In this document: piece after piece, positions 1 through 64,000 of the stretch
Numbering within the stretch: the stretch's first letter is position 1
Layout: each line of letters starts with the position of its first letter
Origin: Comamonas koreensis
GTDB lineage: Bacteria; Pseudomonadota; Gammaproteobacteria; Burkholderiales; Burkholderiaceae_C
Length of the DNA: 64,000 nucleotides
Direction: 5' to 3'
Assembly (NCBI RefSeq): GCF_014076495.1
Contig: NZ_CP043575.1
Location: forward strand, 4,650,001-4,714,000
The notes under the pieces: generated by a model
The model's database searches: none
The model's input: only the letters and a program-made list of their open reading frames with translations
Told to the model about the DNA's origin: nothing
Program-made: the position numbers and the translations under genes

Positions 1-1
1 C

Positions 2-667
2 TTGGCGCGCCTGGTGATGGCGCTCGACCAGCCCACCGCCGGCCAGGTGCTGCTCGAGGGCCAGGACCTGCACCGCATGGAGGCGGCCGCACTGCAGCGC
101 GCGCGCAAGGATTTCCAGATGGTGTTCCAGGACCCCTATGGCTCACTCGACCCGCGCCAGACGGTCGAGCGCATCGTCAGCGAGCCGCTGCAGGCGCAAA
201 AGACCGCCTCGCGCGCCGAGCAGCGCGAGCGCGCCAGCCAGGTGCTGCAGCAGGTGGGCCTGCGCGCGCAGGATGTGGACAAGTACCCGCATGAGTTCTC
301 CGGCGGCCAGCGCCAGCGCATTGCCATCGCCCGCGCACTGATCACCAAGCCCCGGCTGATCATTGCCGACGAGCCCGTCAGCGCGCTGGACGTGTCGGTG
401 CAGGCCCAGGTGCTCAATCTGATGCAGGACCTGCAACGCGAGCACGGCATCACCTACCTGCTCATCAGCCACGACTTGGCTGTCATCAACCACCTCTGCG
501 ACGCCGTGGTGGTGCTCTACCAGGGCGAGATCGTCGAGCGCGGCGCGCCCAGCCAACTGTTCCAGCATGCCCAGCATCCCTATACGCAAAAACTGGTGCA
601 GGCCGTGCCCCAGGTGCGGCCACGCCGACACCGCATGCCAGCAGGGATTGGCGCAAGTCCTGTATAA
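2..667 (+). CDS. Dipeptide/oligopeptide ABC transporter ATP-binding protein, 5' truncated (DppF/OppF-like)
   Basis: Cytoplasmic ATPase of a peptide-type ABC importer. The gene enters from the left edge, so the Walker A region and roughly the first 100 residues of a ~330-residue family are missing. In the visible 221 residues there is a Q-loop (VFQDPYGSLDP, about 41-51), the signature FSGGQRQR (99-106), Walker B LIIADE (119-124), the D-loop SALD and the H-loop His157. The HPYTQ stretch near the C-terminus is typical of the oligopeptide-transporter C-terminal domain. The substrate-binding protein follows 95 bases downstream, so they probably form one transporter; the permease genes would lie to the left. 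The exact substrate is unknown. Confidence 0.9.
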   Translation: MARLVMALDQPTAGQVLLEGQDLHRMEAAALQRARKDFQMVFQDPYGSLDPRQTVERIVSEPLQAQKTASRAEQRERASQVLQQVGLRAQDVDKYPHEFSGGQRQRIAIARALITKPRLIIADEPVSALDVSVQAQVLNLMQDLQREHGITYLLISHDLAVINHLCDAVVVLYQGEIVERGAPSQLFQHAQHPYTQKLVQAVPQVRPRRHRMPAGIGASPV

Positions 668-762
668 CCGTGCTTGAGCTTCTCGGCGCGCTCCGCAAGG
701 GCGTCGCCACTCCGCAGCTTTCCCCCATAAATTGAATAAAACCCTATCCAAGGAGTACCCGG

Positions 763-2253
763 ATGCTGAACCGTAGACACCTGCTTGCCGCAGGCACTCT
801 GGCACCGCTGCCACTGTGGCTGCCTGGCATCGCCCAGGCACAGGCCAAGAAAGACACCGTTGTGCTGGGCATGACGCTGGAGCCGCCAGGGCTGGACCCA
901 ACCGCCGGCGCCGCCTCGTCGATTGCCGAGATCACGCACTACAACCTGTATGAGACGCTGACCAAGATCAACTCGGACGGCAGTGTCTCGCCGCTGCTCG
1001 CCGAGAGCTGGGAAGTCTCGCCCGATCTCAAGAGCTACACCTTCAAGCTGCGCAAGGGGGTGACTTTTCACAACGGCGAGCCCTTCAACGCCAACAGCGT
1101 CAAGTTCTCCTTTGACCGCGCAGCCGGCGAGAAAAGTACCAACAAGGACAAGCGCACCTTCGCCAACCTGACGGCCCAGGTGGTGGACGAGCACACGGTG
1201 GTGATCCTGAACAAGGAGATCGACCCGGACCTGCTGTTTGTGCTGGGCCAGGCCACATCGATCATCGTCGAGCCCAAGAGCGCCGACAGTAACGCCACCA
1301 AGCCCATCGGCACCGGCCCCTACAAGCTGGGCAACTGGAGCAAGGGCGCCTCCATCACCCTGGAGGCCTGGCCGCAGTACCGCAACCCCGGCAGCATCCG
1401 CATCCGCCGCGCCACCTTCCGCTTCATCTCGGATGCGGCTGCGCAAGTCGCTGCGCTGCTGGCTGGTGATGTGGACATCTTCCCGCGCGTCTCGGCCCGT
1501 GGCATCGACCAGTTCAAGACCAACCCGCGCTACCAGGTGGTCATCTCCGGCTCACGCGCCAAGACCATCGTCGCCATCAATGAGCGCCGCAAGCCACTCG
1601 ACGATGTGCGTGTGCGCCGCGCGCTGTCTGCCGCCATCGACCGCAAGGCCGTCATCGCCGGCGCCGCCGAAGGCCTGGGCGTGCCGATTGGCAGCCACTA
1701 TGTGCCCGGCGCCTATGGCTATGTGGACACCACTGGCATCAACCCCTTTGATGTGGAAAAGGCCAAGAAGCTGTTGGCCGAGGCCGGCGTGAAGACCCCG
1801 CTGAGCCTGAGCATGACCCTGCCCCCCACGCCCTACGCGCGCCAGGGCGGCGAGATCATTGCCGCGCAACTGGCCAAGATCGGGGTCGAGGTCAAGCTGC
1901 AGAACGTGGAATGGGCGCAGTGGCTCTCGGGCACCTACACCAACAAGAACTACGACCTGTCGCTGATCTCGCATGTCGAGCCTTTTGATCTGGAGAACTA
2001 CACCCGGCCCGATTACTACTGGGGCTACAAGTCCGAGAAGTTCAACAAGCTGTTCGAACAGATCAAGCTCGAAGCGCGCCCGGCCGACCGCTCGCGCCTG
2101 CTGGGCGAGGCACAGCGCCTGCTGGCCGAAGATGCCGCCAACGTCTACCTGTACCAGCCGCAGTGGGTGACGATTGCCGCCAAGAACGTGCGAGGTCTCT
2201 GGAAGGACATGCCGATCTTCATCAACGACCTGTCATCCATGTACTGGGCTTGA
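763..2253 (+). CDS. ABC transporter substrate-binding protein, family 5 (dipeptide/oligopeptide type)
   Basis: Periplasmic solute-binding protein of 496 residues, the usual size for SBP family 5 (DppA/OppA/NikA). The N-terminus has an export signal with a twin-arginine-like start (NRRHLLAAG) and an AQA cleavage region around residues 24-28, so Tat export is possible but not certain. The segment VLGMTLEPPGLDPT and the later ESWEVSPDLKSYTFKLRKGVTFHNGEPF are family hallmarks. A good AAGGAG ribosome site at 750-755 supports this start. It probably feeds the transporter whose ATPase ends at 667. A terminator follows at 2289-2322. The ligand cannot be named; the amidase downstream hints at peptides or amides. 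Confidence 0.92.
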   Translation: MLNRRHLLAAGTLAPLPLWLPGIAQAQAKKDTVVLGMTLEPPGLDPTAGAASSIAEITHYNLYETLTKINSDGSVSPLLAESWEVSPDLKSYTFKLRKGVTFHNGEPFNANSVKFSFDRAAGEKSTNKDKRTFANLTAQVVDEHTVVILNKEIDPDLLFVLGQATSIIVEPKSADSNATKPIGTGPYKLGNWSKGASITLEAWPQYRNPGSIRIRRATFRFISDAAAQVAALLAGDVDIFPRVSARGIDQFKTNPRYQVVISGSRAKTIVAINERRKPLDDVRVRRALSAAIDRKAVIAGAAEGLGVPIGSHYVPGAYGYVDTTGINPFDVEKAKKLLAEAGVKTPLSLSMTLPPTPYARQGGEIIAAQLAKIGVEVKLQNVEWAQWLSGTYTNKNYDLSLISHVEPFDLENYTRPDYYWGYKSEKFNKLFEQIKLEARPADRSRLLGEAQRLLAEDAANVYLYQPQWVTIAAKNVRGLWKDMPIFINDLSSMYWA

Positions 2254-2288
2254 ACCCGGTCTTGCGCTAGGCTTCAAACCAGCACACC

Positions 2289-2322
2289 GCCCATCTACGG
2301 CTCTGCCCGGATGGGCTTTTTT
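2289..2322 (+). terminator. Intrinsic terminator after the peptide-binding protein gene
   Basis: A seven-base stem, GCCCATC at 2289-2295 pairing with GATGGGC at 2310-2316, is followed directly by six T residues. It separates the binding-protein gene from the amidase gene, which starts only 37 bases later. Confidence 0.75.
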
Positions 2323-2359
2323 CATTGAACACCTACTCCACTCCCGCCCTCTGCCCGAT

Positions 2360-3766
2360 ATGACCGCGTTGCACGATTGGCCCGCCACAGCGCTGCTGGC
2401 CGCCTACCAAAAGCAAGAACTCTCCCCTGTCGATGTCATGCAATCCGTCATCGACCATGTCGCGCAGTGGGAGCCGCACCTCTGCGCCACCTACCTGTAC
2501 CGGCCCGAAGAGGCACTGGCGCAGGCACGGGCCAGCGAAGCGCGCTGGCACAAGGGCGCACCCGCCGGTCTGCTCGATGGCCTGCCGGTGACCATCAAGG
2601 AAAACATCGCCACCCAGGGTGACCCACTGCCCGCCGGCACCGCTGCCGTCACGCTGGTGCCCGCAGCCGCCGATGCACCGCCCGCCGCCCGCCTGCGAGA
2701 GGCCCATGCCATCTGCTTCAGCAAGACCACGATGCCCGACTACGGCATGCTGTCGTCGGGGCTGTCGAGCTTTCACCCGCTGGCGCGCAACCCCTGGGAC
2801 CTGAGCAAAGGCCCGGGCGGCTCCAGCGCGGGCGGCGGTGCGGCAGCGGCTGCCGGCTACGGCCCGCTGCACATCGGCACCGACATCGGTGGCTCGCTGC
2901 GCCTGCCGGCCAGCTGGTGCGGTATCTACAGCCTCAAGCCCAGCCTGGGCCGCATCCCTATTGACCCGCCTTACCAAGGCCGTGCCGCAGGCCCGATGAC
3001 CCGCAGCGTGGACGATTCGGCGCTGATGATGCAGGTGCTGTCGGCCCCCGATGCGCGCGACACGATGAGCCTGCCCGCACAGGACATTGCCTGGAGCACG
3101 GTGGCCACCACCGGCGTGGACTTTATCCGGGGAAAACGCATTGGCCTGTTGCTCGATGCCGGCTGCGGCCTGCCGCTGCAGCCCGAGGTGCGCGCGGCCA
3201 TCGAGCAGGCCGCAGCGCTGCTGGAAGCCGCTGGCGCGCAGATCACGCCAATGCAGCCCTTCATGACGCCTGCGATGCTGGACGGCATGGACCGCTTCTG
3301 GCGCATGCGCTCGCTGAGCGATCTGCAGGCGCTCAGCAGCGCGCAGCGCGACAAGGTGCTGCCCTATATCCGCGCCTGGGCCGAGAGCGCCGAGGGCATG
3401 AGCGGCAGCGCGGTCTTCCAGGCCAGCCAACAGTTCCACCAGGTACGTCTGGCCACCGTCAAAGCCTGCAGCGCGTTTGACTTTGTGATCTCGCCCGTCG
3501 CGCCGCATGTTGCGTTCGATGCCCAATGGCCCTCGCCCACCAACGACCCCTTGCGCCCGCTCGAGCACATCGGCTTTACCGTGCCCTACAACATGTCGGA
3601 GCAGCCGGCCGCATCCATCAACTGCGGCTACACCGCCTCCGGCCTGCCTATTGGCCTGCAGATCGCCGGTGCGCGTTTTGACGACCTGGGCGTGTTGCAG
3701 CTGTCGCGCGCTTTCGAGCAGATCCGCGGCCCGCAAAAGCCCTGGCCCCAGCCGCCCCAGGCATGA
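2360..3766 (+). CDS. Amidase (amidase signature family)
   Basis: Ser-cisSer-Lys amidohydrolase, 468 residues. The catalytic triad is visible: Lys80 in PVTIKEN, cis-Ser155 in PGGSSAGGG and nucleophile Ser179 in GTDIGGSLRLP. Spacings of 75 and 24 residues match those known in the family. Substrate specificity cannot be read from sequence; the C-terminal half resembles general aliphatic/aryl amidases more than GatA, and no gatB or gatC is adjacent. I chose ATG 2360 because the frame upstream runs through the terminator. The gene lies between a peptide-binding protein and a TPR protein, suggesting a role in using imported amides or peptides (inference). Confidence 0.88.
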   Translation: MTALHDWPATALLAAYQKQELSPVDVMQSVIDHVAQWEPHLCATYLYRPEEALAQARASEARWHKGAPAGLLDGLPVTIKENIATQGDPLPAGTAAVTLVPAAADAPPAARLREAHAICFSKTTMPDYGMLSSGLSSFHPLARNPWDLSKGPGGSSAGGGAAAAAGYGPLHIGTDIGGSLRLPASWCGIYSLKPSLGRIPIDPPYQGRAAGPMTRSVDDSALMMQVLSAPDARDTMSLPAQDIAWSTVATTGVDFIRGKRIGLLLDAGCGLPLQPEVRAAIEQAAALLEAAGAQITPMQPFMTPAMLDGMDRFWRMRSLSDLQALSSAQRDKVLPYIRAWAESAEGMSGSAVFQASQQFHQVRLATVKACSAFDFVISPVAPHVAFDAQWPSPTNDPLRPLEHIGFTVPYNMSEQPAASINCGYTASGLPIGLQIAGARFDDLGVLQLSRAFEQIRGPQKPWPQPPQA

Positions 3767-3783
3767 GACAAGGAGGGCAGCGC

Positions 3784-5124
3784 ATGGGCACGCAGCAGGA
3801 CCTGTATGGCAACCCGGTCAGCAGCGATGCAGCCGCCCTGCCCTACCTGAACGACTTTGCCGAAGGCTTTGTTGCCTGCGAGATGCGCGTGCTGCGCATC
3901 CTGGACATCGCAGCGCAGGACCCCAGCCCGCTGGTGCAAACCTGGTGCGCCGCGCTCCATCTATTTGCCGAAGATGCGCAGGCCGCCCGGCAGGCGCGGC
4001 CCTTTTTGCAGCGTGCCCGCGCCCAGCTGGCGCAGGCCCATGAGCGCGAAGCACAGTGGCTGGCCGCCGTCGAGGCCTGGGCCGATGGCGACACGCCCTT
4101 GGCTGCGCAAAGGCTCGAAGCACTGCTGCAGCACTACCCGCGCGATCTGGCCGCGCTCAAGCTCGCGCACTACCATGCCTTCAACCTGGGCGACTCGCCC
4201 GCCATGCTGCGCATGGCGCTGGCGGCCCAGGCGCACTGCGCCGATATCCCCTACTTCCACGGCATGCTGGCCTTTGCCTATGAGCAATGCCATCTGCTGG
4301 GCCAGGCCGAGCGCGCGGCGCGCCAGGCGCTGCAGTTGCGCTTCAAGGAGCCCTGGGCCCACCATGCGCTGGCCCATGTGCTGCTGACCCAAGGCCGTGT
4401 GGACGAGGGTCTGGCCTTCATGCAAAGCGCGAGCAGCAGCTGGACGGGGCTCAACTCCTTCATGCAGACGCACAACTGGTGGCACCTGGCGCTGTTCCTG
4501 ATGGAGGATGCGCGCCATGACGAAGCGCTGCAGCTGCATGACAGCCAGGTCTGGGGCGTCGTGCCGGCCTATTCGCAGGACCAGATCGGCTCCATATCGC
4601 TGCTGGCGCGGCTGGAGCTCGAAGGCGTCGATGTCGGCCCGCGCTGGCAGCAGCTCAGCCCCTACCTGCTGCAGCGCCAGCATGACCATGTGCTGCCTTT
4701 TCTGGACCTGCAATACCTCTACGGCCTGGCACGCGCCGGGCAATGGGAGGCCGCGCAGCAGTTGCTGGTCAGCATGCAAGGCCATGCCGATGCGCAGGTC
4801 CAACCCCGGCTGCGCACGGCCTGGCAGGATGTCTGCCTGCCCGCCGCGCAGGGCCTGCTGGCCCATGCCCAAGGCCAGTACGGCCAGGCCGCCCATCAGC
4901 TGGGGCCCTTGATTGCACGCCTGGTCGAGGTCGGCGGCAGCCACGCCCAGCGCGACCTGTTCAACCAGCTGTACTGGAGCGCCTTGCGGCACAGCGGCCA
5001 GTGGACGGCCTTGCAAAACCTGGTGCAGCCCTGGCACAACCAGCAGCCCCAATCCAAACGGCTGGCAGCGCATATGCGGCGCATTTACCAGGGGCTGGGC
5101 TTGCCGCCCTCCCTGGCGGCTTGA
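3784..5124 (+). CDS. Tetratricopeptide-repeat protein, TTC38-like
   Basis: A helical-repeat protein of 446 residues with no signal peptide or membrane segment. The stretch NSFMQTHNWWHLALFLME, followed by a second HDEALQLHD segment, resembles the TTC38 family, whose function is unknown. Two in-frame starts exist: ATG 3763 overlaps the amidase stop as ATGA, and ATG 3784 is preceded by a strong AAGGAGGG at 3770-3777. I chose the second because of the ribosome site. Close coupling to the amidase suggests joint expression. The protein may bind a peptide or metabolite; this is a guess. Confidence 0.8.
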   Translation: MGTQQDLYGNPVSSDAAALPYLNDFAEGFVACEMRVLRILDIAAQDPSPLVQTWCAALHLFAEDAQAARQARPFLQRARAQLAQAHEREAQWLAAVEAWADGDTPLAAQRLEALLQHYPRDLAALKLAHYHAFNLGDSPAMLRMALAAQAHCADIPYFHGMLAFAYEQCHLLGQAERAARQALQLRFKEPWAHHALAHVLLTQGRVDEGLAFMQSASSSWTGLNSFMQTHNWWHLALFLMEDARHDEALQLHDSQVWGVVPAYSQDQIGSISLLARLELEGVDVGPRWQQLSPYLLQRQHDHVLPFLDLQYLYGLARAGQWEAAQQLLVSMQGHADAQVQPRLRTAWQDVCLPAAQGLLAHAQGQYGQAAHQLGPLIARLVEVGGSHAQRDLFNQLYWSALRHSGQWTALQNLVQPWHNQQPQSKRLAAHMRRIYQGLGLPPSLAA

Positions 5125-5151
5125 ACTGCCATTTCGCCCTGTTGGACGGCC

Positions 5152-5811
5152 TCAGCGCTGCGCGGTCGCCAGCTTGACCGCCAGGCCCACAAACACCACG
5201 GCGGTGATCTTGTTGAGCCAGAACTGCGCGCGTGGCGAGCGCAGCAGCAGATTGCCAAAGGCGCCCGAGAACAGCGCAATGGCGCCAAACACCAGGAACG
5301 CGGCCAGGATAAACACGGCGCCAAAGACAAAGATCTGCGGGCCGACCGGGCCGATGGCCGGGTCGGCAAACTGCGGCAAAAAGGCCAGGAAGAAGATCAG
5401 CACCTTGGGGTTGGTGAGGTTCATCACCACGCCCCGGCGAACCATCACCAGCAAGTCCTTGCCCGCCATCTCGGTACGCAAGCTTGCGCTATCGGCCGCG
5501 CCAGCACCGGATTTTTCTGCAGCCACCGGTGCCCGCCATGCGCCCCAGGCCAGATAAGCCAAGTAGGCCGCGCCACACCACTTGAGCACCGTGAACGCGA
5601 TGCTGGACGCCGCAAACACTGCTGCCAGCCCCAGCGCCACCGCCGCGGTGTGCACCACCACGCCCAGGCACAGGCCCACCACCACGGCAATCCCCACCCG
5701 CCAGCCGCGCTGGATCGATTGCATCAGCACAAACAGGTTGTCCGGCCCGGGCGACAGCGCCAGCAGCACAGCAACACCAAAAAAGGCCAGCAGGGATTGG
5801 AGAGTAGGCAT
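5152..5811 (-). CDS. LysE/RhtB-family amino-acid exporter
   Basis: Inner-membrane exporter of 219 residues with about six hydrophobic segments. The family hallmark near the N-terminus, ALSPGPDNLFVL, is clear, as is the conserved MNLTNPKVLIFFLAFLPQF segment in the middle. The family exports amino acids such as lysine, threonine, homoserine and leucine; the substrate here is not predictable. It is convergent with the TPR gene across only 27 bases. A DUF429 gene ends 69 bases upstream on the same strand. Confidence 0.9.
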   Translation of the reverse strand: MPTLQSLLAFFGVAVLLALSPGPDNLFVLMQSIQRGWRVGIAVVVGLCLGVVVHTAAVALGLAAVFAASSIAFTVLKWCGAAYLAYLAWGAWRAPVAAEKSGAGAADSASLRTEMAGKDLLVMVRRGVVMNLTNPKVLIFFLAFLPQFADPAIGPVGPQIFVFGAVFILAAFLVFGAIALFSGAFGNLLLRSPRAQFWLNKITAVVFVGLAVKLATAQR

Positions 5812-5879
5812 GGCAAGGTCTTTTAATCAAGGACCGGCACATTATGGCCTGCCGCCCAGTGTGCAGTCTCAGGCCCCGC

Positions 5880-6737
5880 CTACGCGCGCGACAGCGGTGC
5901 CGTCACAATCCAGCCTTCCAGCGGATCAGTGCCCGGCGGCAGGCCATAGAGCGCATCGCCCTGTAAATGGCAGCGCAGGCCCCAGGCCGCCTGCAACATG
6001 CAGATGGCGGCATCGAGGTGGTCGCCGCTGGCGTCATCGCGCATGCTACCCAGTTGCGCCGGGCTAGCCAGCAGGCGCAGCTGCAGCGAATGGGCACCCT
6101 GCAGCAGGGCATCCAGCACCTGCTGGCGGGCAGCAGTGCGCTCGGGCGTCTGGCGCTGGCGGTCATCGCTTTTGTAGCTGCGCCGGCCGATCAGCTCGCG
6201 CGCCAGCATGCCGGGGTAGGCCTCCAGCGCGACGCGGCTACTTTCTCTGCGCAGCAGACCGGGGAAATCCGCGCCCACCGCCAGCAGTCGGGGCAGACCA
6301 GCATGCAGCATCCAGGCGACGGGCGGGTTAACCCATTTCATCGACGGGCTGGAGCCTGCGGGCCAATCGGTGGCGCGGTGGGCAAATTTGCCGCCGGCGG
6401 GCCGGGCGTCACAAAAGGCTTTGAACAGCGCGCGGATCTCGCTGCGCTCCAGGCCAGCATAGTGCTGCATGCAGGCCTGCCAATCGCGGGGCCAGCCCAG
6501 GTGCATCACCAGCTCGCGCGGCAGCGCAAACGGCAGGTCAAAGCCGCCGACCCAGGCCGGCTGCTGCTGCAAAAAGTCCTGCCACTGCGCCAGCGTGGCA
6601 AAGCGCTCAAAGCCCCGCAGCGCCACCGTGCCCGCCTCGGCATCCAGATGGCCCCAGGCCACAACCACGGGCTTGCGCCGGCTCGGGCTGCTGCTGAAAT
6701 CGCAGCCCAGCACCGGTGGCAGCGCAGCGCCTGGCAT
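5880..6737 (-). CDS. DUF429 domain protein
   Basis: A soluble protein of 285 residues. The start GCDFSSSPSRRKPVVVAWG, the GGFDLPFALP stretch and the later EAYPGMLARELIGRRSYKSDD fit the DUF429 family, which is thought to have an RNase H-like fold; no activity is established. The gene is only three bases downstream of the DMT transporter gene and probably shares its transcript. No catalytic assignment is made. Confidence 0.75.
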   Translation of the reverse strand: MPGAALPPVLGCDFSSSPSRRKPVVVAWGHLDAEAGTVALRGFERFATLAQWQDFLQQQPAWVGGFDLPFALPRELVMHLGWPRDWQACMQHYAGLERSEIRALFKAFCDARPAGGKFAHRATDWPAGSSPSMKWVNPPVAWMLHAGLPRLLAVGADFPGLLRRESSRVALEAYPGMLARELIGRRSYKSDDRQRQTPERTAARQQVLDALLQGAHSLQLRLLASPAQLGSMRDDASGDHLDAAICMLQAAWGLRCHLQGDALYGLPPGTDPLEGWIVTAPLSRA

Positions 6738-6740
6738 CGC

Positions 6741-7631
6741 TCAGCCCAGTCCCAGCGCGACCACGCCCACGCCAATCAGCAGCGCGCCAGCAATGCGCAG
6801 CAGGCGGTCACCCTCGCCCAGCAGCTTGCCGCCAATCAGCGCGGCAAACAGCATCGAGACCTCACGCGCAGGCGCCACATGCGAGATCGGCGCAGTCTGC
6901 ACTGCATACAGCACCAGCACATAGGCCATGGGGCTGAAGATGGCGACAACCAGCGCAAAGCGCCATTGCTGCAACCACAGGCGCCGGGTCTCAGCCCAGT
7001 TCATCATGCCCAGCGGCGCGAGCATCACCACGCGCACCAGGTTGCCCATATAGTCGAGCAGGATGGGCGAGAGCAGCATCACCTTGACGGCATAGCTGTC
7101 CACCACCGTATAGGCGGCAATGAACAGGCCCGTGAGCAGCCCGTAGTACAGGCCCTTGATGGTGCGATCGCGGGCCTCGCCGGGACCGGGCCGGGTGGCG
7201 GCGCGCAGCATGGCCGGGCCGCCGGCAATCAGGAATACGCCCGCAACCACCGCGGCAATGCCTACCGCGCCCAGGCTGGACAGGTGCTCGCCCAGAAACA
7301 GCACCGCCACCATCGACGAGATCAGCGGCCCGCTGCCGCGCGCCAGCGGGTAGACCACGGTGAGATCGGCCACGCGGTAGCCGCGCAGCAAGGTGACGAA
7401 GTAAAAGATATGCAGCAAGGCGCTGGCCGAGACAAAGGCCCATTCGGTCATGCCCCACTGGGGCACCACATCCTTGCCCACCCACCAGCCCACCGGCAGC
7501 CACACCAGCGCATTGAGCACCGAGGTAAACAGCGAAAAGCGAGCATCGCCCCCGGCTTTCTTGGCGACGATGTTCCAAAAAGCGTGGATGATGCCGGCCG
7601 CGATGATGAGCGTGAAAGCGTGGAGCGTCAT
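6741..7631 (-). CDS. DMT-superfamily transporter (EamA-like)
   Basis: Integral membrane protein of 296 residues with about ten hydrophobic helices in two halves, as in the EamA/RhaT drug/metabolite transporter superfamily. The N-terminus (FTLIIAAGIIHAFWNIVAKK) and the segment VYPLARGSGPLISSM are typical. An in-frame extension to 7706 would read back through the folE terminator, so I chose the ATG at 7631. The DUF429 gene follows three bases later. Substrate unknown. Confidence 0.85.
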   Translation of the reverse strand: MTLHAFTLIIAAGIIHAFWNIVAKKAGGDARFSLFTSVLNALVWLPVGWWVGKDVVPQWGMTEWAFVSASALLHIFYFVTLLRGYRVADLTVVYPLARGSGPLISSMVAVLFLGEHLSSLGAVGIAAVVAGVFLIAGGPAMLRAATRPGPGEARDRTIKGLYYGLLTGLFIAAYTVVDSYAVKVMLLSPILLDYMGNLVRVVMLAPLGMMNWAETRRLWLQQWRFALVVAIFSPMAYVLVLYAVQTAPISHVAPAREVSMLFAALIGGKLLGEGDRLLRIAGALLIGVGVVALGLG

Positions 7632-7673
7632 GGCTGGGGAGGCGGTGGAAGCGAGGCGAAAGATGCGAGACGG

Positions 7674-7701
7674 AAAAAAATAACCCGGGTCGGGCCCGGG
7701 T
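7674..7701 (-). terminator. Intrinsic terminator of folE
   Basis: On the minus strand ACCCGGG and CCCGGGT form a perfect seven-base stem (7683-7701 overall) followed by TTATTTTTTT. It lies 22 bases beyond the folE stop and before the DMT transporter gene. Confidence 0.8.
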
Positions 7702-7722
7702 GTCACACCGTCAGGGTGCGGA

Positions 7723-8454
7723 TCAGTTGCCTGCGCGCTGCGGAATCAGCGACAAAAACTCGCGCCGCAGATTCGGGTTTGTGAGGAACTCGCCCCGCAT
7801 GACCGAGTTGAGCATCTTGGAGTCCATCTCGCGCACACCGCGCCAGGACATGCAAAAGTGCGAGGCCTCCAGCACCACGGCCAGGCCGTCGGGCTGGGTC
7901 TTCTTCATGATCAGATCGGCCAGCTGCACGATGGCCTCTTCCTGGATCTGGGGGCGGCCCAGCACCCAGTCAACCAGGCGCGCGTATTTGGACAGGCCGA
8001 TCACATTGGTGTTCTTGTTGGGCAGCACGCCGATCCAGACCTTGCCGATGACCGGGCAGAGGTGGTGGCTGCAGGCACTGCGCACGGTGATCGGACCGAC
8101 GATCATCAGCTCGTTCAGGTGCTCGGCATTGGGGAAGGCCGTGACCACGGGCTGGGGCACATAGCGGCCCTTGAACACCTCGGTCAGATACATCTTGGCA
8201 ACACGGCGCGCGGTGTTGCGGGTGTTGTGGTCGTCCTTGGTGTCGATGACCATGCTGTCGAGCACGCCCTGCATCTTGTGCTCGACTTCGTCGAGCAGCA
8301 GCTCGAGCTCACCGGGCTCGATGAACTCGGAGATGTTGTCATTGGCATGGAAGCGCTGCTGGGCTGCCACTATCCGCTCACGGATCTTGACGGACACCGG
8401 CGTGCCTTCGTCGCTGGCGGGTGCTTTATTCGGATCGGATAGTTCTGTAAACAT
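7723..8454 (-). CDS. folE: GTP cyclohydrolase I
   Basis: Converts GTP to 7,8-dihydroneopterin triphosphate, the first step of folate synthesis. At 243 residues it is close to family length. The zinc-binding and active-site region is intact: Cys128, His130 and His131 in RSACSHHLCPVIG, and Cys201 in EASHFCMSWRG. The final segment resembles other type IA enzymes. Unlike many genomes there is no other pterin gene directly adjacent on this transcript, but nudB, whose product acts on the next intermediate, is 1.2 kb upstream on the same strand, beyond a repeat element. Confidence 0.97.
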   Translation of the reverse strand: MFTELSDPNKAPASDEGTPVSVKIRERIVAAQQRFHANDNISEFIEPGELELLLDEVEHKMQGVLDSMVIDTKDDHNTRNTARRVAKMYLTEVFKGRYVPQPVVTAFPNAEHLNELMIVGPITVRSACSHHLCPVIGKVWIGVLPNKNTNVIGLSKYARLVDWVLGRPQIQEEAIVQLADLIMKKTQPDGLAVVLEASHFCMSWRGVREMDSKMLNSVMRGEFLTNPNLRREFLSLIPQRAGN

Positions 8455-8512
8455 AGCGGGGATGGTAGCAGCGATTGCAGACCCGCAAGCATACGGTGTT
8501 TCTCCCCCTTAG

Positions 8513-8830
8513 AACCTGTTCAGAGTCTCTACGCAGCCGCGTTGGAGTGCAATCGGGATGAGTTCGAAGGGATGGAACGCAGCTTGCACCGGGGTGCAAG
8601 CAAGGGCCAGCGCGCAGAAATCGCCCGATTTCACTTCAACCCGTAGGGACAGTGGCTTTGCGCTGCCCGGGAAGGGGCGCCCGGCTAGGGCCGCCCGGGC
8701 AGGGGCGGACTGCGTCGTTGCAAATCCTCGCAATAGCACAGCTATTACTGCGGTGTTGCGCGGCTGGGCGCCCCCTCGCATCCCATCCCGCAAAGACACT
8801 GTCGCGGCGCGAGGAGACTTTGAACAGGTT
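8513..8830. mobile_element. MITE-like inverted-repeat element, 318 bp
   Basis: The ends are imperfect inverted repeats: AACCTGTTCAGAGTCT at 8513-8528 and AGACTTTGAACAGGTT at 8815-8830, differing at one of 16 bases. Similarity continues more weakly inward (CTACGCAGCCGCG against CCTCGCGCCGCG). Identical CTTAG pentamers flank it at 8508-8512 and 8831-8835, as expected of a target duplication. There is no transposase inside. A 96-codon minus-strand frame covers most of it but has no recognisable domain. I infer a non-autonomous mobile element. Confidence 0.65.
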
Positions 8831-8858
8831 CTTAGGCCAGCGCAAGAAAAGGCGAAAA

Positions 8859-8875
8859 GCTATGGATTCGATAGC
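8859..8875. repeat. Short palindrome GCTAT-N7-ATAGC
   Basis: GCTAT at 8859-8863 and ATAGC at 8871-8875 with a seven-base loop. It is one of four similar intergenic palindromes in this window (others at 19808, 20390 and 30424). Confidence 0.45.
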
Positions 8876-8910
8876 ATCCAGCGCCCCAAAGCCGAAAAGC
8901 GCTTGCGGCC

Positions 8911-9666
8911 TCAGTCGCGCAGCCTGAACTCGGCAATCAACGGCAAATGGTCGGACATGCGCCACCAGATGCGACCCCGGGGCACAAACAGGCCGCAGGG
9001 GGTCAAACCCCGGGCATAGACATGGTCCAGCTGCACAACGGGCAGACGCGAGGGGTAGGTCATCAACGGCTGCTCGTCGTACTCGAACAAGCCAAAGCCG
9101 GCCAGCATGCGCTTGACCTGAAAGCCCCAGTCATTGAAGTCGCCCGCGACAATCACCGGCTCGTCATCGGGCACATGGGCCTTGATGAATTCATGGATCA
9201 ACGCGGTCTGGCGCAGGCGGCTGCCATGCACCAGGCCCAGATGCACAACGATGGTGTGGATGCGCTGGCCGGCAATCTCCATAGCCACATGCAACAGGCC
9301 GCGCTGCTCGAAGCGGTGGTCGGAGATGTCGCGGTGGTTGGATTCCAGAATCGGCCAGCGGGTGAGCAAGGCATTGCCGTGTTCGCCCCAACGCGTCGTG
9401 GCATTGGTGCGGTAGGCGGCGGTGTAACCCAGCGGGGTCAGAAAATCTGCCTGGTTCTGCTCGGGCCAGTTGTTGAAGAAGCTCTCTTCCTTGCGGTTGT
9501 CCTTGCGCACTTCCTGCAGGCAGATGATGTCGGCATCCATCTGCTCGACCGCCAGCCCCAGGTTATGGATCTCCAACCTGCGCACGGGTCCCAGGCCCTG
9601 CACCCCTTTGTGGATGTTGTAGGTGGCCACCCGCAGTATCGGTAAATCGTCGTGAGTATCGGTCAT
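8911..9666 (-). CDS. Endonuclease/exonuclease/phosphatase (EEP) family protein
   Basis: Metal-dependent phosphoesterase fold, 251 residues, no signal peptide. All core motifs are visible: RVATYNIHKG, DIICLQEVRK with the catalytic Glu, IVAGDFNDW, the LDHVYARG segment and the final SDHLPLIAEF. The start at 9666 overlaps the nudB stop as ATGA, supporting both translational coupling and this start rather than 9690. Homologues commonly sit beside nudB in betaproteobacteria. The substrate (nucleic acid, lipid or small phosphoester) is not known. Confidence 0.88.
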   Translation of the reverse strand: MTDTHDDLPILRVATYNIHKGVQGLGPVRRLEIHNLGLAVEQMDADIICLQEVRKDNRKEESFFNNWPEQNQADFLTPLGYTAAYRTNATTRWGEHGNALLTRWPILESNHRDISDHRFEQRGLLHVAMEIAGQRIHTIVVHLGLVHGSRLRQTALIHEFIKAHVPDDEPVIVAGDFNDWGFQVKRMLAGFGLFEYDEQPLMTYPSRLPVVQLDHVYARGLTPCGLFVPRGRIWWRMSDHLPLIAEFRLRD

Positions 9667-10148
9667 GCAGCTATGAACCTCGGCAGCCACAGAATGGCTT
9701 CGCTGTTCGATATGGAATAGCAGCGCTGTGCTGCTTCATGCCAATGATGCCACGCATGGGCGGTGTGCTCCCTCGGGCTGAGCACGATCTTGGTGTAGGA
9801 CGGCACCTGCAGGCTAAAGACATGCTCGGTGTTCATGCAGACATCGGGCGCATAGCGGTGGCGCCAGGCCGGGTAGATCGGGTAGGTGTTCTCCAGGCCC
9901 CAGTCGCGCAGTACGCAGCCGTGCTGCTCGGCATCGATGCCGGTCTCTTCAAAAACCTCGCGTACCGCCGTCTCCTGCCAGGTTTCGCGATCGCTGTCCT
10001 GGCTGCCGGTCACGGGCTGCCAGTAGTCCTGGCCCTCCATCTGGCTGGCGCGGCGCAGCAGCAGCACCTGCAGATCGGCGGTGTGGATGATGACCAGCAC
10101 CGAGCGGGGCAGTTTGTAGGGCAGGCTTTCGCTCCTGGTGTCTTGCAT
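9663..10148 (-). CDS. nudB: Dihydroneopterin triphosphate diphosphatase (NudB-type Nudix hydrolase)
   Basis: Nudix hydrolase of 161 residues, similar in length to NudB. It is predicted to remove pyrophosphate from dihydroneopterin triphosphate, the step after FolE. The Nudix core ETAVREVFEETGID is present with its metal-binding Glu residues; the leading Gly is one residue farther away than in the general consensus. The early YWQPVTGSQDSDRE stretch is like NudB. I use ATG 10148 rather than TTG 10154. The stop overlaps the EEP start; the lipoprotein gene upstream ends two bases before this start. Confidence 0.85.
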   Translation of the reverse strand: MQDTRSESLPYKLPRSVLVIIHTADLQVLLLRRASQMEGQDYWQPVTGSQDSDRETWQETAVREVFEETGIDAEQHGCVLRDWGLENTYPIYPAWRHRYAPDVCMNTEHVFSLQVPSYTKIVLSPREHTAHAWHHWHEAAQRCYSISNSEAILWLPRFIAA

Positions 10149-10150
10149 CG

Positions 10151-10993
10151 TCAACGCCGGGCCTCCGGCTTGCGGGTGGCCACGGCCGGTGGCAAGGCTT
10201 TGGCCTGCAACAGGCGCACCTGCTGCACCATCAGGTTGTGGGCGTTCAGAAAGGCGGCGGCAATCACCTTGCCCTCATTGGTATTGCTCCAGCCCATGCC
10301 GGCGCCGCCCCCCAGGCGGCCCAGCAGCACACCGCCCACGCCCAGGTCGGTCGCGCGGGCCGAGCCGGTGGCCGCGGCAACCTGCTCGGTGGTTTCGTTG
10401 TCGGTCAGGAACAGGGCCGTTTGCGCCTCCTTGAACTTGACCTGCTCAGCCACACCGGCCAGGCCCGCGATATCGCGCAGCACCGGGATCATCGCGATGA
10501 TGCCCGCCAGGCCCCGGCCGGCATCCTGCTCGCTGAAGGTGAGGTTGGGCACCATCGTGTACTGGGCCTCATAGCCCTTGCGCTTTTGCACCGTGCCATT
10601 GGGGCGCAGCACGCCGGCATCCTGCAGCTCGCCCTCGCGGATCGTGCCCTGCAGGCCACCGGCCCGGTCCACCACGCGAAAGCAGCCGCTTTGCTGCATC
10701 AGCAAGCGCACCAGCGGCACGGGGGTGGGCGGAAGGTTCACACTGCTGGGCATCACATAGCCGCGCGGGTTCTCCAGCAAGGCCACCGTGGCGATCGGCT
10801 CGTCGCAGCGCTCCAGGCTGGCATGCGCGCCCTGGCCGCCTGCCGGCCCGGCCGAGCCAGAGACTTCGGAGCCACCCTGGCCCAGCTCGGTCTTTTTCTC
10901 ACCGCAGCCGGCCAAGGCCAGCGCGATGGCGGCCAAGGCCATACCGTGCACCCAGCGCCCGGTTCGGTTGGAAGTCGCAGTCATCGCTTGCAT
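10151..10993 (-). CDS. CsgG/LpoB-like lipoprotein
   Basis: A predicted lipoprotein of 280 residues: a hydrophobic segment followed by lipobox LALAGC with Cys30. The mature part (ATVALLENPRGYV, then QQSGCFRVVDRAGG and YTMVPNLTFSE) resembles the CsgG/HfaB/LpoB group of outer-membrane lipoproteins. Such proteins either form curli-type secretion pores or activate penicillin-binding proteins; neither role can be assigned. No other curli genes are nearby. The start at 10993 has AAAGGG a few bases upstream. It is preceded by the aspS terminator, so it likely has its own promoter and may be cotranscribed with nudB. Confidence 0.65.
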   Translation of the reverse strand: MQAMTATSNRTGRWVHGMALAAIALALAGCGEKKTELGQGGSEVSGSAGPAGGQGAHASLERCDEPIATVALLENPRGYVMPSSVNLPPTPVPLVRLLMQQSGCFRVVDRAGGLQGTIREGELQDAGVLRPNGTVQKRKGYEAQYTMVPNLTFSEQDAGRGLAGIIAMIPVLRDIAGLAGVAEQVKFKEAQTALFLTDNETTEQVAAATGSARATDLGVGGVLLGRLGGGAGMGWSNTNEGKVIAAAFLNAHNLMVQQVRLLQAKALPPAVATRKPEARR

Positions 10994-11044
10994 GGGCACC
11001 CTTTGCAATCTGTCAGTCACGCCGAGCATAGCGCCCCACAATGA

Positions 11045-11078
11045 CAAAAAAAGGCCAAAGCCCGGGGGCTTTGGCCTT
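11045..11078 (-). terminator. Intrinsic terminator of aspS
   Basis: On the minus strand a GC-rich stem of about 12 base pairs (AAGGCCAAAGCC with GGCTTTGGCCTT) is followed by a run of seven T residues. It is 46 bases beyond the aspS stop. Confidence 0.9.
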
Positions 11079-11124
11079 GTGGCGGCGCGGTGCATCAGGC
11101 AGGCCCATGCAGCGCGCGGTCCGC

Positions 11125-12933
11125 TTACTGCGCGCCGGCAGGGTTGCGCAGCTTGATGTGCAACTCGCGCAGCTGCTTTTCGTCCACTGGCGATGGGGCC
11201 TGGGTCAGCAGGTCCTGGGCGCGCTGGGTCTTGGGGAAGGCGATCACGTCACGGATTGACTCGGAGCCGGTCATCAAGGTAATCAGACGGTCCAGACCAA
11301 AGGCCAGGCCACCGTGGGGAGGCGCGCCGTACTGCAGCGCATCCAGCAGGTAGCCGAACTTGGCACGTGCATCTTCGGCGCTGATCTTGAGCGCGGTGAA
11401 CACCTTGGACTGCACATCGGCGCGGTGGATACGCACCGAGCCACCGCCCAGTTCCCAACCGTTGAGCACCATGTCGTAGGCCTTGGCAATGCACTTGCCA
11501 GGATCGGTGTCCATCAGGTCCTCATGGCCGTCCTTGGGCGAGGTGAAGGGGTGGTGCACGGCCGCCCACCGGTCGTTTTCCTCGTCGTGTTCGAACATCG
11601 GGAAGTCCACCACCCACAGCGGTGCCCAACGGTCTTCAAACAGGCCGGTGCTCTTGCCAAAGGCGCTGTGGCCGATCTTGATGCGCAGCGCGCCGATGGC
11701 GTCGTTGACGATCTTTTCTTTGTCGGCGCCAAAGAAGATCAGGTCGCCGTCTTGCGCTTCGGTGCGCTTGAGGATCTCGGCAATCGCGGCGTCATGGATG
11801 TTCTTGACGATGGGCGACTGCAGGCCGTCACGGCCCTTGGCCAGCTCGTTGACCTTGATGTAGGCCAGGCCCTTGGCGCCATAGATCTTGACGAAGTCGG
11901 TGTAGGCATCGATGTCGCCACGCGACAGACCGCCCTGCTCGCGCGCACCACCTGGCACACGCAGGCCCACCACGCGGCCGCCCTTCATGTTGGCGGCGCC
12001 CGAGAAGACCTTGAAGTCCACGTCCTTCATCACGTCGGTCAGCTCGGTGAACTCGAGCTTGACGCGCAGGTCAGGCTTGTCCGAGCCAAAGCGGAAGGCC
12101 GCATCCTGGTAGGTCATGATCGGGAACTCGCCCAGGTCCACATTCAGCTGGGTCTGGAACACTTCCTTGATCATGCGCTGGAAGATGGCGCGGATCTCTT
12201 CCTCGTTCAGGAACGAGGTTTCGCAGTCGATCTGCGTGAACTCGGGCTGGCGGTCAGCACGCAGGTCTTCGTCGCGGAAGCACTTGGTGATCTGGTAGTA
12301 GCGATCGTAGCCGGCCACCATCAGCATCTGCTTGTACAGCTGGGGCGACTGGGGCAGCGCGAAAAATTCGCCATCGTGCACGCGGCTGGGCACCAGGTAG
12401 TCACGCGCGCCTTCGGGCGTGCTCTTGCCCAGCATCGGCGTTTCGATGTCGATGAAGCCTTCCTTGTCCAGGAAGTTGCGCACCTGGATCGCCGTCTTGT
12501 AGCGCAGCATCATGTTGCGCTGCATCGTGGGGCGGCGCAGGTCCAGCACGCGGTTGGTCAGGCGCACGGTCTCCGACAGGTTCTCGTCGTCGATCTGGAA
12601 TGGAGGCGTCACCGAGGCGTTGAGCACGGTCAGCTCGTGGCACAGCACTTCGATCTTGCCGCTCTTGATCGAGTCATTGGTGGTGCCTTCAGGACGGGCA
12701 CGCACCAGGCCCTTGACCTGCACGCAGAACTCATTGCGCACGTCTTCGGCCACCTTGAACATCTCGGCGCGGTCAGGATCGCAGACCACCTGCACATAGC
12801 CTTCGCGGTCACGCAGGTCGATGAAAATCACACCACCGTGGTCACGGCGGCGATTGACCCAGCCGCACAGGCTCACGGTTTCGCCCATTTGGGCTTCGGT
12901 CACTTGACCGCAGTATTGGGAACGCATTGCCAT
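11125..12933 (-). CDS. aspS: Aspartyl-tRNA synthetase (probably non-discriminating)
   Basis: Class II synthetase of 602 residues that charges tRNA-Asp. It has the N-terminal anticodon-binding OB fold, motif 2 ([18 protein letters not shown]), the bacterial GAD insertion and motif 3 ([10 protein letters not shown]). The start ATG 12933 is preceded by AGGAAG seven bases away; ATG 12927 and TTG 12939 are alternatives. Residues His32 (NRRRDHGG) and Gly83 (RARPEG) match positions that, in Pseudomonas, allow the enzyme to misacylate tRNA-Asn, whereas E. coli has Leu and Lys. It would then work with a GatCAB amidotransferase elsewhere in the genome. Confidence 0.97.
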
Positions 12934-12974
12934 AGCCAATCTTCCTGCACCGATGAAGGTGCCTTAGTTCTCAG

Positions 12975-13616
12975 TTATTTAGACCCCGTGGGGACATCGG
13001 GCGCAGCCACGACCCCCATCGAGACGATGTATTTAAGCGCAGCATCCACGCTCATGTTCAATTCAATGCAGTCGCTCTTGCGCACCATCACCAGGTAGCC
13101 GCCCGTCGGATTGGGCGTGGTGGGCACGTAGACGCTGACAAAAGCGGTATCGGCGCTGTCCGGCCCCTGGTGCAGGTGCTGGTCCAGCTCACCGCTGGGC
13201 GCGCCCGTCACAAAGCCAATGGTCCACATGCCCGGATGGGGCCACTGCACCATGACCGCAGTGCGAAAGGCATTGCCGCTCTCGGAAAACAAGGTGTCGG
13301 AGACCTGTTTGACGCTCGAGTAGATCGAGCGCACCACCGGAATCCGGCTGACCAGCGCATCGCCCCAGGCCACCAGCTTGCGGCCGACAAAATTGCTGGC
13401 AATGCCGCCGACGATCAGCAAGATCGCCAAGGTCAGCACCACGCCGAAACCGGGGATATGGTAGCCCAGGACCTCGTCGGGCTGCCAGTGCTGCGGCAGG
13501 ATCAGCAAGGTCTGGTCGAGCGTGCCGATGATCCAGTTGAGCACCCAGACCGTGATGACGCCCGGCACGATGACCAGCAGCCCAGTCAGCAACCATTTAC
13601 GCAGGGACGCCATCAC
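12975..13616 (-). CDS. DUF502 family membrane protein
   Basis: A 213-residue protein with two N-terminal transmembrane helices (starting KWLLTGLLVIVPGVITVWVL and then VVLTLAILLIVGGIASNFVG) and a soluble C-terminal half with FVTGAPSGELDQ and VSVYVPTTPNPTGGYLV. These are hallmarks of DUF502, whose function is unknown. ATG codons at 13616 and 13613 are both possible. It is ten bases downstream of the FmdB gene and followed by aspS, the usual order in betaproteobacteria. Confidence 0.88.
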   Translation of the reverse strand: MMASLRKWLLTGLLVIVPGVITVWVLNWIIGTLDQTLLILPQHWQPDEVLGYHIPGFGVVLTLAILLIVGGIASNFVGRKLVAWGDALVSRIPVVRSIYSSVKQVSDTLFSESGNAFRTAVMVQWPHPGMWTIGFVTGAPSGELDQHLHQGPDSADTAFVSVYVPTTPNPTGGYLVMVRKSDCIELNMSVDAALKYIVSMGVVAAPDVPTGSK

Positions 13617-13626
13617 CTCTCAGCCC

Positions 13627-13929
13627 TCAGACCGCCGAGCCGCCGCTCGCAGCCGGTGCAGATGCAGATGCGGGTGCGGGCGTTGCTGCCGCTGCGGGCG
13701 CAGCCGCGTCGGCCGCAGGTGCGCTGGCCGGTGCCGCAGCAGCCGACTTGCCACTGAAATCGGTGGCGTACCAACCCGTTCCCTTGAGCTGGAACCCCGG
13801 GGCCGTCAGTTGCTTGGAGAAGCTGGCTTGCTTGCACTCGGGGCAGTCCGTCAGCGGTGCATCCGATATTTTTTGCAAAACATCCTTGGCATAGCCGCAG
13901 GCACTGCACTTGTAGGCGTAAATAGGCAT
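13627..13929 (-). CDS. FmdB-family zinc-ribbon protein
   Basis: A small protein of 100 residues. The N-terminal zinc ribbon has Cys8, Cys11, Cys29 and Cys32 (MPIYAYKCSACG and DCPECKQ). Residues from about 55 to the end are almost entirely Ala, Pro and Ser, a disordered tail longer than that of many homologues. FmdB was named as a putative regulator of formamidase genes, but the family's role is not established. It is the first gene of an fmdB-DUF502-aspS group. Confidence 0.85.
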   Translation of the reverse strand: MPIYAYKCSACGYAKDVLQKISDAPLTDCPECKQASFSKQLTAPGFQLKGTGWYATDFSGKSAAAAPASAPAADAAAPAAAATPAPASASAPAASGGSAV

Positions 13930-13988
13930 CGCGCGTGTAAGAAAACGGAGGAAAACCCTTGATTATAGGCGGGTTGCAAAACCGATCC

Positions 13989-14014
13989 GGGGCGTAGGCT
14001 TAGCACTACGCCCC
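13989..14014. terminator. Inverted repeat, possible terminator after the symporter gene
   Basis: GGGGCGTAG (13989-13997) and CTACGCCCC (14006-14014) form a perfect nine-base stem with an eight-base loop. It lies 19 bases beyond the symporter stop on the minus strand. There is no strong T run, so termination is only suggested. Confidence 0.5.
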
Positions 14015-14032
14015 GCATTCAGCGCCGTTCGC

Positions 14033-15514
14033 TCAGCGCCCCGCCACTGCTGCGCCGCTGGCGGCGGGGGCGGTATCGGCCACAAAGGCCTGCACGTCCG
14101 TCTTCTGGTTGCGGATGGCTTGCGGCGCCAGCGAGCCGACAATCATGCCCGTAAAGGCGGCCAGCACACCCGCGAGTTGGGCCGGGAAGGCCGCGCCCCA
14201 GGCCATGTTCAAACCGGCCAGCCAGATGCCGATGCCCAGGAACACCGCCAGCAGCGCCCCCTGGGTGGTCGCGCGCTTCCAGTACAGGCCCATCACCAGG
14301 GGCACAAAGGCGCCGACCAGCGGCACCTGGTAGGCGCCCGAGACCAGTTCATAGATGGGGGTGCCCTGCATGCGGATGGAGTAGGCCAGCACGCAGGCGC
14401 TGAACACGAGCACGCTGATGCGCATGGTCTTGAGGTTCTCGCGGTCGCTCACCCTGGGGCGGAACTGGCGCCAGATGTTCTCGGTAAAGGTCACGCTCGG
14501 GGCGAGCAAGGTGGCCGATGCGCAGGACTTGATGGCAGACAGCAACGCGCCAAAGAACAGCACCTGCATCACAAAAGGCATCTTCTCCATCACCAGGGTG
14601 GGCAGCACTTTTTGCGGATCGTCCTTGAGCAAGGCCGAGGTGGCCTCGGGCATGATGATCAGCGCGCTGGCCACCAGGAACATCGGCACAAAGGCGAACA
14701 GGATGTAAGCGGAGCCACCGATGATGGTGCCGCGCACGGCCGACTTTTCGGTGTTGGCCGACATCACGCGCTGGAACACGTCCTGCTGCGGGATCGAGCC
14801 CAGCATCATCGTGATGGCAGCGGCAAAGAAGAACACGATGTCATGCCAGGTGGGCTCGGGCCAGAACTGGAACAGATCGCGGCTGGTGGCCAGGTCGATC
14901 ACCTTTCCGGCGCCGCCGGCCATGTCCGAGGCGAAGAAGGCCAGCACCATGAGGCCCACCACCAGGATGATCATCTGCACAAAATCGGTGACCGCCACCG
15001 ACCACATGCCGCCAAACAAGGTATAGGCCAGGATGGACACCACACCGATCACCATGCCCATGGGGATGCTGACCGCGCCGCCCGAGAGCAGGTTGAACAC
15101 CAGGCCCAGCGCGGTGACCTGGGCGGAGACCCAGCCCAGGTAGCTCAGCATGATGATCAGCGAGCAGATGATCTCGACCGCGCTGCCGTAGCGCTTGCGG
15201 TAGTAGTCGCTGATGGTCAGCAGGTTCATGCGGTAGAGCTTGGCCGCAAAGAACATGCCCACCAGGATCAGGCACATGCCAGCACCAAACGGGTCTTCGA
15301 CCACATTGCGCAGGCCGCCTTCGATGAACTTGGCCGGCACACCCAGCACAATCTCGGAGCCAAACCAGGTCGCAAACGTGGTGGTGATGATCATGAACAG
15401 CGGCAGATGGCGGCCGGCGACGGCGAAATCTGCGGTGTTCTTGACCCGTTTGGCGGCCCACAGACCCACGCCAATGGTTACAAATAGGTAGGCGATCACC
15501 ATGTAGAGCAGCAC
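14033..15514 (-). CDS. Sodium:solute symporter (SSS family)
   Basis: Inner-membrane cotransporter of 493 residues with about 13 hydrophobic helices. It begins MVIAYLFVTIGVGLWAAKRV, with the AGRHLPLFMI segment and ATWFGSEIVLG early on, as in SSS transporters of the proline/pantothenate/acetate group. The substrate is not predictable. I chose the GTG at 15514 because AGGAG lies seven bases before it; ATG 15502 is the alternative. It is 34 bases downstream of ubiB on the same strand, but its role is unlikely to be linked to quinone synthesis. Confidence 0.88.
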   Translation of the reverse strand: MLLYMVIAYLFVTIGVGLWAAKRVKNTADFAVAGRHLPLFMIITTTFATWFGSEIVLGVPAKFIEGGLRNVVEDPFGAGMCLILVGMFFAAKLYRMNLLTISDYYRKRYGSAVEIICSLIIMLSYLGWVSAQVTALGLVFNLLSGGAVSIPMGMVIGVVSILAYTLFGGMWSVAVTDFVQMIILVVGLMVLAFFASDMAGGAGKVIDLATSRDLFQFWPEPTWHDIVFFFAAAITMMLGSIPQQDVFQRVMSANTEKSAVRGTIIGGSAYILFAFVPMFLVASALIIMPEATSALLKDDPQKVLPTLVMEKMPFVMQVLFFGALLSAIKSCASATLLAPSVTFTENIWRQFRPRVSDRENLKTMRISVLVFSACVLAYSIRMQGTPIYELVSGAYQVPLVGAFVPLVMGLYWKRATTQGALLAVFLGIGIWLAGLNMAWGAAFPAQLAGVLAAFTGMIVGSLAPQAIRNQKTDVQAFVADTAPAASGAAVAGR

Positions 15515-15548
15515 GTTGTCACTCCTGCAAAGCGTAAGGGTTAGGGGT

Positions 15549-17120
15549 TTAAAAAAGTCGGATGCGGATGAGCACTTGCAGCACCACCAGCCCCAGGACA
15601 AAACCAATGCCTCCACAAATGATGATCTGCAGCAGCTTGTTCGTCAATTTCTGCTGCACCAGCAGCTCCTTGAGCGTCTCGTCGTGGTGGCTGCCACCGC
15701 CATTGCGCGCCAGGTACTGGTGCACCAGGCGGGGCATGTCGGGCAGCAGCTTGGCGTAGCGCGGCGCCTGGGATTTGAGCTCGCGCCACAGGCGCTGGGG
15801 GCCCATCTGGTCGAGCATCCATTTCTCGAGAAATGGCTTGGCCGTGCTCCACAGGTCCAGATCGGGGTCGAGCTGGCGGCCCAGGCCTTCGATGTTGAGC
15901 AGCGTTTTTTGCAGCAGCACCAGCTGGGGCTGGATCTCGACCTGGAAGCGGCGCGAGGTCTGGAACAGGCGCATCAGCACCATGCCCAGCGAAATTTCCT
16001 TGAGCGGGCGGTCAAAGTACGGCTCGCAGACCGCGCGGATGGCGGCTTCGAGCTCGTCGACCCGGGTATCGGGCGGCACCCAGCCGCTTTCGATGTGCAG
16101 CTCGGCCACGCGCTTGTAGTCGCGGCGGAAAAACGCGGTGAAGTTCTGCGCCAGGTACTCTTTGTCGAATTCGGTCAAGGTGCCGACAATGCCAAAGTCC
16201 AGCGAGATATAGCGGCCAAAACTCTCGGGCTCCAGGCTGACCTGGATATTGCCGGGGTGCATGTCCGCATGGAAAAAGCCATCGCGGAACACCTGGGTGA
16301 AGAAGATGGTCACGCCATCGCGGGCGAGCTTGGGGATATCGACACCCGCAGCGCGCAGGGTATCGACCTGGTTGATGGGCACGCCATTCATGCGCTCCAT
16401 CACCATCACCTCCTGGTGGCAGAAATCCCAGAACACCTCGGGGATCAGCACCAGGTCCAGGCCTTCCATGTTGCGGCGCAGCTGGGCAGCGTTCGAGGCC
16501 TCGCGCATCAGGTCCAGCTCGTCGTGCAGATAGGTGTCGAACTCGGCCACCACCTGGCGCGGCTTGAGGCGCTTGCCATCGGCAGAGAACTTCTCGACCA
16601 GCTCGGCCATCGTGCGCATCAGCGCCAGGTCGCTGTCGATCACCGGCAGCATGCCCGGGCGCAGCACCTTGACGGCGACATCGCGCAGCTCGCCCGCACG
16701 GGTGCGGATGGTGGCAAAGTGCACCTGGGCAATCGAGGCGCTGGCAATGGGCTTTTCATCAAAGCTGACAAAGACCTCGGCCAGCGGCTTGCGGAACGCC
16801 CGCTCGATGGTCTGCACCGCAATGCGCGGGTCGAACGAGGGCACGCGGTCCTGCAGCAGGGACAGCTCTTCGGCGATATCGGGGGGCAGCAGATCGCGCC
16901 GGGTCGACAGCACCTGGCCGAACTTGACAAAGATCGGGCCCAGTTGCTCGAGCGCCTCGCGCAGGCGCTGGCCGCGCGGCTCGGTCCATTTGCGGCCTAT
17001 GCGCAGTACCCGGGTGATGCCTTTGAGCCAGGGGTGGTTGAAGCTGGACAGCACCATGTCGTGCAAGCCATAGCGCCAGACCACCCACAAAATGGTGAAG
17101 CCGCGAAAAAAGCGCTTCAT
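15549..17120 (-). CDS. ubiB: Ubiquinone biosynthesis regulatory protein kinase UbiB
   Basis: Atypical ADCK/ABC1-family kinase-like protein of 523 residues, required for aerobic ubiquinone synthesis. Visible motifs are the KFGQ segment ([16 protein letters not shown]), the Ala-rich loop [17 protein letters not shown] with the ATP-binding Lys, HADMHPGNI and LDFGIVGTL. The C-terminus is hydrophobic ([20 protein letters not shown]), consistent with membrane attachment. Its ATG overlaps the ubiJ stop as ATGA, so the two are translationally coupled. Confidence 0.96.
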
Positions 17121-17755
17121 GTCGTAGTGCGCTCGCTGGCCGGGTCGCTGTCCGCAGCGTAGCCGGGGGGCGTGGGCGGGGCAGGCGGCTGGGCCTGCGC
17201 GCCAGAGCGGCCGGCGCCAAAGCGATCCGCCGTGCGCACGCCCATGCTGACGAACTGGCGCAGCGCAGCCGCTACGCGCTGGCCCAGCTGGGCCAGCCAA
17301 TGCGCGGGGGTATCGCCCACCAGGCGGGCCAGGTCTTCTTCCACATCCCAGCGCACATGGTCGACCAGCCACTGGATCTCGGCGGCAAACTGCACATCGC
17401 CATCGATGCGGATGGCGGGCTTCTCGCCCTGGATGACGCCGCGCGCCAAAGCCAGCGGCGAGTCATCGACCACCTGCACGCGCAGGTCGGGGGTTTCCTG
17501 GGCGCCTGCCAGGTCCAGCAGGCCAGCGGGCGTGATCTTGAGCGCCAGCACAATGCTGCGCCACTGCACCTGGACGACGCGCCCGCTTTGGCGCACCAGA
17601 CGCTCCATGGCCGCACTTTCCTGCATCAGCACGTGATTGAGGAACAGCACCACGCGGTGCTGTACCTCCGACACCAGCCACTGCGGGGGTTGGGCCGACT
17701 CCAGAATGCGCGCAAAAATGCCGCCCGGAAAAGAAAAAGGGGACTGTGTTGCCAT
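17117..17755 (-). CDS. ubiJ: Ubiquinone biosynthesis accessory factor UbiJ (SCP2 domain)
   Basis: A 212-residue protein with an N-terminal SCP2-type lipid-binding region (about residues 30-130) and a C-terminal helical part. Known UbiJ proteins bind ubiquinone intermediates and form a soluble complex with the hydroxylases. The identification rests on weak sequence similarity plus the conserved position immediately before ubiB and after ubiE-Tim44. The ATG at 17755 is preferred over a TTG at 17764. The stop overlaps the ubiB start. Confidence 0.82.
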
Positions 17756-17830
17756 AGTCCCCAATTATTCCCCAAGTCCGCTGCCCGTCGTCAGGATTAA
17801 CAGGCAAAGCGGTGGAGTTTTACGGTTTGC

Positions 17831-18820
17831 TTACTGCAAGGCTTGCAAGCCTGCTACGAGCCAACCACTGGTGCCATCCTTGGGCTTGGTCATGTTCCAG
17901 ACTTCGCGGAAGGGGCTGGGGCCGGCATGGGCTTCTTCGCGGATCATGCCCGAGAACTCGACGCTGGCCATGTAGGCATTGCCGACATCCTCGATACCCA
18001 GCAGCTGGGCTTCGAGCATCACCACATCGGTCTGGTTGGGCTGCGCGCCTTCACGGTGCTGCTCGCGGTCCTGCAACTGGCCCTTGACTTCGCCGAGCAT
18101 CTCGTCGGTCATCATCGAGCGCAAGGTGTTGATGTCCGAGCGGTCCCAGGCGGACTGCAGGGTCACGAAGTTGCGCTTGGCCGCTTCCAGGAAGCCATTG
18201 GCATCGAAGCCTTCAGGCACGCCCCAATTCTGCGCGCCAGCCAGGCCAGCGCCAATCATGCTGCCACCCGCAGCAGCGGCAGGCGCTGCACCCTGCTCCC
18301 AGGGGCGGGCCGAGGCGTCGTTGCCGACCTTCTCGGGGTTGTACTGGGGCGCAACAGGGGCCGAGACCGGCGCTTGCGGCGCGGCGTTGCCAGCACCCTG
18401 GAAGGCGAAAGGCGACTGCGCAGGCTGGGCCGCAGCAGCGCCCTTGCGGCGCATCACAAAGCCGACGATGGCCAGCACCGCCATGATGCCCAGGCCGATC
18501 AGCAGCATGTTGGCAAAGGCTTCACCAAAGCCCAGCGAATGGGCGAGCCAGGCCAGGCCCAGACCAGCGGCCAGACCGCCGAGCATCGCGCCCCAAGGCT
18601 TCTTGGGCGCCGCAGGGGCGGCGTTAGGGGTAGCGGGGCGCTGGGCTTGCGCAGGCGCGGTGGCATTGTTGCCAGGCGCTTGCGCAGGCGTCGCCTGCCG
18701 CTGGGTTACATTGCCGGACTGCTGGCCCATGGACTTGCCACCTCCCATGCGCTTGGCATCGGCATCGAGGTGCACAAATGCCAGCAGTACCACCAAGACC
18801 ACTGACCACAGTTTTGTCAT
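17831..18820 (-). CDS. Tim44-like domain protein
   Basis: A 329-residue protein. It starts with a signal or anchor segment (LWSVVLVVLLAFVHLDADA) and then the AKRMGGGKSMGQQS motif typical of bacterial Tim44-domain proteins. Two further hydrophobic segments lie around residues 80-120 (WGAMLGGLAAGLGLAWLAHS and MLLIGLGIMAVLAIVGFVM), with Ala/Pro/Gln-rich linkers on both sides. The Tim44-like domain occupies the last ~130 residues. In mitochondria Tim44 tethers the import motor; the bacterial role is unknown. It lies between ubiE and ubiJ. Confidence 0.85.
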   Translation of the reverse strand: MTKLWSVVLVVLLAFVHLDADAKRMGGGKSMGQQSGNVTQRQATPAQAPGNNATAPAQAQRPATPNAAPAAPKKPWGAMLGGLAAGLGLAWLAHSLGFGEAFANMLLIGLGIMAVLAIVGFVMRRKGAAAAQPAQSPFAFQGAGNAAPQAPVSAPVAPQYNPEKVGNDASARPWEQGAAPAAAAGGSMIGAGLAGAQNWGVPEGFDANGFLEAAKRNFVTLQSAWDRSDINTLRSMMTDEMLGEVKGQLQDREQHREGAQPNQTDVVMLEAQLLGIEDVGNAYMASVEFSGMIREEAHAGPSPFREVWNMTKPKDGTSGWLVAGLQALQ

Positions 18821-18967
18821 ATTTGCTCCGTTTTGTTAGGGCCGGTACGCCTTTGCGCCGGCTATTACATCCACGCCCGCTTCTCAGCAACCCCGGTCTG
18901 TTGTGTTGTATTGCGCTGGGCACTGGGCAGGCGCCTGGCTTTGCGACCGGTATCGCGTCTCACTCTT

Positions 18968-19699
18968 TCAGCATTTGATCCCGACATGCAAGGCGGTAAT
19001 CCCTGCCGTCATATTGTGGTAGTCCACATGGCCAAAGCCTGCTTTTTGCATCATGGCCTTGAGTTCTGCCTGACCAGGATGCATGCGAATCGATTCGGCC
19101 AGGTAGCGGTAGCTGTCGGCGTCCCCCGCCACCATCTTCCCTATACGTGGTAGCACCTGGAAGGAATACAAGTCATAGGCCTTCTCCAGCGGCTTGGCCA
19201 CCTTGGAAAACTCCAGCACCAGCAGCTTGCCGCGCGGCTTGAGCACGCGGCACATTTCCTTGAGCGCCTGGTCCTTGTTGGTCATGTTGCGCAGGCCAAA
19301 GGCCACGCTCACCAGGTCAAAGTGCTGGTCCGGGAAAGGCAGGGCTTCGGCATCGCAGACCGTGGTGGGCAGGTTCAGGCCCTTGTCGATCAGACGGTCG
19401 CGGCCCACGCGCAGCATGGCTTCGTTGATATCGGTGTGCACCACCTGGCCGCTGTGGCCCACCTTTTTGGCAAAGGCCAGGGACAGATCACCGGTACCGC
19501 CTGCGATGTCCAGCACGCGCTGGCCTTCCTTGAGGTTGGCGACCATGACGGTGTAGTGCTTCCAGACGCGGTGCAGGCCACCGGACATCAGGTCGTTCAT
19601 CACGTCATATTTGCTCGCAACCGAGTCGAACACACCGCGCACCTTGCGCGCCTTGTCCTTCTCGTCAACGGTCTCAAATCCAAAGTGGGTGGTACTCAT
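18968..19699 (-). CDS. ubiE: Demethylmenaquinone/2-octaprenyl-6-methoxy-1,4-benzoquinol methyltransferase
   Basis: SAM-dependent C-methyltransferase of ubiquinone synthesis, 243 residues. The glycine-rich SAM motif [18 protein letters not shown] and the family signature near the N-terminus ([21 protein letters not shown]) are clear, as is [17 protein letters not shown]. It is the first gene of the ubiE-Tim44-ubiJ-ubiB order and lies 190 bases downstream of the DUF971 gene. Confidence 0.96.
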
Positions 19700-19807
19700 G
19701 GTGTGAATGCTAGCAAGCTCTGTAACGTCCGACCCCCATACCCCGAATTATTCGAGGGTATGCAGTTCAATGCATAAAACATTCAGAGCCAATGATGACG
19801 AATATTC

Positions 19808-19830
19808 AAAGCTATCATTTTAATAGCTTT
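19808..19830. repeat. Palindrome AAAGCTAT-N7-ATAGCTTT
   Basis: A perfect eight-base stem in an AT-rich patch between the DUF971 gene and ubiE. It is the strongest of four GCTAT...ATAGC palindromes in the window. It could fold as a weak hairpin in RNA; no long T run follows on the minus strand. Confidence 0.5.
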
Positions 19831-19889
19831 AAATACAAAATTTTTCCGAATAACAGTGCCCTTACCCGGGCCTGGTGGCCAGCGCTGGC

Positions 19890-20306
19890 TCAGTGCTGGT
19901 GCCCGCAGGCGCTGCCGGCCTTGCCGGGCATGGGCTGGTCGCGGTCGGCACCTGCGGCCTGCAGGCGGTCCAGGTAGGCCTGCCACAGCTCGCTTTGGCG
20001 GCTGCCCAGCTCGTAGAGGTACTGCCAGCTGTAGAGGCCGCTTTCATGGCCATCCGAGAAGATAGGCTTGATGGCGTAGTTGCCCACCGGCTCCACCGCG
20101 ACGATGGACACCTCGCGCTTGCCGGTCTGCAGTACTTCCTGGCCCGGGCCGTGGCCCTGCACTTCGGCCGAGGGCGAGTACACACGCAGCAGCTCGAATG
20201 GCAGGCGAAACGCCGCGCCATCGGCGTATTGCACTTCCAGCACACGGCTTGCGCCATGCACCGTCAGTGCCGTGGGGGTGGGGGTATCGTGGTTCAAGCC
20301 AGCCAT
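19890..20306 (-). CDS. DUF971 domain protein
   Basis: A 138-residue protein resembling the N-terminal domain of gamma-butyrobetaine hydroxylase (DUF971). The segment LEVQYADGAAFRLPFELLRV and the later GNYAIKPIFSDGHESGLYSW are typical; this domain binds metal in eukaryotic homologues, and its free-standing bacterial form has no proven role. The C-terminus ends in a Gly/His-containing tail. ATG 20306 has AAAGGA upstream. It is conserved directly before ubiE in many betaproteobacteria. Confidence 0.82.
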   Translation of the reverse strand: MAGLNHDTPTPTALTVHGASRVLEVQYADGAAFRLPFELLRVYSPSAEVQGHGPGQEVLQTGKREVSIVAVEPVGNYAIKPIFSDGHESGLYSWQYLYELGSRQSELWQAYLDRLQAAGADRDQPMPGKAGSACGHQH

Positions 20307-20389
20307 GTCAATCCTTTGCAAACCAGGCCCAGCGGCCCGATGGCCGCAGTCTTGGCGGATGCAGGGCGGGCCCTCTGCGCCAGCGCCAT

Positions 20390-20407
20390 GCTATCAAAAA
20401 CAATAGC
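20390..20407. repeat. Short palindrome GCTAT-N8-ATAGC
   Basis: GCTAT at 20390-20394 and ATAGC at 20403-20407, extended by one T/A pair on the outside. It lies just beyond the stop of the HIT gene at 20410. Confidence 0.45.
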
Positions 20408-20409
20408 AA

Positions 20410-20883
20410 TTATGCCGTACGCAGGCGCTCCAGCGCCGCAAGCATACGCGCCTCCGCTGCGGGCAACTGGGCAGCCAGCGCCGCTTCCAGCCCGGCATTG
20501 CGCGGGCGCTGGGCCGAAGCCCAGACGGGTGCGGGGAAATGGCTGTCCTCCGCGAAGCGCGCAATCACATGCCAGTGCAGATGCGGCACCATATTGCCCA
20601 GGGTCGCCAGGTTGATCTTGGCCGGTGCGGGCTCCAGCGCACGCAGCGCCAGCTCGACCGCCATCACCGCGTCCATGCACCACTGGCGCTCAGACTCGGA
20701 CAGATCCGAGAGTTCAGCCACATGCGCGCCCCAGACCACGCGGTAGAACGCGGGAAAACCGGCCTCGTCGGCATGGATGACGCGCAGCAGGGCGCCGCCC
20801 CAGGCGCCCTGCCAGACCAGGCGTCCACCCTCGGTCTGGCACAGCGGGCAGTCGGAGTCGGAGTTGCCGTTGGCGGCCGTCAT
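20410..20883 (-). CDS. HIT-family hydrolase
   Basis: Histidine-triad nucleotide-binding protein of 157 residues, predicted to hydrolyse nucleotide phosphoramidates or dinucleoside polyphosphates. The triad is His101, His103 and His105 in [12 protein letters not shown] motif at 12-15 suggests a zinc site. Its start overlaps the stop of the large FAD/Fe-S oxidoreductase gene as ATGA, so the two are coupled in translation. No functional link between the two is known. Confidence 0.88.
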
Positions 20884-23800
20884 ACCAGCACCCGTTCGAT
20901 GCCGCCCTGGTTGGCACGCTGCACGTACTCGGGCATCCAGTTCTCACCCAGGATCTCGCGCGCCATCTCGACCACGATGTAGTCGGCTTCGAGCAGGCCG
21001 TTTTGCAGATCGTCCTGGTAGCGGTTGAGGCCCTGCAGGCAGCTGGGGCAGCTGGTGAGGATCTTGACGTTCTCCTTGGCCTGCACCTGGCCGGACTCGC
21101 GCAACTGCGCTTCGCCCTTGCGGATTTCCTCGGTCTTGCGGAAACGGATCTGCGTCGAGATATCGGGACGCGTAACCCCCAAGGTGCCCGATTCGCCGCA
21201 GCAGCGCTCGCTCTTCAAGACGTTGTCACCCACCAGCGCCTTGACGGTCTTCATCGGGTCCTGCTGCTTCATCGGCGTGTGGCAGGGGTCGTGGTACAGG
21301 TAGGAGCTCTTGCCTTGCAGGGTCACACCCTTTTCCAGCAGGTACTCATGGATGTCGATGATGCGGCAGCCTGGGAAGATCTTGTCGAACTGGTAGCCCT
21401 GGAGCTGGTCGTAGCAGGTGCCGCAGCTCACCACCACGGTCTTGATGTCCAGGTAGTTCAAGGTGGTGGCCACGCGGTGGAAGAGCACCCGGTTGTCGGT
21501 GATCATCTTCTCGGCCTTGTCAAACTGGCCCGAGCCGCGCTGGGGATATCCGCAGCACAGGTAGCCCGGCGGCAGCACAGTCTGCACGCCGGCATGCCAG
21601 AGCATGGCCTGCGTGGCCAGACCGACCTGGCTGAACAGGCGCTCGGAGCCGCATCCGGGGAAGTAGAACACCGCCTCGGTCTCGGAGGTGGTGGTCTTGG
21701 GGTCCCGGATGATGGGCACGTAGTCCTTGTTCTCGATATCGAGCAGCGCACGCGCCGTCTGCTTGGGCAGGCCACCGGGCAGCTTCTTGTTGACGAAGTG
21801 GATCACCTGCTCCTTGAGCGGCGCGGTGCCCACGCTGGCGGGCGGGTGCGCGGTCTGGCGCTTGCCAAAGCCCTTGAGCACATCGACCGCCAGGCGCTGG
21901 GCCTTGAAGCCCACGCCCACCATGGTCTTGCGCAGCAGCTTGATGGTGTCCGGGTTGGTCGCGTTGAGCATGGCCATGGCCACCTTGTTGCCCGGACGGA
22001 AGCTCTTCTTGCCCATCTGGCGCAGCAGGTTGCGCATGTTCATCGTCACATCGCCAAAGTCGATCTTGACCGGGCAAGGCGTGGCGCACTTGTGGCAGAC
22101 CGTGCAGTGGTCCGAGACATCCTCGAACTCCTGCCAGTGGCGGATCGACACGCCGCGGCGCGTCTGCTCTTCGTAGAGGAAGGCCTCGACCAGGAGCGAG
22201 GTCGCCAGAATCTTGTTGCGGGGCGAGTACAGCAGATTGGCGCGCGGCACATGGGTGGCGCAGACCGGCTTGCACTTGCCGCAGCGCAGGCAGTCCTTGA
22301 CCGAGTCGGCAATCGCGCCGATATGGCTTTGCTGCATGATCAGCGACTCATGCCCCATCAGGCCAAACGATGGCGTATAGGCATTGGTCAGGTCGGCATA
22401 CATCAGCGACTTGCGCGATTTGTCGCCCGCATAGGTCTGCTCCAGCAGCAGACGGCGCTCTTCGGGGCGCAGCAGCTTGCCCTTGTTGAAGTGGCCGTGC
22501 GGGTCGATCTTGGCCTTGTACTCGGCAAAGGGGCGCAGCTCGTCGTCGCTCAAGAACTCCAGCTTGGTGATACCGATGCCGTGCTCTCCCGAGATCACGC
22601 CATCGAGGCTACGCGCCAGCGCCATGATGCGGGCCACGGCGGCATGCGCGGTGGTCAGCATTTCATAGTCGTCGCTGTTGACCGGCAGGTTGGTGTGCAC
22701 ATTGCCATCGCCCGCATGCATGTGCAGCGCGACAAACACGCGGCCCTTGAGCACGCGCTGGTGGATGGCCACCACCTCGTCCATGATCGGCTTATAGGCC
22801 GAGCCACCAAAAATCGCGGCCAGCGGCGCGCGCAGATCGCTCTTCCAGCTGGCGCGCAGGCTGTGGTCCTGCAGCTGGCGGAACTGCTCGGCCACGCCAT
22901 CGAGCCAACCCTGCCAGCGGTTGCGCACCTCGGTGACCAGCACCAGCGCCTGCGCGACGCGGTCTTCGAGCAGCTCGGCGGACGGGATGTCGTTGGCGTC
23001 ATCCTGCTTACCCAGCGGCAGCTTGCCCTTGGCAAAAAAGTCGTGCAGCGCGTCGCAGAGCTTGATCTTGTTGTTCAGCGACAGCTCGATGTTGATGCGC
23101 TCGATGCCATCGGTGTACTCGGCCATGCGGGGCAGCGGAATCACCACGTCTTCATTGATCTTGAAGGCATTGGTGTGGCGGCTGATGGCGGCGGTGCGCT
23201 TGCGGTCCAGCCAGAATTTCTTGCGCGCCTCGGGGCTGATGGCGATAAAGCCTTCGCCGCTGCGCGAGTTGGCGATGCGCACCACTTCGCTGGTCACGCG
23301 CGCCACTTCATCGGGGTTGTCGCCGACGATGTCGCCAAACAGCACCATCTTGGGCAGGCCGCCGTGCTTCTTGCTCTTGGTCGCATAGCCCACCGCCTTC
23401 AGGTAGCGATCGTCGAGGTGCTCGAGCCCGGCCAGCAGCACGCCGCAGCGCTTTTGCTCGCCAAACATATAGTCCTTGATCTCGACGATCGAGGGCACGG
23501 CATCCTTGGCATTGCCAAAGAACTCCAGGCAGACGGTGCGGGTGTGCGAAGGCATGCGGTGCACCACCCAGCGCGCGCTGGTAATGAGGCCGTCGCAGCC
23601 CTCTTTCTGGATGCCCGGCAGGCCCGAGAGGAACTTGTCGGTCACATCCTTGCCCAGGCCTTCCTTGCGGAACTTGTAGCCCGGTATGTCCAGGCGCTCG
23701 GTGCGCACCAGGGTCTTGCCGTCGGCCTCCAGGTATTTCAGCTCGAAGCTGGCCATCTCGGCGTCGTGGATCTTGCCCAGGTTGTGGTCCAGGCGCGTGA

Positions 23801-24791
23801 CTTCCAGCCACTGCGCATCGGGCGTGACCATGCGCCAGCTCGCCAGGTTGTCCAGCGCCGTGCCCCAGAGCACGGCCTTCTTGCCGCCGGCATTCATCGC
23901 GATATTGCCGCCGATGCACGAGGCCTCGATCGAGGTCGGATCGACCGCAAACACAAAGCCGCCGCGCTCGGCCGCATCGGCTACGCGCTGGGTCACGACA
24001 CCGGCCTGCGACCAGACGGTGGGCACCAGGTGGTCGATGCCCGGCAGCGACACCATCTCCACCTCGGACATCTTCTCGAGCTTCTCGGTATTGATGACGG
24101 CACTGCGCCAGCTCAGCGGAATCGCGCCGCCGGTGTAACCGGTGCCGCCGCCGCGCGGCACAATCGTCAGCCCCAGGCCGATACAGGCCTTGACCAGCAC
24201 GGCCATTTCCTCTTCGGTATCGGGCGTCAGCACGACAAACGGGTATTCGACGCGCCAGTCGGTCGCATCGGTCACATGGCTCACGCGCGAGAGGCCGTCA
24301 AACTTGACGTTGTCCTTGGCGGTGAGCGGTTTGAAGGTGCGCTGCACCTTGCGGCGCAGCTCGGTCGCCTCCTGCAAGGTGGTGTCGAACTCGGACACCG
24401 CCACCTGCGCTGCGGCAATCAGCTGCCCCACCAGTGCATCGCGCGCCGGGTCCTCGGCGGGCGCGCGGCGCTTTTGCACTTCGGCCAGGCGGTGCTCCAG
24501 CGCTTCCACCAGCTGCTTGCGGCGGCCCGGGTTGTGCAGCAGGTCGTCTTGCAGGTAGGGGTTGCGCTGCACCACCCAGATATCCCCCATGACCTCGTAG
24601 AGCATGCGCGCCGAGCGGCCCGTCTTGCGCTCCTGGCGCAGCTGGTCGAGCAGATCCCAGGCCTGAGCGCCCAGCAGGCGAATGACGATTTCGCGGTCAG
24701 AGAACGAGGTGTAGTTGTAGGGGATCTCGCGGAGACGGGCGGGCCCGTCAACCTGTGCTTGCAAGCTTGCCAGCGCAATCGGTGCGTTCAT
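20880..24791 (-). CDS. Large FAD-binding and Fe-S oxidoreductase (DUF3683-type, D-lactate dehydrogenase-like)
   Basis: A 1303-residue fused dehydrogenase. From the N-terminus: a DUF3683-like region (about 1-150), an FAD-binding PCMH domain with [16 protein letters not shown] (about 175-320), a FAD-oxidase C-terminal domain with [16 protein letters not shown], two ferredoxin-type 4Fe-4S motifs near 830-845 ([11 protein letters not shown]) and 892-903 ([11 protein letters not shown]), then two CCG domains (CCGYPQRG near 1077, CCGESGTLG near 1195). This is the GlcD/GlcF or Dld plan in one chain, likely oxidising a 2-hydroxy acid and passing electrons on. The substrate is unknown. ATG 24791 is preferred to an upstream frame extension. 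Confidence 0.85.
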
Positions 24792-25294
24792 GTGTGGGGA
24801 CCTGTACGGGAGCGGGCGCTCCCTTTTATGGGTAAGCAGTGGGGCCACCGATTTTATGACACCGGGCTTGCACCCATGGCTGCCCGTTTTAAAACATGGT
24901 ACGCCGCAGTCTGGCTTTGCCGCACTGCACCAGACGGTCTTGAGCCCATCCCAGTACCCGCCGGCGTCAGCGCGTACTTTTTCCTATTTTTTCTTATTTG
25001 ATCGAAATTGAGCATTTCGAACCCCGCACCCGCCTCTACCACAACTGTTTGACAGTCCCATGTGACAACCCCAAAGCGCTGTCGCGTCTAAACCCCTAAG
25101 GTTACACTTTTCTCTCGAATACGAATGGCGGCTGAACTACAATCGTAACGCCTTGTATTTGTTGACGCTGTGCGGACGGGCGCTGGCTTTCCCCAGTTGC
25201 CTAAAACCAGCGGATATGCCACAACGTCACAGAACATTCACAAACGCCACATACGATTCGTTTTTGAGCGTTTTATAAACCCCTAGGAGCATTC
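24792..25294. other. Divergent intergenic region before ugpB
   Basis: This 503-base gap separates the divergent FAD/Fe-S oxidoreductase gene and the ugp operon. It is more AT-rich than its surroundings. It holds a possible -10 box TACAAT at 25138-25143 with a poor -35, and a Pho-box-like sequence at 25226-25243. No convincing gene or RNA is seen. Confidence 0.6.
25226..25243 (-). promoter_or_regulatory. Possible PhoB box upstream of ugpB
   Basis: On the minus strand the bases read TTGTGAA-TGTT-CTGTGAC: two CTGTCAT-like heptamers with the 11-base repeat spacing of Pho boxes, about 11 of 18 positions matching the E. coli consensus. It ends 51 bases before the ugpB start. ugp is a Pho-regulon operon in other proteobacteria, which is the main reason to mention it. 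Confidence 0.3.
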
Positions 25295-26611
25295 ATGCAC
25301 TTCAAGCGTTTGGTCATCGCTGCCGGTATTGCAGCCACTACCAGCCTGTCCGCCCATGCCGTCACCGAGATCCAATGGTGGCACTCCATGACCGCCGTGA
25401 ACAACGAATGGGTCAACGACCTGGCCAAGGAGTTCAACGACAGCCAGAAGGAATACAAGGTTGTGCCAACCTTCAAGGGTGTGTACGACGAGTCGATGAC
25501 GGCAGCGATTGCAGCCTTCCGCTCGGGCAATGCGCCCCACATCCTGCAAGTGTTTGAAGTGGGCACCGCCACGATGATGGCCTCCAAGGGCGCCACCGTG
25601 CCCGTGGGTAAGGTGATGTCCGACGCCGGCGTGTCCTTCGACCCCAAGGCCTACATCCCAGCCGTGGCCGGTTACTACACCGCACCTAACGGCCAGATGC
25701 TGAGCTTCCCGTTCAACAGCTCGACGACCATCTTCTACTACAACAAGGACGCCTTCAAGAAGGCCGGTCTGGACGCGGAAAAGGCGCCCACCACCTGGCC
25801 TGAAGTGTTCGCTGCTGCCAAGAAGCTCAAGGAAAGCGGCCACAGCTGCCCGATGACGCTGGCCTGGCAAGGCTGGACCCAGCTGGAGTCCTTCTCCACC
25901 TGGCACAACGTCGAGTTCGCGACCGAACAAAACGGTTTGAGCGCCAACGGCTACAAGGCCCGCCTGAAGCTCAACTCGCCCCTGCACGTCAAGCACATCG
26001 ACAACCTGGCCGCTGCGGCCAAGGCCGGTGAGTTTGTCTACAAGGGCCGTGCCTCCACCGCCCAGGCTTCGTTCACCGCGGGTGAATGCGCGATGATCCA
26101 GACTTCGTCCGGTTTCTACGGCGACGTGGCCAAGAACGCCAAGTTTGCCTATGCGCTGGCACCCCTGCCTTACTACCCTGACGTCAAGGGCGCGCCTCAG
26201 AACACCGTGATCGGTGGCGCATCGCTGTGGGTGATGGCTGGCAAGAAGTCCGAAGAATACAAGGGCGTGGCCAAGTTCTTCGAATTCCTCTCGCAAACCA
26301 AGGTGCAGGCCGCTTCGCACCAGCGCACCGGCTACCTGCCTGTGACGATGGCCGCGTATGACCTGACCGAGAAGTCCGGCTTCTACCAAAAGAACCCTGG
26401 CACCGACACCGCTGTGACCCAGATGATCCGCAAGGTGACCGACAACTCGCGTGGTATCCGCCTGGGCAACTACGTACAGATCCGCACCATCGAGGACGAA
26501 GAACTCGAACAGGTCTGGGCTGGCAAGAAGACCGGCAAGGAAGCCCTGGACTCCATCGTGTCCCGCGGCAACGAACTGCTGGCCCGCTTCGAAAAGTCGT
26601 ACAAGCCTTAA
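25295..26611 (+). CDS. ugpB: sn-glycerol-3-phosphate ABC transporter, periplasmic binding protein
   Basis: Periplasmic solute-binding protein of 438 residues, the family length. A signal peptide (MHFKRLVIAAGIAATTSLSAHA) precedes the mature start VTEIQWWHSM, typical of UgpB. It is the first gene of ugpBAEC-ugpQ and defines glycerol-3-phosphate or glycerophosphodiesters as ligand by family and context. A pair of hairpins and a T run lie between it and ugpA, which may keep permease levels below those of the binding protein. Confidence 0.94.
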   Translation: MHFKRLVIAAGIAATTSLSAHAVTEIQWWHSMTAVNNEWVNDLAKEFNDSQKEYKVVPTFKGVYDESMTAAIAAFRSGNAPHILQVFEVGTATMMASKGATVPVGKVMSDAGVSFDPKAYIPAVAGYYTAPNGQMLSFPFNSSTTIFYYNKDAFKKAGLDAEKAPTTWPEVFAAAKKLKESGHSCPMTLAWQGWTQLESFSTWHNVEFATEQNGLSANGYKARLKLNSPLHVKHIDNLAAAAKAGEFVYKGRASTAQASFTAGECAMIQTSSGFYGDVAKNAKFAYALAPLPYYPDVKGAPQNTVIGGASLWVMAGKKSEEYKGVAKFFEFLSQTKVQAASHQRTGYLPVTMAAYDLTEKSGFYQKNPGTDTAVTQMIRKVTDNSRGIRLGNYVQIRTIEDEELEQVWAGKKTGKEALDSIVSRGNELLARFEKSYKP

Positions 26612-26625
26612 TCCTTTCATCACAT

Positions 26626-26712
26626 GCGCCCACCCTGCACGCGTAGGGCGGGCGCAGTCGATGAGCCATCGCCCGGCGGCTGCCCTCAGCCCCGGCGGTT
26701 TTTTTGTTTTTG
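26626..26712 (+). terminator. Hairpins and T run between ugpB and ugpA (partial terminator)
   Basis: The first stem pairs GCGCCCACCCT with AGGGCGGGCGC (26626-26655, one mismatch). A second short stem, GGCTG-ccct-CAGCC (26678-26691), is followed by TTTTTTTGTTTTT starting at 26699. It ends about ten bases before ugpA, so it also covers the ugpA leader. Such intra-operon structures often give partial termination or protect the binding-protein mRNA. Confidence 0.55.
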
Positions 26713-26721
26713 AGCTCCATC

Positions 26722-27603
26722 ATGGAAAAACGCGTACTTTTCCGCTCTAAATGGCTGCCCTGGGTGTTGATTGCACCGCAGTTGCTGATCATTGGCATTT
26801 TCTTTTTCTGGCCCGCTGGCCAGGCTGTGCTGCAGTCCTTCCAGATGGAAGACGCCTTCGGCATGAGCACCGAATGGGTGGGGCTGGATAATTTCCGCAA
26901 CCTGTTCGCCGACCCCACCTACCTGAATTCCTTCAAGCGCACCGCCATGTTCTCGGTGCTGGTCGCAGGCGCGGGCATTGCCATCTCGCTGGTGCTGGCC
27001 ATCTTTGCCGACCGCATCGTGCGCTTTGCGATGGTCTACAAGACCTTGCTGATCGTGCCCTATGCCGTCGCACCTGTCATTGCCGGCGTGCTGTGGGTGT
27101 TTCTGTTCTCGCCATCCATCGGCGTGGTCACCTATTACCTGGGCAAGCTGGGCTACAACTGGAACCACATGATGAATGACAACCAGGCGATGGCGCTGAT
27201 CGTCATGGCCTCGGTGTGGAAGCAGATTTCCTACAACTTCCTGTTCTTCCTCGCGGGCCTGCAGTCCATCCCCAAGGCGCTGATCGAAGCGGCATCGATC
27301 GATGGTGCCAGCCCCTGGCGCCGTTTCTGGAACATCCAGCTGCCGCTGCTCTCGCCCACCACCTTCTTCCTGCTGGTGATCAACATCGTGTACGCGTTTT
27401 TCGACACCTTCGGCATCATCGATGCGGCAACGCAAGGCGGCCCTGGCCAATCGACCTCGATCCTGGTCTACAAGGTCTACCAGGACGGCTTCAAGGCGCT
27501 GGATCTGGGCGGCTCTGCAGCGCAGTCCGTCGTGCTGATGCTGATCGTCATTGTGCTGACCGTGGTGCAGTTCCGCTACGTTGAAAAGAAAGTGCAGTAC
27601 TGA
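26722..27603 (+). CDS. ugpA: sn-glycerol-3-phosphate ABC transporter permease
   Basis: Inner-membrane permease of 293 residues with six predicted helices. The EAA loop is seen as [22 protein letters not shown]. The N-terminus ([22 protein letters not shown]) matches UgpA. It forms the membrane channel together with UgpE; the ugpE gene starts two bases after its stop. The ATG at 26722 matches homologue N-termini; an upstream in-frame start would lie inside the T run. Confidence 0.94.
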
Positions 27604-27605
27604 TC

Positions 27606-28454
27606 ATGGTTGACCGCAATCCCTGGCTCAATTTCTTCTCGCACGCCGTGCTGGTGCTCGGCGTGGCGATTGTGGCATTCCCGCTGTACCTGGCCTTCAT
27701 CGCATCGACCCACACGGCGGACGCGATCGTGCAGTCCCCCATGCCGCTGCTGCCTGGCGCCCACCTCTGGGAGAACTACCAGGCCGCGCTGTTTGGTTCG
27801 GGCAAGCTGGGCTCCAACACCAACGTCATGCACATGATGTGGGTGAGCTTCTGGGTGGCGATGATCATCACCGTCGGCAAGATCGCGATCTCGCTGCTGT
27901 CGGCCTTTGCCATCGTCTACTTCCGCTTCCCCTTCAAGATGATCTGCTTCTGGGCGATTTTCCTCACGCTGATGCTGCCCGTTGAAGTGCGGATTCTGCC
28001 CACCTACAAGGTCGTGGCGGAACTGGGCCTGCTCAACAGCTATGCCGGCCTGACCTTGCCGCTGATCGCCTCGGCCACCGCCACCTTCCTGTTCCGCCAG
28101 TTCTTCCTGACGGTACCCGATGAGCTGGTGGAAGCCGCACGCATCGATGGCGCGGGCGCGATGCGCTTTTTCAAGGACATCCTGGTGCCGCTGTCGCGCA
28201 CCTCGATCGCTGCGCTGTTCGTGATCCAGTTCATCTACGGCTGGAACCAGTACCTGTGGCCCTTGCTGATGACCACCTCGGAAGACATGTACCCTGTGGT
28301 GATCGGCATCAAGCGCATGCTGGCCGGTGGCGAAGCCGCTGTGGACTGGAATATCGTGATGGCCACGGCCATCCTGGCCATGCTGCCACCGACCCTGGTG
28401 GTGATGCTGATGCAAAAGTGGTTTGTCAAAGGTCTGGTGGATACCGAAAAGTAA
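27606..28454 (+). CDS. ugpE: sn-glycerol-3-phosphate ABC transporter permease
   Basis: Second permease of the Ugp importer, 282 residues and about six helices. The EAA loop reads EAARIDGAGAMRFFKDILVPL. The family context segment FIYGWNQYLWPLL near the C-terminus fits UgpE/MalG-type proteins. It sits between ugpA (two-base gap) and ugpC (54-base gap). Confidence 0.94.
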   Translation: MVDRNPWLNFFSHAVLVLGVAIVAFPLYLAFIASTHTADAIVQSPMPLLPGAHLWENYQAALFGSGKLGSNTNVMHMMWVSFWVAMIITVGKIAISLLSAFAIVYFRFPFKMICFWAIFLTLMLPVEVRILPTYKVVAELGLLNSYAGLTLPLIASATATFLFRQFFLTVPDELVEAARIDGAGAMRFFKDILVPLSRTSIAALFVIQFIYGWNQYLWPLLMTTSEDMYPVVIGIKRMLAGGEAAVDWNIVMATAILAMLPPTLVVMLMQKWFVKGLVDTEK

Positions 28455-28508
28455 CCCCTCGCCATCTTGTCCCTCCACCATCTTTGACCGATACAACGAA
28501 ACCTTCTT

Positions 28509-29516
<1,008 letters not shown>

Positions 29517-29579
29517 GCGTGGCAAGGCGATGAGCACAACGGCCACGCCTTGGCTCCCGACCTGAACGCTTGAACACCA

Positions 29580-29617
29580 GCGCCCAAGTGCAGCACTTGT
29601 GGCGCTTTTCTTTTTCT
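29580..29617 (+). terminator. Intrinsic terminator between ugpC and ugpQ
   Basis: GCGCC-c-AAGTG pairs with CACTT-gt-GGCGC around a three-base loop, followed by TTTTCTTTTT. ugpQ begins 14 bases later, so expression of ugpQ may depend on read-through or on its own promoter. Confidence 0.7.
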
Positions 29618-29630
29618 CATCGAGATTGAT

Positions 29631-30404
29631 ATGACGCTTTCTAGCAACTGGCCCTATCCACGCTGGGTGGCCCACCGCGGCGCAGGCAAACTGGCGCCTG
29701 AGAACACCATGAGCGCCTTCCGCCTGGGCGCCGCGCACGGCTACCGCATGTTCGAGTGCGATGCCAAGCTCAGCCGCGACGGCGTGCTGTTTCTGATGCA
29801 CGATGCGGACCTGAAACGCACCACCAATGCCCAGGGCACGGGCAGCGACCTGAGCATGGGTGAGCTCGCCCAGCTCGATGCCGGCAGCTGGCATTCGCGC
29901 AGCCATGCGGGCGAGAACCTGCCCACCCTCGAGGCGCTGGCCCGCTGGTGCCTGGCCAACCAGCTCTTTCTCAATGTCGAGATCAAGCCCACGCCCGGCC
30001 AGGAGCTGGAAACAGGCCGTGCCGCCGGTGCGCTGATGAACCGCATCTGGCCGCAAACCGTGGTGCCGCCGCTCTTTACCTCGTTCAAGGCCGATTCGCT
30101 GCGCGGCGCCCGCGAAGTGGCAGCGCATATCCCACGCGGCCTGCTGGTCGACAAGCTGGCCGATGGCAGCGGTGACGCCGAGCTGCAACTGGCGCTGGAA
30201 CTGGGCTGCCAGGCGCTGGTGCTCAACCATGCGCTCTGGGATGCCGCGTTGGTGGCCAAGGTCCATGCCGCAGGCCTCTACTGCAGCAGCTACACCGTCA
30301 ACGACGAATGGGCCGCGCAGCGCCTGATCGACCTGGGCACCGACGGCATCATCACCGACCGGGTGGACCTGTTCAGCCCGGCCCAGGATGGCCCACGGCT
30401 TTGA
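29631..30404 (+). CDS. ugpQ: Glycerophosphodiester phosphodiesterase
   Basis: Hydrolyses glycerophosphodiesters to glycerol-3-phosphate and an alcohol. It has 257 residues and no signal peptide, so it is cytoplasmic like E. coli UgpQ. The GDPD motifs are present: VAHRGAGKLAPENTMSAF with the catalytic His, FECDAKLSRDGVLFLMHDADLKRTT with the second His, and the metal-binding Glu in NVEIKP. It completes the ugp cluster, acting on what the transporter imports. Confidence 0.95.
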   Translation: MTLSSNWPYPRWVAHRGAGKLAPENTMSAFRLGAAHGYRMFECDAKLSRDGVLFLMHDADLKRTTNAQGTGSDLSMGELAQLDAGSWHSRSHAGENLPTLEALARWCLANQLFLNVEIKPTPGQELETGRAAGALMNRIWPQTVVPPLFTSFKADSLRGAREVAAHIPRGLLVDKLADGSGDAELQLALELGCQALVLNHALWDAALVAKVHAAGLYCSSYTVNDEWAAQRLIDLGTDGIITDRVDLFSPAQDGPRL

Positions 30405-30423
30405 AACACTAAGTGCGCTAGAT

Positions 30424-30440
30424 GCTATATTTTTTATAGC
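30424..30440. repeat. Short palindrome GCTATA-N5-TATAGC
   Basis: GCTATA at 30424-30429 and TATAGC at 30435-30440 with a five-T loop. It lies between the ugpQ stop and the shared terminator. Confidence 0.45.
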
Positions 30441-30446
30441 TATACA

Positions 30447-30472
30447 AAAGCCCGGTCATACCGGGCTTTTTG
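30447..30472. terminator. Bidirectional terminator between ugpQ and the Bug-protein gene
   Basis: AAAAGCCCGGT-cat-ACCGGGCTTTTT is an almost perfect palindrome with A and T runs on the two sides. It serves convergent genes: ugpQ on the plus strand and the Bug-type gene, whose stop is at 30489, on the minus strand. Confidence 0.9.
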
Positions 30473-30488
30473 CGATGGGCCTGCTGTG

Positions 30489-31463
30489 TCAGTCCATCTT
30501 GGTGCCCGAGGCCTTGACCGCCTCGGCCCAGCGCGGCATCTCGCCAGCCAGGAACTGGCTGAACGCCTCGGCACCGAGAAAGGCGGGGTCCGCGCCCTGC
30601 TCCACCATGCGCCCGCGCACATCGGGCATCTGCATCACCTGGCCAAAGGCGGCGCTGAGCTGGTTCACCACCGCTTTGGGCGTACCTGCGGGTGCGAGAA
30701 AGCCATAGAAGCCCACGACCTCAAAACCCTTGAGCCCGCTTTCAATAGCAGTGGGCACCTCGGGCAGCGCCGGGTTGCGCTCCTTGCTGGTGACGGCCAG
30801 CGCACGCACCTTGCCCTGCTTGTGGTAGGCAGCGGCCTGCGGAATGCTCTCGGCCATGAACTGCACCTGGCCGCCCACCAGATCGGTAAAGGCCGGCGCA
30901 CTGCCCTTGTAGGGGATATGCACCAGGTCCAGTCCGGTGGCGCTCTTGAACATCTCGGGCACCAGGTGGCTGATGCCGCCATTGCCGGCCGAGCCAAAGT
31001 TGACCTTGCCCGGGTGGGCCTTGGCGTAGCTGATGAACTCCTGCAGGTTCTTGGCCGGCACCTTGTTGTTGACCAGCAGGGCCAAGGGCTGCATGGCCGT
31101 GCGCGCCACCGGTGTGAAATCGCGCAAGGTGCTGTAGGGCAACTTGGGGTAGAGCGCAGGGTTGATCACCATCACACCGGTATTGGCCAGCATCAAGGTA
31201 TAGCCATCGGCTGGCGCCTTCATGACATCCTGCGCCCCGACTGCGCCACCGGCACCAGGCTTGTAGTCAACGATGATGGGCTGGCCCAGCACGCCCTGGA
31301 GCTTGTCGGTCAGCAGGCGGGCATGCTGGTCCAGCGGGCCGCCAGCGGGAAAGCCGATGACCACGCGCACGGGCTTGGTCGGAAAAGGCTGCTGCGCCTG
31401 GGCCGCGGCGCTGAACGCCAGCCCCGTGATGGCTGCCAGGCAGGCGTGTGCAATGTACTTCAT
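30489..31463 (-). CDS. Tripartite tricarboxylate transporter substrate-binding protein (Bug family)
   Basis: Periplasmic solute-binding protein of 324 residues. A signal peptide ends in SAAAQAQ, followed by the family start PFPTKPVRVVIGFPAGGPLDQHARLL. The VDYKPGAGGAVGAQDVMKAPADGYTL stretch is diagnostic for Bug/TctC proteins, which are very numerous in Comamonadaceae and bind carboxylates. No tctA or tctB gene is adjacent, so it is an orphan. ATG 31463 has AAGGAGACAG upstream. Confidence 0.93.
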   Translation of the reverse strand: MKYIAHACLAAITGLAFSAAAQAQQPFPTKPVRVVIGFPAGGPLDQHARLLTDKLQGVLGQPIIVDYKPGAGGAVGAQDVMKAPADGYTLMLANTGVMVINPALYPKLPYSTLRDFTPVARTAMQPLALLVNNKVPAKNLQEFISYAKAHPGKVNFGSAGNGGISHLVPEMFKSATGLDLVHIPYKGSAPAFTDLVGGQVQFMAESIPQAAAYHKQGKVRALAVTSKERNPALPEVPTAIESGLKGFEVVGFYGFLAPAGTPKAVVNQLSAAFGQVMQMPDVRGRMVEQGADPAFLGAEAFSQFLAGEMPRWAEAVKASGTKMD

Positions 31464-31600
31464 GGTCTGTCTCCTTGGGTTTGTTATCGGTAGAGAGGCA
31501 GGCCGTGCGAACGCAGCCTGCACAGACCCATCATGACCGGCACACCCCGCTTCTACAACCAGCGCCTGTCTCTCATTTTTTCGGATTGACGCCGCACCCG

Positions 31601-33040
31601 TCAGGCGGTAGTTGCAGTCGCCTCGGCAGCGCGCGCTGCCTTGCGCCGCCACCACAGCCCCAGCCAGCCCAGGCCTTGCACGGCCACGAGCAGCACCAGC
31701 ATGTCCAGCGCCAGCTGCGCGGCCCACAGGTGCTTGCTCATATCGCGCACGCCTTCGCCCAGCATCACGATGATGACCTGCGAGACCACCAGGAGCGCCA
31801 GCAGCAAGCTGCCCACCGCCAGAGGCCGCAAGCGGCCGGCCTGGCGGCTGCGGCTGGCCGCAAACAGTGCCAGTGCCGCCAGCAGGAAGAGGGGCGCCAG
31901 CGGCGTGACGATGCGGTCGCGCTGCGCGCTCATGCGCAGCAGCAGGTCGGTGACTGGTTGGGCACCGCCGTCGTGGCGATGGAGGTAGAAGTTACCGGGA
32001 AACACATGGAAGTACTGCACGGTGAAATGGCTGGGCAGCGCAAAGCGGGCCAGGCGCCACAGGGTCAGCGGATAGTGCAGATAAGGCCGCAGCACATCGC
32101 CCTTGCCCAGCTTGGGCGTGACGGGGTAGCAATCGCGATCTGTGTGCTGCACCTGGGTGCCGCCGAGGCCCGAGAGTGCATTGCCCCAGGCATCGACACC
32201 GATGCAGTCCCGGCGCTCGGCCGGCACGCCCAGGCCATCGAGCTGCCCGGGTGTGAGCACCATGTACGAGCCCAGGTAGACGCCATGGTAGGCATTGAGG
32301 CTCGCATTCTTGCCGATCAGCAAGGGCACCAGGCACAGCACCTGTACCGCCAGCAGCAGCTTGAGCAGCCCCTTGTCGGGCAGCATGCGCTGCCAGCGGG
32401 CGCCCGCCCAGACGCACAACAGCGCCAGCAGCGGCACATAGAAATACTGCACCTTGGCCAGGCCGCACACCAGCGCCCCCAGGCCCAGTCCGACCATCCG
32501 CACAGCCCGGCGCGAGGCCAGCAGGCCCAGCAGCAGCAGCGGCAGCGCGATCAGACAGGCGTATTCGGCATAAAAGGATTGGGCCATGCCGATGTTGTGT
32601 GCCATGAAGAACACGGCCAGCCAGGCCAGCGCCATGGCCGACCAGCCCAGCGCGCCACGCTGCAGCGCCGCCGCGCATTGCCAGGCCAGCACAGCGGCAC
32701 AGGCAAGCAGCAGCAGCTTGGCCGCCAGCGCCGTGCGCGCGAGGTCAAACATATTCCCGGGCATAAAGCGCTGCACCCAGCCGGCAAAAGTGAACATGTG
32801 CGAGGCCAGCTCCGGATTGCCCGGTGTGCGAAAGGGCCGATCGGGCAGCGCCCAGTGGATGCCATCACCCATGGGCGTCAGGTAGAGGTGGCCCACCACG
32901 CGCTGGAAATCATTGGTATCGGCAAATAGCAAGGCCTGCGAGCCCCAGACCAGCACCGCAGCTGCCGCGCCCACCACGAGGCAGCAGATACAGAAAAGCC
33001 ACCGGGAGCGGTGGCCAGACAAAGGCGTTGTGGTGGTCAT
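31601..33040 (-). CDS. Polytopic membrane protein, possibly a GT-C-type glycosyltransferase
   Basis: A 479-residue integral membrane protein with roughly ten hydrophobic helices. The first helix is followed by ADTNDFQRVV, an acidic pair in the first external loop as is common in GT-C transferases that use polyprenyl-phosphate sugars, and a large loop in the C-terminal half carries LHRHDGG. I do not recognise a specific family. No other cell-envelope glycan genes are nearby. The ATG at 33040 is chosen; an extension to 33079 is less likely. Its function is unknown. Confidence 0.65.
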   Translation of the reverse strand: MTTTTPLSGHRSRWLFCICCLVVGAAAAVLVWGSQALLFADTNDFQRVVGHLYLTPMGDGIHWALPDRPFRTPGNPELASHMFTFAGWVQRFMPGNMFDLARTALAAKLLLLACAAVLAWQCAAALQRGALGWSAMALAWLAVFFMAHNIGMAQSFYAEYACLIALPLLLLGLLASRRAVRMVGLGLGALVCGLAKVQYFYVPLLALLCVWAGARWQRMLPDKGLLKLLLAVQVLCLVPLLIGKNASLNAYHGVYLGSYMVLTPGQLDGLGVPAERRDCIGVDAWGNALSGLGGTQVQHTDRDCYPVTPKLGKGDVLRPYLHYPLTLWRLARFALPSHFTVQYFHVFPGNFYLHRHDGGAQPVTDLLLRMSAQRDRIVTPLAPLFLLAALALFAASRSRQAGRLRPLAVGSLLLALLVVSQVIIVMLGEGVRDMSKHLWAAQLALDMLVLLVAVQGLGWLGLWWRRKAARAAEATATTA

Positions 33041-33109
33041 CCCACAATTATGTCTGAATTGTAAAGAAACGTATAGCAAGCGCCGCAGAAAATAATAAGA
33101 GCCTCGGTA

Positions 33110-33388
33110 TCAACGCCGCCAGCCACCCAGCACCACCCACTGGCTGCTGGCCAGTGCCATCACCAAAAGCGCATAGCCCATCAGGCTGCCGTCGCGGCCC
33201 TGCCACAGCAGCGCGACAAAGAGCGCAGCGCAGCCGACCAGAAAATGCAGCGCCAGCTGGCCATACCAGGGCAGCAGCGGCGTGGCCTTGTGTGCAAACA
33301 GCCAGCGGGCAAGCACCAGCAGCAGCGCCAAAAAGGCGGCCGGGGCACAGAAGTTCAGCAGATGCCAGAGGCTGGTGGTGGCAAGCAT
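33110..33388 (-). CDS. Small membrane protein, unknown function
   Basis: A 92-residue protein with three likely helices (WHLLNFCAPAAFLALLLVLA, then GQLALHFLVGCAALFVALLW and GYALLVMALASSQWVVLGGW). It lies 69 bases upstream of the polytopic protein gene on the same strand and its start is 79 bases from the divergent hemA start. ATG 33388 has no strong ribosome site; a TTG at 33433 would lengthen it by 15 residues. Not recognised. Confidence 0.6.
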   Translation of the reverse strand: MLATTSLWHLLNFCAPAAFLALLLVLARWLFAHKATPLLPWYGQLALHFLVGCAALFVALLWQGRDGSLMGYALLVMALASSQWVVLGGWRR

Positions 33389-33400
33389 GGAGCGGACAGG

Positions 33401-33460
33401 TTGATATAAGTCAAGCTGGTACTGATACGACAAGCAATGGATTTACAGAGATTTTATAAT
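33401..33460 (+). promoter_or_regulatory. Candidate hemA promoter elements
   Basis: A perfect -10 hexamer TATAAT is at 33455-33460, ending seven bases before the hemA ATG, but no -35 fits at 16-18 bases. A TTGATA at 33401-33406 with GATACG 17 bases later is a weaker alternative that would give a normal leader. Confidence 0.4.
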
Positions 33461-33467
33461 CCCTGGC

Positions 33468-34784
33468 ATGGCAGTTTGGGCCCTGGGCATCAACCACACG
33501 ACGGCACCGGTCGACATTCGCGGCCGGTTTGCATTTGCACTCGACAAGATTGCGCCAACTTTGCAGAGTTTGCGCAGCACGATCTCGGGTGTGCATAGCC
33601 ACGCCGGTGTGGAAACCGCCATCCTGTCCACCTGCAACCGCACCGAGATCTACTGCGCCGCCCAAGAGCCGGCGCTTGACCACACCCTGCGCTGGCTGGC
33701 CCAAAGCGGCGACCTGCCCGCCGAGGCGCTGAAAAACTACACCTACACCCTGCAAAACGACCTGGCCGCCCGCCACGCTTTTCGCGTCGCCAGTGGGCTG
33801 GACTCGATGGTGCTGGGCGAGGCCCAGATCCTGGGCCAGATGAAGAACGCCGTGCGTGCGGCTGAAGAAGCCGGCTCGCTGGGCACCACGCTCAACCAGC
33901 TGTTCCAGCGCAGCTTTGCCGTCGCCAAGGAAGTGCGCAGCGCCACCGAAATTGGCGCGCACAGCATCAGCATGGCCGCTGCTGCCGTGCGCCTGGCCGG
34001 CCAGCTGTTTGAAGACCTCACCAAGATCCGCGTGCTGTTTGTTGGCGCTGGCGAGATGATTGAGCTGTGCGCCACCCATTTCGCGGCCAAGCAGCCGGCC
34101 CACATCACAGTGGCCAACCGCACCTTGGAGCGCGGCGAAAAACTGGCGGGCCACTTTGGCGCCAGCACCATGCGCCTGGCCGATCTGCCCGACCACCTGC
34201 ACGAATACGACGCCATCATCAGCTGCACCGCATCGAGCCTGCCGATCATCGGCCTGGGCGCGGTCGAGAGCGCGCTGAAAAAACGCAAGCGCCGCCCGAT
34301 CTTCATGGTGGACCTGGCCGTCCCCCGCGATATCGAGGGCGAGGTCAAGAACCTGGGCGATGTCTACCTCTACACCGTGGACGACCTGGCCCATGTGGTC
34401 AAGGCCGGCCAGGAGCAGCGCCAGGCGGCCGTCGTGCAGGCCGAAACCATCATCGATGCAGGTGTACAGCGCTTCATGCACTGGATGGACCAGCGCGCCC
34501 CGGAAGGCGGCGCCGTGCCCTTGATCCAGCAGATCAATGCGCAGGCCGACGTCTGGCGTGCGCTGGAGATCGAGCGCGCAAAAAAGCGCCTGGCCAAGGG
34601 CGAAGACATGGACGCGGTGCTCGATGCACTGACACGCGGCCTGTCGCAAAAGATTCTGCACGGCACCATGGCCGAGCTGCACGCGGGCGACGCCCAGGCG
34701 CGTGCCCAGACGGCTGACATGGTCTCGCGCCTGTTCCTGCGCAGCCAACGCGGCGGCGGCAACGGCCACCAATCGGGTTTGTAG
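33468..34784 (+). CDS. hemA: Glutamyl-tRNA reductase
   Basis: NADPH-dependent reduction of glutamyl-tRNA to glutamate-1-semialdehyde, the first step of C5-pathway haem synthesis. It has 438 residues. The N-terminal catalytic domain begins [20 protein letters not shown] and has the active-site Cys in [11 protein letters not shown]. The nucleotide-binding domain has [12 protein letters not shown]. It starts a plus-strand run hemA-prfA-dikinase-like gene-prmC-grxD, a known order apart from the dikinase-like gene. Confidence 0.97.
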
Positions 34785-34910
34785 CGACGCTGCGCGGCTT
34801 GGCCGCCCTTTGCTCGCCCTCCTCGCCCCTCTTCTCCTTACTCGGCCTGCACTTTTTTTGATCTCTGCTTTTTTGCAGCGCATGCGCAGGCCCTGCCTTA
34901 TCAGGTCGCC

Positions 34911-35996
34911 ATGAAAGACTTTCTCCGCCAACAGCTGGAACGCTATGCCGAGCGCCTCAATGAGCTCAATTTTCTGCTCTCGCGCGAGGACATCATGGCC
35001 AACATGCCGCAGTTCCTCAAGCTCTCGCGCGAACACACCGATGTCGCCGCCGTGGCCGAGCGCTTTGCGCGCTACCAGCAGATCGAATCCGATATCGAAG
35101 GCGCCAAGGAAATGCTGGCCGACCCGGACATGGCCGACATGGCGCGCGAAGAGATCAGCAGCGGCGAGGCCGAGCTGCAACAGTTGGCCGCGCAGCTGCA
35201 GCGCATGCTGCTGCCCAAGGACCCCGACGATGCCCGCCCCGCTTTTGTCGAAGTGCGGGCCGGCACCGGCGGTGATGAATCGGCGCTGTTTGCCGGCGAT
35301 ATCACGCGCATGTACACGCGCTACGCCGAGCGCATGGGCTGGCGCGTCGAGATCATGAGCGCCAACGAGGCCGAGCTGGGAGGCTACAAGGAAGTGGTGC
35401 TGCGCATTGACGGCGGCGACAACGTCTATGGCACCTTGCGCTTTGAATCGGGCGGCCACCGCGTGCAGCGCGTGCCCGCCACCGAAACCCAGGGCCGCAT
35501 CCACACCAGCGCCTGCACCGTGGCGGTAATGCCCGAGCCCGATGAGCAGCAGGCCATCACCCTGAACCCGGCCGATCTGCGCATCGACACCTTCCGCGCC
35601 AGCGGCGCCGGTGGCCAGCACATTAACAAGACCGACTCGGCCGTGCGCATCGTCCACTTGCCCACCGGCATCGTCGCCGAATGCCAGGACGGCCGCAGCC
35701 AGCACAGCAACAAGGCCAAGGCGTTGCAGGTGCTGCAGGCCCGTATCCAGGAAAAAGAGCGCAGCGAGCGCGCTGCCAAGGAAGCGGCGATGCGCAAGGG
35801 CCTGATCGGCTCGGGTGATCGCTCAGACCGCATCCGCACCTACAACTTTCCCCAGGGCCGGGTCACCGACCACCGCATCAACCTGACCTTGTACAAGCTG
35901 AGTTTCATCATGGACGGTGACCTCAGCGAACTGATGGAAGCGCTGCAGTCCGAACGCGAGGCCGAATTGCTGGCCGAGCTGGAAGTCAACCAATAA
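34911..35996 (+). CDS. prfA: Peptide chain release factor 1
   Basis: Releases the nascent peptide at UAA and UAG codons. It has 361 residues, the standard length. The codon-recognition tripeptide PAT is seen in [12 protein letters not shown], and the catalytic GGQ is at 234-236 in GAGGQHINK. PrmC, encoded two genes downstream, methylates the glutamine of GGQ. The gap to hemA is 126 bases. Confidence 0.98.
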
Positions 35997-36004
35997 GGCC
36001 TGCG

Positions 36005-38029
36005 ATGCCCAGCCACCACCCCGGTTTTGCAGGGCGCGCGGCCTGGCGTGCTGCGGGATACATGGCGCTGGCCTTGGCCGCGAGCAGCGCCTCGGCGCAG
36101 CTGGCGCGCAAGCCTTCGATGTACGAGGATGGCCGCGCGCCGCAAGAGCTGATCGCCAGGCCAGGCAGCCCCTCACCGGCGCAGGCCATGGGAAACCACA
36201 GCAGCCAGCCCTTTGCCGCTGATCTGATGAGCCATGCCGCCTTTGACCAGCTGGCGCGCGTCTACAACGCCGGCACGCCGCTGGCCCAGCCCCATGTGAT
36301 CTTTGTGATCGACCGCCAGGCACAGCCTGCAGCGCGGCTGTACTTCATCAACACCCCACGCTTTCAGCTGCACGACCGCTTTTTGCGCGAGCAAGGCCTG
36401 CTGCGTGGCGGCAGGGAGGCGCTGAACCGCAATTACCGCGATGCAGGGCGCCGCTTTATCCTGGGCACCCTGAGCTGGCAGCCGCAGATCAACGGCTTTG
36501 TCTATGAATTCTGGGAAGGCGACCAGCTGACCGCCAGCCTGCTGCGCGAAACCGAGGCCCAGCTGCGCAGCCACTTTTTTGCAGCGGTGCAGTTCAAGGC
36601 CAATGCCAGCGCGCAAGAGCAGGTGGCGGTCGCCGCAGGCATCCCCGCAGTGACGCAAAGCGCGCTGATCGGCCAGCAACGCTTTTTGCCGCTGAACACA
36701 GGCCAGGCCGTGGGCCACCTGCGTTTGGTAGACGATATCGACCAAGTCCATGACCTGCTGCCCAGCGACATCGTCGTGCTGCGCCAGGTGCCCATCGCGC
36801 TGCCGCCTGTGGCAGGCGTGCTGACCGAGCAGCCCTCGACCATGGTCTCGCACGTGAACCTGCTGGCCAAAGGCTGGGGCGTACCCAACGCCTATGTGCG
36901 CGATGCCAGCCAGCTGCTGGCGGCGTACAACGGCCAATGGGTGCACTTGGCGGTCAGCGCCAAGGACTACCAGCTGCGTGCCGCCACCGATGCCGAGCGC
37001 GACCAAGCCATAACGCGATCAAAAATCAAACGCAGCATCGCCGGCGCCAGCATCCAGAAAGACACCCACAGCACCGCACTGCAGCCTCTGGCCGCCCTGC
37101 GCGCTGCCAACCGCCGCCAGTGCGGGGCCAAGGCTGCCAACCTGGGAGAAGTGCGGCATGCGGGCATTGCCGGGGTCAGCGTGCCCCATGGTTTTTGCCT
37201 GCCCTTTGGCGCCTATGCCACCGCGATGCAGCGTTTTGGCCTGGCCGAAAAAGTCGCGCGCATGCAGCAGCAGCCGGGCTTTGACAGCGACGCCGCCGTG
37301 CGCCGCAATGCGCTGGCTGCGCTGCGCGCCGAGATCGAACAGATGCCGCTCGATGCCGCATTTGCCAGCAGCCTGCAGGCGCGCTGGACCAGCCAGCTGC
37401 AGCAGGCCGGCGTGTTTGTGCGCAGCTCGTCAAGCTCAGAGGATTTGCCCGGCTTCAGTGGCGCGGGCCTCTACACCACGGTCCCCCATGTGAAGGGCGA
37501 AGCAGCCTTGCTCGATGCCGTGCGCAAGGTCTGGGCCTCGGTCTTCAACTTCGAGGCCTGGGAGGCGCGCCGTGCCGCTGGCATTGCGCAGGATGCCGTC
37601 GCGATGGCGGTGCTGGTGCAGCAGGCGGTGGACTCCGAGGCCTCGGGCGTCATGGTCACGCGCGACCCGCTGGGCAGCACCCCGCACAGCATCTTTATCG
37701 CCGCCAAGCGCGGCATTGGCATCCGCGTGGTGGAAGGCCGGCGCGTGGCAGAGCAGGTGCTGTACTCGCGCCGCAGCCAGGCCGTGCAGGTGCTCAGCCG
37801 CTCGGCCGAGGACACCGAGCTGCGCCTGGCGCCCGGCGGCGGCGTGCAGGAGGTGGCCGTGGCGCAGCGCCAGGTGCTCAGCGATGCGCTGGTCAAACGT
37901 CTGGCCCATGCCGGCGCTGCGATCGAAAAGCAGTTTGGCGGCCGCACCCAGGATATTGAATGGGCCATTGCCGGTGACCAGATCCTGGTCCTGCAATCTC
38001 GGCCCTTAGTGCAGGCCGCCCGCCCATAA
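36005..38029 (+). CDS. PEP/pyruvate-dikinase-type protein with signal peptide, glucan-water-dikinase-like domain order
   Basis: A 674-residue protein not expected in this neighbourhood. The N-terminus looks like a signal peptide (GYMALALAASSASAQ, cleavage after about Ala31). Near the middle is a phosphohistidine-like loop, VLTEQPSTMVSHVNLLA, with His283. The last ~300 residues form a PPDK-type ATP-grasp domain (VRSSSSSEDLPGFSGAGLY, SGVMVTRDP, and the end QDIEWAIAGDQILVLQSRP). There is no C-terminal PEP/pyruvate barrel. His domain before ATP domain is the order of plant glucan, water dikinases and the reverse of PpsA. It starts eight bases after prfA. Export of an ATP-using enzyme would be odd, so the N-terminus may be an anchor. 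Confidence 0.75.
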   Translation: MPSHHPGFAGRAAWRAAGYMALALAASSASAQLARKPSMYEDGRAPQELIARPGSPSPAQAMGNHSSQPFAADLMSHAAFDQLARVYNAGTPLAQPHVIFVIDRQAQPAARLYFINTPRFQLHDRFLREQGLLRGGREALNRNYRDAGRRFILGTLSWQPQINGFVYEFWEGDQLTASLLRETEAQLRSHFFAAVQFKANASAQEQVAVAAGIPAVTQSALIGQQRFLPLNTGQAVGHLRLVDDIDQVHDLLPSDIVVLRQVPIALPPVAGVLTEQPSTMVSHVNLLAKGWGVPNAYVRDASQLLAAYNGQWVHLAVSAKDYQLRAATDAERDQAITRSKIKRSIAGASIQKDTHSTALQPLAALRAANRRQCGAKAANLGEVRHAGIAGVSVPHGFCLPFGAYATAMQRFGLAEKVARMQQQPGFDSDAAVRRNALAALRAEIEQMPLDAAFASSLQARWTSQLQQAGVFVRSSSSSEDLPGFSGAGLYTTVPHVKGEAALLDAVRKVWASVFNFEAWEARRAAGIAQDAVAMAVLVQQAVDSEASGVMVTRDPLGSTPHSIFIAAKRGIGIRVVEGRRVAEQVLYSRRSQAVQVLSRSAEDTELRLAPGGGVQEVAVAQRQVLSDALVKRLAHAGAAIEKQFGGRTQDIEWAIAGDQILVLQSRPLVQAARP

Positions 38030-38058
38030 GCGGCAGCAACAGCGAATCGCGTATCGAC

Positions 38059-38925
38059 ATGAATGCCTCCACCCCCGACACCCCCATCACGCTCACCCAG
38101 GCGCTGGCGCAAGCTGCTGCGCTGGGCATCGCCCGTATCGATGCGCAGATGCTGCTGCTCCACCTCTGCGGCCAGCCCACCCATGCGCGCGCCTGGCTCA
38201 TCACCCATGATGGCGATCGCCTGAGCAGCGCGCAGACTGCGCAGTGGCAGCAGTGGCTGCAGCGCCGCGCCGATGGCGAACCGGTGGCCTACCTGACGGG
38301 CCACAAATGCTTTTACGGGCTGGACCTGGCCGTGGACGGCCGCGTGCTGGACCCGCGCCCCGATACCGAAACCCTGGTGGACTGGGCGCTGGAGCTGCTG
38401 CCCGATGCCGCCCCGGGCCAGCCGGCCTTGCGCCTGGCCGACCTGGGCACCGGCAGCGGCGCGATTGCACTGGCCTTGCAGCATGCGCTGCCCGCCGCCG
38501 AGGTCTGGGCGGTCGATGCCAGCACCGATGCGCTGGCCGTTGCCCAGGCCAATGCGGCGCGGCTGCAGCTGCCGCTGCGCTTTGCGCACAGCCACTGGCT
38601 GTCGGCGCTGCAAGGACCGTTTGATGCCCTCGTCAGCAACCCGCCCTACATCCGCGACGACGACCCGCACATGCCCGCGCTGCGCCATGAGCCGCGCCAG
38701 GCGCTCACCAGCGGGGCCGATGGCCTGGACGACATCCGCCATATCGTCGATGCGGCACCCGCATACCTGCGCGTGGGCGGCTGGCTGCTGATCGAGCATG
38801 GCTGGGACCAGGCAGAAGCGGTGCGTTCACTGCTGGCCCAGCGCGGTTTTGCCCAGGTGCAAAGCCGCAAGGACCTCGCAGGCATCGAGCGCGCCAGCGG
38901 CGGACAATGGCCTTCCGTGAAATAA
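38059..38925 (+). CDS. prmC: Release factor glutamine methyltransferase
   Basis: N5-methylates the GGQ glutamine of release factors 1 and 2. It has 288 residues. The catalytic NPPY is at 194-197 (SNPPYIRDDDPHM), and the SAM-binding motif LADLGTGSGAIALAL is upstream. It follows the dikinase-like gene by 29 bases; the usual prfA-prmC pair is thus split by one gene. Confidence 0.96.
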   Translation: MNASTPDTPITLTQALAQAAALGIARIDAQMLLLHLCGQPTHARAWLITHDGDRLSSAQTAQWQQWLQRRADGEPVAYLTGHKCFYGLDLAVDGRVLDPRPDTETLVDWALELLPDAAPGQPALRLADLGTGSGAIALALQHALPAAEVWAVDASTDALAVAQANAARLQLPLRFAHSHWLSALQGPFDALVSNPPYIRDDDPHMPALRHEPRQALTSGADGLDDIRHIVDAAPAYLRVGGWLLIEHGWDQAEAVRSLLAQRGFAQVQSRKDLAGIERASGGQWPSVK

Positions 38926-39034
38926 TAGTGACCATGCCCGCGCTTGAACTGCGGCAAAACGCCCGCATTTGGGTAGCTCATCCAAGCGCTGACCCGATTA
39001 CATTGCAACCCACACGCCCCGACGGAGCCCATCC

Positions 39035-39355
39035 ATGAGCGATACCCAACAACGCATCGACCAGCTGGTCAAAGGCCATGACATCGTGCTGTTCATGAAG
39101 GGAACGGCCAGCTTTCCGCAATGCGGATTCTCCGGCCGTGCCATTCAGATTCTCAAAGCCAGTGGCGTGGAGACCCGTGGTCTGACCACCGTCAATGTGC
39201 TCGAAGACCCCGAGATCCGCCAAGGCATCAAGGACTACAGCCAGTGGCCCACGATCCCGCAGCTGTATGTCAAAGGTGAATTCATCGGCGGCTCGGACAT
39301 CATGATGGAAATGTATGAATCGGGCGAGCTGCAGCAACTGGTGGCCACGCTCTGA
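39035..39355 (+). CDS. grxD: Monothiol glutaredoxin
   Basis: Monothiol glutaredoxin of 106 residues with the CGFS active site (Cys30 in FPQCGFSGRA) and the glutathione-contact segment WPTIPQLYVKGEFIGGSDIM. Family members carry or deliver Fe-S clusters. It ends the hemA-prfA-prmC run and is followed by a strong terminator. Confidence 0.96.
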   Translation: MSDTQQRIDQLVKGHDIVLFMKGTASFPQCGFSGRAIQILKASGVETRGLTTVNVLEDPEIRQGIKDYSQWPTIPQLYVKGEFIGGSDIMMEMYESGELQQLVATL

Positions 39356-39697
39356 TCGTCTAGCGCCCGAGTTGGCCAGCCGCAACCAAGCCGCCTTGTG
39401 AGGCGGCTTTTTTGTGCCCGGCTAGCGCCGCAGACCCGCGTGCAGGGCGGTGCGATGGCAACACACAATGGCCTTGCCCGCAGCCATAGCCGGTCGGCTG
39501 GGGTAAGCTTGACACCCGCAGCACCACCGCGCATCGCCCGCCCGCTATGGGCCTCCAGCGCCTGCTGCCAAAAGCACTTGCCAGTCTCCAGACGGGCATG
39601 CGAACATTGAACACCGATTCAAACCGGTGGCGCACCGCGCGCCACCACCGCTTTTGCCGAAAAATGTGAGCAGCCGGTCTGCACTGCTCCCACATGG
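39356..39697. other. Intergenic region between grxD and the CNNM-family gene
   Basis: This 342-base gap holds the grxD terminator at 39388-39415, an exact TTGACA at 39509-39514 without a matching -10, and a GGTGGCGC...GCGCGCCACC inverted repeat near 39625-39650. No gene is seen. Confidence 0.6.
39388..39415 (+). terminator. Intrinsic terminator of grxD
   Basis: AAGCCGCCT-tgtg-AGGCGGCTT forms a nine-base stem followed by a T run. It is about 33 bases past the grxD stop. Confidence 0.9.
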
Positions 39698-41044
39698 ATG
39701 TCTATGAATCTTACGCAGAGTCTCTTTGTCATTGCCTTGCTGATCAGCTTGAGCGCCTTTTTCTCCATGGCGGAGATATCGCTGGCCGCCTCGCGCCGCC
39801 TGCGATTGCGGCAGATGGTCGATGACGGAGACCCGCGTGCAGAGCGTGTGATGAAGGTCCAGGAGCAGCCCGGTGAGTACTTCACCGTCGTGCAGGTGGG
39901 CCAGAATGCGGTGGCCATTCTCGGCGGTATCGTTGGCGAAGGGGCGCTCAGTCCCTTTGTCTCAGGCATCGCCAGCCGCTGGCTGGAGCCGGCCACCGCG
40001 CAGACCATCGGTTTTCTGTTCTCGTTCACCGTGGTCACTTCGCTGTTCATTTTGCTCGCCGATCTGCTGCCCAAGCGCTTGTCGATGGCTGAGCCAGAGG
40101 CGCTGGCGCTGCGCGTCTCGCGCCCCATGCAGTGGTGCATGACCCTTTTCAAACCCGTGGTCTGGTTCTACAGCAAGGCGGCCGATGGCCTGTTTCGCCT
40201 GCTGGGCCTGTCGACGATCCGCGATGAAAAAATCACCTATGAAGACATTTTGGCGATGACCGAGGCCGGCGCCAAGGCCGGTGTGCTGGCCGCGCAGGAG
40301 CAGCAGGTGATCGCCAATCTGTTCGAACTCGATACGCGCACCGTCGGCTCGGCGATGACCCAGCGCGACCGCATCGCCTTCTTCTACCAGGACGACAGCG
40401 ACGACATCATCCGCGCCCGCATTGCCGAGGAACCCTTTTCGACCTACCCGGTCTGCGCCGGGGACATCGACCATGTGGTCGGCTATGTCGATGCCAAGGA
40501 CCTGTTCCAGCGCGCGCTCAACAACCTGCCGATGAAGCTGCGGGACGAAGGCCTGGTCAAAAAGGCCCTGGTCATCCCCGACCGGCTGACCTTGGCCGAA
40601 GTACTGCAGCAGTTCCGCCAGGCGCATGAGGACTTTGCCATCATCGTCAATGAGTACAGCCTGGTGGTCGGCGTGGTCACGCTCAACGATGTGATGAGCA
40701 CCGTCATGGGCGACCTGATGGGCCCGGTCGATGAGGAGCTGATCGTGCGCCGCGACGAGACCTCGTGGCTGATCGACGGCATCACCCCGATCGAGGATGT
40801 GGAGCGAACCTTGCTGCTGGACGACCTGCCGCATTCCGACGAGTACGAGACCCTGGGCGGCTTCTTGATGGTGATGCTGCGCCGCATCCCGCGCCGCACC
40901 GACAAGGTGGTCTGGGGCAAGTACCAGTTCGAGGTGATGGACGTGGACAGCTACCGCATCGACCAGGTGCTGGTCACCATCGTGGACCCCAACAAGGTGC
41001 CCGATTCACCGCTGCCGCCGGCCACTGGCAGCCTGGTCGCCTGA
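39698..41044 (+). CDS. CNNM/CorC-HlyC-family membrane protein (DUF21-CBS)
   Basis: A 448-residue protein with an N-terminal DUF21 membrane domain (about 1-190; starts LFVIALLISLSAFFSMAEISLAASRR), a pair of CBS domains (about 210-340; VGSAMTQRDRIAFF) and a C-terminal CorC_HlyC domain (from about 350). Often called hemolysin, but family members are linked to magnesium or cobalt efflux and heavy-metal tolerance. ATG 39704 is an equally possible start. Its own terminator overlaps that of the convergent lytic transglycosylase gene. Confidence 0.9.
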   Translation: MSMNLTQSLFVIALLISLSAFFSMAEISLAASRRLRLRQMVDDGDPRAERVMKVQEQPGEYFTVVQVGQNAVAILGGIVGEGALSPFVSGIASRWLEPATAQTIGFLFSFTVVTSLFILLADLLPKRLSMAEPEALALRVSRPMQWCMTLFKPVVWFYSKAADGLFRLLGLSTIRDEKITYEDILAMTEAGAKAGVLAAQEQQVIANLFELDTRTVGSAMTQRDRIAFFYQDDSDDIIRARIAEEPFSTYPVCAGDIDHVVGYVDAKDLFQRALNNLPMKLRDEGLVKKALVIPDRLTLAEVLQQFRQAHEDFAIIVNEYSLVVGVVTLNDVMSTVMGDLMGPVDEELIVRRDETSWLIDGITPIEDVERTLLLDDLPHSDEYETLGGFLMVMLRRIPRRTDKVVWGKYQFEVMDVDSYRIDQVLVTIVDPNKVPDSPLPPATGSLVA

Positions 41045-41069
41045 CACCTACCAAGCCTTTAGCCCGATG

Positions 41070-41094
41070 AAAAAGCCACCGCATGCGGTGGCTA
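41070..41094 (-). terminator. Terminator between the convergent CNNM-family and transglycosylase genes
   Basis: AGCCACCGC-at-GCGGTGGCT is a perfect nine-base stem. On the minus strand five T residues follow directly; on the plus strand the tail is ATCTTTG, so it works best for the transglycosylase gene. Confidence 0.8.
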
Positions 41095-41136
41095 TCTTTG
41101 TGCGGCAGCGCTGGCAGGCGCCGCGGACCTTCGTCT

Positions 41137-41799
41137 TCAGGCTTCGACCTTGTTCTCGAACAGCCACTGGCGCTGCGCGCCGTAGACCAGGTTGGGGTAG
41201 GTGTCCTTGCCACGGCTGCCGTTGTAGCGGCCCAGCGCCATGAACAAATCGCCCTTCTCGCGGTCCAGGTAGTGGCGCAAAATCACGCAGCCAAAGCGCA
41301 GATTGGTCTGCATATGGAACAGCTTGGCCGGGTCGCCATCGCCGATCACCCGGGTCCAGAACGGCATCACCTGCATGTAACCGCGAGCCCCGACATTGGA
41401 CATCGCGAACTTGCGAAATCCGCTCTCGACCTGGATCAGGCCCAGCACCAGCGATTCATCGAGGCGCGCACGCCGGGCCTCGTACCAGACGGTCTGCAGA
41501 AAATCGCGGCGCACTTCCCAGTCCGGTTTGCGCCGGCGCAGGCGGTCGCTCATCGCGCCCAACCAGCGCAGGTAGACGATCTTGGCCTCGGTCGAGACAA
41601 ACACCGGCTCCGGTGGCGCGGCGCTGCCGATCGCTGCCGTGAGTGCCGAGCGCACCGAGTCGATCAGGGGCTCTTCCAACTGGCCACCGGCCAGCGCAGC
41701 CTGCGGCGCAGCCAGCCAGGCGCCTGGCCCGGCCAGCAACGATGCCATGGCCGCGCGGCGTGATACGCCCGCAGGTAAAGCAATGCGTGAGCCTGACAT
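41137..41799 (-). CDS. Lytic transglycosylase (SLT family)
   Basis: A peptidoglycan-cleaving enzyme of 220 residues. The N-terminus has a twin-arginine-like signal (SRRAAMASLLAGPGAWLAAP). The SLT motif has the catalytic Glu125 in LIQVESGFRKFA, followed by GARGYMQVMPFW and the closing ALGRYNGSRG. It starts 75 bases after proS on the same strand, a position conserved in Burkholderiales. It may act in cell-wall turnover. Confidence 0.9.
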   Translation of the reverse strand: MSGSRIALPAGVSRRAAMASLLAGPGAWLAAPQAALAGGQLEEPLIDSVRSALTAAIGSAAPPEPVFVSTEAKIVYLRWLGAMSDRLRRRKPDWEVRRDFLQTVWYEARRARLDESLVLGLIQVESGFRKFAMSNVGARGYMQVMPFWTRVIGDGDPAKLFHMQTNLRFGCVILRHYLDREKGDLFMALGRYNGSRGKDTYPNLVYGAQRQWLFENKVEA

Positions 41800-41874
41800 C
41801 CTCGATCGATCCCTCTGTGACTGTATTTGTGCTGTGCCTGCGGCAGGGGCTGCGCGTGCAGCCCATGGCCCGCA

Positions 41875-43614
41875 TCAGGCCAGGCGGCTGGTGAGGAAGC
41901 TGAACACCTCGTCCACAGGCACCTTGGTGGCGGCGGTCTCGCGGCGCTGCTGGTACTCGACCATGCCTTCTTGCAGGCCCCGGTCGCCCAGCACCACGCG
42001 GTGCGGCACGCCAATCAGCTCCCAATCGGCCAGCATCGCGCCCGGGCGCTCGCCGCGGTCGTCCAGTATCACATCGACGCCAGCAGCCAACAAGTCCGCG
42101 TGTAGCTTTTCAGCCGCAGTCTTGACTGCTTCGCTGCGGTCCATGCCGATGGGGCAGATCACCACGGTGAAGGGGGCAATCGCGTCCGGCCAAATGATGC
42201 CGCGCTCGTCGTGGTTCTGCTCCACGGCGGCTGCTGGCAAGCGGGTCACGCCAATGCCGTAGCAGCCCATTTCGAACTCGCTGGGCTTGCCATTTTCGGC
42301 CAGGAAGGTGGCCTTCATCGCCTTGGAGTACTTGGTGCCCAGGTAGAACACATGGCCGATCTCGATACCACGCTCGATGGCCAGCTCGCCCTGGCCGTCT
42401 GGCGACAGGTCGCCCGCCACCACATTGCGCAGATCGGCGACCACGGCCGGCTCGGGCAGGTCACGGCCCCAGTTCACACCGGTCAGGTGGTAGTCGGCCT
42501 CGTTGGCGCCGCAGACCCAGTCGGCCATCACGGCGACATCGCGGTCCACCACGAGCTTGACGGGCTTTTGCAGGCCGATCGGGCCCAGGTAGCCCGGCTG
42601 GCAGCCAAAGTGCTCCTCGATCTCACTCACTGTCGCAAAACGGAAGTTGGCCAAGCCCTCGACCTTGCCGACCTTGATCTCGTTCATGTCATGGTCGCCG
42701 CGCAGCAGCAGCAGCCAGACCTGCGAGCCCAGGATGTCGCCCTTGTCATTGGTCTCGTCGGTGGCCAGCACCAGCGATTTGACGGTGTTGGCCAGCGGCA
42801 GGTTCAGCAGCTGGGCCACATCGGCGCAGGTGCTCTTGCCAGGCGTAGCCGTCTTGGTCATGGCCTGCACGGCAGCCGCACGGGGCTGGGTGGGCGCCAG
42901 GCTTTCAGCCTTTTCGATATTGGCGGCGTAGTCGCTGTTGGGGCAGTAGACAATCGCGTCCTCGCCGGTCGCGGCAATCACCTGGAACTCTTCGCTCAGG
43001 TCGCCGCCGATGGCGCCACTGTCCGCACGCACGGCGCGGTACTGCAGGCCAAAACGGTCAAAGATGCGCTTGTAGGCAGCGCGCATGGTCTGGTAGCTGA
43101 TCTGGGCGGCGTCGCGGTCCTTGTCGAAGGAATAGGCGTCCTTCATGATGAACTCGCGGCCCCGCATCAGGCCAAAGCGGGGACGGCGCTCGTCGCGGAA
43201 CTTGGTCTGAATCTGGTAGAGGTTCTTGGGCAGCTGCTTGTAGCTCTTGAACTCCTGGCGCGCGATGTCGGTCACCACCTCCTCGCTGGTAGGCTGGATG
43301 ACAAAGTCACGCGCGTGGCGGTCCTGGATGCGCAGCAGCTCGGCGCCCATCTTGTCAAAGCGGCCAGTCTCCTGCCACAGCTCGGCGGGCTGCACCACGG
43401 GCATGGTCACCTCGATGGCGCCGGCGCGGTTCATCTCTTCGCGCACGATGGCCTCGACCTTGCGGATCACGCGCAGACCCATCGGCATGTAGTTGTAGAT
43501 GCCGGCGCCAAGCTTCTTGATCATGCCGGCGCGCGTCATCAGCTGGTGGCTGGCGATTTCAGCGTCCGCAGGCGCTTCTTTCAGGGTCGAGATGAGAAAT
43601 TGCGAAGCTTTCAT
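41875..43614 (-). CDS. proS: Prolyl-tRNA synthetase
   Basis: Class II synthetase of 579 residues, the prokaryotic type with an inserted editing domain. Motif 2 is in [21 protein letters not shown]; the insertion (about 220-400) is present, with [10 protein letters not shown], and motif 3 follows at [11 protein letters not shown]. The anticodon-binding domain is at the C-terminus. It is divergent from rppH across a 92-base gap that holds the rppH promoter. Confidence 0.98.
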
Positions 43615-43646
43615 AGTCTATGACAATGGACCTAGTAGTTGCCCCC

Positions 43647-43676
43647 TTGAAGATGGCTTCAAGGCGCAGGCATAAT
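43647..43676 (+). promoter_or_regulatory. Candidate sigma-70 promoter of rppH
   Basis: TTGAAG at 43647-43652 and CATAAT at 43671-43676 are 18 bases apart. The predicted start near 43683 gives a leader of about 24 bases to the rppH ATG at 43707. Confidence 0.6.
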
Positions 43677-43706
43677 GGACACAGTTTAAAAAATTGGGGT
43701 TAGATT

Positions 43707-44405
43707 ATGCTGGACCGAGATGGCTTTAGGCCAAACGTCGGCATCATCCTGCTCAACCAGCGCAATCAGGTGTTTTGGGGCAAGCGCATCCGCACCCATA
43801 GCTGGCAGTTTCCGCAGGGTGGTATTGACCGTGGAGAAACCCCCGAGCAGGCGATGTTTCGAGAGCTGCATGAGGAAGTGGGCTTGCGACCGGAGCATGT
43901 ACGTATTGTGGCTAGAACGCGGGATTGGCTACGGTACGAGGTGCCCGAACGCTTCATCCGCCGCGATGCCAGGGGCTATTATCGCGGACAAAAGCAGATT
44001 TGGTTTTTGCTCCAGTTAACAGGCCACGACTGGGACCTGAATCTGCGCGCCACCAACCACCCGGAGTTTGATGCATGGCGCTGGAATGACTACTGGGTGC
44101 CGCTCGATGTGGTGGTGGAATTCAAGCGCGGCGTCTACGAAATGGCCTTGACCGAGCTGTCGCGTTTTGTGCCACGCAACGATCCGCGTAACCGCTATTT
44201 GCGCAGTAATGCGCGTGCGCGCGATGGTGAGCCGCATGAGCCAGACCCGGCGCTGACCGAGACCTTGCAGGTGTCGGTGACGACCACCACGGTGGTGAGC
44301 TACCACTCTCCGCTGCGCATGATGCAGGAGATGGAGCTGCCGCCCGGCGCCAGCTTTGACCCGGACCCGGGCAATGCCGGGCGTGACCCGCAGCAAAACG
44401 GCTGA
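43707..44405 (+). CDS. rppH: RNA pyrophosphohydrolase
   Basis: Nudix enzyme that removes pyrophosphate from the 5' end of mRNA and so starts decay. It has 232 residues. The Nudix box is at 38-60 ([23 protein letters not shown] region). The core 160 residues match E. coli RppH, but about 70 additional C-terminal residues follow, including [19 protein letters not shown]; Burkholderiales proteins commonly have this extension, of unknown role. Divergent from proS. Confidence 0.95.
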
Positions 44406-44437
44406 CAATGGCTGACGGCTGACCGGTGGCTACATGC

Positions 44438-44466
44438 AAAAAGCGTCCCGAGGGACGCTTTTTTGT
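44438..44466. terminator. Bidirectional terminator between rppH and proB
   Basis: AAAAAGCGTCCC-ga-GGGACGCTTTTTT is a palindrome with A and T runs on both sides, placed between convergent genes rppH and proB. Confidence 0.9.
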
Positions 44467-44544
44467 GCTTGCACGGCGCTCGTGTGATCCGCCGCCGCAG
44501 GCCCTGTCGGGCCAAACAGGCCAAACGGGCTTAGCGGGCCCCGA

Positions 44545-45684
44545 TCAATGCCCCGTCAATACCATGTTGTCACGGTGCAGCATCTCGGGCTCACCGGTGT
44601 AGCCCAGCAGTTGCTCAAATTCTGACGATGGCTTGCGGCACAGGCGCCGCGCCTCGGCGCTGCTGTAGTTGGCCAGGCCGCGTGCCAGCTCCACGCCTTG
44701 CGGGTCGCGCACGCCAATCACCTCGCCGCGCGAGAACTCACCATGCACGCTCACCATGCCGATGGGCAGCAAGCTCTTGCCGTCGCTGCGCAGCTTCAGG
44801 GCAGCGCCTTCGTCCACCGTCACATAGCCATGCATCTGCAGGTGGTCCATCATCCACTGCTTGCGCGCCTGGTTCTTGTGGGTATCGGCGACCAGCAAGG
44901 TGCCGATGGCCTCACCTGCGGCCAGGCGCAGCAGCACATTCTGCTCGCGCCCCCAGGCAATCACCGTGGATGCGCCCGAGCCAGCCGCGCGCTTGGCGGC
45001 CAGGATCTTGGTGAGCATGCCGCCCTTGCCAATACCGGAGCCGGCACCACCGGCCATCGCTTCGAGCTTCAGGTCACCCGCTTGCGCCTCGTGCACAAAT
45101 TGGGCGTCCGGGTTCTTGCGGGGATCGGCGGTGTAGAGGCCCTTCTGGTCCGTCAGAATCACCAGCGCGTCGGCCTCGACCAGGTTGGCCACCAGCGCAC
45201 CCAGGGTGTCGTTGTCGCCAAACTTGATTTCGTCGTTGACCACCGTGTCGTTTTCGTTGATGACCGGCACCACCCCCAGCTGCAGCAAGGTCAGCAAGGT
45301 GACGCGGGCATTGAGGTAGCGCTCGCGGTCGGCCAGGTCGGCATGGGTCAGCAGCACCTGGGCGCTGCCCAGGTTTTGCTCGCGCAGCTTGGTCTCGTAC
45401 ATCTGCACCAGGCCCATCTGGCCGACAGCCGCTGCCGCCTGCAGCTCATGGATCTCCTTGGGACGCTGCTGCCAGCCCAGGCGCTTCATGCCCTCGGCCA
45501 CCGCGCCGCTGGAGACCATGATCACCTCGCGCTTGGCCCCGCCCTCGCCATGCACCAGCGCGGCGAGCTGGCGGCTCCATTCGGTGATGGCGCCTTCATC
45601 GAGGCCCTTGCCTTCGTTGGTGACCAGACTGGAGCCGACTTTGACGACGATGCGACGTGCGTCGCGCAGAACATTCGATGCCAT
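44545..45684 (-). CDS. proB: Glutamate 5-kinase
   Basis: Phosphorylates glutamate in the first step of proline synthesis. With the ATG at 45684 it has 379 residues; ATG 45702 would add six. The N-terminal amino-acid kinase domain has [18 protein letters not shown] and [12 protein letters not shown]; a PUA domain forms the C-terminal ~110 residues ([20 protein letters not shown]). It follows obgE, the usual order in Burkholderiales. Confidence 0.97.
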
Positions 45685-45768
45685 TTTTGCTTTTTCCGGC
45701 ATTGCGCCCGCCTGGCAAGCGCAAGCAGCTATCCAACAATGAGAAATCTAGGGTGCAAGGGTTGCCAC

Positions 45769-46914
<1,146 letters not shown>

Positions 46915-47000
46915 TTACGGGAATTGTTCTGCTGCATACCGATACATGCAGCCTTGCCAAAACCGCTATTGTCGCACCGAGGCGCCAGGCGGTCCGGCCC

Positions 47001-47034
47001 AAAAACACCAAAGCCCCGACTGCGCGGGGCTTTG
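47001..47034 (-). terminator. Intrinsic terminator of rplU-rpmA
   Basis: On the minus strand CCAAAGCCCCG and CGGGGCTTTGG form an eleven-base stem, followed by TGTTTTT. It is 40 bases past the rpmA stop and before obgE. Confidence 0.8.
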
Positions 47035-47073
47035 GACAAGGCCAATGAAGGCCTTCAAGACACTTGTCTTGTC

Positions 47074-47334
47074 TTAAGCAGCCTTGGTGATGCTCACCGT
47101 GTGCTTGGACAAAGCGCCCTTGGTTTCGAACGACACGTGGCCGTCCACCAGAGCAAACAAGGTGTGGTCCTTGCCCACGCCGACATTGGTGCCGGGGTGG
47201 AACTTGGTGCCGCGTTGACGCACGATGATCGAACCGGCGCTGATCAATTGACCACCGAAAGCTTTCACACCCAGCATCTTTGGCTTGGAATCACGTCCGT
47301 TGCGCGTAGAGCCGCCGCCTTTTTTCTGTGCCAT
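47074..47334 (-). CDS. rpmA: 50S ribosomal protein L27
   Basis: A basic protein of 86 residues starting [21 protein letters not shown], the conserved N-terminal extension of L27 that reaches toward the peptidyl transferase centre. It follows rplU with a 15-base gap. Confidence 0.98.
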
Positions 47335-47349
47335 GAGATATAGCTCCTG

Positions 47350-47661
47350 TTAAGCTGCAATCGCACCGATTTGCAGCTCAGTGAACTGCTGGCGATGGCC
47401 TTGGCGCTTTTGATAGTGCTTACGACGACGCATCTTGAAAATGCGCACCTTGTCGTGCTTGCCGTGGGCTACTACCGTAACCGTCACAGTTGCTCCGGAC
47501 ACCAAGGGCGTACCAACCTTCAACTCTGCGCCGTCGCCGACTGCCAGAACCTGGTCGATCACGATTTCTTGGCCTACGTCCGCAGCGATCTGTTCTACCT
47601 TGATTTTTTCGCCGGAAGCAACACGATACTGTTTGCCACCGGTTTTTATGACCGCGTACAT
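47350..47661 (-). CDS. rplU: 50S ribosomal protein L21
   Basis: L21, 103 residues, starting [20 protein letters not shown] and carrying the [13 protein letters not shown] signature near the C-terminus. First gene of rplU-rpmA. The ATG at 47661 gives the standard length; the longer upstream frame is not coding. Confidence 0.98.
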
Positions 47662-47713
47662 AAGAACCTCTAAAAAGGGGATAGCTTGCAAAGAAATTTC
47701 GCAAGAGCCGAAG

Positions 47714-47742
47714 ATTGTAGCACGGGGTCTGAAAAGACGCAA
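47714..47742 (-). promoter_or_regulatory. Candidate promoter of rplU-rpmA
   Basis: On the minus strand TTGCGT and TACAAT (47714-47719) are separated by 17 bases. The predicted start near 47707 leaves a leader of about 45 bases before the rplU ATG. Confidence 0.55.
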
Positions 47743-47834
47743 ACCCTGCACGCTTTTGCACCACAACCGGGCCAGAAAGCGCATCCGCGAGACGGACAAC
47801 CGGGCATGTCTGCAAGTGGCGCTGCTCTCGTTTC

Positions 47835-47840
47835 TATAAT
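47835..47840 (+). promoter_or_regulatory. Candidate -10 box of ispB
   Basis: An exact TATAAT ends 31 bases before the TTG start of ispB. The -35 region (TGCAAG, 18 bases away) is poor. Confidence 0.5.
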
Positions 47841-47871
47841 GCGATATCCATAAAATGCCGAGATAGCCGCC

Positions 47872-48858
47872 TTGTCCGAGTCCAACACTCCCAACCCGTC
47901 CAACCCCTTGAGCCTCGTCGCCGGTGATATGCGGCAGGTGGATGCCGTGATTGCCAGGCGCCTGAGCTCCTCCGTTCCACTGATCGGCGAGGTATCGCAC
48001 TACATCATCTCGGCGGGCGGCAAGCGCCTGCGCCCGGCACTGCTGCTGCTGGTGGCCGGCGCGCTGGAGTACCGGGGCGAGCAGCATTTCAACCTGGCGG
48101 CGGTGGTCGAGTTCATCCACACCGCCACCTTGCTGCACGACGATGTGGTGGACGAGTCCACGATGCGGCGCGGCAAACCTACCGCCAACGAGAGCTTTGG
48201 CAATGCCGCCAGTGTGCTCGTCGGTGATTTTCTGCACTCACGCGCCTTCCAGATGATGGTTGATGCCGACAGCATGCGAGTCATGCAGATCCTGTCGGAG
48301 GCGACCAACATCATTGCCGAGGGCGAGGTGCAGCAGCTGATCAACACCCACAATGTCGATCTCGACGAGGCTGGCTACCTCTCGGTCATCCGCTCCAAAA
48401 CCGCCAAGCTGTTTGAAGCCAGCGCCCGCCTTGCTGCCGTGCTGACGGACGCACCCGCAGCGCTGGAGGAGGCCTGCGCCAACTATGGCCGCTCGCTGGG
48501 CACGGCCTTCCAGGTGATTGACGACGCACTGGACTATGACGGCGACACTACCGTAATGGGCAAGAATATTGGCGATGATTTGCGCGAAGGCAAGGTCACC
48601 CTGCCCCTGATCATTGCCATGCAGCGCGCCAGCGCCGATGATAGGCAGATGATTGTCAGCGCGATTGAGCAGGGCTCCACCCCGCATATGGCCCATATCG
48701 TGCAGGTCGTCAAGGACACCGGCTCGCTGCAAGCCACGCGGGCAGCGGCTGCGCTGCAGGCCCAGGAGGCCATCGACTGTCTGGCTTTATTGCCCAGCAA
48801 TGCCTACACCCAGGCACTGACCACACTGGCCTCGCAGTTGCTGGACCGCCGAGAGTAA
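47872..48858 (+). CDS. ispB: Octaprenyl diphosphate synthase
   Basis: Trans-prenyltransferase that makes the ubiquinone side chain, 328 residues. Both aspartate-rich motifs are present: DDVVDES in the [11 protein letters not shown] segment, and DDALDYDGD. It begins with a TTG codon at 47872 ([15 protein letters not shown] follows), placed 31 bases beyond a perfect TATAAT; a downstream ATG in GDMRQVDAV would remove about 20 residues. Divergent from rplU, a conserved arrangement. Confidence 0.95.
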
Positions 48859-49023
48859 GCACCAAGGCGAGTGCACATGGGCCAAGGGTACCGTGCAGAC
48901 TGTCGCAGATCCACTGCAGTGGCGCGGCCTGCAGGGTGCATTTCTTTGTTAAATCTCCGAACAACTGCTACAGTTTGCCGGATTACGCAGCGAGGCTATC
49001 GACGATAGGCGTCTTCCCTTTAC

Positions 49024-50757
49024 ATGCCTGACATCAACACCCCCCCCAAAGCCGTCGCCCTCCCCGGCATTGCCAGAGCGCTGGTAGCCAGTGGAAAGCT
49101 TCCTGTTGCCAAGGCGGAGGCCTTGTACGCCACCAGTCTCAAAAGCAAGAACAGCTTCATTGGAGAGCTGGTGGCCAGTGGTGCCGTCTCCGGCAGCGAT
49201 GTAGCCAGCATCATCTCGACGGTCTATGGCGCGCCGCTGGTCGACCTCGATGCTATCGATTTGACCCGGCTGGCAACAGGTTTGCTTGATCCCAAACTGG
49301 CGCTCAGCAACAAGATCATTCCCCTGGCCAAACGCGGCAACCGGCTGATCGTCGTTACCGCCGACCCGACCGACCACTCGGTGGCCGAGCAGATCAAGTT
49401 CTCCACCCAGCTGAGCGTGGACTGGGTGATTGCAGAACATTCCAAGCTGGTCAAGGCGCTGGAGTCTGTTGCGAAAAAGGGCGGCGACAACATCCAGGAC
49501 ATGATCACCGGCGATGTCAACCTCAATGAATTCGAGATTGATGATGAGTCGGTGAACACCGACACCGCGAGCAATGACGGAGATGAGGTCGAAGATGCGC
49601 CCATCGTCAAGTTTTTGCAGAAGATGCTGATTGACGCATTCAATATGCGTGCATCGGACTTGCATTTCGAACCCTATGAGCACCAGTACCGCATCCGCTT
49701 TCGCATCGATGGAGAGCTGCGCGAAATCGCTTCGCCGCCCCCGGGCATCAAGGACAAGCTGGCATCGCGGATCAAGGTGATCTCGCGCCTGGATATCTCG
49801 GAAAAGCGCGTGCCGCAGGACGGCCGCATGAAGCTCAAGATCGGCGCGGATCGGGTGATCGATTTCCGGGTCAGCACCTTGCCCACCTTGTTTGGCGAAA
49901 AGATCGTGATCCGTATTCTCGATCCGAGCAGCGCCAAGCTGGGCATTGATGCACTGGGCTATGAGCCCGAAGAGAAGGAGCGCCTGCTCAGCGCCATCAA
50001 GCGCCCGTACGGCATGATTCTGGTCACGGGGCCCACGGGTTCGGGCAAGACCGTGTCGCTCTACACCTGCCTGAATATTCTCAATACGCCAGCGGTCAAT
50101 ATAGCGACTGCCGAAGACCCGTCGGAAATCAACCTGCCCGGGGTCAACCAGGTCAATGTCAATGAAAAGGCCGGTCTGACCTTTGCGACCGCGCTCAAGT
50201 CCTTTCTGCGCCAGGATCCCGACATCATCATGGTCGGTGAAATCCGTGACCTGGAGACGGCCGACATCGCCATCAAGGCGGCGCAGACCGGTCACTTGGT
50301 GCTGTCGACCCTGCACACCAACGACGCCCCCACCACCTTGACGCGTATGCGCAATATGGGGATCGCGCCCTTCAATATCGCGTCGAGCGTGATCTTGATC
50401 ACCGCGCAGCGCCTGGCACGCAAGCTCTGCCCGATCTGCAAGCGCCCCACCGAAATCCCCCATGAAGCGCTGCTGGAAGCGGGCTTCAAGGAAGAGGACC
50501 TGGATGGCACCTGGATGCCCTACGAGCCCGTTGGCTGCGACGCCTGCAACAATGGCTACAAGGGCCGCCTGGGCATCTACCAAGTGATGCCCATCTCCGA
50601 AGAAACACAGCGCATCATCTTGCGCGATGGCAGCGCACTGGAAATCGCCGAGCAAGCCGACATAGAAAATGTCCGCTCCTTGCGCACGTCAGGCCTGCAC
50701 AAAGTCAAAAAGGGACTGACCTCACTCGAAGAGGTCTTAGCCGTCACCAACGAATAA
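49024..50757 (+). CDS. pilB: Type IV pilus assembly ATPase PilB
   Basis: Cytoplasmic hexameric ATPase that drives pilus extension, 577 residues. The N-terminal MshEN-like domain is followed by the T2SSE domain with Walker A GPTGSGKT (Lys342) and Walker B-type GEIRDLETADIA. The C-terminal region has the zinc-binding cysteines CPIC and CDAC. First of pilBCD; the gap from ispB is 165 bases. The major pilin gene is not in this window. Confidence 0.96.
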   Translation: MPDINTPPKAVALPGIARALVASGKLPVAKAEALYATSLKSKNSFIGELVASGAVSGSDVASIISTVYGAPLVDLDAIDLTRLATGLLDPKLALSNKIIPLAKRGNRLIVVTADPTDHSVAEQIKFSTQLSVDWVIAEHSKLVKALESVAKKGGDNIQDMITGDVNLNEFEIDDESVNTDTASNDGDEVEDAPIVKFLQKMLIDAFNMRASDLHFEPYEHQYRIRFRIDGELREIASPPPGIKDKLASRIKVISRLDISEKRVPQDGRMKLKIGADRVIDFRVSTLPTLFGEKIVIRILDPSSAKLGIDALGYEPEEKERLLSAIKRPYGMILVTGPTGSGKTVSLYTCLNILNTPAVNIATAEDPSEINLPGVNQVNVNEKAGLTFATALKSFLRQDPDIIMVGEIRDLETADIAIKAAQTGHLVLSTLHTNDAPTTLTRMRNMGIAPFNIASSVILITAQRLARKLCPICKRPTEIPHEALLEAGFKEEDLDGTWMPYEPVGCDACNNGYKGRLGIYQVMPISEETQRIILRDGSALEIAEQADIENVRSLRTSGLHKVKKGLTSLEEVLAVTNE

Positions 50758-50777
50758 AGCAATGAGGGCAGGGATAA

Positions 50778-51998
50778 ATGGCAACCACAGTCAACAAGAA
50801 AACATCGAACGAAGCCGTTTATGAGTGGGAAGGCAAGGACCGCAACGGCAAGATCGTGCGCGGCGAGTCCCGCGCGGGTGGAGAAAACCAGGTCATCGCG
50901 TCGCTGCGCCGGCAGGGCATTTTGCCGTCCAAGATCAAAAAGCGCCGCATGCGCTCGGGCAAGCGCATCAAGCCCAAGGACATCGCCTTGTTCACGCGCC
51001 AGCTGGCCACGATGATGAAGGCCGGTGTGCCTTTGCTGCAGGCTTTTGACATTGTCGGCCGGGGCAGCACCAACCCCAGCGTGACCAAGCTGCTCAACGA
51101 TGTACGCAGCGATGTGGAGTCGGGCTCGTCACTGAGCACCGCCTTTCGCCGCCATCCGATGTACTTCAATGCGCTGTATTGCAACCTCGTCGAGGCCGGT
51201 GAGGCAGCCGGTATTTTGGAAGGCCTGCTCGACCGCTTGGCCACCTACATGGAAAAGACCGAGGCCATCAAGAGCAAGATCCGCTCGGCCCTGATGTACC
51301 CGACTTCGGTGATCATCGTCGCCTTTGTCGTGGTGGCCATCATCATGATCTTTGTGATTCCGGCGTTCAAAGAGGTGTTTACGTCGTTTGGCGCCGACCT
51401 GCCCGGCCCCACCTTGATCGTGATGGCCATCAGTGATTTCTTTGTCAGTTACTGGTACCTGATCTTTTTTGGCATTGGCGGCAGCATCTACTTCTTTTTG
51501 CAGGCCTGGAAGCGCAGCGAGAAAATGCAGCGCACCATGGACCGCTGGCTGCTGAAGGTGCCGATCTTTGGCCCCTTGATTGAAAAATCCTGCGTGGCAC
51601 GCTGGACGCGCACCTTGTCGACCATGTTTGCAGCTGGTGTTCCCCTGGTCGAAGCGCTGGACTCGGTGGGTGGCGCCTCCGGCAATGCCGTGTTTGCGGT
51701 GGCAACCGAGAAGATCCAGGCGCAGGTCTCTACCGGCACCAGCCTCACAGTCGCCATGTCGGATGCCCATGTGTTCCCCTCGATGGTGCTGCAGATGTGC
51801 GCGATCGGTGAGGAATCCGGCTCCATCGACCATATGCTGGGCAAAGCGGCAGACTTTTACGAAGCCGAGGTGGACGAGGCCGTTGCCGGCCTGTCCAGCC
51901 TGATGGAGCCCATCATCATCGTGTTTCTGGGCACGATCATCGGCGGCATTGTGGTGTCGATGTACCTGCCGATCTTCAAGCTGGGCCAGGTGGTGTAA
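50778..51998 (+). CDS. pilC: Type IV pilus inner-membrane platform protein PilC
   Basis: Integral membrane platform of the pilus machine, 406 residues, with two T2SSF domains. The N-terminal half has KRIKPKDIALFTRQLATMMKAGVPLLQAFDIV; three membrane helices are visible, one near the C-terminus (EPIIIVFLGTIIGGIVVSMY). It is between pilB (20-base gap) and pilD (2-base gap). Confidence 0.96.
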   Translation: MATTVNKKTSNEAVYEWEGKDRNGKIVRGESRAGGENQVIASLRRQGILPSKIKKRRMRSGKRIKPKDIALFTRQLATMMKAGVPLLQAFDIVGRGSTNPSVTKLLNDVRSDVESGSSLSTAFRRHPMYFNALYCNLVEAGEAAGILEGLLDRLATYMEKTEAIKSKIRSALMYPTSVIIVAFVVVAIIMIFVIPAFKEVFTSFGADLPGPTLIVMAISDFFVSYWYLIFFGIGGSIYFFLQAWKRSEKMQRTMDRWLLKVPIFGPLIEKSCVARWTRTLSTMFAAGVPLVEALDSVGGASGNAVFAVATEKIQAQVSTGTSLTVAMSDAHVFPSMVLQMCAIGEESGSIDHMLGKAADFYEAEVDEAVAGLSSLMEPIIIVFLGTIIGGIVVSMYLPIFKLGQVV

Positions 51999-52000
51999 GC

Positions 52001-52876
52001 ATGTCAGAAGCGCAATTGAACACAGGGCTGTTTGCCCTGCTGGGCCTGCTGGTGGGCAGCTTTTTGAATGTGGTGGTGCACCGCCTGCCGCTGATGCTGG
52101 AACGCCAATGGCGGCGTGATGCCCAGGACATGCTGGCAGCTACGGACAGTACCCAAGCACCGCAGGCAGCGCCTGAGGCTGATGTCAAAACAGACCGCTT
52201 TAACCTCTGGACCCCCGCCTCACGCTGCCCCCATTGCAGCCACCAGATCCGCTGGTACGAGAACGTGCCCGTGGTCAGCTGGCTTTTTCTGAAGGGGCGC
52301 TGCAGCCAGTGCAAAGCGCGTATTTCTGCCCGCTACCCCGTCGTAGAAATCGCCAACAGCCTGCTCTGGGCCTACTGCATCCACCGCTGGGGCCTGGGCG
52401 CCACGGGCCTGGCCTGGTGCTTTTTTGCATCGGTGCTGCTGACTGCGGCGCTGATCGACTGGGACACGACCCTGCTGCCCGATGACCTGACCTTGCCGCT
52501 GCTCTGGGCAGGCTTGCTGGCCAGTGCGATGGGCTGGATCGATGTGCCGCTCAAGGACTCGCTGTTTGGTGCCGCCATTGGCTACCTGGCGCTCTGGCTC
52601 ATTTACTGGGCCTTCAAGCTGCTGACCGGCAAGGAAGGCATGGGCTATGGTGATTTCAAGCTGCTGGCTGCGCTGGGCGCCTGGTTTGGCTGGCAAGCGC
52701 TGATACCTATTGCACTGTTTTCGTCGGTGGTGGGCGCGGTGATCGGCATTGCCATGAAGATCTTTTCCAACCTGCGCGAAGGCGGCTATATCCCCTTTGG
52801 CCCCTTTCTCGCAGGTGCCGGCTTCTTGGTCATGTGGTTCGGCACCGGTATCGTCGACCGCCTGCTGCAGCCCTGA
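52001..52876 (+). CDS. pilD: Prepilin peptidase/N-methyltransferase PilD
   Basis: Membrane aspartic protease that cleaves type IV prepilin leaders and methylates the new N-terminus. It has 291 residues. The zinc-binding cysteines are Cys76, Cys79, Cys101 and Cys104. The catalytic Asp residues lie in LIDWDTTLLPDD (Asp153/155) and GMGYGDFKLL (Asp218). The usual domain order is kept. coaE follows with a one-base gap. Confidence 0.96.
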   Translation: MSEAQLNTGLFALLGLLVGSFLNVVVHRLPLMLERQWRRDAQDMLAATDSTQAPQAAPEADVKTDRFNLWTPASRCPHCSHQIRWYENVPVVSWLFLKGRCSQCKARISARYPVVEIANSLLWAYCIHRWGLGATGLAWCFFASVLLTAALIDWDTTLLPDDLTLPLLWAGLLASAMGWIDVPLKDSLFGAAIGYLALWLIYWAFKLLTGKEGMGYGDFKLLAALGAWFGWQALIPIALFSSVVGAVIGIAMKIFSNLREGGYIPFGPFLAGAGFLVMWFGTGIVDRLLQP

Positions 52877-52877
52877 T

Positions 52878-53507
52878 ATGCGGCCACGCATTGGCGTTAC
52901 CGGGGGTATTGGCAGCGGCAAAAGCACCGTCGCCCAGGGCTTTGCCAAATGGGGCTGCCATGTGATCGATGCCGACCGCATTGCCCGCGAGTTGACCCTG
53001 CCGGGCGGCGCGGCTATCGTCCCGATTGCGGCGCAGATGGGTGCCCACTTTATCGATGCGGACGGTGCGCTCGACCGCGCACAGATGCGCGAAGCCGCCT
53101 TTCGCGATCCCGCCTACAAGGCACTGCTCGAAGCGATCTTGCACCCCTTGATCCGCCAACAGATTGACCAGCAGTACCAGCATGCCTGCAGCGCCACCAA
53201 TTCGCCCCTGGTAATCTTCGATATCCCGCTGCTGGCCGAGTCCAGCCAGTGGAGCCCACGCCTGGACCAGGTCATCGTGGTCGATTGCCTGGAGAGCACG
53301 CAAATAGCCCGCGTGCAGCAGCGAAATCAGCTGGCCGCGTCAGCGATCGAGGCCATCATGGCCCAGCAAGCGAGCCGGCTGCAGCGCCTGCGCAAGGCCG
53401 ATTGGGTGCTGTGGAATGAAACGCTGTCGTTACAAGCGCTAGGCGAGGCCGTATTCGACCTATACAATGAATTGATAGCGAACTACCGCCCTCTGCAGCC
53501 CGACTGA
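52878..53507 (+). CDS. coaE: Dephospho-CoA kinase
   Basis: Last step of coenzyme A synthesis, ATP-dependent. It has 209 residues with the P-loop GGIGSGKST (Lys15). The CoA-domain segment HVIDADRIARELTLPGG fits. It follows pilD by one base and precedes zapD by three, a conserved pilD-coaE-zapD-yacG order also seen in gammaproteobacteria. Confidence 0.97.
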   Translation: MRPRIGVTGGIGSGKSTVAQGFAKWGCHVIDADRIARELTLPGGAAIVPIAAQMGAHFIDADGALDRAQMREAAFRDPAYKALLEAILHPLIRQQIDQQYQHACSATNSPLVIFDIPLLAESSQWSPRLDQVIVVDCLESTQIARVQQRNQLAASAIEAIMAQQASRLQRLRKADWVLWNETLSLQALGEAVFDLYNELIANYRPLQPD

Positions 53508-53510
53508 TCC

Positions 53511-54266
53511 GTGATAATTTACGAGTACCCCTTCAACGAACGTGTGCGAGCCTATCTCCGCCTGGAGTACCTGCTGCGCCGGCTTGACGTACTCCTGCAG
53601 CGCGACACGGACATCGACCACCATTTCGCCATCACCACCTTGTTCGAGGTGATGGATGTAGCCTCCCGCAGCGACCTCAAGACCGACCTGCTCAAGGACC
53701 TCGAACGCCAGCGCCAGCAGTTCAATGCCTACCGCGACAACCCGATGATCGCCGTGGACATGCTCGACAAGGTGATTGGCCAGATCGACGCTGCCCACAG
53801 CGAGTTGCGGGCCCAGAACGGCAAGCCCAGCCAGTTGCTGATCGAGAACGAATGGCTGATGGCCATCCGCAACCGCACCGGCATCCCTGGCGGCACCTGC
53901 ACCTTTGACCTGCCCAGCTACCACGCCTGGCTGCATGCCGACAGCAACAGCCGCCGCGCCGATCTGCAAAGCTGGACGGCCTGTTTTGCGCCGCTGGCCA
54001 GCGCCCTCATCTTGCTGCTGCGGCTCTTTCGGGATGCGGGTGCGCCGCAGCGCATTGCAACCGTGCGCGGCCAGTTCCAGCAGAACCTGCCCCAGGGCCG
54101 CATCTACCAGCTGCTGCGCCTCAAGATCGACCCCAGCTCCAGCCTCGTGCCCGAGATCAGCGGCAACCGCCTGATGATCTCGATACGCATGCTGCAAAAG
54201 ACCGACAGCGGGCAGCTGGCGTTGACCACACAGGATGGCCAGTACGAGATGGTGCTCTGCGCCTGA
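53511..54266 (+). CDS. zapD: Cell division protein ZapD
   Basis: FtsZ-bundling protein of 251 residues, cytoplasmic and helical. It begins IIYEYPFNERVRAYLRLEYL, the ZapD/DUF1342 signature. The start is GTG at 53511. It lies three bases after coaE. Confidence 0.95.
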   Translation: MIIYEYPFNERVRAYLRLEYLLRRLDVLLQRDTDIDHHFAITTLFEVMDVASRSDLKTDLLKDLERQRQQFNAYRDNPMIAVDMLDKVIGQIDAAHSELRAQNGKPSQLLIENEWLMAIRNRTGIPGGTCTFDLPSYHAWLHADSNSRRADLQSWTACFAPLASALILLLRLFRDAGAPQRIATVRGQFQQNLPQGRIYQLLRLKIDPSSSLVPEISGNRLMISIRMLQKTDSGQLALTTQDGQYEMVLCA

Positions 54267-54327
54267 AGAGCCACCTCCAAAACCGCGCAGCCATCGCGCC
54301 AGCCGGCTGGCGCCCTACAATGCCTGC

Positions 54328-54540
54328 ATGAGTTCTTCCGCAGACAACGCACTCCCCAGCATCCAGTGCCCCCAGTGTGGCGGCCCTTCCAGCTTTGCAC
54401 GCAGCAACAGGTTTCGCCCTTTTTGCAGCGAGCGCTGCAAGCTCATTGACCTGGGCGCCTGGGGCAATGAGGATTTTCGGGTGCCCGCCCAATCGCCACC
54501 GCTGGACCAGCCCTACGGTGATCCCCGGCTGGAAGACTGA
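54328..54540 (+). CDS. yacG: DNA gyrase inhibitor YacG
   Basis: A zinc protein of 70 residues with Cys14, Cys17, Cys33 and Cys37 (CPQCGG and PFCSERCKLIDLGAW). E. coli YacG binds GyrB and blocks DNA binding. Its place after zapD is conserved. Confidence 0.93.
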   Translation: MSSSADNALPSIQCPQCGGPSSFARSNRFRPFCSERCKLIDLGAWGNEDFRVPAQSPPLDQPYGDPRLED

Positions 54541-54555
54541 GCCCCCCGACGTTTA

Positions 54556-54587
54556 GCAACCGCAGCACTTGGCGGTGCTGCCGTTGC
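54556..54587. terminator. Hairpin between convergent yacG and mutT-type genes
   Basis: GCAAC-c-GCAGCAC pairs with GTGCTGC-c-GTTGC around a six-base loop (one C/C mismatch). A TTATTT tail follows on the plus strand. It touches the stop of the minus-strand gene at 54588 and likely terminates yacG transcripts. Confidence 0.6.
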
Positions 54588-55061
54588 TTATTTCACTGCA
54601 GCTTGCGCCGCCTGCACATAGGCTTCCGCATCAAAAGGCAGCCCACGCTCCTCGCTCAGCCATTGCAGCACCGGGAAGGAGCCTTCCAGCACCGGGCTCA
54701 CCGTCAGCGGCAACTGCTGCCAGGACATCTGCTGGCCTTCACGCATCTCAAAATCACCCGACCACTGCGTCACCTTGCACCAGTGCAAGCGCACCAAGGC
54801 ATGGCTGTAGTCATGCTCGGTCACCTTCCAGGCGATGCAGTTTTCGATGCGGATGCCCAGCTCCTCGACCAGCTCACGGCGCAGCGCCTCTTCGACGGTC
54901 TCGCCCGCTTCGAGCTTGCCGCCGGGAAACTCCCACCAGCCCGCGCGGGGCTTGCCCAGGGGGCGGCTGGTTATCAGCAGGGCATTGTCACTTTCGCGGA
55001 TCAGCACGCCCACAGCCACTTCGGTGTGGCTGCGGGTCTCGGTGGTATCAGTCTGGCTCAT
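54588..55061 (-). CDS. mutT: MutT-type Nudix hydrolase (8-oxo-dGTP diphosphatase)
   Basis: Nudix hydrolase of 157 residues predicted to clean 8-oxo-dGTP from the nucleotide pool. The Nudix box is at 47-70 (GGKLEAGETVEEALRRELVEE region), and PRAGWWEFPGGK before it matches MutT. It lies downstream of the DUF815 ATPase gene with a 38-base gap. Confidence 0.87.
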   Translation of the reverse strand: MSQTDTTETRSHTEVAVGVLIRESDNALLITSRPLGKPRAGWWEFPGGKLEAGETVEEALRRELVEELGIRIENCIAWKVTEHDYSHALVRLHWCKVTQWSGDFEMREGQQMSWQQLPLTVSPVLEGSFPVLQWLSEERGLPFDAEAYVQAAQAAVK

Positions 55062-55099
55062 AGGTCTTCATGGGCTGCCAGCACAGCAGCCCGGTATAT

Positions 55100-56056
55100 T
55101 CAATCCTGGGCCTCTTCGCCCAGGTCGGCCACATCGGCAATTTTCTGGCGACCTTGCACCTCGCGGTGGCTGCGGCCAGCCCAGTCACGGGCAAACTGGT
55201 GGGCCACCCGGCCGCTGCGCGAGCCGCGCTCCAGCGCCCAGACCAGGGCCTCGGGCCGGGCAGCCTCGATATCCGCCTCCGCCACACCCAGCGCTGAGAG
55301 CCACTGGCCCACTACGCGCAGGTACTCGTCCTGGCTGAACGGGTAGAAACTCACCCACAGGCCAAAACGCTCGGACAGCGAAATCTTCTCTTCCACCACT
55401 TCGCCGGGGTGGATCTCGCCGTTCTCGCCCTTTTGCTGGGCCAGGTTGTCGGTCATGTACTCGGGCAGCAGATGGCGCCGGTTGCTGGTCGCATAGACCA
55501 GCACATTCGGTGTGGCCGCAGAGACCGAGCCATCCAGGATCGACTTCATCGCCTTGTAGCCGGGCTCGCCCTCTTCAAAACTCAGGTCATCGCAGTAGAT
55601 GATGAATTTCTCGGGCCGGCCAGCGACCACATCGACGATATCAGGCAGGTCGGTGAGATCGGCCTTGTCCACCTCGATGAGGCGCAGGCCCTGGGGCGCA
55701 TAGGCATGCAGGCAGGCGCGGATCAGGGACGACTTGCCAGTACCGCGCGCGCCCGTCAGCAGCACATTGTTGGCGGTGCTGCCTTGCACAAACTGCTCGG
55801 TGTTGCGCGCAATCTTCTCTTTTTGCCCGTCGATGTTCTGCAGGTCGGACAAGGACATCGCCCCGACATGGCGCACCGGCTCCAGCACGCCACAGCCATT
55901 GGCCCGCTTGCGGTAGCGCCAGGCAATGGCATCACTCCAGTCGGCCGGCGCCTGCAGCGCCTGGGGCAGGACGGACTCGATGCGCTGCATCAGCTGCTCG
56001 GCGCGCTGCACCAGGCGCTCAAGCGGGGAGAGGGAAGAGTGGGAAGACTCGGTCAT
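55100..56056 (-). CDS. DUF815-family AAA-type ATPase
   Basis: Predicted ATPase of 318 residues. Walker A is GARGTGKSSLIRA and Walker B lies in FIIYCDDLSFEEGE; sensor-like VYATSNRRHLLPE follows. The DUF815 family is broadly conserved beside argJ and mutT in betaproteobacteria, with no established function. ATG 56056 is preferred to a start at 56071. Confidence 0.88.
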   Translation of the reverse strand: MTESSHSSLSPLERLVQRAEQLMQRIESVLPQALQAPADWSDAIAWRYRKRANGCGVLEPVRHVGAMSLSDLQNIDGQKEKIARNTEQFVQGSTANNVLLTGARGTGKSSLIRACLHAYAPQGLRLIEVDKADLTDLPDIVDVVAGRPEKFIIYCDDLSFEEGEPGYKAMKSILDGSVSAATPNVLVYATSNRRHLLPEYMTDNLAQQKGENGEIHPGEVVEEKISLSERFGLWVSFYPFSQDEYLRVVGQWLSALGVAEADIEAARPEALVWALERGSRSGRVAHQFARDWAGRSHREVQGRQKIADVADLGEEAQD

Positions 56057-56141
56057 GGTATCCAGACGCACAGGGTTGGGATGCCAGCGGGGCCGGACCC
56101 CGCCCTGCTTGGGGGCAGTCCAGCGCGCTGGCCAAGCGGTA

Positions 56142-57374
56142 TCAGGAGCGGTAGTCCGCGTTGATGCTCACATAGTCATGGCTCAGGTCGCAGGTCCACA
56201 GCTGGGTGGATGCGTTGCCACGGCCCAGCTGCACGCGCACCACAATCTCCTGCTGCTTCATCACGCGCTGGCCATCGGCCTCCTGGTAGGCCGGGTTGCG
56301 GCCGCCCTGGGTGGCCACATGCACATCGTCCAGGTACAGCTCGATCTGGGTCTGGTCCAGGTCCTCGATACCGGCATAGCCCACAGCAGCCAGAATGCGT
56401 CCCAGGTTGGGGTCGCTAGCAAAGAAAGCCGTTTTGACCAGCGGCGAATGCGCAATCGCATAGGCCACCAGGCGGCATTCTTCTTCGGTACGGCCTTGCT
56501 CGACCTCGATCTGGATGAACTTGGTGGCGCCTTCGCCGTCGCGCACAATCGCTTGCGCCAGCTTTTGTGCCACTTCGCGCAGCGCAGCCATCAAGGCTTG
56601 GCCATCGGTGGTGTTCCAGTCGCTGATCGGGGCATTGCCGGCCTGGTTGGTAGCGACCACGACAAAGGAGTCATTGGTCGAGGTGTCACCATCGATGGTG
56701 ATGCGGTTGAACGACTGGTCGGCCAGGGTTTTGGCCAGCGCCGGCATCAGCTCGGGGCTGATGGCTGCGTCGGTGCCCAGAAAACTCAGCATGGTCGCCA
56801 TATTGGGGCGAATCATGCCCGCGCCCTTGCTGATGCCGGTGATCTGCACCGTCTTGCCGCCCACGGTGGCCGAGGCGGAAAACGCCTTGGGCAAGGTGTC
56901 GGTGGTCATGATGCCTTCAGCGGCCTTGGCCCAGTGGCCCGGCTGCGCATCGGCAATGGCGGCAGGCAGGCCCGCAGTGATGCGGTCCACTGGCAGCGGC
57001 TCCATGATCACGCCGGTCGAGAACGGCAGCACTTGCTGGGCATCGATCTTCAAGAGGCCTGCCAGCGCATCGCAGGTGGCGTGGGCACGGGCCAGGCCAT
57101 CGGCGCCGGTGCCGGCATTGGCATTGCCGGTGTTGATGACGATGGCGCGTATCGACTGGCTGTGGCTGGCCAGGTGTTCACGGCAGATCTGCACCGGCGC
57201 GGCACAAAAGCGGTTCTTGGTGAACACGCCAGCGACATGGCTGCCCTCGTCCAGCAAGAACACCGTCACATCCTTGCGGTTGGCCTTGCGCACGCCGGCC
57301 TCCGTCACACCAATGCGAATACCGGCGACAGGAGCCAGGTCCTGCGCTACTGGGGCTTTCAAATTGACGGGCAT
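56142..57374 (-). CDS. argJ: Bifunctional ornithine acetyltransferase / N-acetylglutamate synthase
   Basis: Transfers the acetyl group from N-acetylornithine to glutamate in the arginine cycle. It has 410 residues. The autocleavage motif [16 protein letters not shown] is present with Thr194 as nucleophile, so the chain is expected to split into alpha and beta parts. The N-terminus [21 protein letters not shown] fits ArgJ. The secA terminator lies directly upstream. Confidence 0.97.
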
Positions 57375-57398
57375 ATCAGTCTTTTCCTTGAAACCATG

Positions 57399-57432
57399 AA
57401 AAAAACGGGCGATGAACCAGTCAAAGCCCGTT
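57399..57432 (-). terminator. Intrinsic terminator of secA
   Basis: On the minus strand AACGGGC and GCCCGTT form a seven-base stem with a 15-base loop, then TTTTTTT. It lies between secA and argJ and ends about 25 bases before the argJ start. Confidence 0.8.
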
Positions 57433-57453
57433 GTGGTGAAGCAATCCGGTAAT

Positions 57454-60192
57454 TTATGCGAGTTTACCGTGGCAGAGCTTGTATTTCTTGCCACTGCCGC
57501 ATGGGCATGGATCATTGCGGGCCACACGCACGCCTTCAGGCAGCGCCAGCGGCTCGCTGGACTCGGCGTCGCCCGACTCGTCGGGGCCGCTGTAGGTCAC
57601 ATGGGCCGTGCGGTCGTTGCTTTGCTCCAGCTGCTCGGTCGCTTCATCGAGCTGCTCGGGCGAGCGGATCTGCACCGACATCATCACGCGGGTGACCTGG
57701 GTCTTGACCTGGTCGATCAGCTGGCTGAACAGCTCGAAAGCCTCGCGCTTGTATTCCTGCTTGGGCTGCTTTTGGGCGTAGCCGCGCAGGTGGATGCCCT
57801 GGCGCAGGTAGTCCAAGGCGGCCAGGTGGTCGCGCCAGCTGGAATCCAGGGTCTGCAGCAGCACCGCACGCATGAATTGCATGAAGTTCTCCTTGCCCGC
57901 CTGCTCCAGCTTGTCATTGAAGAGGCGTGCGCCTTCGGCAACGACCTTCTCTTCGATTTCCTCGTCGGAGATCGATTCCGCGCCATCGAGCAGCTGCTGC
58001 AGTGGCAGGTCGATGTGCCATTCCTCGCGCAGCACCTTCTCCAGACCGGCCAGATCCCACTGCTCTTCCATGGACTGCTCGGGCACATACTGGCGCACGA
58101 TATCGGCCAGCGCGCTGTCGCGCATGCCGTCGATCATCGGAGCCAGGTCGGCCGCATCCAGAATCTCGTTGCGCTGCTGGTAGATGACCTTGCGCTGGTC
58201 ATTGGCGACGTCGTCGTACTCGAGCAATTGCTTGCGCATGTCAAAGTTGCGCGCTTCCACCTTGCGCTGCGCGCTTTCGATGGAACGGGTCACAATGCCC
58301 GCTTCAATGGCTTCGCCATCGGGCATCTTCAGGCGCTCCATGATGGCCTTGACACGGTCGCCCGCGAAAATGCGCATCAGCTGGTCGTCCAGCGACAGGT
58401 AGAAACGCGAGGAGCCACGGTCACCCTGGCGGCCGGCACGGCCACGCAGCTGGTTGTCGATACGGCGCGATTCATGGCGCTCGGTCGCGATGATGCGCAG
58501 GCCGCCCAGCTCGGTCACCTTGTCGTGCTCGATCTTCCACTCAGCGCGCAAGGCTTCGACCTTGTTGCGGCGCTCCGTCTCGGACAGCGACTCGTCGGCC
58601 TCGATGGCGGAAATCTGCTTTTCGATATTGCCGCCCAGCACGATGTCGGTACCGCGGCCTGCCATGTTGGTCGCGATGGTGATGACGCCGGGGCGCCCCG
58701 CCTGGGCAATGATGTCTGCCTCGCGCTCATGCTGCTTGGCGTTGAGCACCTGGTGGGGCAGATTCTCTTTCTTCAGCATCTCGTCGATGATTTCCGAGTT
58801 CTCGATCGAGGTCGTGCCCACCAGCACGGGCTGGCCGCGCTCGTAGCACTCCCGGATATCGCTGATCGCCGCCGCATACTTCTCGGGCGTGGTCTTGTAG
58901 ACGCGGTCCAGCTGGTCATCGCGCTTGCTGGGGCGGTTGGGCGGGATCACCACGGTTTCCAGACCGTAGATTTCCTGGAACTCATAGGCCTCGGTGTCAG
59001 CAGTACCGGTCATGCCGCCCAGCTTGTTGTACAGGCGGAAATAGTTCTGGAAGGTGATCGATGCCAGGGTCTGGTTCTCGGCCTGGATTTCCACGCCTTC
59101 CTTGGCTTCAACGGCCTGGTGCAGACCTTCGCTCCAGCGGCGGCCCGACATCAGGCGGCCGGTGAACTCATCGACAATCACGACCTCGCCGCCCTGCACC
59201 ACATAGTGCTGGTCGCGGTGGTAGAGGTGCTGGGCGCGCAGTGCGGCGTACAGCTGGTGCACCAGCGTGATGTTGGCGGGATCGTAGAGCGATGCGCCTT
59301 CGGCCAGCATGCCCTTTTCAGCCAGAATGCGCTCTGCCGCTTCGTAGCCTTGCTCGGTCAGGTGGATCTGGTGGCCCTTTTCGTCGACCGTGAAGTCGCC
59401 CGGCTTGGTCACGCCCTCGCCGGTGCGGGGGTCGGCTTCGCCTTCCTGGCGCGTGAGCAGTGGCACCACTTCGCGCATCGCCAGGTAGGCGGCGGTGTGG
59501 TCTTCGGCCTGGCCGGAGATGATCAAGGGCGTGCGCGCCTCGTCGATCAGGATCGAGTCCACCTCGTCGACGATGGCGAAGTTCAGCCGGCGCTGCACGC
59601 GCTCGCTGGCATCTTGCACCATGTTGTCGCGCAGGTAGTCAAAGCCGTACTCGTTGTTCGTACCGTAGGTGATGTCGGAGTTGTAGGCGGCCTGCTTCTC
59701 ATGCTTGGGCAGCTGCGACAGGTTGATACCCACCGACAGACCCAGGAAGTTGTAGAGGCGCCCCATCCAGGTCGCATCACGCGTGGCCAGGTAGTCATTG
59801 ACCGTCACCACGTGCACACCATTGCCGCTCAGCGCGTTCAGGTACACGGGCAAGGTCCCCGTCAAGGTCTTGCCTTCGCCGGTACGCATTTCGGCAATCT
59901 TGCCGTAATGCAGGGCCATGCCGCCCAGCATCTGCACATCGAAGTGGCGCATCTTCATCACCCGCTTGGAGCCTTCACGCACCACGGCAAATGCCTCGGG
60001 CAGGATATTGTCCAGCGACTCTCCGCCAGCGATGCGGTTCTTGAACTCCTGCGTCTTCTCGCGCAATTGTTCGTCGCTGAGCTTTTCGTACTCGGGCTCC
60101 ATCGCATTGATGCGAGCGACGACCTTGCGGTATTGCTTGAGCAGGCGATCATTGCGACTGCCAAAAATTTTGGTGAAGAAATTGGTTGCCAT
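57454..60192 (-). CDS. secA: Preprotein translocase ATPase SecA
   Basis: Motor ATPase of the Sec pathway, 912 residues. Walker A is MRTGEGKT (Lys109), with the DEAD-type [10 protein letters not shown]. The helicase-like second domain has [17 protein letters not shown]. The C-terminus is the zinc/SecB-binding tail [14 protein letters not shown]. It is divergent from the dciA-like gene. No secM-like leader is present; this is normal in betaproteobacteria. Confidence 0.98.
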
Positions 60193-60330
60193 GCGAACAG
60201 AACCACACAACCAGGGAATGCACTTGCGTCCACCCCTGCCATGCGACCGGAATTCCTAGTGATTAGTGTTGTGTCAGATGGAGGCAATGACCCCGGCTTC
60301 AATACCGGGAACGACGCCTGCCGAATAAAA

Positions 60331-60354
60331 CATTCTACAACCCTGAATAGAATG
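60331..60354. promoter_or_regulatory. Inverted repeat with mirrored TAGAAT boxes between secA and dciA
   Basis: CATTCTA at 60331-60337 and TAGAATG at 60348-60354 are perfect inverted copies ten bases apart. Each contains a TAGAAT -10-like hexamer, one facing dciA and one facing secA. Neither has a good -35, so a divergent promoter or operator is only suggested. Confidence 0.35.
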
Positions 60355-60416
60355 CGTTGTGGCAGGTGCATTGCAATGTATGGCTATCGCCCCCGGTCTG
60401 CCCCTGACACCCCTAT

Positions 60417-60466
60417 CCAGCCATGACCCAGCCATGACCCAGCCATGATCCAGCCATGATCCAGCC
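60417..60466 (+). repeat. 11-bp tandem repeat with chained micro-ORFs before dciA
   Basis: Four full copies of CCAGCCATGAY plus a partial copy. Each copy carries an ATG (60423, 60434, 60445, 60456). The first three open four-codon frames, MTQP, MTQP and MIQP, each stopping at a TGA that overlaps the next ATG as ATGA. The fourth ATG opens the dciA frame. Confidence 0.85.
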
Positions 60467-60764
60467 CCAACGCCGGCATTTCGCCGTCACCGTAGAACAA
60501 GCCGCGAGCGAGGCGCCCACGTTGGCGAGCCTCGTGGCTTTGACGCGGGAGTCTTCTGCCCGCTTCAAACTGGTGGAGCCGCTGATCCCGCCAATGCTGC
60601 GCGCCTCGATCAAGCCCGGCCCGATCGACGGTGACCAGTGGTGCCTGCTGGTGGCCAACAATGCCTGCGCTGCCAAAATGAAGCAGCTGCTGCCGGCGAT
60701 GGCGGCCCATCTGCGCGTCAAAGGCTACCCGACGGCAGATATTCGCCTCAAAGTACTGCGCTGA
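60456..60764 (+). CDS. dciA: DciA-like protein (DUF721), probable replicative-helicase loader
   Basis: A 102-residue protein with the DUF721 pattern: FKLVEPLIPPMLRASIKPGPIDGDQWCLLVANNACAAKMKQLLP. DciA loads DnaB-type helicase in bacteria that lack DnaC, and dciA is often next to secA. The start ATG at 60456 is the last of four ATG codons in an 11-bp tandem repeat, and no Shine-Dalgarno sequence precedes any of them. The identification is by family pattern and location, and the protein is short for the family. Confidence 0.78.
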   Translation: MIQPQRRHFAVTVEQAASEAPTLASLVALTRESSARFKLVEPLIPPMLRASIKPGPIDGDQWCLLVANNACAAKMKQLLPAMAAHLRVKGYPTADIRLKVLR

Positions 60765-60800
60765 GCGACTCCACCAGCGCCGTTAAACGCCACCGGACGC

Positions 60801-60837
60801 AAAAAAGCCGTTCACAGCACTGGCTGGGAACGGCTTG
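60801..60837 (-). terminator. Terminator after tRNA-Thr
   Basis: On the minus strand AAGCCGTTC and GAACGGCTT form a nine-base stem (13-base loop), followed by TTTTTT. It is just past the 3' end of the tRNA gene. Confidence 0.85.
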
Positions 60838-60843
60838 GGAATC

Positions 60844-60919
60844 TGGTGCCGGTTATCGGAATCGAACTGATGACCTACCGCTTACAAGGCGGTTGCTCTA
60901 CCAACTGAGCTAAACCGGC
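60844..60919 (-). tRNA. tRNA-Thr (anticodon TGT)
   Basis: A complete cloverleaf of 76 bases read on the minus strand. The acceptor stem pairs GCCGGTT with AACCGGC, the D-loop has TTAGCTCAGTTGGTAGAGC, the anticodon loop CTTGTAA gives TGT, and the T arm has GTTCGATTC. The CCA end is encoded. A TAGAAT box lies 10-15 bases upstream (60930-60935). Confidence 0.97.
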
Positions 60920-60929
60920 AACACTCGGC

Positions 60930-60935
60930 ATTCTA
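60930..60935 (-). promoter_or_regulatory. Candidate -10 box of tRNA-Thr
   Basis: TAGAAT on the minus strand, ten bases before the tRNA 5' end. A weak -35 (CTTTGT) is 16 bases away. It lies in the 49-base gap after sspB. Confidence 0.35.
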
Positions 60936-60968
60936 TACGGGATTGCCCGTAACAAAGCCGAATGAGGC

Positions 60969-61490
60969 CTATTTGACCAGTTTGAGTGAAGGCTTGCCGC
61001 CCTTGCCTGCGCGGCCGGGCGACTTGCCGTCAGGCGCCGGAGGCTCGTCGCTGGAGGTCACGACCTGCATCACCGGAGACGCAGCGTTGGCCTCGCCAGC
61101 CGGTTCACCCGCATCACCCGCGCTTTCGAGCGCAGCCATCGCGATATCGGCGTCGTCGTCGAGCAGGTCCTCAGGCGGAGGAAAGCCCATGCCCTGGCCG
61201 GTTTCACGCGCAAAAATGGCGACCACGCGGCTGACGGGCACCATGATGTCGCGCGGCACACCGCCAAAACGGGCGGTGAACTCGATGTAGTCATTGCCCA
61301 GCTTGAGCGCACTCGTTGCGTCATAGCTGATGTTGAGCACAATTTCGCCGTCTTTGACAAACTCGCGCGGCACCAGCACCGTCTTGTCCACGCGAACACT
61401 CAGGTACGGGGTCAGGCCATTGTCATTGCACCACTCCACCCAGGCGCGGATCAGGTACGGCTGGGTGGATGTTGTCTGGATTTCACTCAT
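60969..61490 (-). CDS. sspB: ClpXP protease specificity-enhancing factor SspB
   Basis: Adaptor that brings ssrA-tagged proteins to ClpXP, 173 residues. The folded part (about 1-110) begins TSTQPYLIRAWVEWCNDNG and has the peptide-binding segment FTARFGGVPRDIMVPVSRV. A flexible Ala/Gly/Pro-rich linker follows, ending in the ClpX-binding tail PSLKLVK. It is downstream of sspA, the usual pair. Confidence 0.95.
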   Translation of the reverse strand: MSEIQTTSTQPYLIRAWVEWCNDNGLTPYLSVRVDKTVLVPREFVKDGEIVLNISYDATSALKLGNDYIEFTARFGGVPRDIMVPVSRVVAIFARETGQGMGFPPPEDLLDDDADIAMAALESAGDAGEPAGEANAASPVMQVVTSSDEPPAPDGKSPGRAGKGGKPSLKLVK

Positions 61491-61571
61491 TGGACACTTT
61501 CTTCGCGCTCCAGCGCCGCAGAGCACAGCCCTGCGGACGCTGCCCGCCCAGTGGCGGGGCTGGCGCGGCTT

Positions 61572-62183
61572 TTACTTGCGCATAACCTTTTCGGAAGGCG
61601 TCAGCGCCTCGATATAGGCAGGACGCGAGAAGATGCGCTCGGCATACTTGAGCAGCGGTGCTGCGTTCTTGGACAGCTCAATGCCGTAGTAATCCAGGCG
61701 CCACAGCAGCGGGGCAATGGCCACGTCCAGCATCGAGAAGTTCTCGCCCAGGATGAACTTGTTCTTCAGGAACACCGGCGCCATCTGGGTCAGGCGGTCA
61801 CGGATCTGCGCGCGGGCCTTTTCCAGCGCCTTCTCGTTGCCCTTGACGGCACGCTCTTCCAAGGTGTGCACGTGCGTGAACAGCTCTTTTTCGAAGTTCA
61901 GCAGGAACAGGCGCACACGGGCGCGCTCGACGGGGTCGCCGGGCATCAGCTGTGGATGGGGGAAACGCTCGTCGATGTACTCGTTGATGATGTTCGACTC
62001 GTACAGGATCAGGTCGCGCTCGACCAGGATAGGCACCTGGCCATAGGGGTTCATCACGCTGATGTCTTCGGGCTTGTTGAACAGGTCCACATCACGGATC
62101 TCGAAATCCATCCCCTTTTCAAACAGCACAAAGCGGCAGCGGTGGGAGAAAGGGCAGGTCGTTCCCGAATAAAGCACCATCAT
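61572..62183 (-). CDS. sspA: Stringent starvation protein A
   Basis: RNA-polymerase-associated protein with a GST fold, 203 residues. It begins MMVLYSGTTCPFSHRCRFVL and has YGQVPILVERDLILYESNII. E. coli SspA is induced by starvation and acts on transcription. A GAGGAG ribosome site precedes ATG 62183. A strong hairpin with a T run lies about 20 bases upstream, between petC and this gene. Confidence 0.95.
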   Translation of the reverse strand: MMVLYSGTTCPFSHRCRFVLFEKGMDFEIRDVDLFNKPEDISVMNPYGQVPILVERDLILYESNIINEYIDERFPHPQLMPGDPVERARVRLFLLNFEKELFTHVHTLEERAVKGNEKALEKARAQIRDRLTQMAPVFLKNKFILGENFSMLDVAIAPLLWRLDYYGIELSKNAAPLLKYAERIFSRPAYIEALTPSEKVMRK

Positions 62184-62203
62184 GGTGAGAGGCTCCTCAA
62201 AAT

Positions 62204-62240
62204 CAAAAAAGAGTGGACTGCAGTCAATGCCGCCCACTCT
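62204..62240 (-). terminator. Intrinsic terminator or attenuator between petC and sspA
   Basis: On the minus strand AGAGTGG and CCACTCT form a seven-base stem (17-base loop), followed by TTTTTTGATTTT. It ends about 20 bases before the sspA start, so it lies in the sspA leader as well as after petC. Confidence 0.75.
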
Positions 62241-62306
62241 ACACAAATCGGCTACCCCAATTCAAGCCCTGCTCACAGGGACTGAACCGGCTGCACGCAA
62301 ATACGT

Positions 62307-63071
62307 TTACTTCACGTCTTTCCAGAACGCCGCATTCAGGCGCCAGGTGATGAAGATGAGTCCCAGCAAAAATATCAGCACCCCGACGCCGACGCGCATG
62401 CGGGTGTTCTGGCTGGGATCACCCATCCATTGTAGATAGTTCACCAAATCACCCACACTCTTATCGAAATCAGTGGAGTTCATCTTGCCCGGCGTGACCT
62501 GCTGCCAGCCGGTGAACACCTGGGTCTTGTGTCCGTGCTCCTCGACCTCTTGGTAGACCGGCACGCGCACACCTTGCAGCTCCCAGAGCACATGGGGCAT
62601 GCCCACCGAGGGGAAGGCCATGTTGTTCCAGCCGGTGGCCTTGGTGTCGTCCTTGTAGAAAGTGCGCAAGAAGGTGTAGAGGTAGTCGGCACCGGTGCCC
62701 TGGTGGCTGGCACGTGAGCGCGCGACCAGGGTGAGATCTGGCGGGTTGGCGCCAAACCACTCCTTGGCCTGCTTGGGATCGATGGCCGCCTTCATGGTCT
62801 CACCCACCTTGTCGGTGGTGAACAGCAGGTTGTCCTTGATCTGCTGCTCGGTAAGACCAATGTCCTGCAAGCGGTTGTAGCGCATGAACGCGGCTGAATG
62901 GCAGCTGAGGCAATAGTTGACAAACAGCTTGGCGCCGTTTTGCAGCGAGGTGGTGTTGGTCGTGTCGGGCTTGAATTTGTCCCAGGCCACACCGCCTTCG
63001 GCCGCCTGCACGGCACCGGACCCTAAAAGCACACCCAGACCCAGGCATGCGGAGAGAATGATTTTTTTCAT
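62307..63071 (-). CDS. petC: Cytochrome c1 of the bc1 complex
   Basis: Haem protein of the ubiquinol-cytochrome c reductase, 254 residues. A signal peptide ends in VQAAEG. The haem-binding CLSCH is at 54-58, and the C-terminal anchor is VGVGVLIFLLGLIFITWRLN. It follows petB by 18 bases. Confidence 0.97.
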   Translation of the reverse strand: MKKIILSACLGLGVLLGSGAVQAAEGGVAWDKFKPDTTNTTSLQNGAKLFVNYCLSCHSAAFMRYNRLQDIGLTEQQIKDNLLFTTDKVGETMKAAIDPKQAKEWFGANPPDLTLVARSRASHQGTGADYLYTFLRTFYKDDTKATGWNNMAFPSVGMPHVLWELQGVRVPVYQEVEEHGHKTQVFTGWQQVTPGKMNSTDFDKSVGDLVNYLQWMGDPSQNTRMRVGVGVLIFLLGLIFITWRLNAAFWKDVK

Positions 63072-63089
63072 CGTGGGATGCTTTCTGGT

Positions 63090-64000
63090 TCAGTGCGCAT
63101 GGAAGGTGACACGCTCAGGCACCGGCTTGGGTGTGCCTTTGCGGCTCCACCAGGGCATCAGCAGAAAAAAGCCAAAGTAAAACAAGGTACCTACCTGGGA
63201 GACCTTTTCGCCAATCGGCGATGGCGGCTGCACCCCCAGATAGGCGAGCACCACGAAGTTCACGACAAACACCGCATACACATACTTGTGCCAGTGCGGG
63301 CGGTAGCGGATGGAGCGCACCGGGCTGTGGTCCAGCCAGGGCAGAAAGAACAGGATGATCACGGCCAGCCCCATCACCACCACACCCCAGAACTTGGCGT
63401 CGATACCGCCCAGCGCTGCAATGCCGGTGAACGCAAAGGCACCAAACAGCGCCAGCACCACCAGCGCCACCAGCACCAGCAAGCCCTTGAGGACGGCGGC
63501 CATGCGGGTCTTGATGCAGACATAGGCCACGGCTGCGACCAGGATCACCGACAAGGCGACCATCATCTCGCTGGTGATGGCACGCAGCATCGAATAAAAG
63601 GGCGTGAAATACCACACAGGCGCAATATGGTTGGGCGTCTTGAGCGGGTCGGCCGGGATGAAGTTGTTGTACTCGAGGAAGTAGCCACCCATCTCCGGCG
63701 CAAAGAACACGATGGCCGAGAAGATGAACAGGAACACCGCCACGCCAAACAGGTCATGCACCGTGTAGTAAGGGTGGAAAGGCACGCCGTCGAGCGGCCG
63801 GCCCTGCGCATCCTTGGGCGCATTCGGGCCCTTGATCTCGATGCCATCGGGGTTGTTGGAGCCCACATCGTGCAAGGCCAGCAAATGCGCCGCAACCAGG
63901 CCCAGCAGCACCAGCGGCACGGCGATCACATGGAAACTGAAGAAACGGTTGAGCGTCGCATCGCCCACCACATAGTCGCCCCGGATCAGCAGCGCCAGGT
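63090..64000 (-). CDS. petB: Cytochrome b of the bc1 complex, 5' part outside the window
   Basis: Membrane quinol-oxidising subunit; about 303 C-terminal codons are visible and the frame is open to the right edge. The helix D haem ligands are in RFFSFHV and VAAHLLALHDVGSNNP, with 14 residues between them. The Qo motif is PVWY (IAPVWYFTPFYSMLRA) instead of PEWY. Four further helices follow. The Rieske gene petA is expected beyond the edge. Confidence 0.97.
   Translation of the reverse strand, partial: LALLIRGDYVVGDATLNRFFSFHVIAVPLVLLGLVAAHLLALHDVGSNNPDGIEIKGPNAPKDAQGRPLDGVPFHPYYTVHDLFGVAVFLFIFSAIVFFAPEMGGYFLEYNNFIPADPLKTPNHIAPVWYFTPFYSMLRAITSEMMVALSVILVAAVAYVCIKTRMAAVLKGLLVLVALVVLALFGAFAFTGIAALGGIDAKFWGVVVMGLAVIILFFLPWLDHSPVRSIRYRPHWHKYVYAVFVVNFVVLAYLGVQPPSPIGEKVSQVGTLFYFGFFLLMPWWSRKGTPKPVPERVTFHAH

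Follow-up and report, generated by a model that had tools for sequence, protein, structure and literature searches.

Slippage-type variable-number tandem repeats, which go with short direct repeats, are a known class of sequence. Egbert and Klavins (2012) reportedly tuned ribosome binding sites by repeat number, using synthetic spacer repeats and not copies of a start codon. Where neighboring reading frames are translationally coupled, a 4-nt overlap of stop and start codons is the commonest arrangement in prokaryotes (PMC10666635). Multiple start codons have also been placed before a gene by design: in Bacillus licheniformis, the output of engineered tandem start units rose with the number of units and required their start codons, each unit carried a Shine-Dalgarno (SD) sequence, and the design worked only at 15–21 nt between SDs (PMC9723656). 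Among the literature matches listed, judged by title and the start of the abstract, this last study was the only one that looked close.

Here, we analyze an 11-bp repeat with four ATG codons at the start of a dciA-like gene of Comamonas koreensis, situated in a 64,000-nucleotide stretch of contig NZ_CP043575.1 (positions 4,650,001 to 4,714,000, henceforth termed the window). Like slippage-type variable-number repeats, the array has a one-copy relative in which short direct repeats flank the unit, and its copy number varies between close relatives, compared across species with one genome each. With the repeat-tuned ribosome binding sites, it shares a start-adjacent repeat whose number could alter translation. 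Termination-reinitiation at ATGA overlaps (PMC6728339, PMC10666635) is matched by the 4-nt stop/start overlap at each step; in known cases, however, the coupled frames are real genes and the upstream one often contains an SD, whereas the donors in the array are putative four-codon frames devoid of this frequent, though not universal, element. The tandem placement of start-codon units before a single gene recalls the engineered initiation sites, which differ from the SD-less, 11-nt natural unit in their individual SDs and 15–21 nt spacing (PMC9723656). As close relatives lack the chain, an accident of copying seems a better description of it than an inherent means of control.

The array and the gene it precedes

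Tandem Repeats Finder places the array at 60417–60466 of the plus strand (period 11, 4.5 copies, 97% matches) with a score of 86, the top value among its 40 rows for the window. ATGA was read at 60423, 60434, 60445 and 60456, all inside the array, and each of the first three ATGs begins a frame of four codons that ends in a TGA overlapping the following ATG; all four ATGs and all three linking TGAs are intact in this genome. A preliminary description of the window, made from the sequence alone, had claimed this geometry as well as the persistence of the chain upon gain or loss of a copy, and both claims were borne out. The chain of frames arises because the copied unit has 3n+2 bases, in this case 11, and holds ATGA without another in-frame stop. 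The preliminary description had missed two upstream frames, one ending on the first array ATG and listed below (60376–60426), the other running from an ATG at 60380 to a TGA at 60446–60448. The features of the region are as follows:

60348..60353 (+), possible -10 element TAGAAT for dciA, proposed from its conservation in the clade
60364..60368 (+), SD-like AGGTG, seven bases 5' of the ATG at 60376, read from the sequence
60376..60426 (+), putative upstream ORF encoding MYGYRPRSAPDTPIQP and a stop, its TGA overlapping the ATG at 60423, with an equivalent frame in relatives
60417..60466 (+), 11-bp tandem array with four ATGA, 4.5 copies, positions checked
60423..60437 (+), micro-ORF 1, MTQP and stop, TGA overlapping the ATG at 60434, from the sequence and ORF lengths
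60434..60448 (+), micro-ORF 2, MTQP and stop, TGA overlapping the ATG at 60445, on the same basis
60445..60459 (+), micro-ORF 3, MIQP and stop, TGA overlapping the ATG at 60456, on the same basis
60456..60764 (+), dciA-like gene of 102 codons, with relatives throughout the genus and profile evidence for the family

Among 200 dinucleotide shuffles of the window, none reached a score of 86 or more and none contained a four-ATG chain. As a repeat, the array exceeds chance, although a previous run of 60 shuffles had a top score of 96, so that at least one of them reached the array's 86. In a predicted fold, calculated from a guessed transcript start, the second and third ATGs are mostly paired and thus less open than the fourth, which is also more open than the first at the last base of the latter.

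Counting the genome of the window itself, 52 of 53 Comamonas genomes contain a relative of the dciA-like gene (G016 is the one without a match), as do 117 of 120 genomes of the family. The Pfam profile for DciA, PF05258, matches neither the window protein nor, in a search of the genome, anything at the locus, whereas 24 of the 35 members of the alignment match it at E values up to 5 (best 4.4e-5). A profile built from the 35 sequences retrieved a single PDB sequence, the DUF721 protein 8a3v_C, at an E value of 0.73, and the predicted structure model of the protein has a mean pLDDT of 84.7. In beta- and gammaproteobacteria, DciA is placed between secA and lpxC (PMC5109545). The divergent secA on one side of the gene is in keeping with this position; on the other side lie a tRNA and sspB, and lpxC is not adjacent. 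The identity proposed in the preliminary description is weakly supported by the family profile and left without a match for the window protein itself, and "DciA-like" is a fair, if unproven, name.

Start region across Comamonas and its family

To compare start regions, we used 52 dciA loci of the genus, 51 extracted by script and one (L080 of genome G027) by eye; the latter failed the start motif and stands outside all counts of 51, and visual reading shows a single ATG there without an array. Every one of the 51 has an ATG 2 to 7 codons upstream of a common motif. The four-ATG array is absent from each of the other loci (52 with this one), and Tandem Repeats Finder, run from -150 to +40, reports an 11-bp array across the start in three of the 51 only: the present locus (86), the genome taken as C. 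koreensis KCTC 12005 (G015; score 53, 2.7 copies) and that taken as JUb58 (G023; score 35, 1.9 copies). Both of these sister species have CTG where the extra copy would have ATG. One copy of the unit is found in G019 and in the genomes taken as B21-038 (G021) and BIGb0152 (G030), so that the six clade species carry about 4, 2, 2, 1, 1 and 1 copies around a start codon that is the same in all six. In B21-038, two copies of CCAGCC at a distance of 11 bp flank the start codon and are, as judged from their placement, a likely substrate for slippage; G019 and G030 lack this flanking pair and show no duplication. A scan of genome contigs gave six loci, all of them relatives, those with a name being Comamonas.

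These comparisons bear on the role that had been proposed for the array, namely that copy number tunes expression of the helicase loader. A conserved role of this kind was not borne out, in view of the lack of the array at every other genus locus, the CTG in the extra copy of two sister species and the lack of any extra copy in one sister. The preliminary description had also named an alignment of related loci as a check, expecting, should its idea be wrong, an unconserved repeat and homologues that start elsewhere with a ribosome site. Run across species, the alignment gave the former part, an unconserved repeat; the latter did not appear, since dciA homologues start at the equivalent place and are likewise without a ribosome site.

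The absence of an SD had itself been noted, and was confirmed: no match of 3 nt or more lies in the 20 nt upstream of the ATG at 60456, and the array contains none. Its description as strange did not hold up. A 4-nt match is absent in 50 of 51 Comamonas dciA genes and in 23 of 25 loci of other genera, the latter being those with an ATG within 60 nt among 29 loci (L090–L118) examined from the 117 matching family genomes, with at least one start (L097) that looks wrong. Among 46 greedily chosen ORFs of the window, 12 have a 4-nt SD at the first start and 21 have one at any of the starts within their first 30 codons, and the frequency at internal positions is 14.5%. Judged by these sequence comparisons, a missing SD is ordinary for dciA. 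A leaderless start would have a -10 element about 12 nt before its start codon; of the hexamers sought as signs of this, none occurs within 60 nt of the dciA start here. In five of the 51 genus loci (L085, L086, L087, L088, L089), the dciA ATG is preceded at a distance of 12 or 13 nt by a -10-like hexamer, which suggests a leaderless dciA mRNA in these species. By eye, a motif resembling CATCCGTGATAATCAAATGCA recurs in the region upstream of dciA in many of the other-genus loci (L090–L118) and may be a conserved promoter.

Upstream of the array, GGCAGGTGC is identical across all eight aligned clade genomes. The AGGTG stretch forms a predicted duplex of -9.9 kcal/mol with the 16S tail, and the ATG at 60376 that follows it is present in six of the eight genomes, missing from G017 and from G018, taken as C. 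odontotermitis. A frame that runs from an upstream ATG to a TGA overlapping the dciA ATG is open in all six clade species, with the present genome scored to the first array ATG rather than that of dciA. The next relatives, G017 and G018, both lack it. It was found within 150 nt in 8 of 31 ATGA-starting loci from the rest of the genus (31 of 45 other loci start this way and 14 do not, G017 and G018 included). Random-phase shuffles yield such a frame at 0.24–0.56 per species, a rate to be read with the shared ancestry of the clade species and with the two leader ATGs that cover two frames. Selection for the coupled frame in the clade is suggestive at most. In a metagenomic relative, P0002, the second leader ATG is in frame with dciA.

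Origin and possible function of the array

We consider it likely that the array arose by lineage-specific slippage, through which an 11-bp unit was multiplied that by chance contains the SD-less start of dciA. The starting state would have been a start codon between CCAGCC copies 11 bp apart, as shown in one-copy B21-038. Slipped replication between these copies may then have added three units in the present genome and roughly one in each of two sister species, each added unit bringing a four-codon ORF that overlaps the next ATG by virtue of the 3n+2 length and the ATGA within. Translation of DciA would begin at 60456, the last ATG and the sole one that opens the gene; the upstream ATGs would presumably be weak decoys or landing sites, tolerated because they have little net effect; any effect of the array on expression would be mild at most. 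Counting against this account are the position of the array exactly on the start codon with every ATG and linking TGA intact, the more open fourth ATG in the predicted fold, and the coupled frame in six of six clade species versus the shuffle rate given above.

In an alternative account, ribosomes would enter at the SD-bearing ORF at 60376 and step ATGA by ATGA to dciA. Such stepping is in our estimate unlikely, as is its consequence, in which ribosome loss at each step would let copy number set the DciA level. Consistent with it are the 4-nt overlap at every junction, the AGGTG seven bases upstream of the ATG at 60376 and the higher incidence of the coupled frame in the clade than among the other ATGA-starting loci of the genus. 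The array, however, has no SD, and SD removal lowered reinitiation in E. coli (PMC6728339); the extra codon is CTG rather than ATG in two sisters, the frame is missing in both next relatives and frequent in shuffles, and P0002 departs from the pattern. A broader version extends stepping to the clade: dciA, without a ribosome site of its own, would be fed by an SD-bearing leader ORF via stop-start overlap, and slippage would have stretched this junction into four rungs whose number sets the amount of helicase loader. The case for it is made because the coupled frame is open in all six clade species, and we give it a low probability. Equally improbable is that the four AUGs merely act as extra landing sites that raise local capture of 30S or 70S ribosomes, and with it dciA translation, without stepping. 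Here the analogy with engineered tandem start units (PMC9723656) is offset by the missing SD, by an 11-nt unit where 15–21 nt were needed in that system, and by the predicted pairing of the second and third ATGs. If functional, the locus would represent a naturally occurring series of minimal reinitiation steps before a replication gene, and SD-less ribosome stepping could readily be tested with the leaders of sister species, which carry one, two and four copies.

We see very little likelihood that the repeat acts at the DNA level, with 11-bp direct repeats, one helical turn each, serving as protein-binding boxes and the ATGs being incidental. Elsewhere in Comamonas, ATGA runs with 11-bp spacing look like putative PhoB boxes read backward. 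The present array, however, spans a start codon, is missing from relatives and appears to lack the A/T-rich spacers of the PhoB box consensus. As it stands, the locus mainly illustrates how slippage over an SD-less start can yield an eye-catching, probably incidental chain of ORFs.

ATGA runs elsewhere and the divergent secA leader

Three ATGAs at 11-bp spacing were matched 40 times in 27 of 53 Comamonas genomes, and the backward pattern 7 times. We considered the chain as a habit of dciA or of Comamonas gene starts and rejected this idea, the only matches at dciA, by their coordinates, being the two in this genome. In 10 of 30 loci (L038–L067), this one included, the frame that begins at the last ATG stays open for at least 80 codons or up to the locus end; the other nine are putative genes. 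Several of the loci have the look of TGAC boxes, and the 11-bp spaced ATGA boxes of L042, L051, L059, L061, L063, L046 and L052, from several Comamonas genomes, are candidate PhoB-like boxes read backward. Around position 1500 of L055 (G031), an 11-bp tandem array, ATGATGGCTCC, has GTG in its later copies, and its last ATG opens only four codons.

The intergenic region between secA and dciA holds two clade-conserved TAGAAT hexamers that face apart (ATTCTA...TAGAAT, 60330–60355). While a scan for the sigma-70 consensus found no promoter, these opposed hexamers are possible divergent promoters on the basis of their sequence. On the minus strand, a 19-codon ORF that begins with an ATG at 60333, ahead of secA, is open in all eight clade genomes. 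It was rejected as a conserved peptide: the ATG overlaps the likely secA -10, and its differences from G018 (3, 5 and 4 at codon positions 1, 2 and 3) give no sign of protein selection.

The secA 5' leader (60192–60310, minus strand) contains a sequence block that appears related, by eye, in 39 of 51 genus genomes, the 39 being those whose secA start was found by pattern. After this block, just upstream of the secA ATG, lies a stem-loop with arms at about 60245–60238 and 60211–60204. Covariation was assessed in 21 hand-chosen rows of the 39, in which 7 of the 12 pairs predicted by RNAalifold show compensatory changes, and the 8-bp helix of the hairpin is 90.4% paired with compensatory changes. 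For a ten-pair structure drawn from one row, 85.8% of cells are paired versus a shuffled mean of 72.8, and 34 cells are changed on both sides versus 11.7 in shuffles. Counting against the hairpin, the 6 pairs changed on both sides were reached by 64 of 500 shuffles, and a short second helix is only 52.2% paired. A search of Rfam at E values up to 1 returned nothing on the minus strand at the secA leader, its yield being one tRNA and, on the plus strand, three matches that fell far short of their gathering scores, and our literature search found no report on a secA RNA motif. The covariation of the ten-pair structure, 0.479, was equaled by none of 500 shuffles and exceeds that of slid versions (at most 0.289), and the hairpin is, from its sequence variation, a candidate cis-regulatory RNA of secA.
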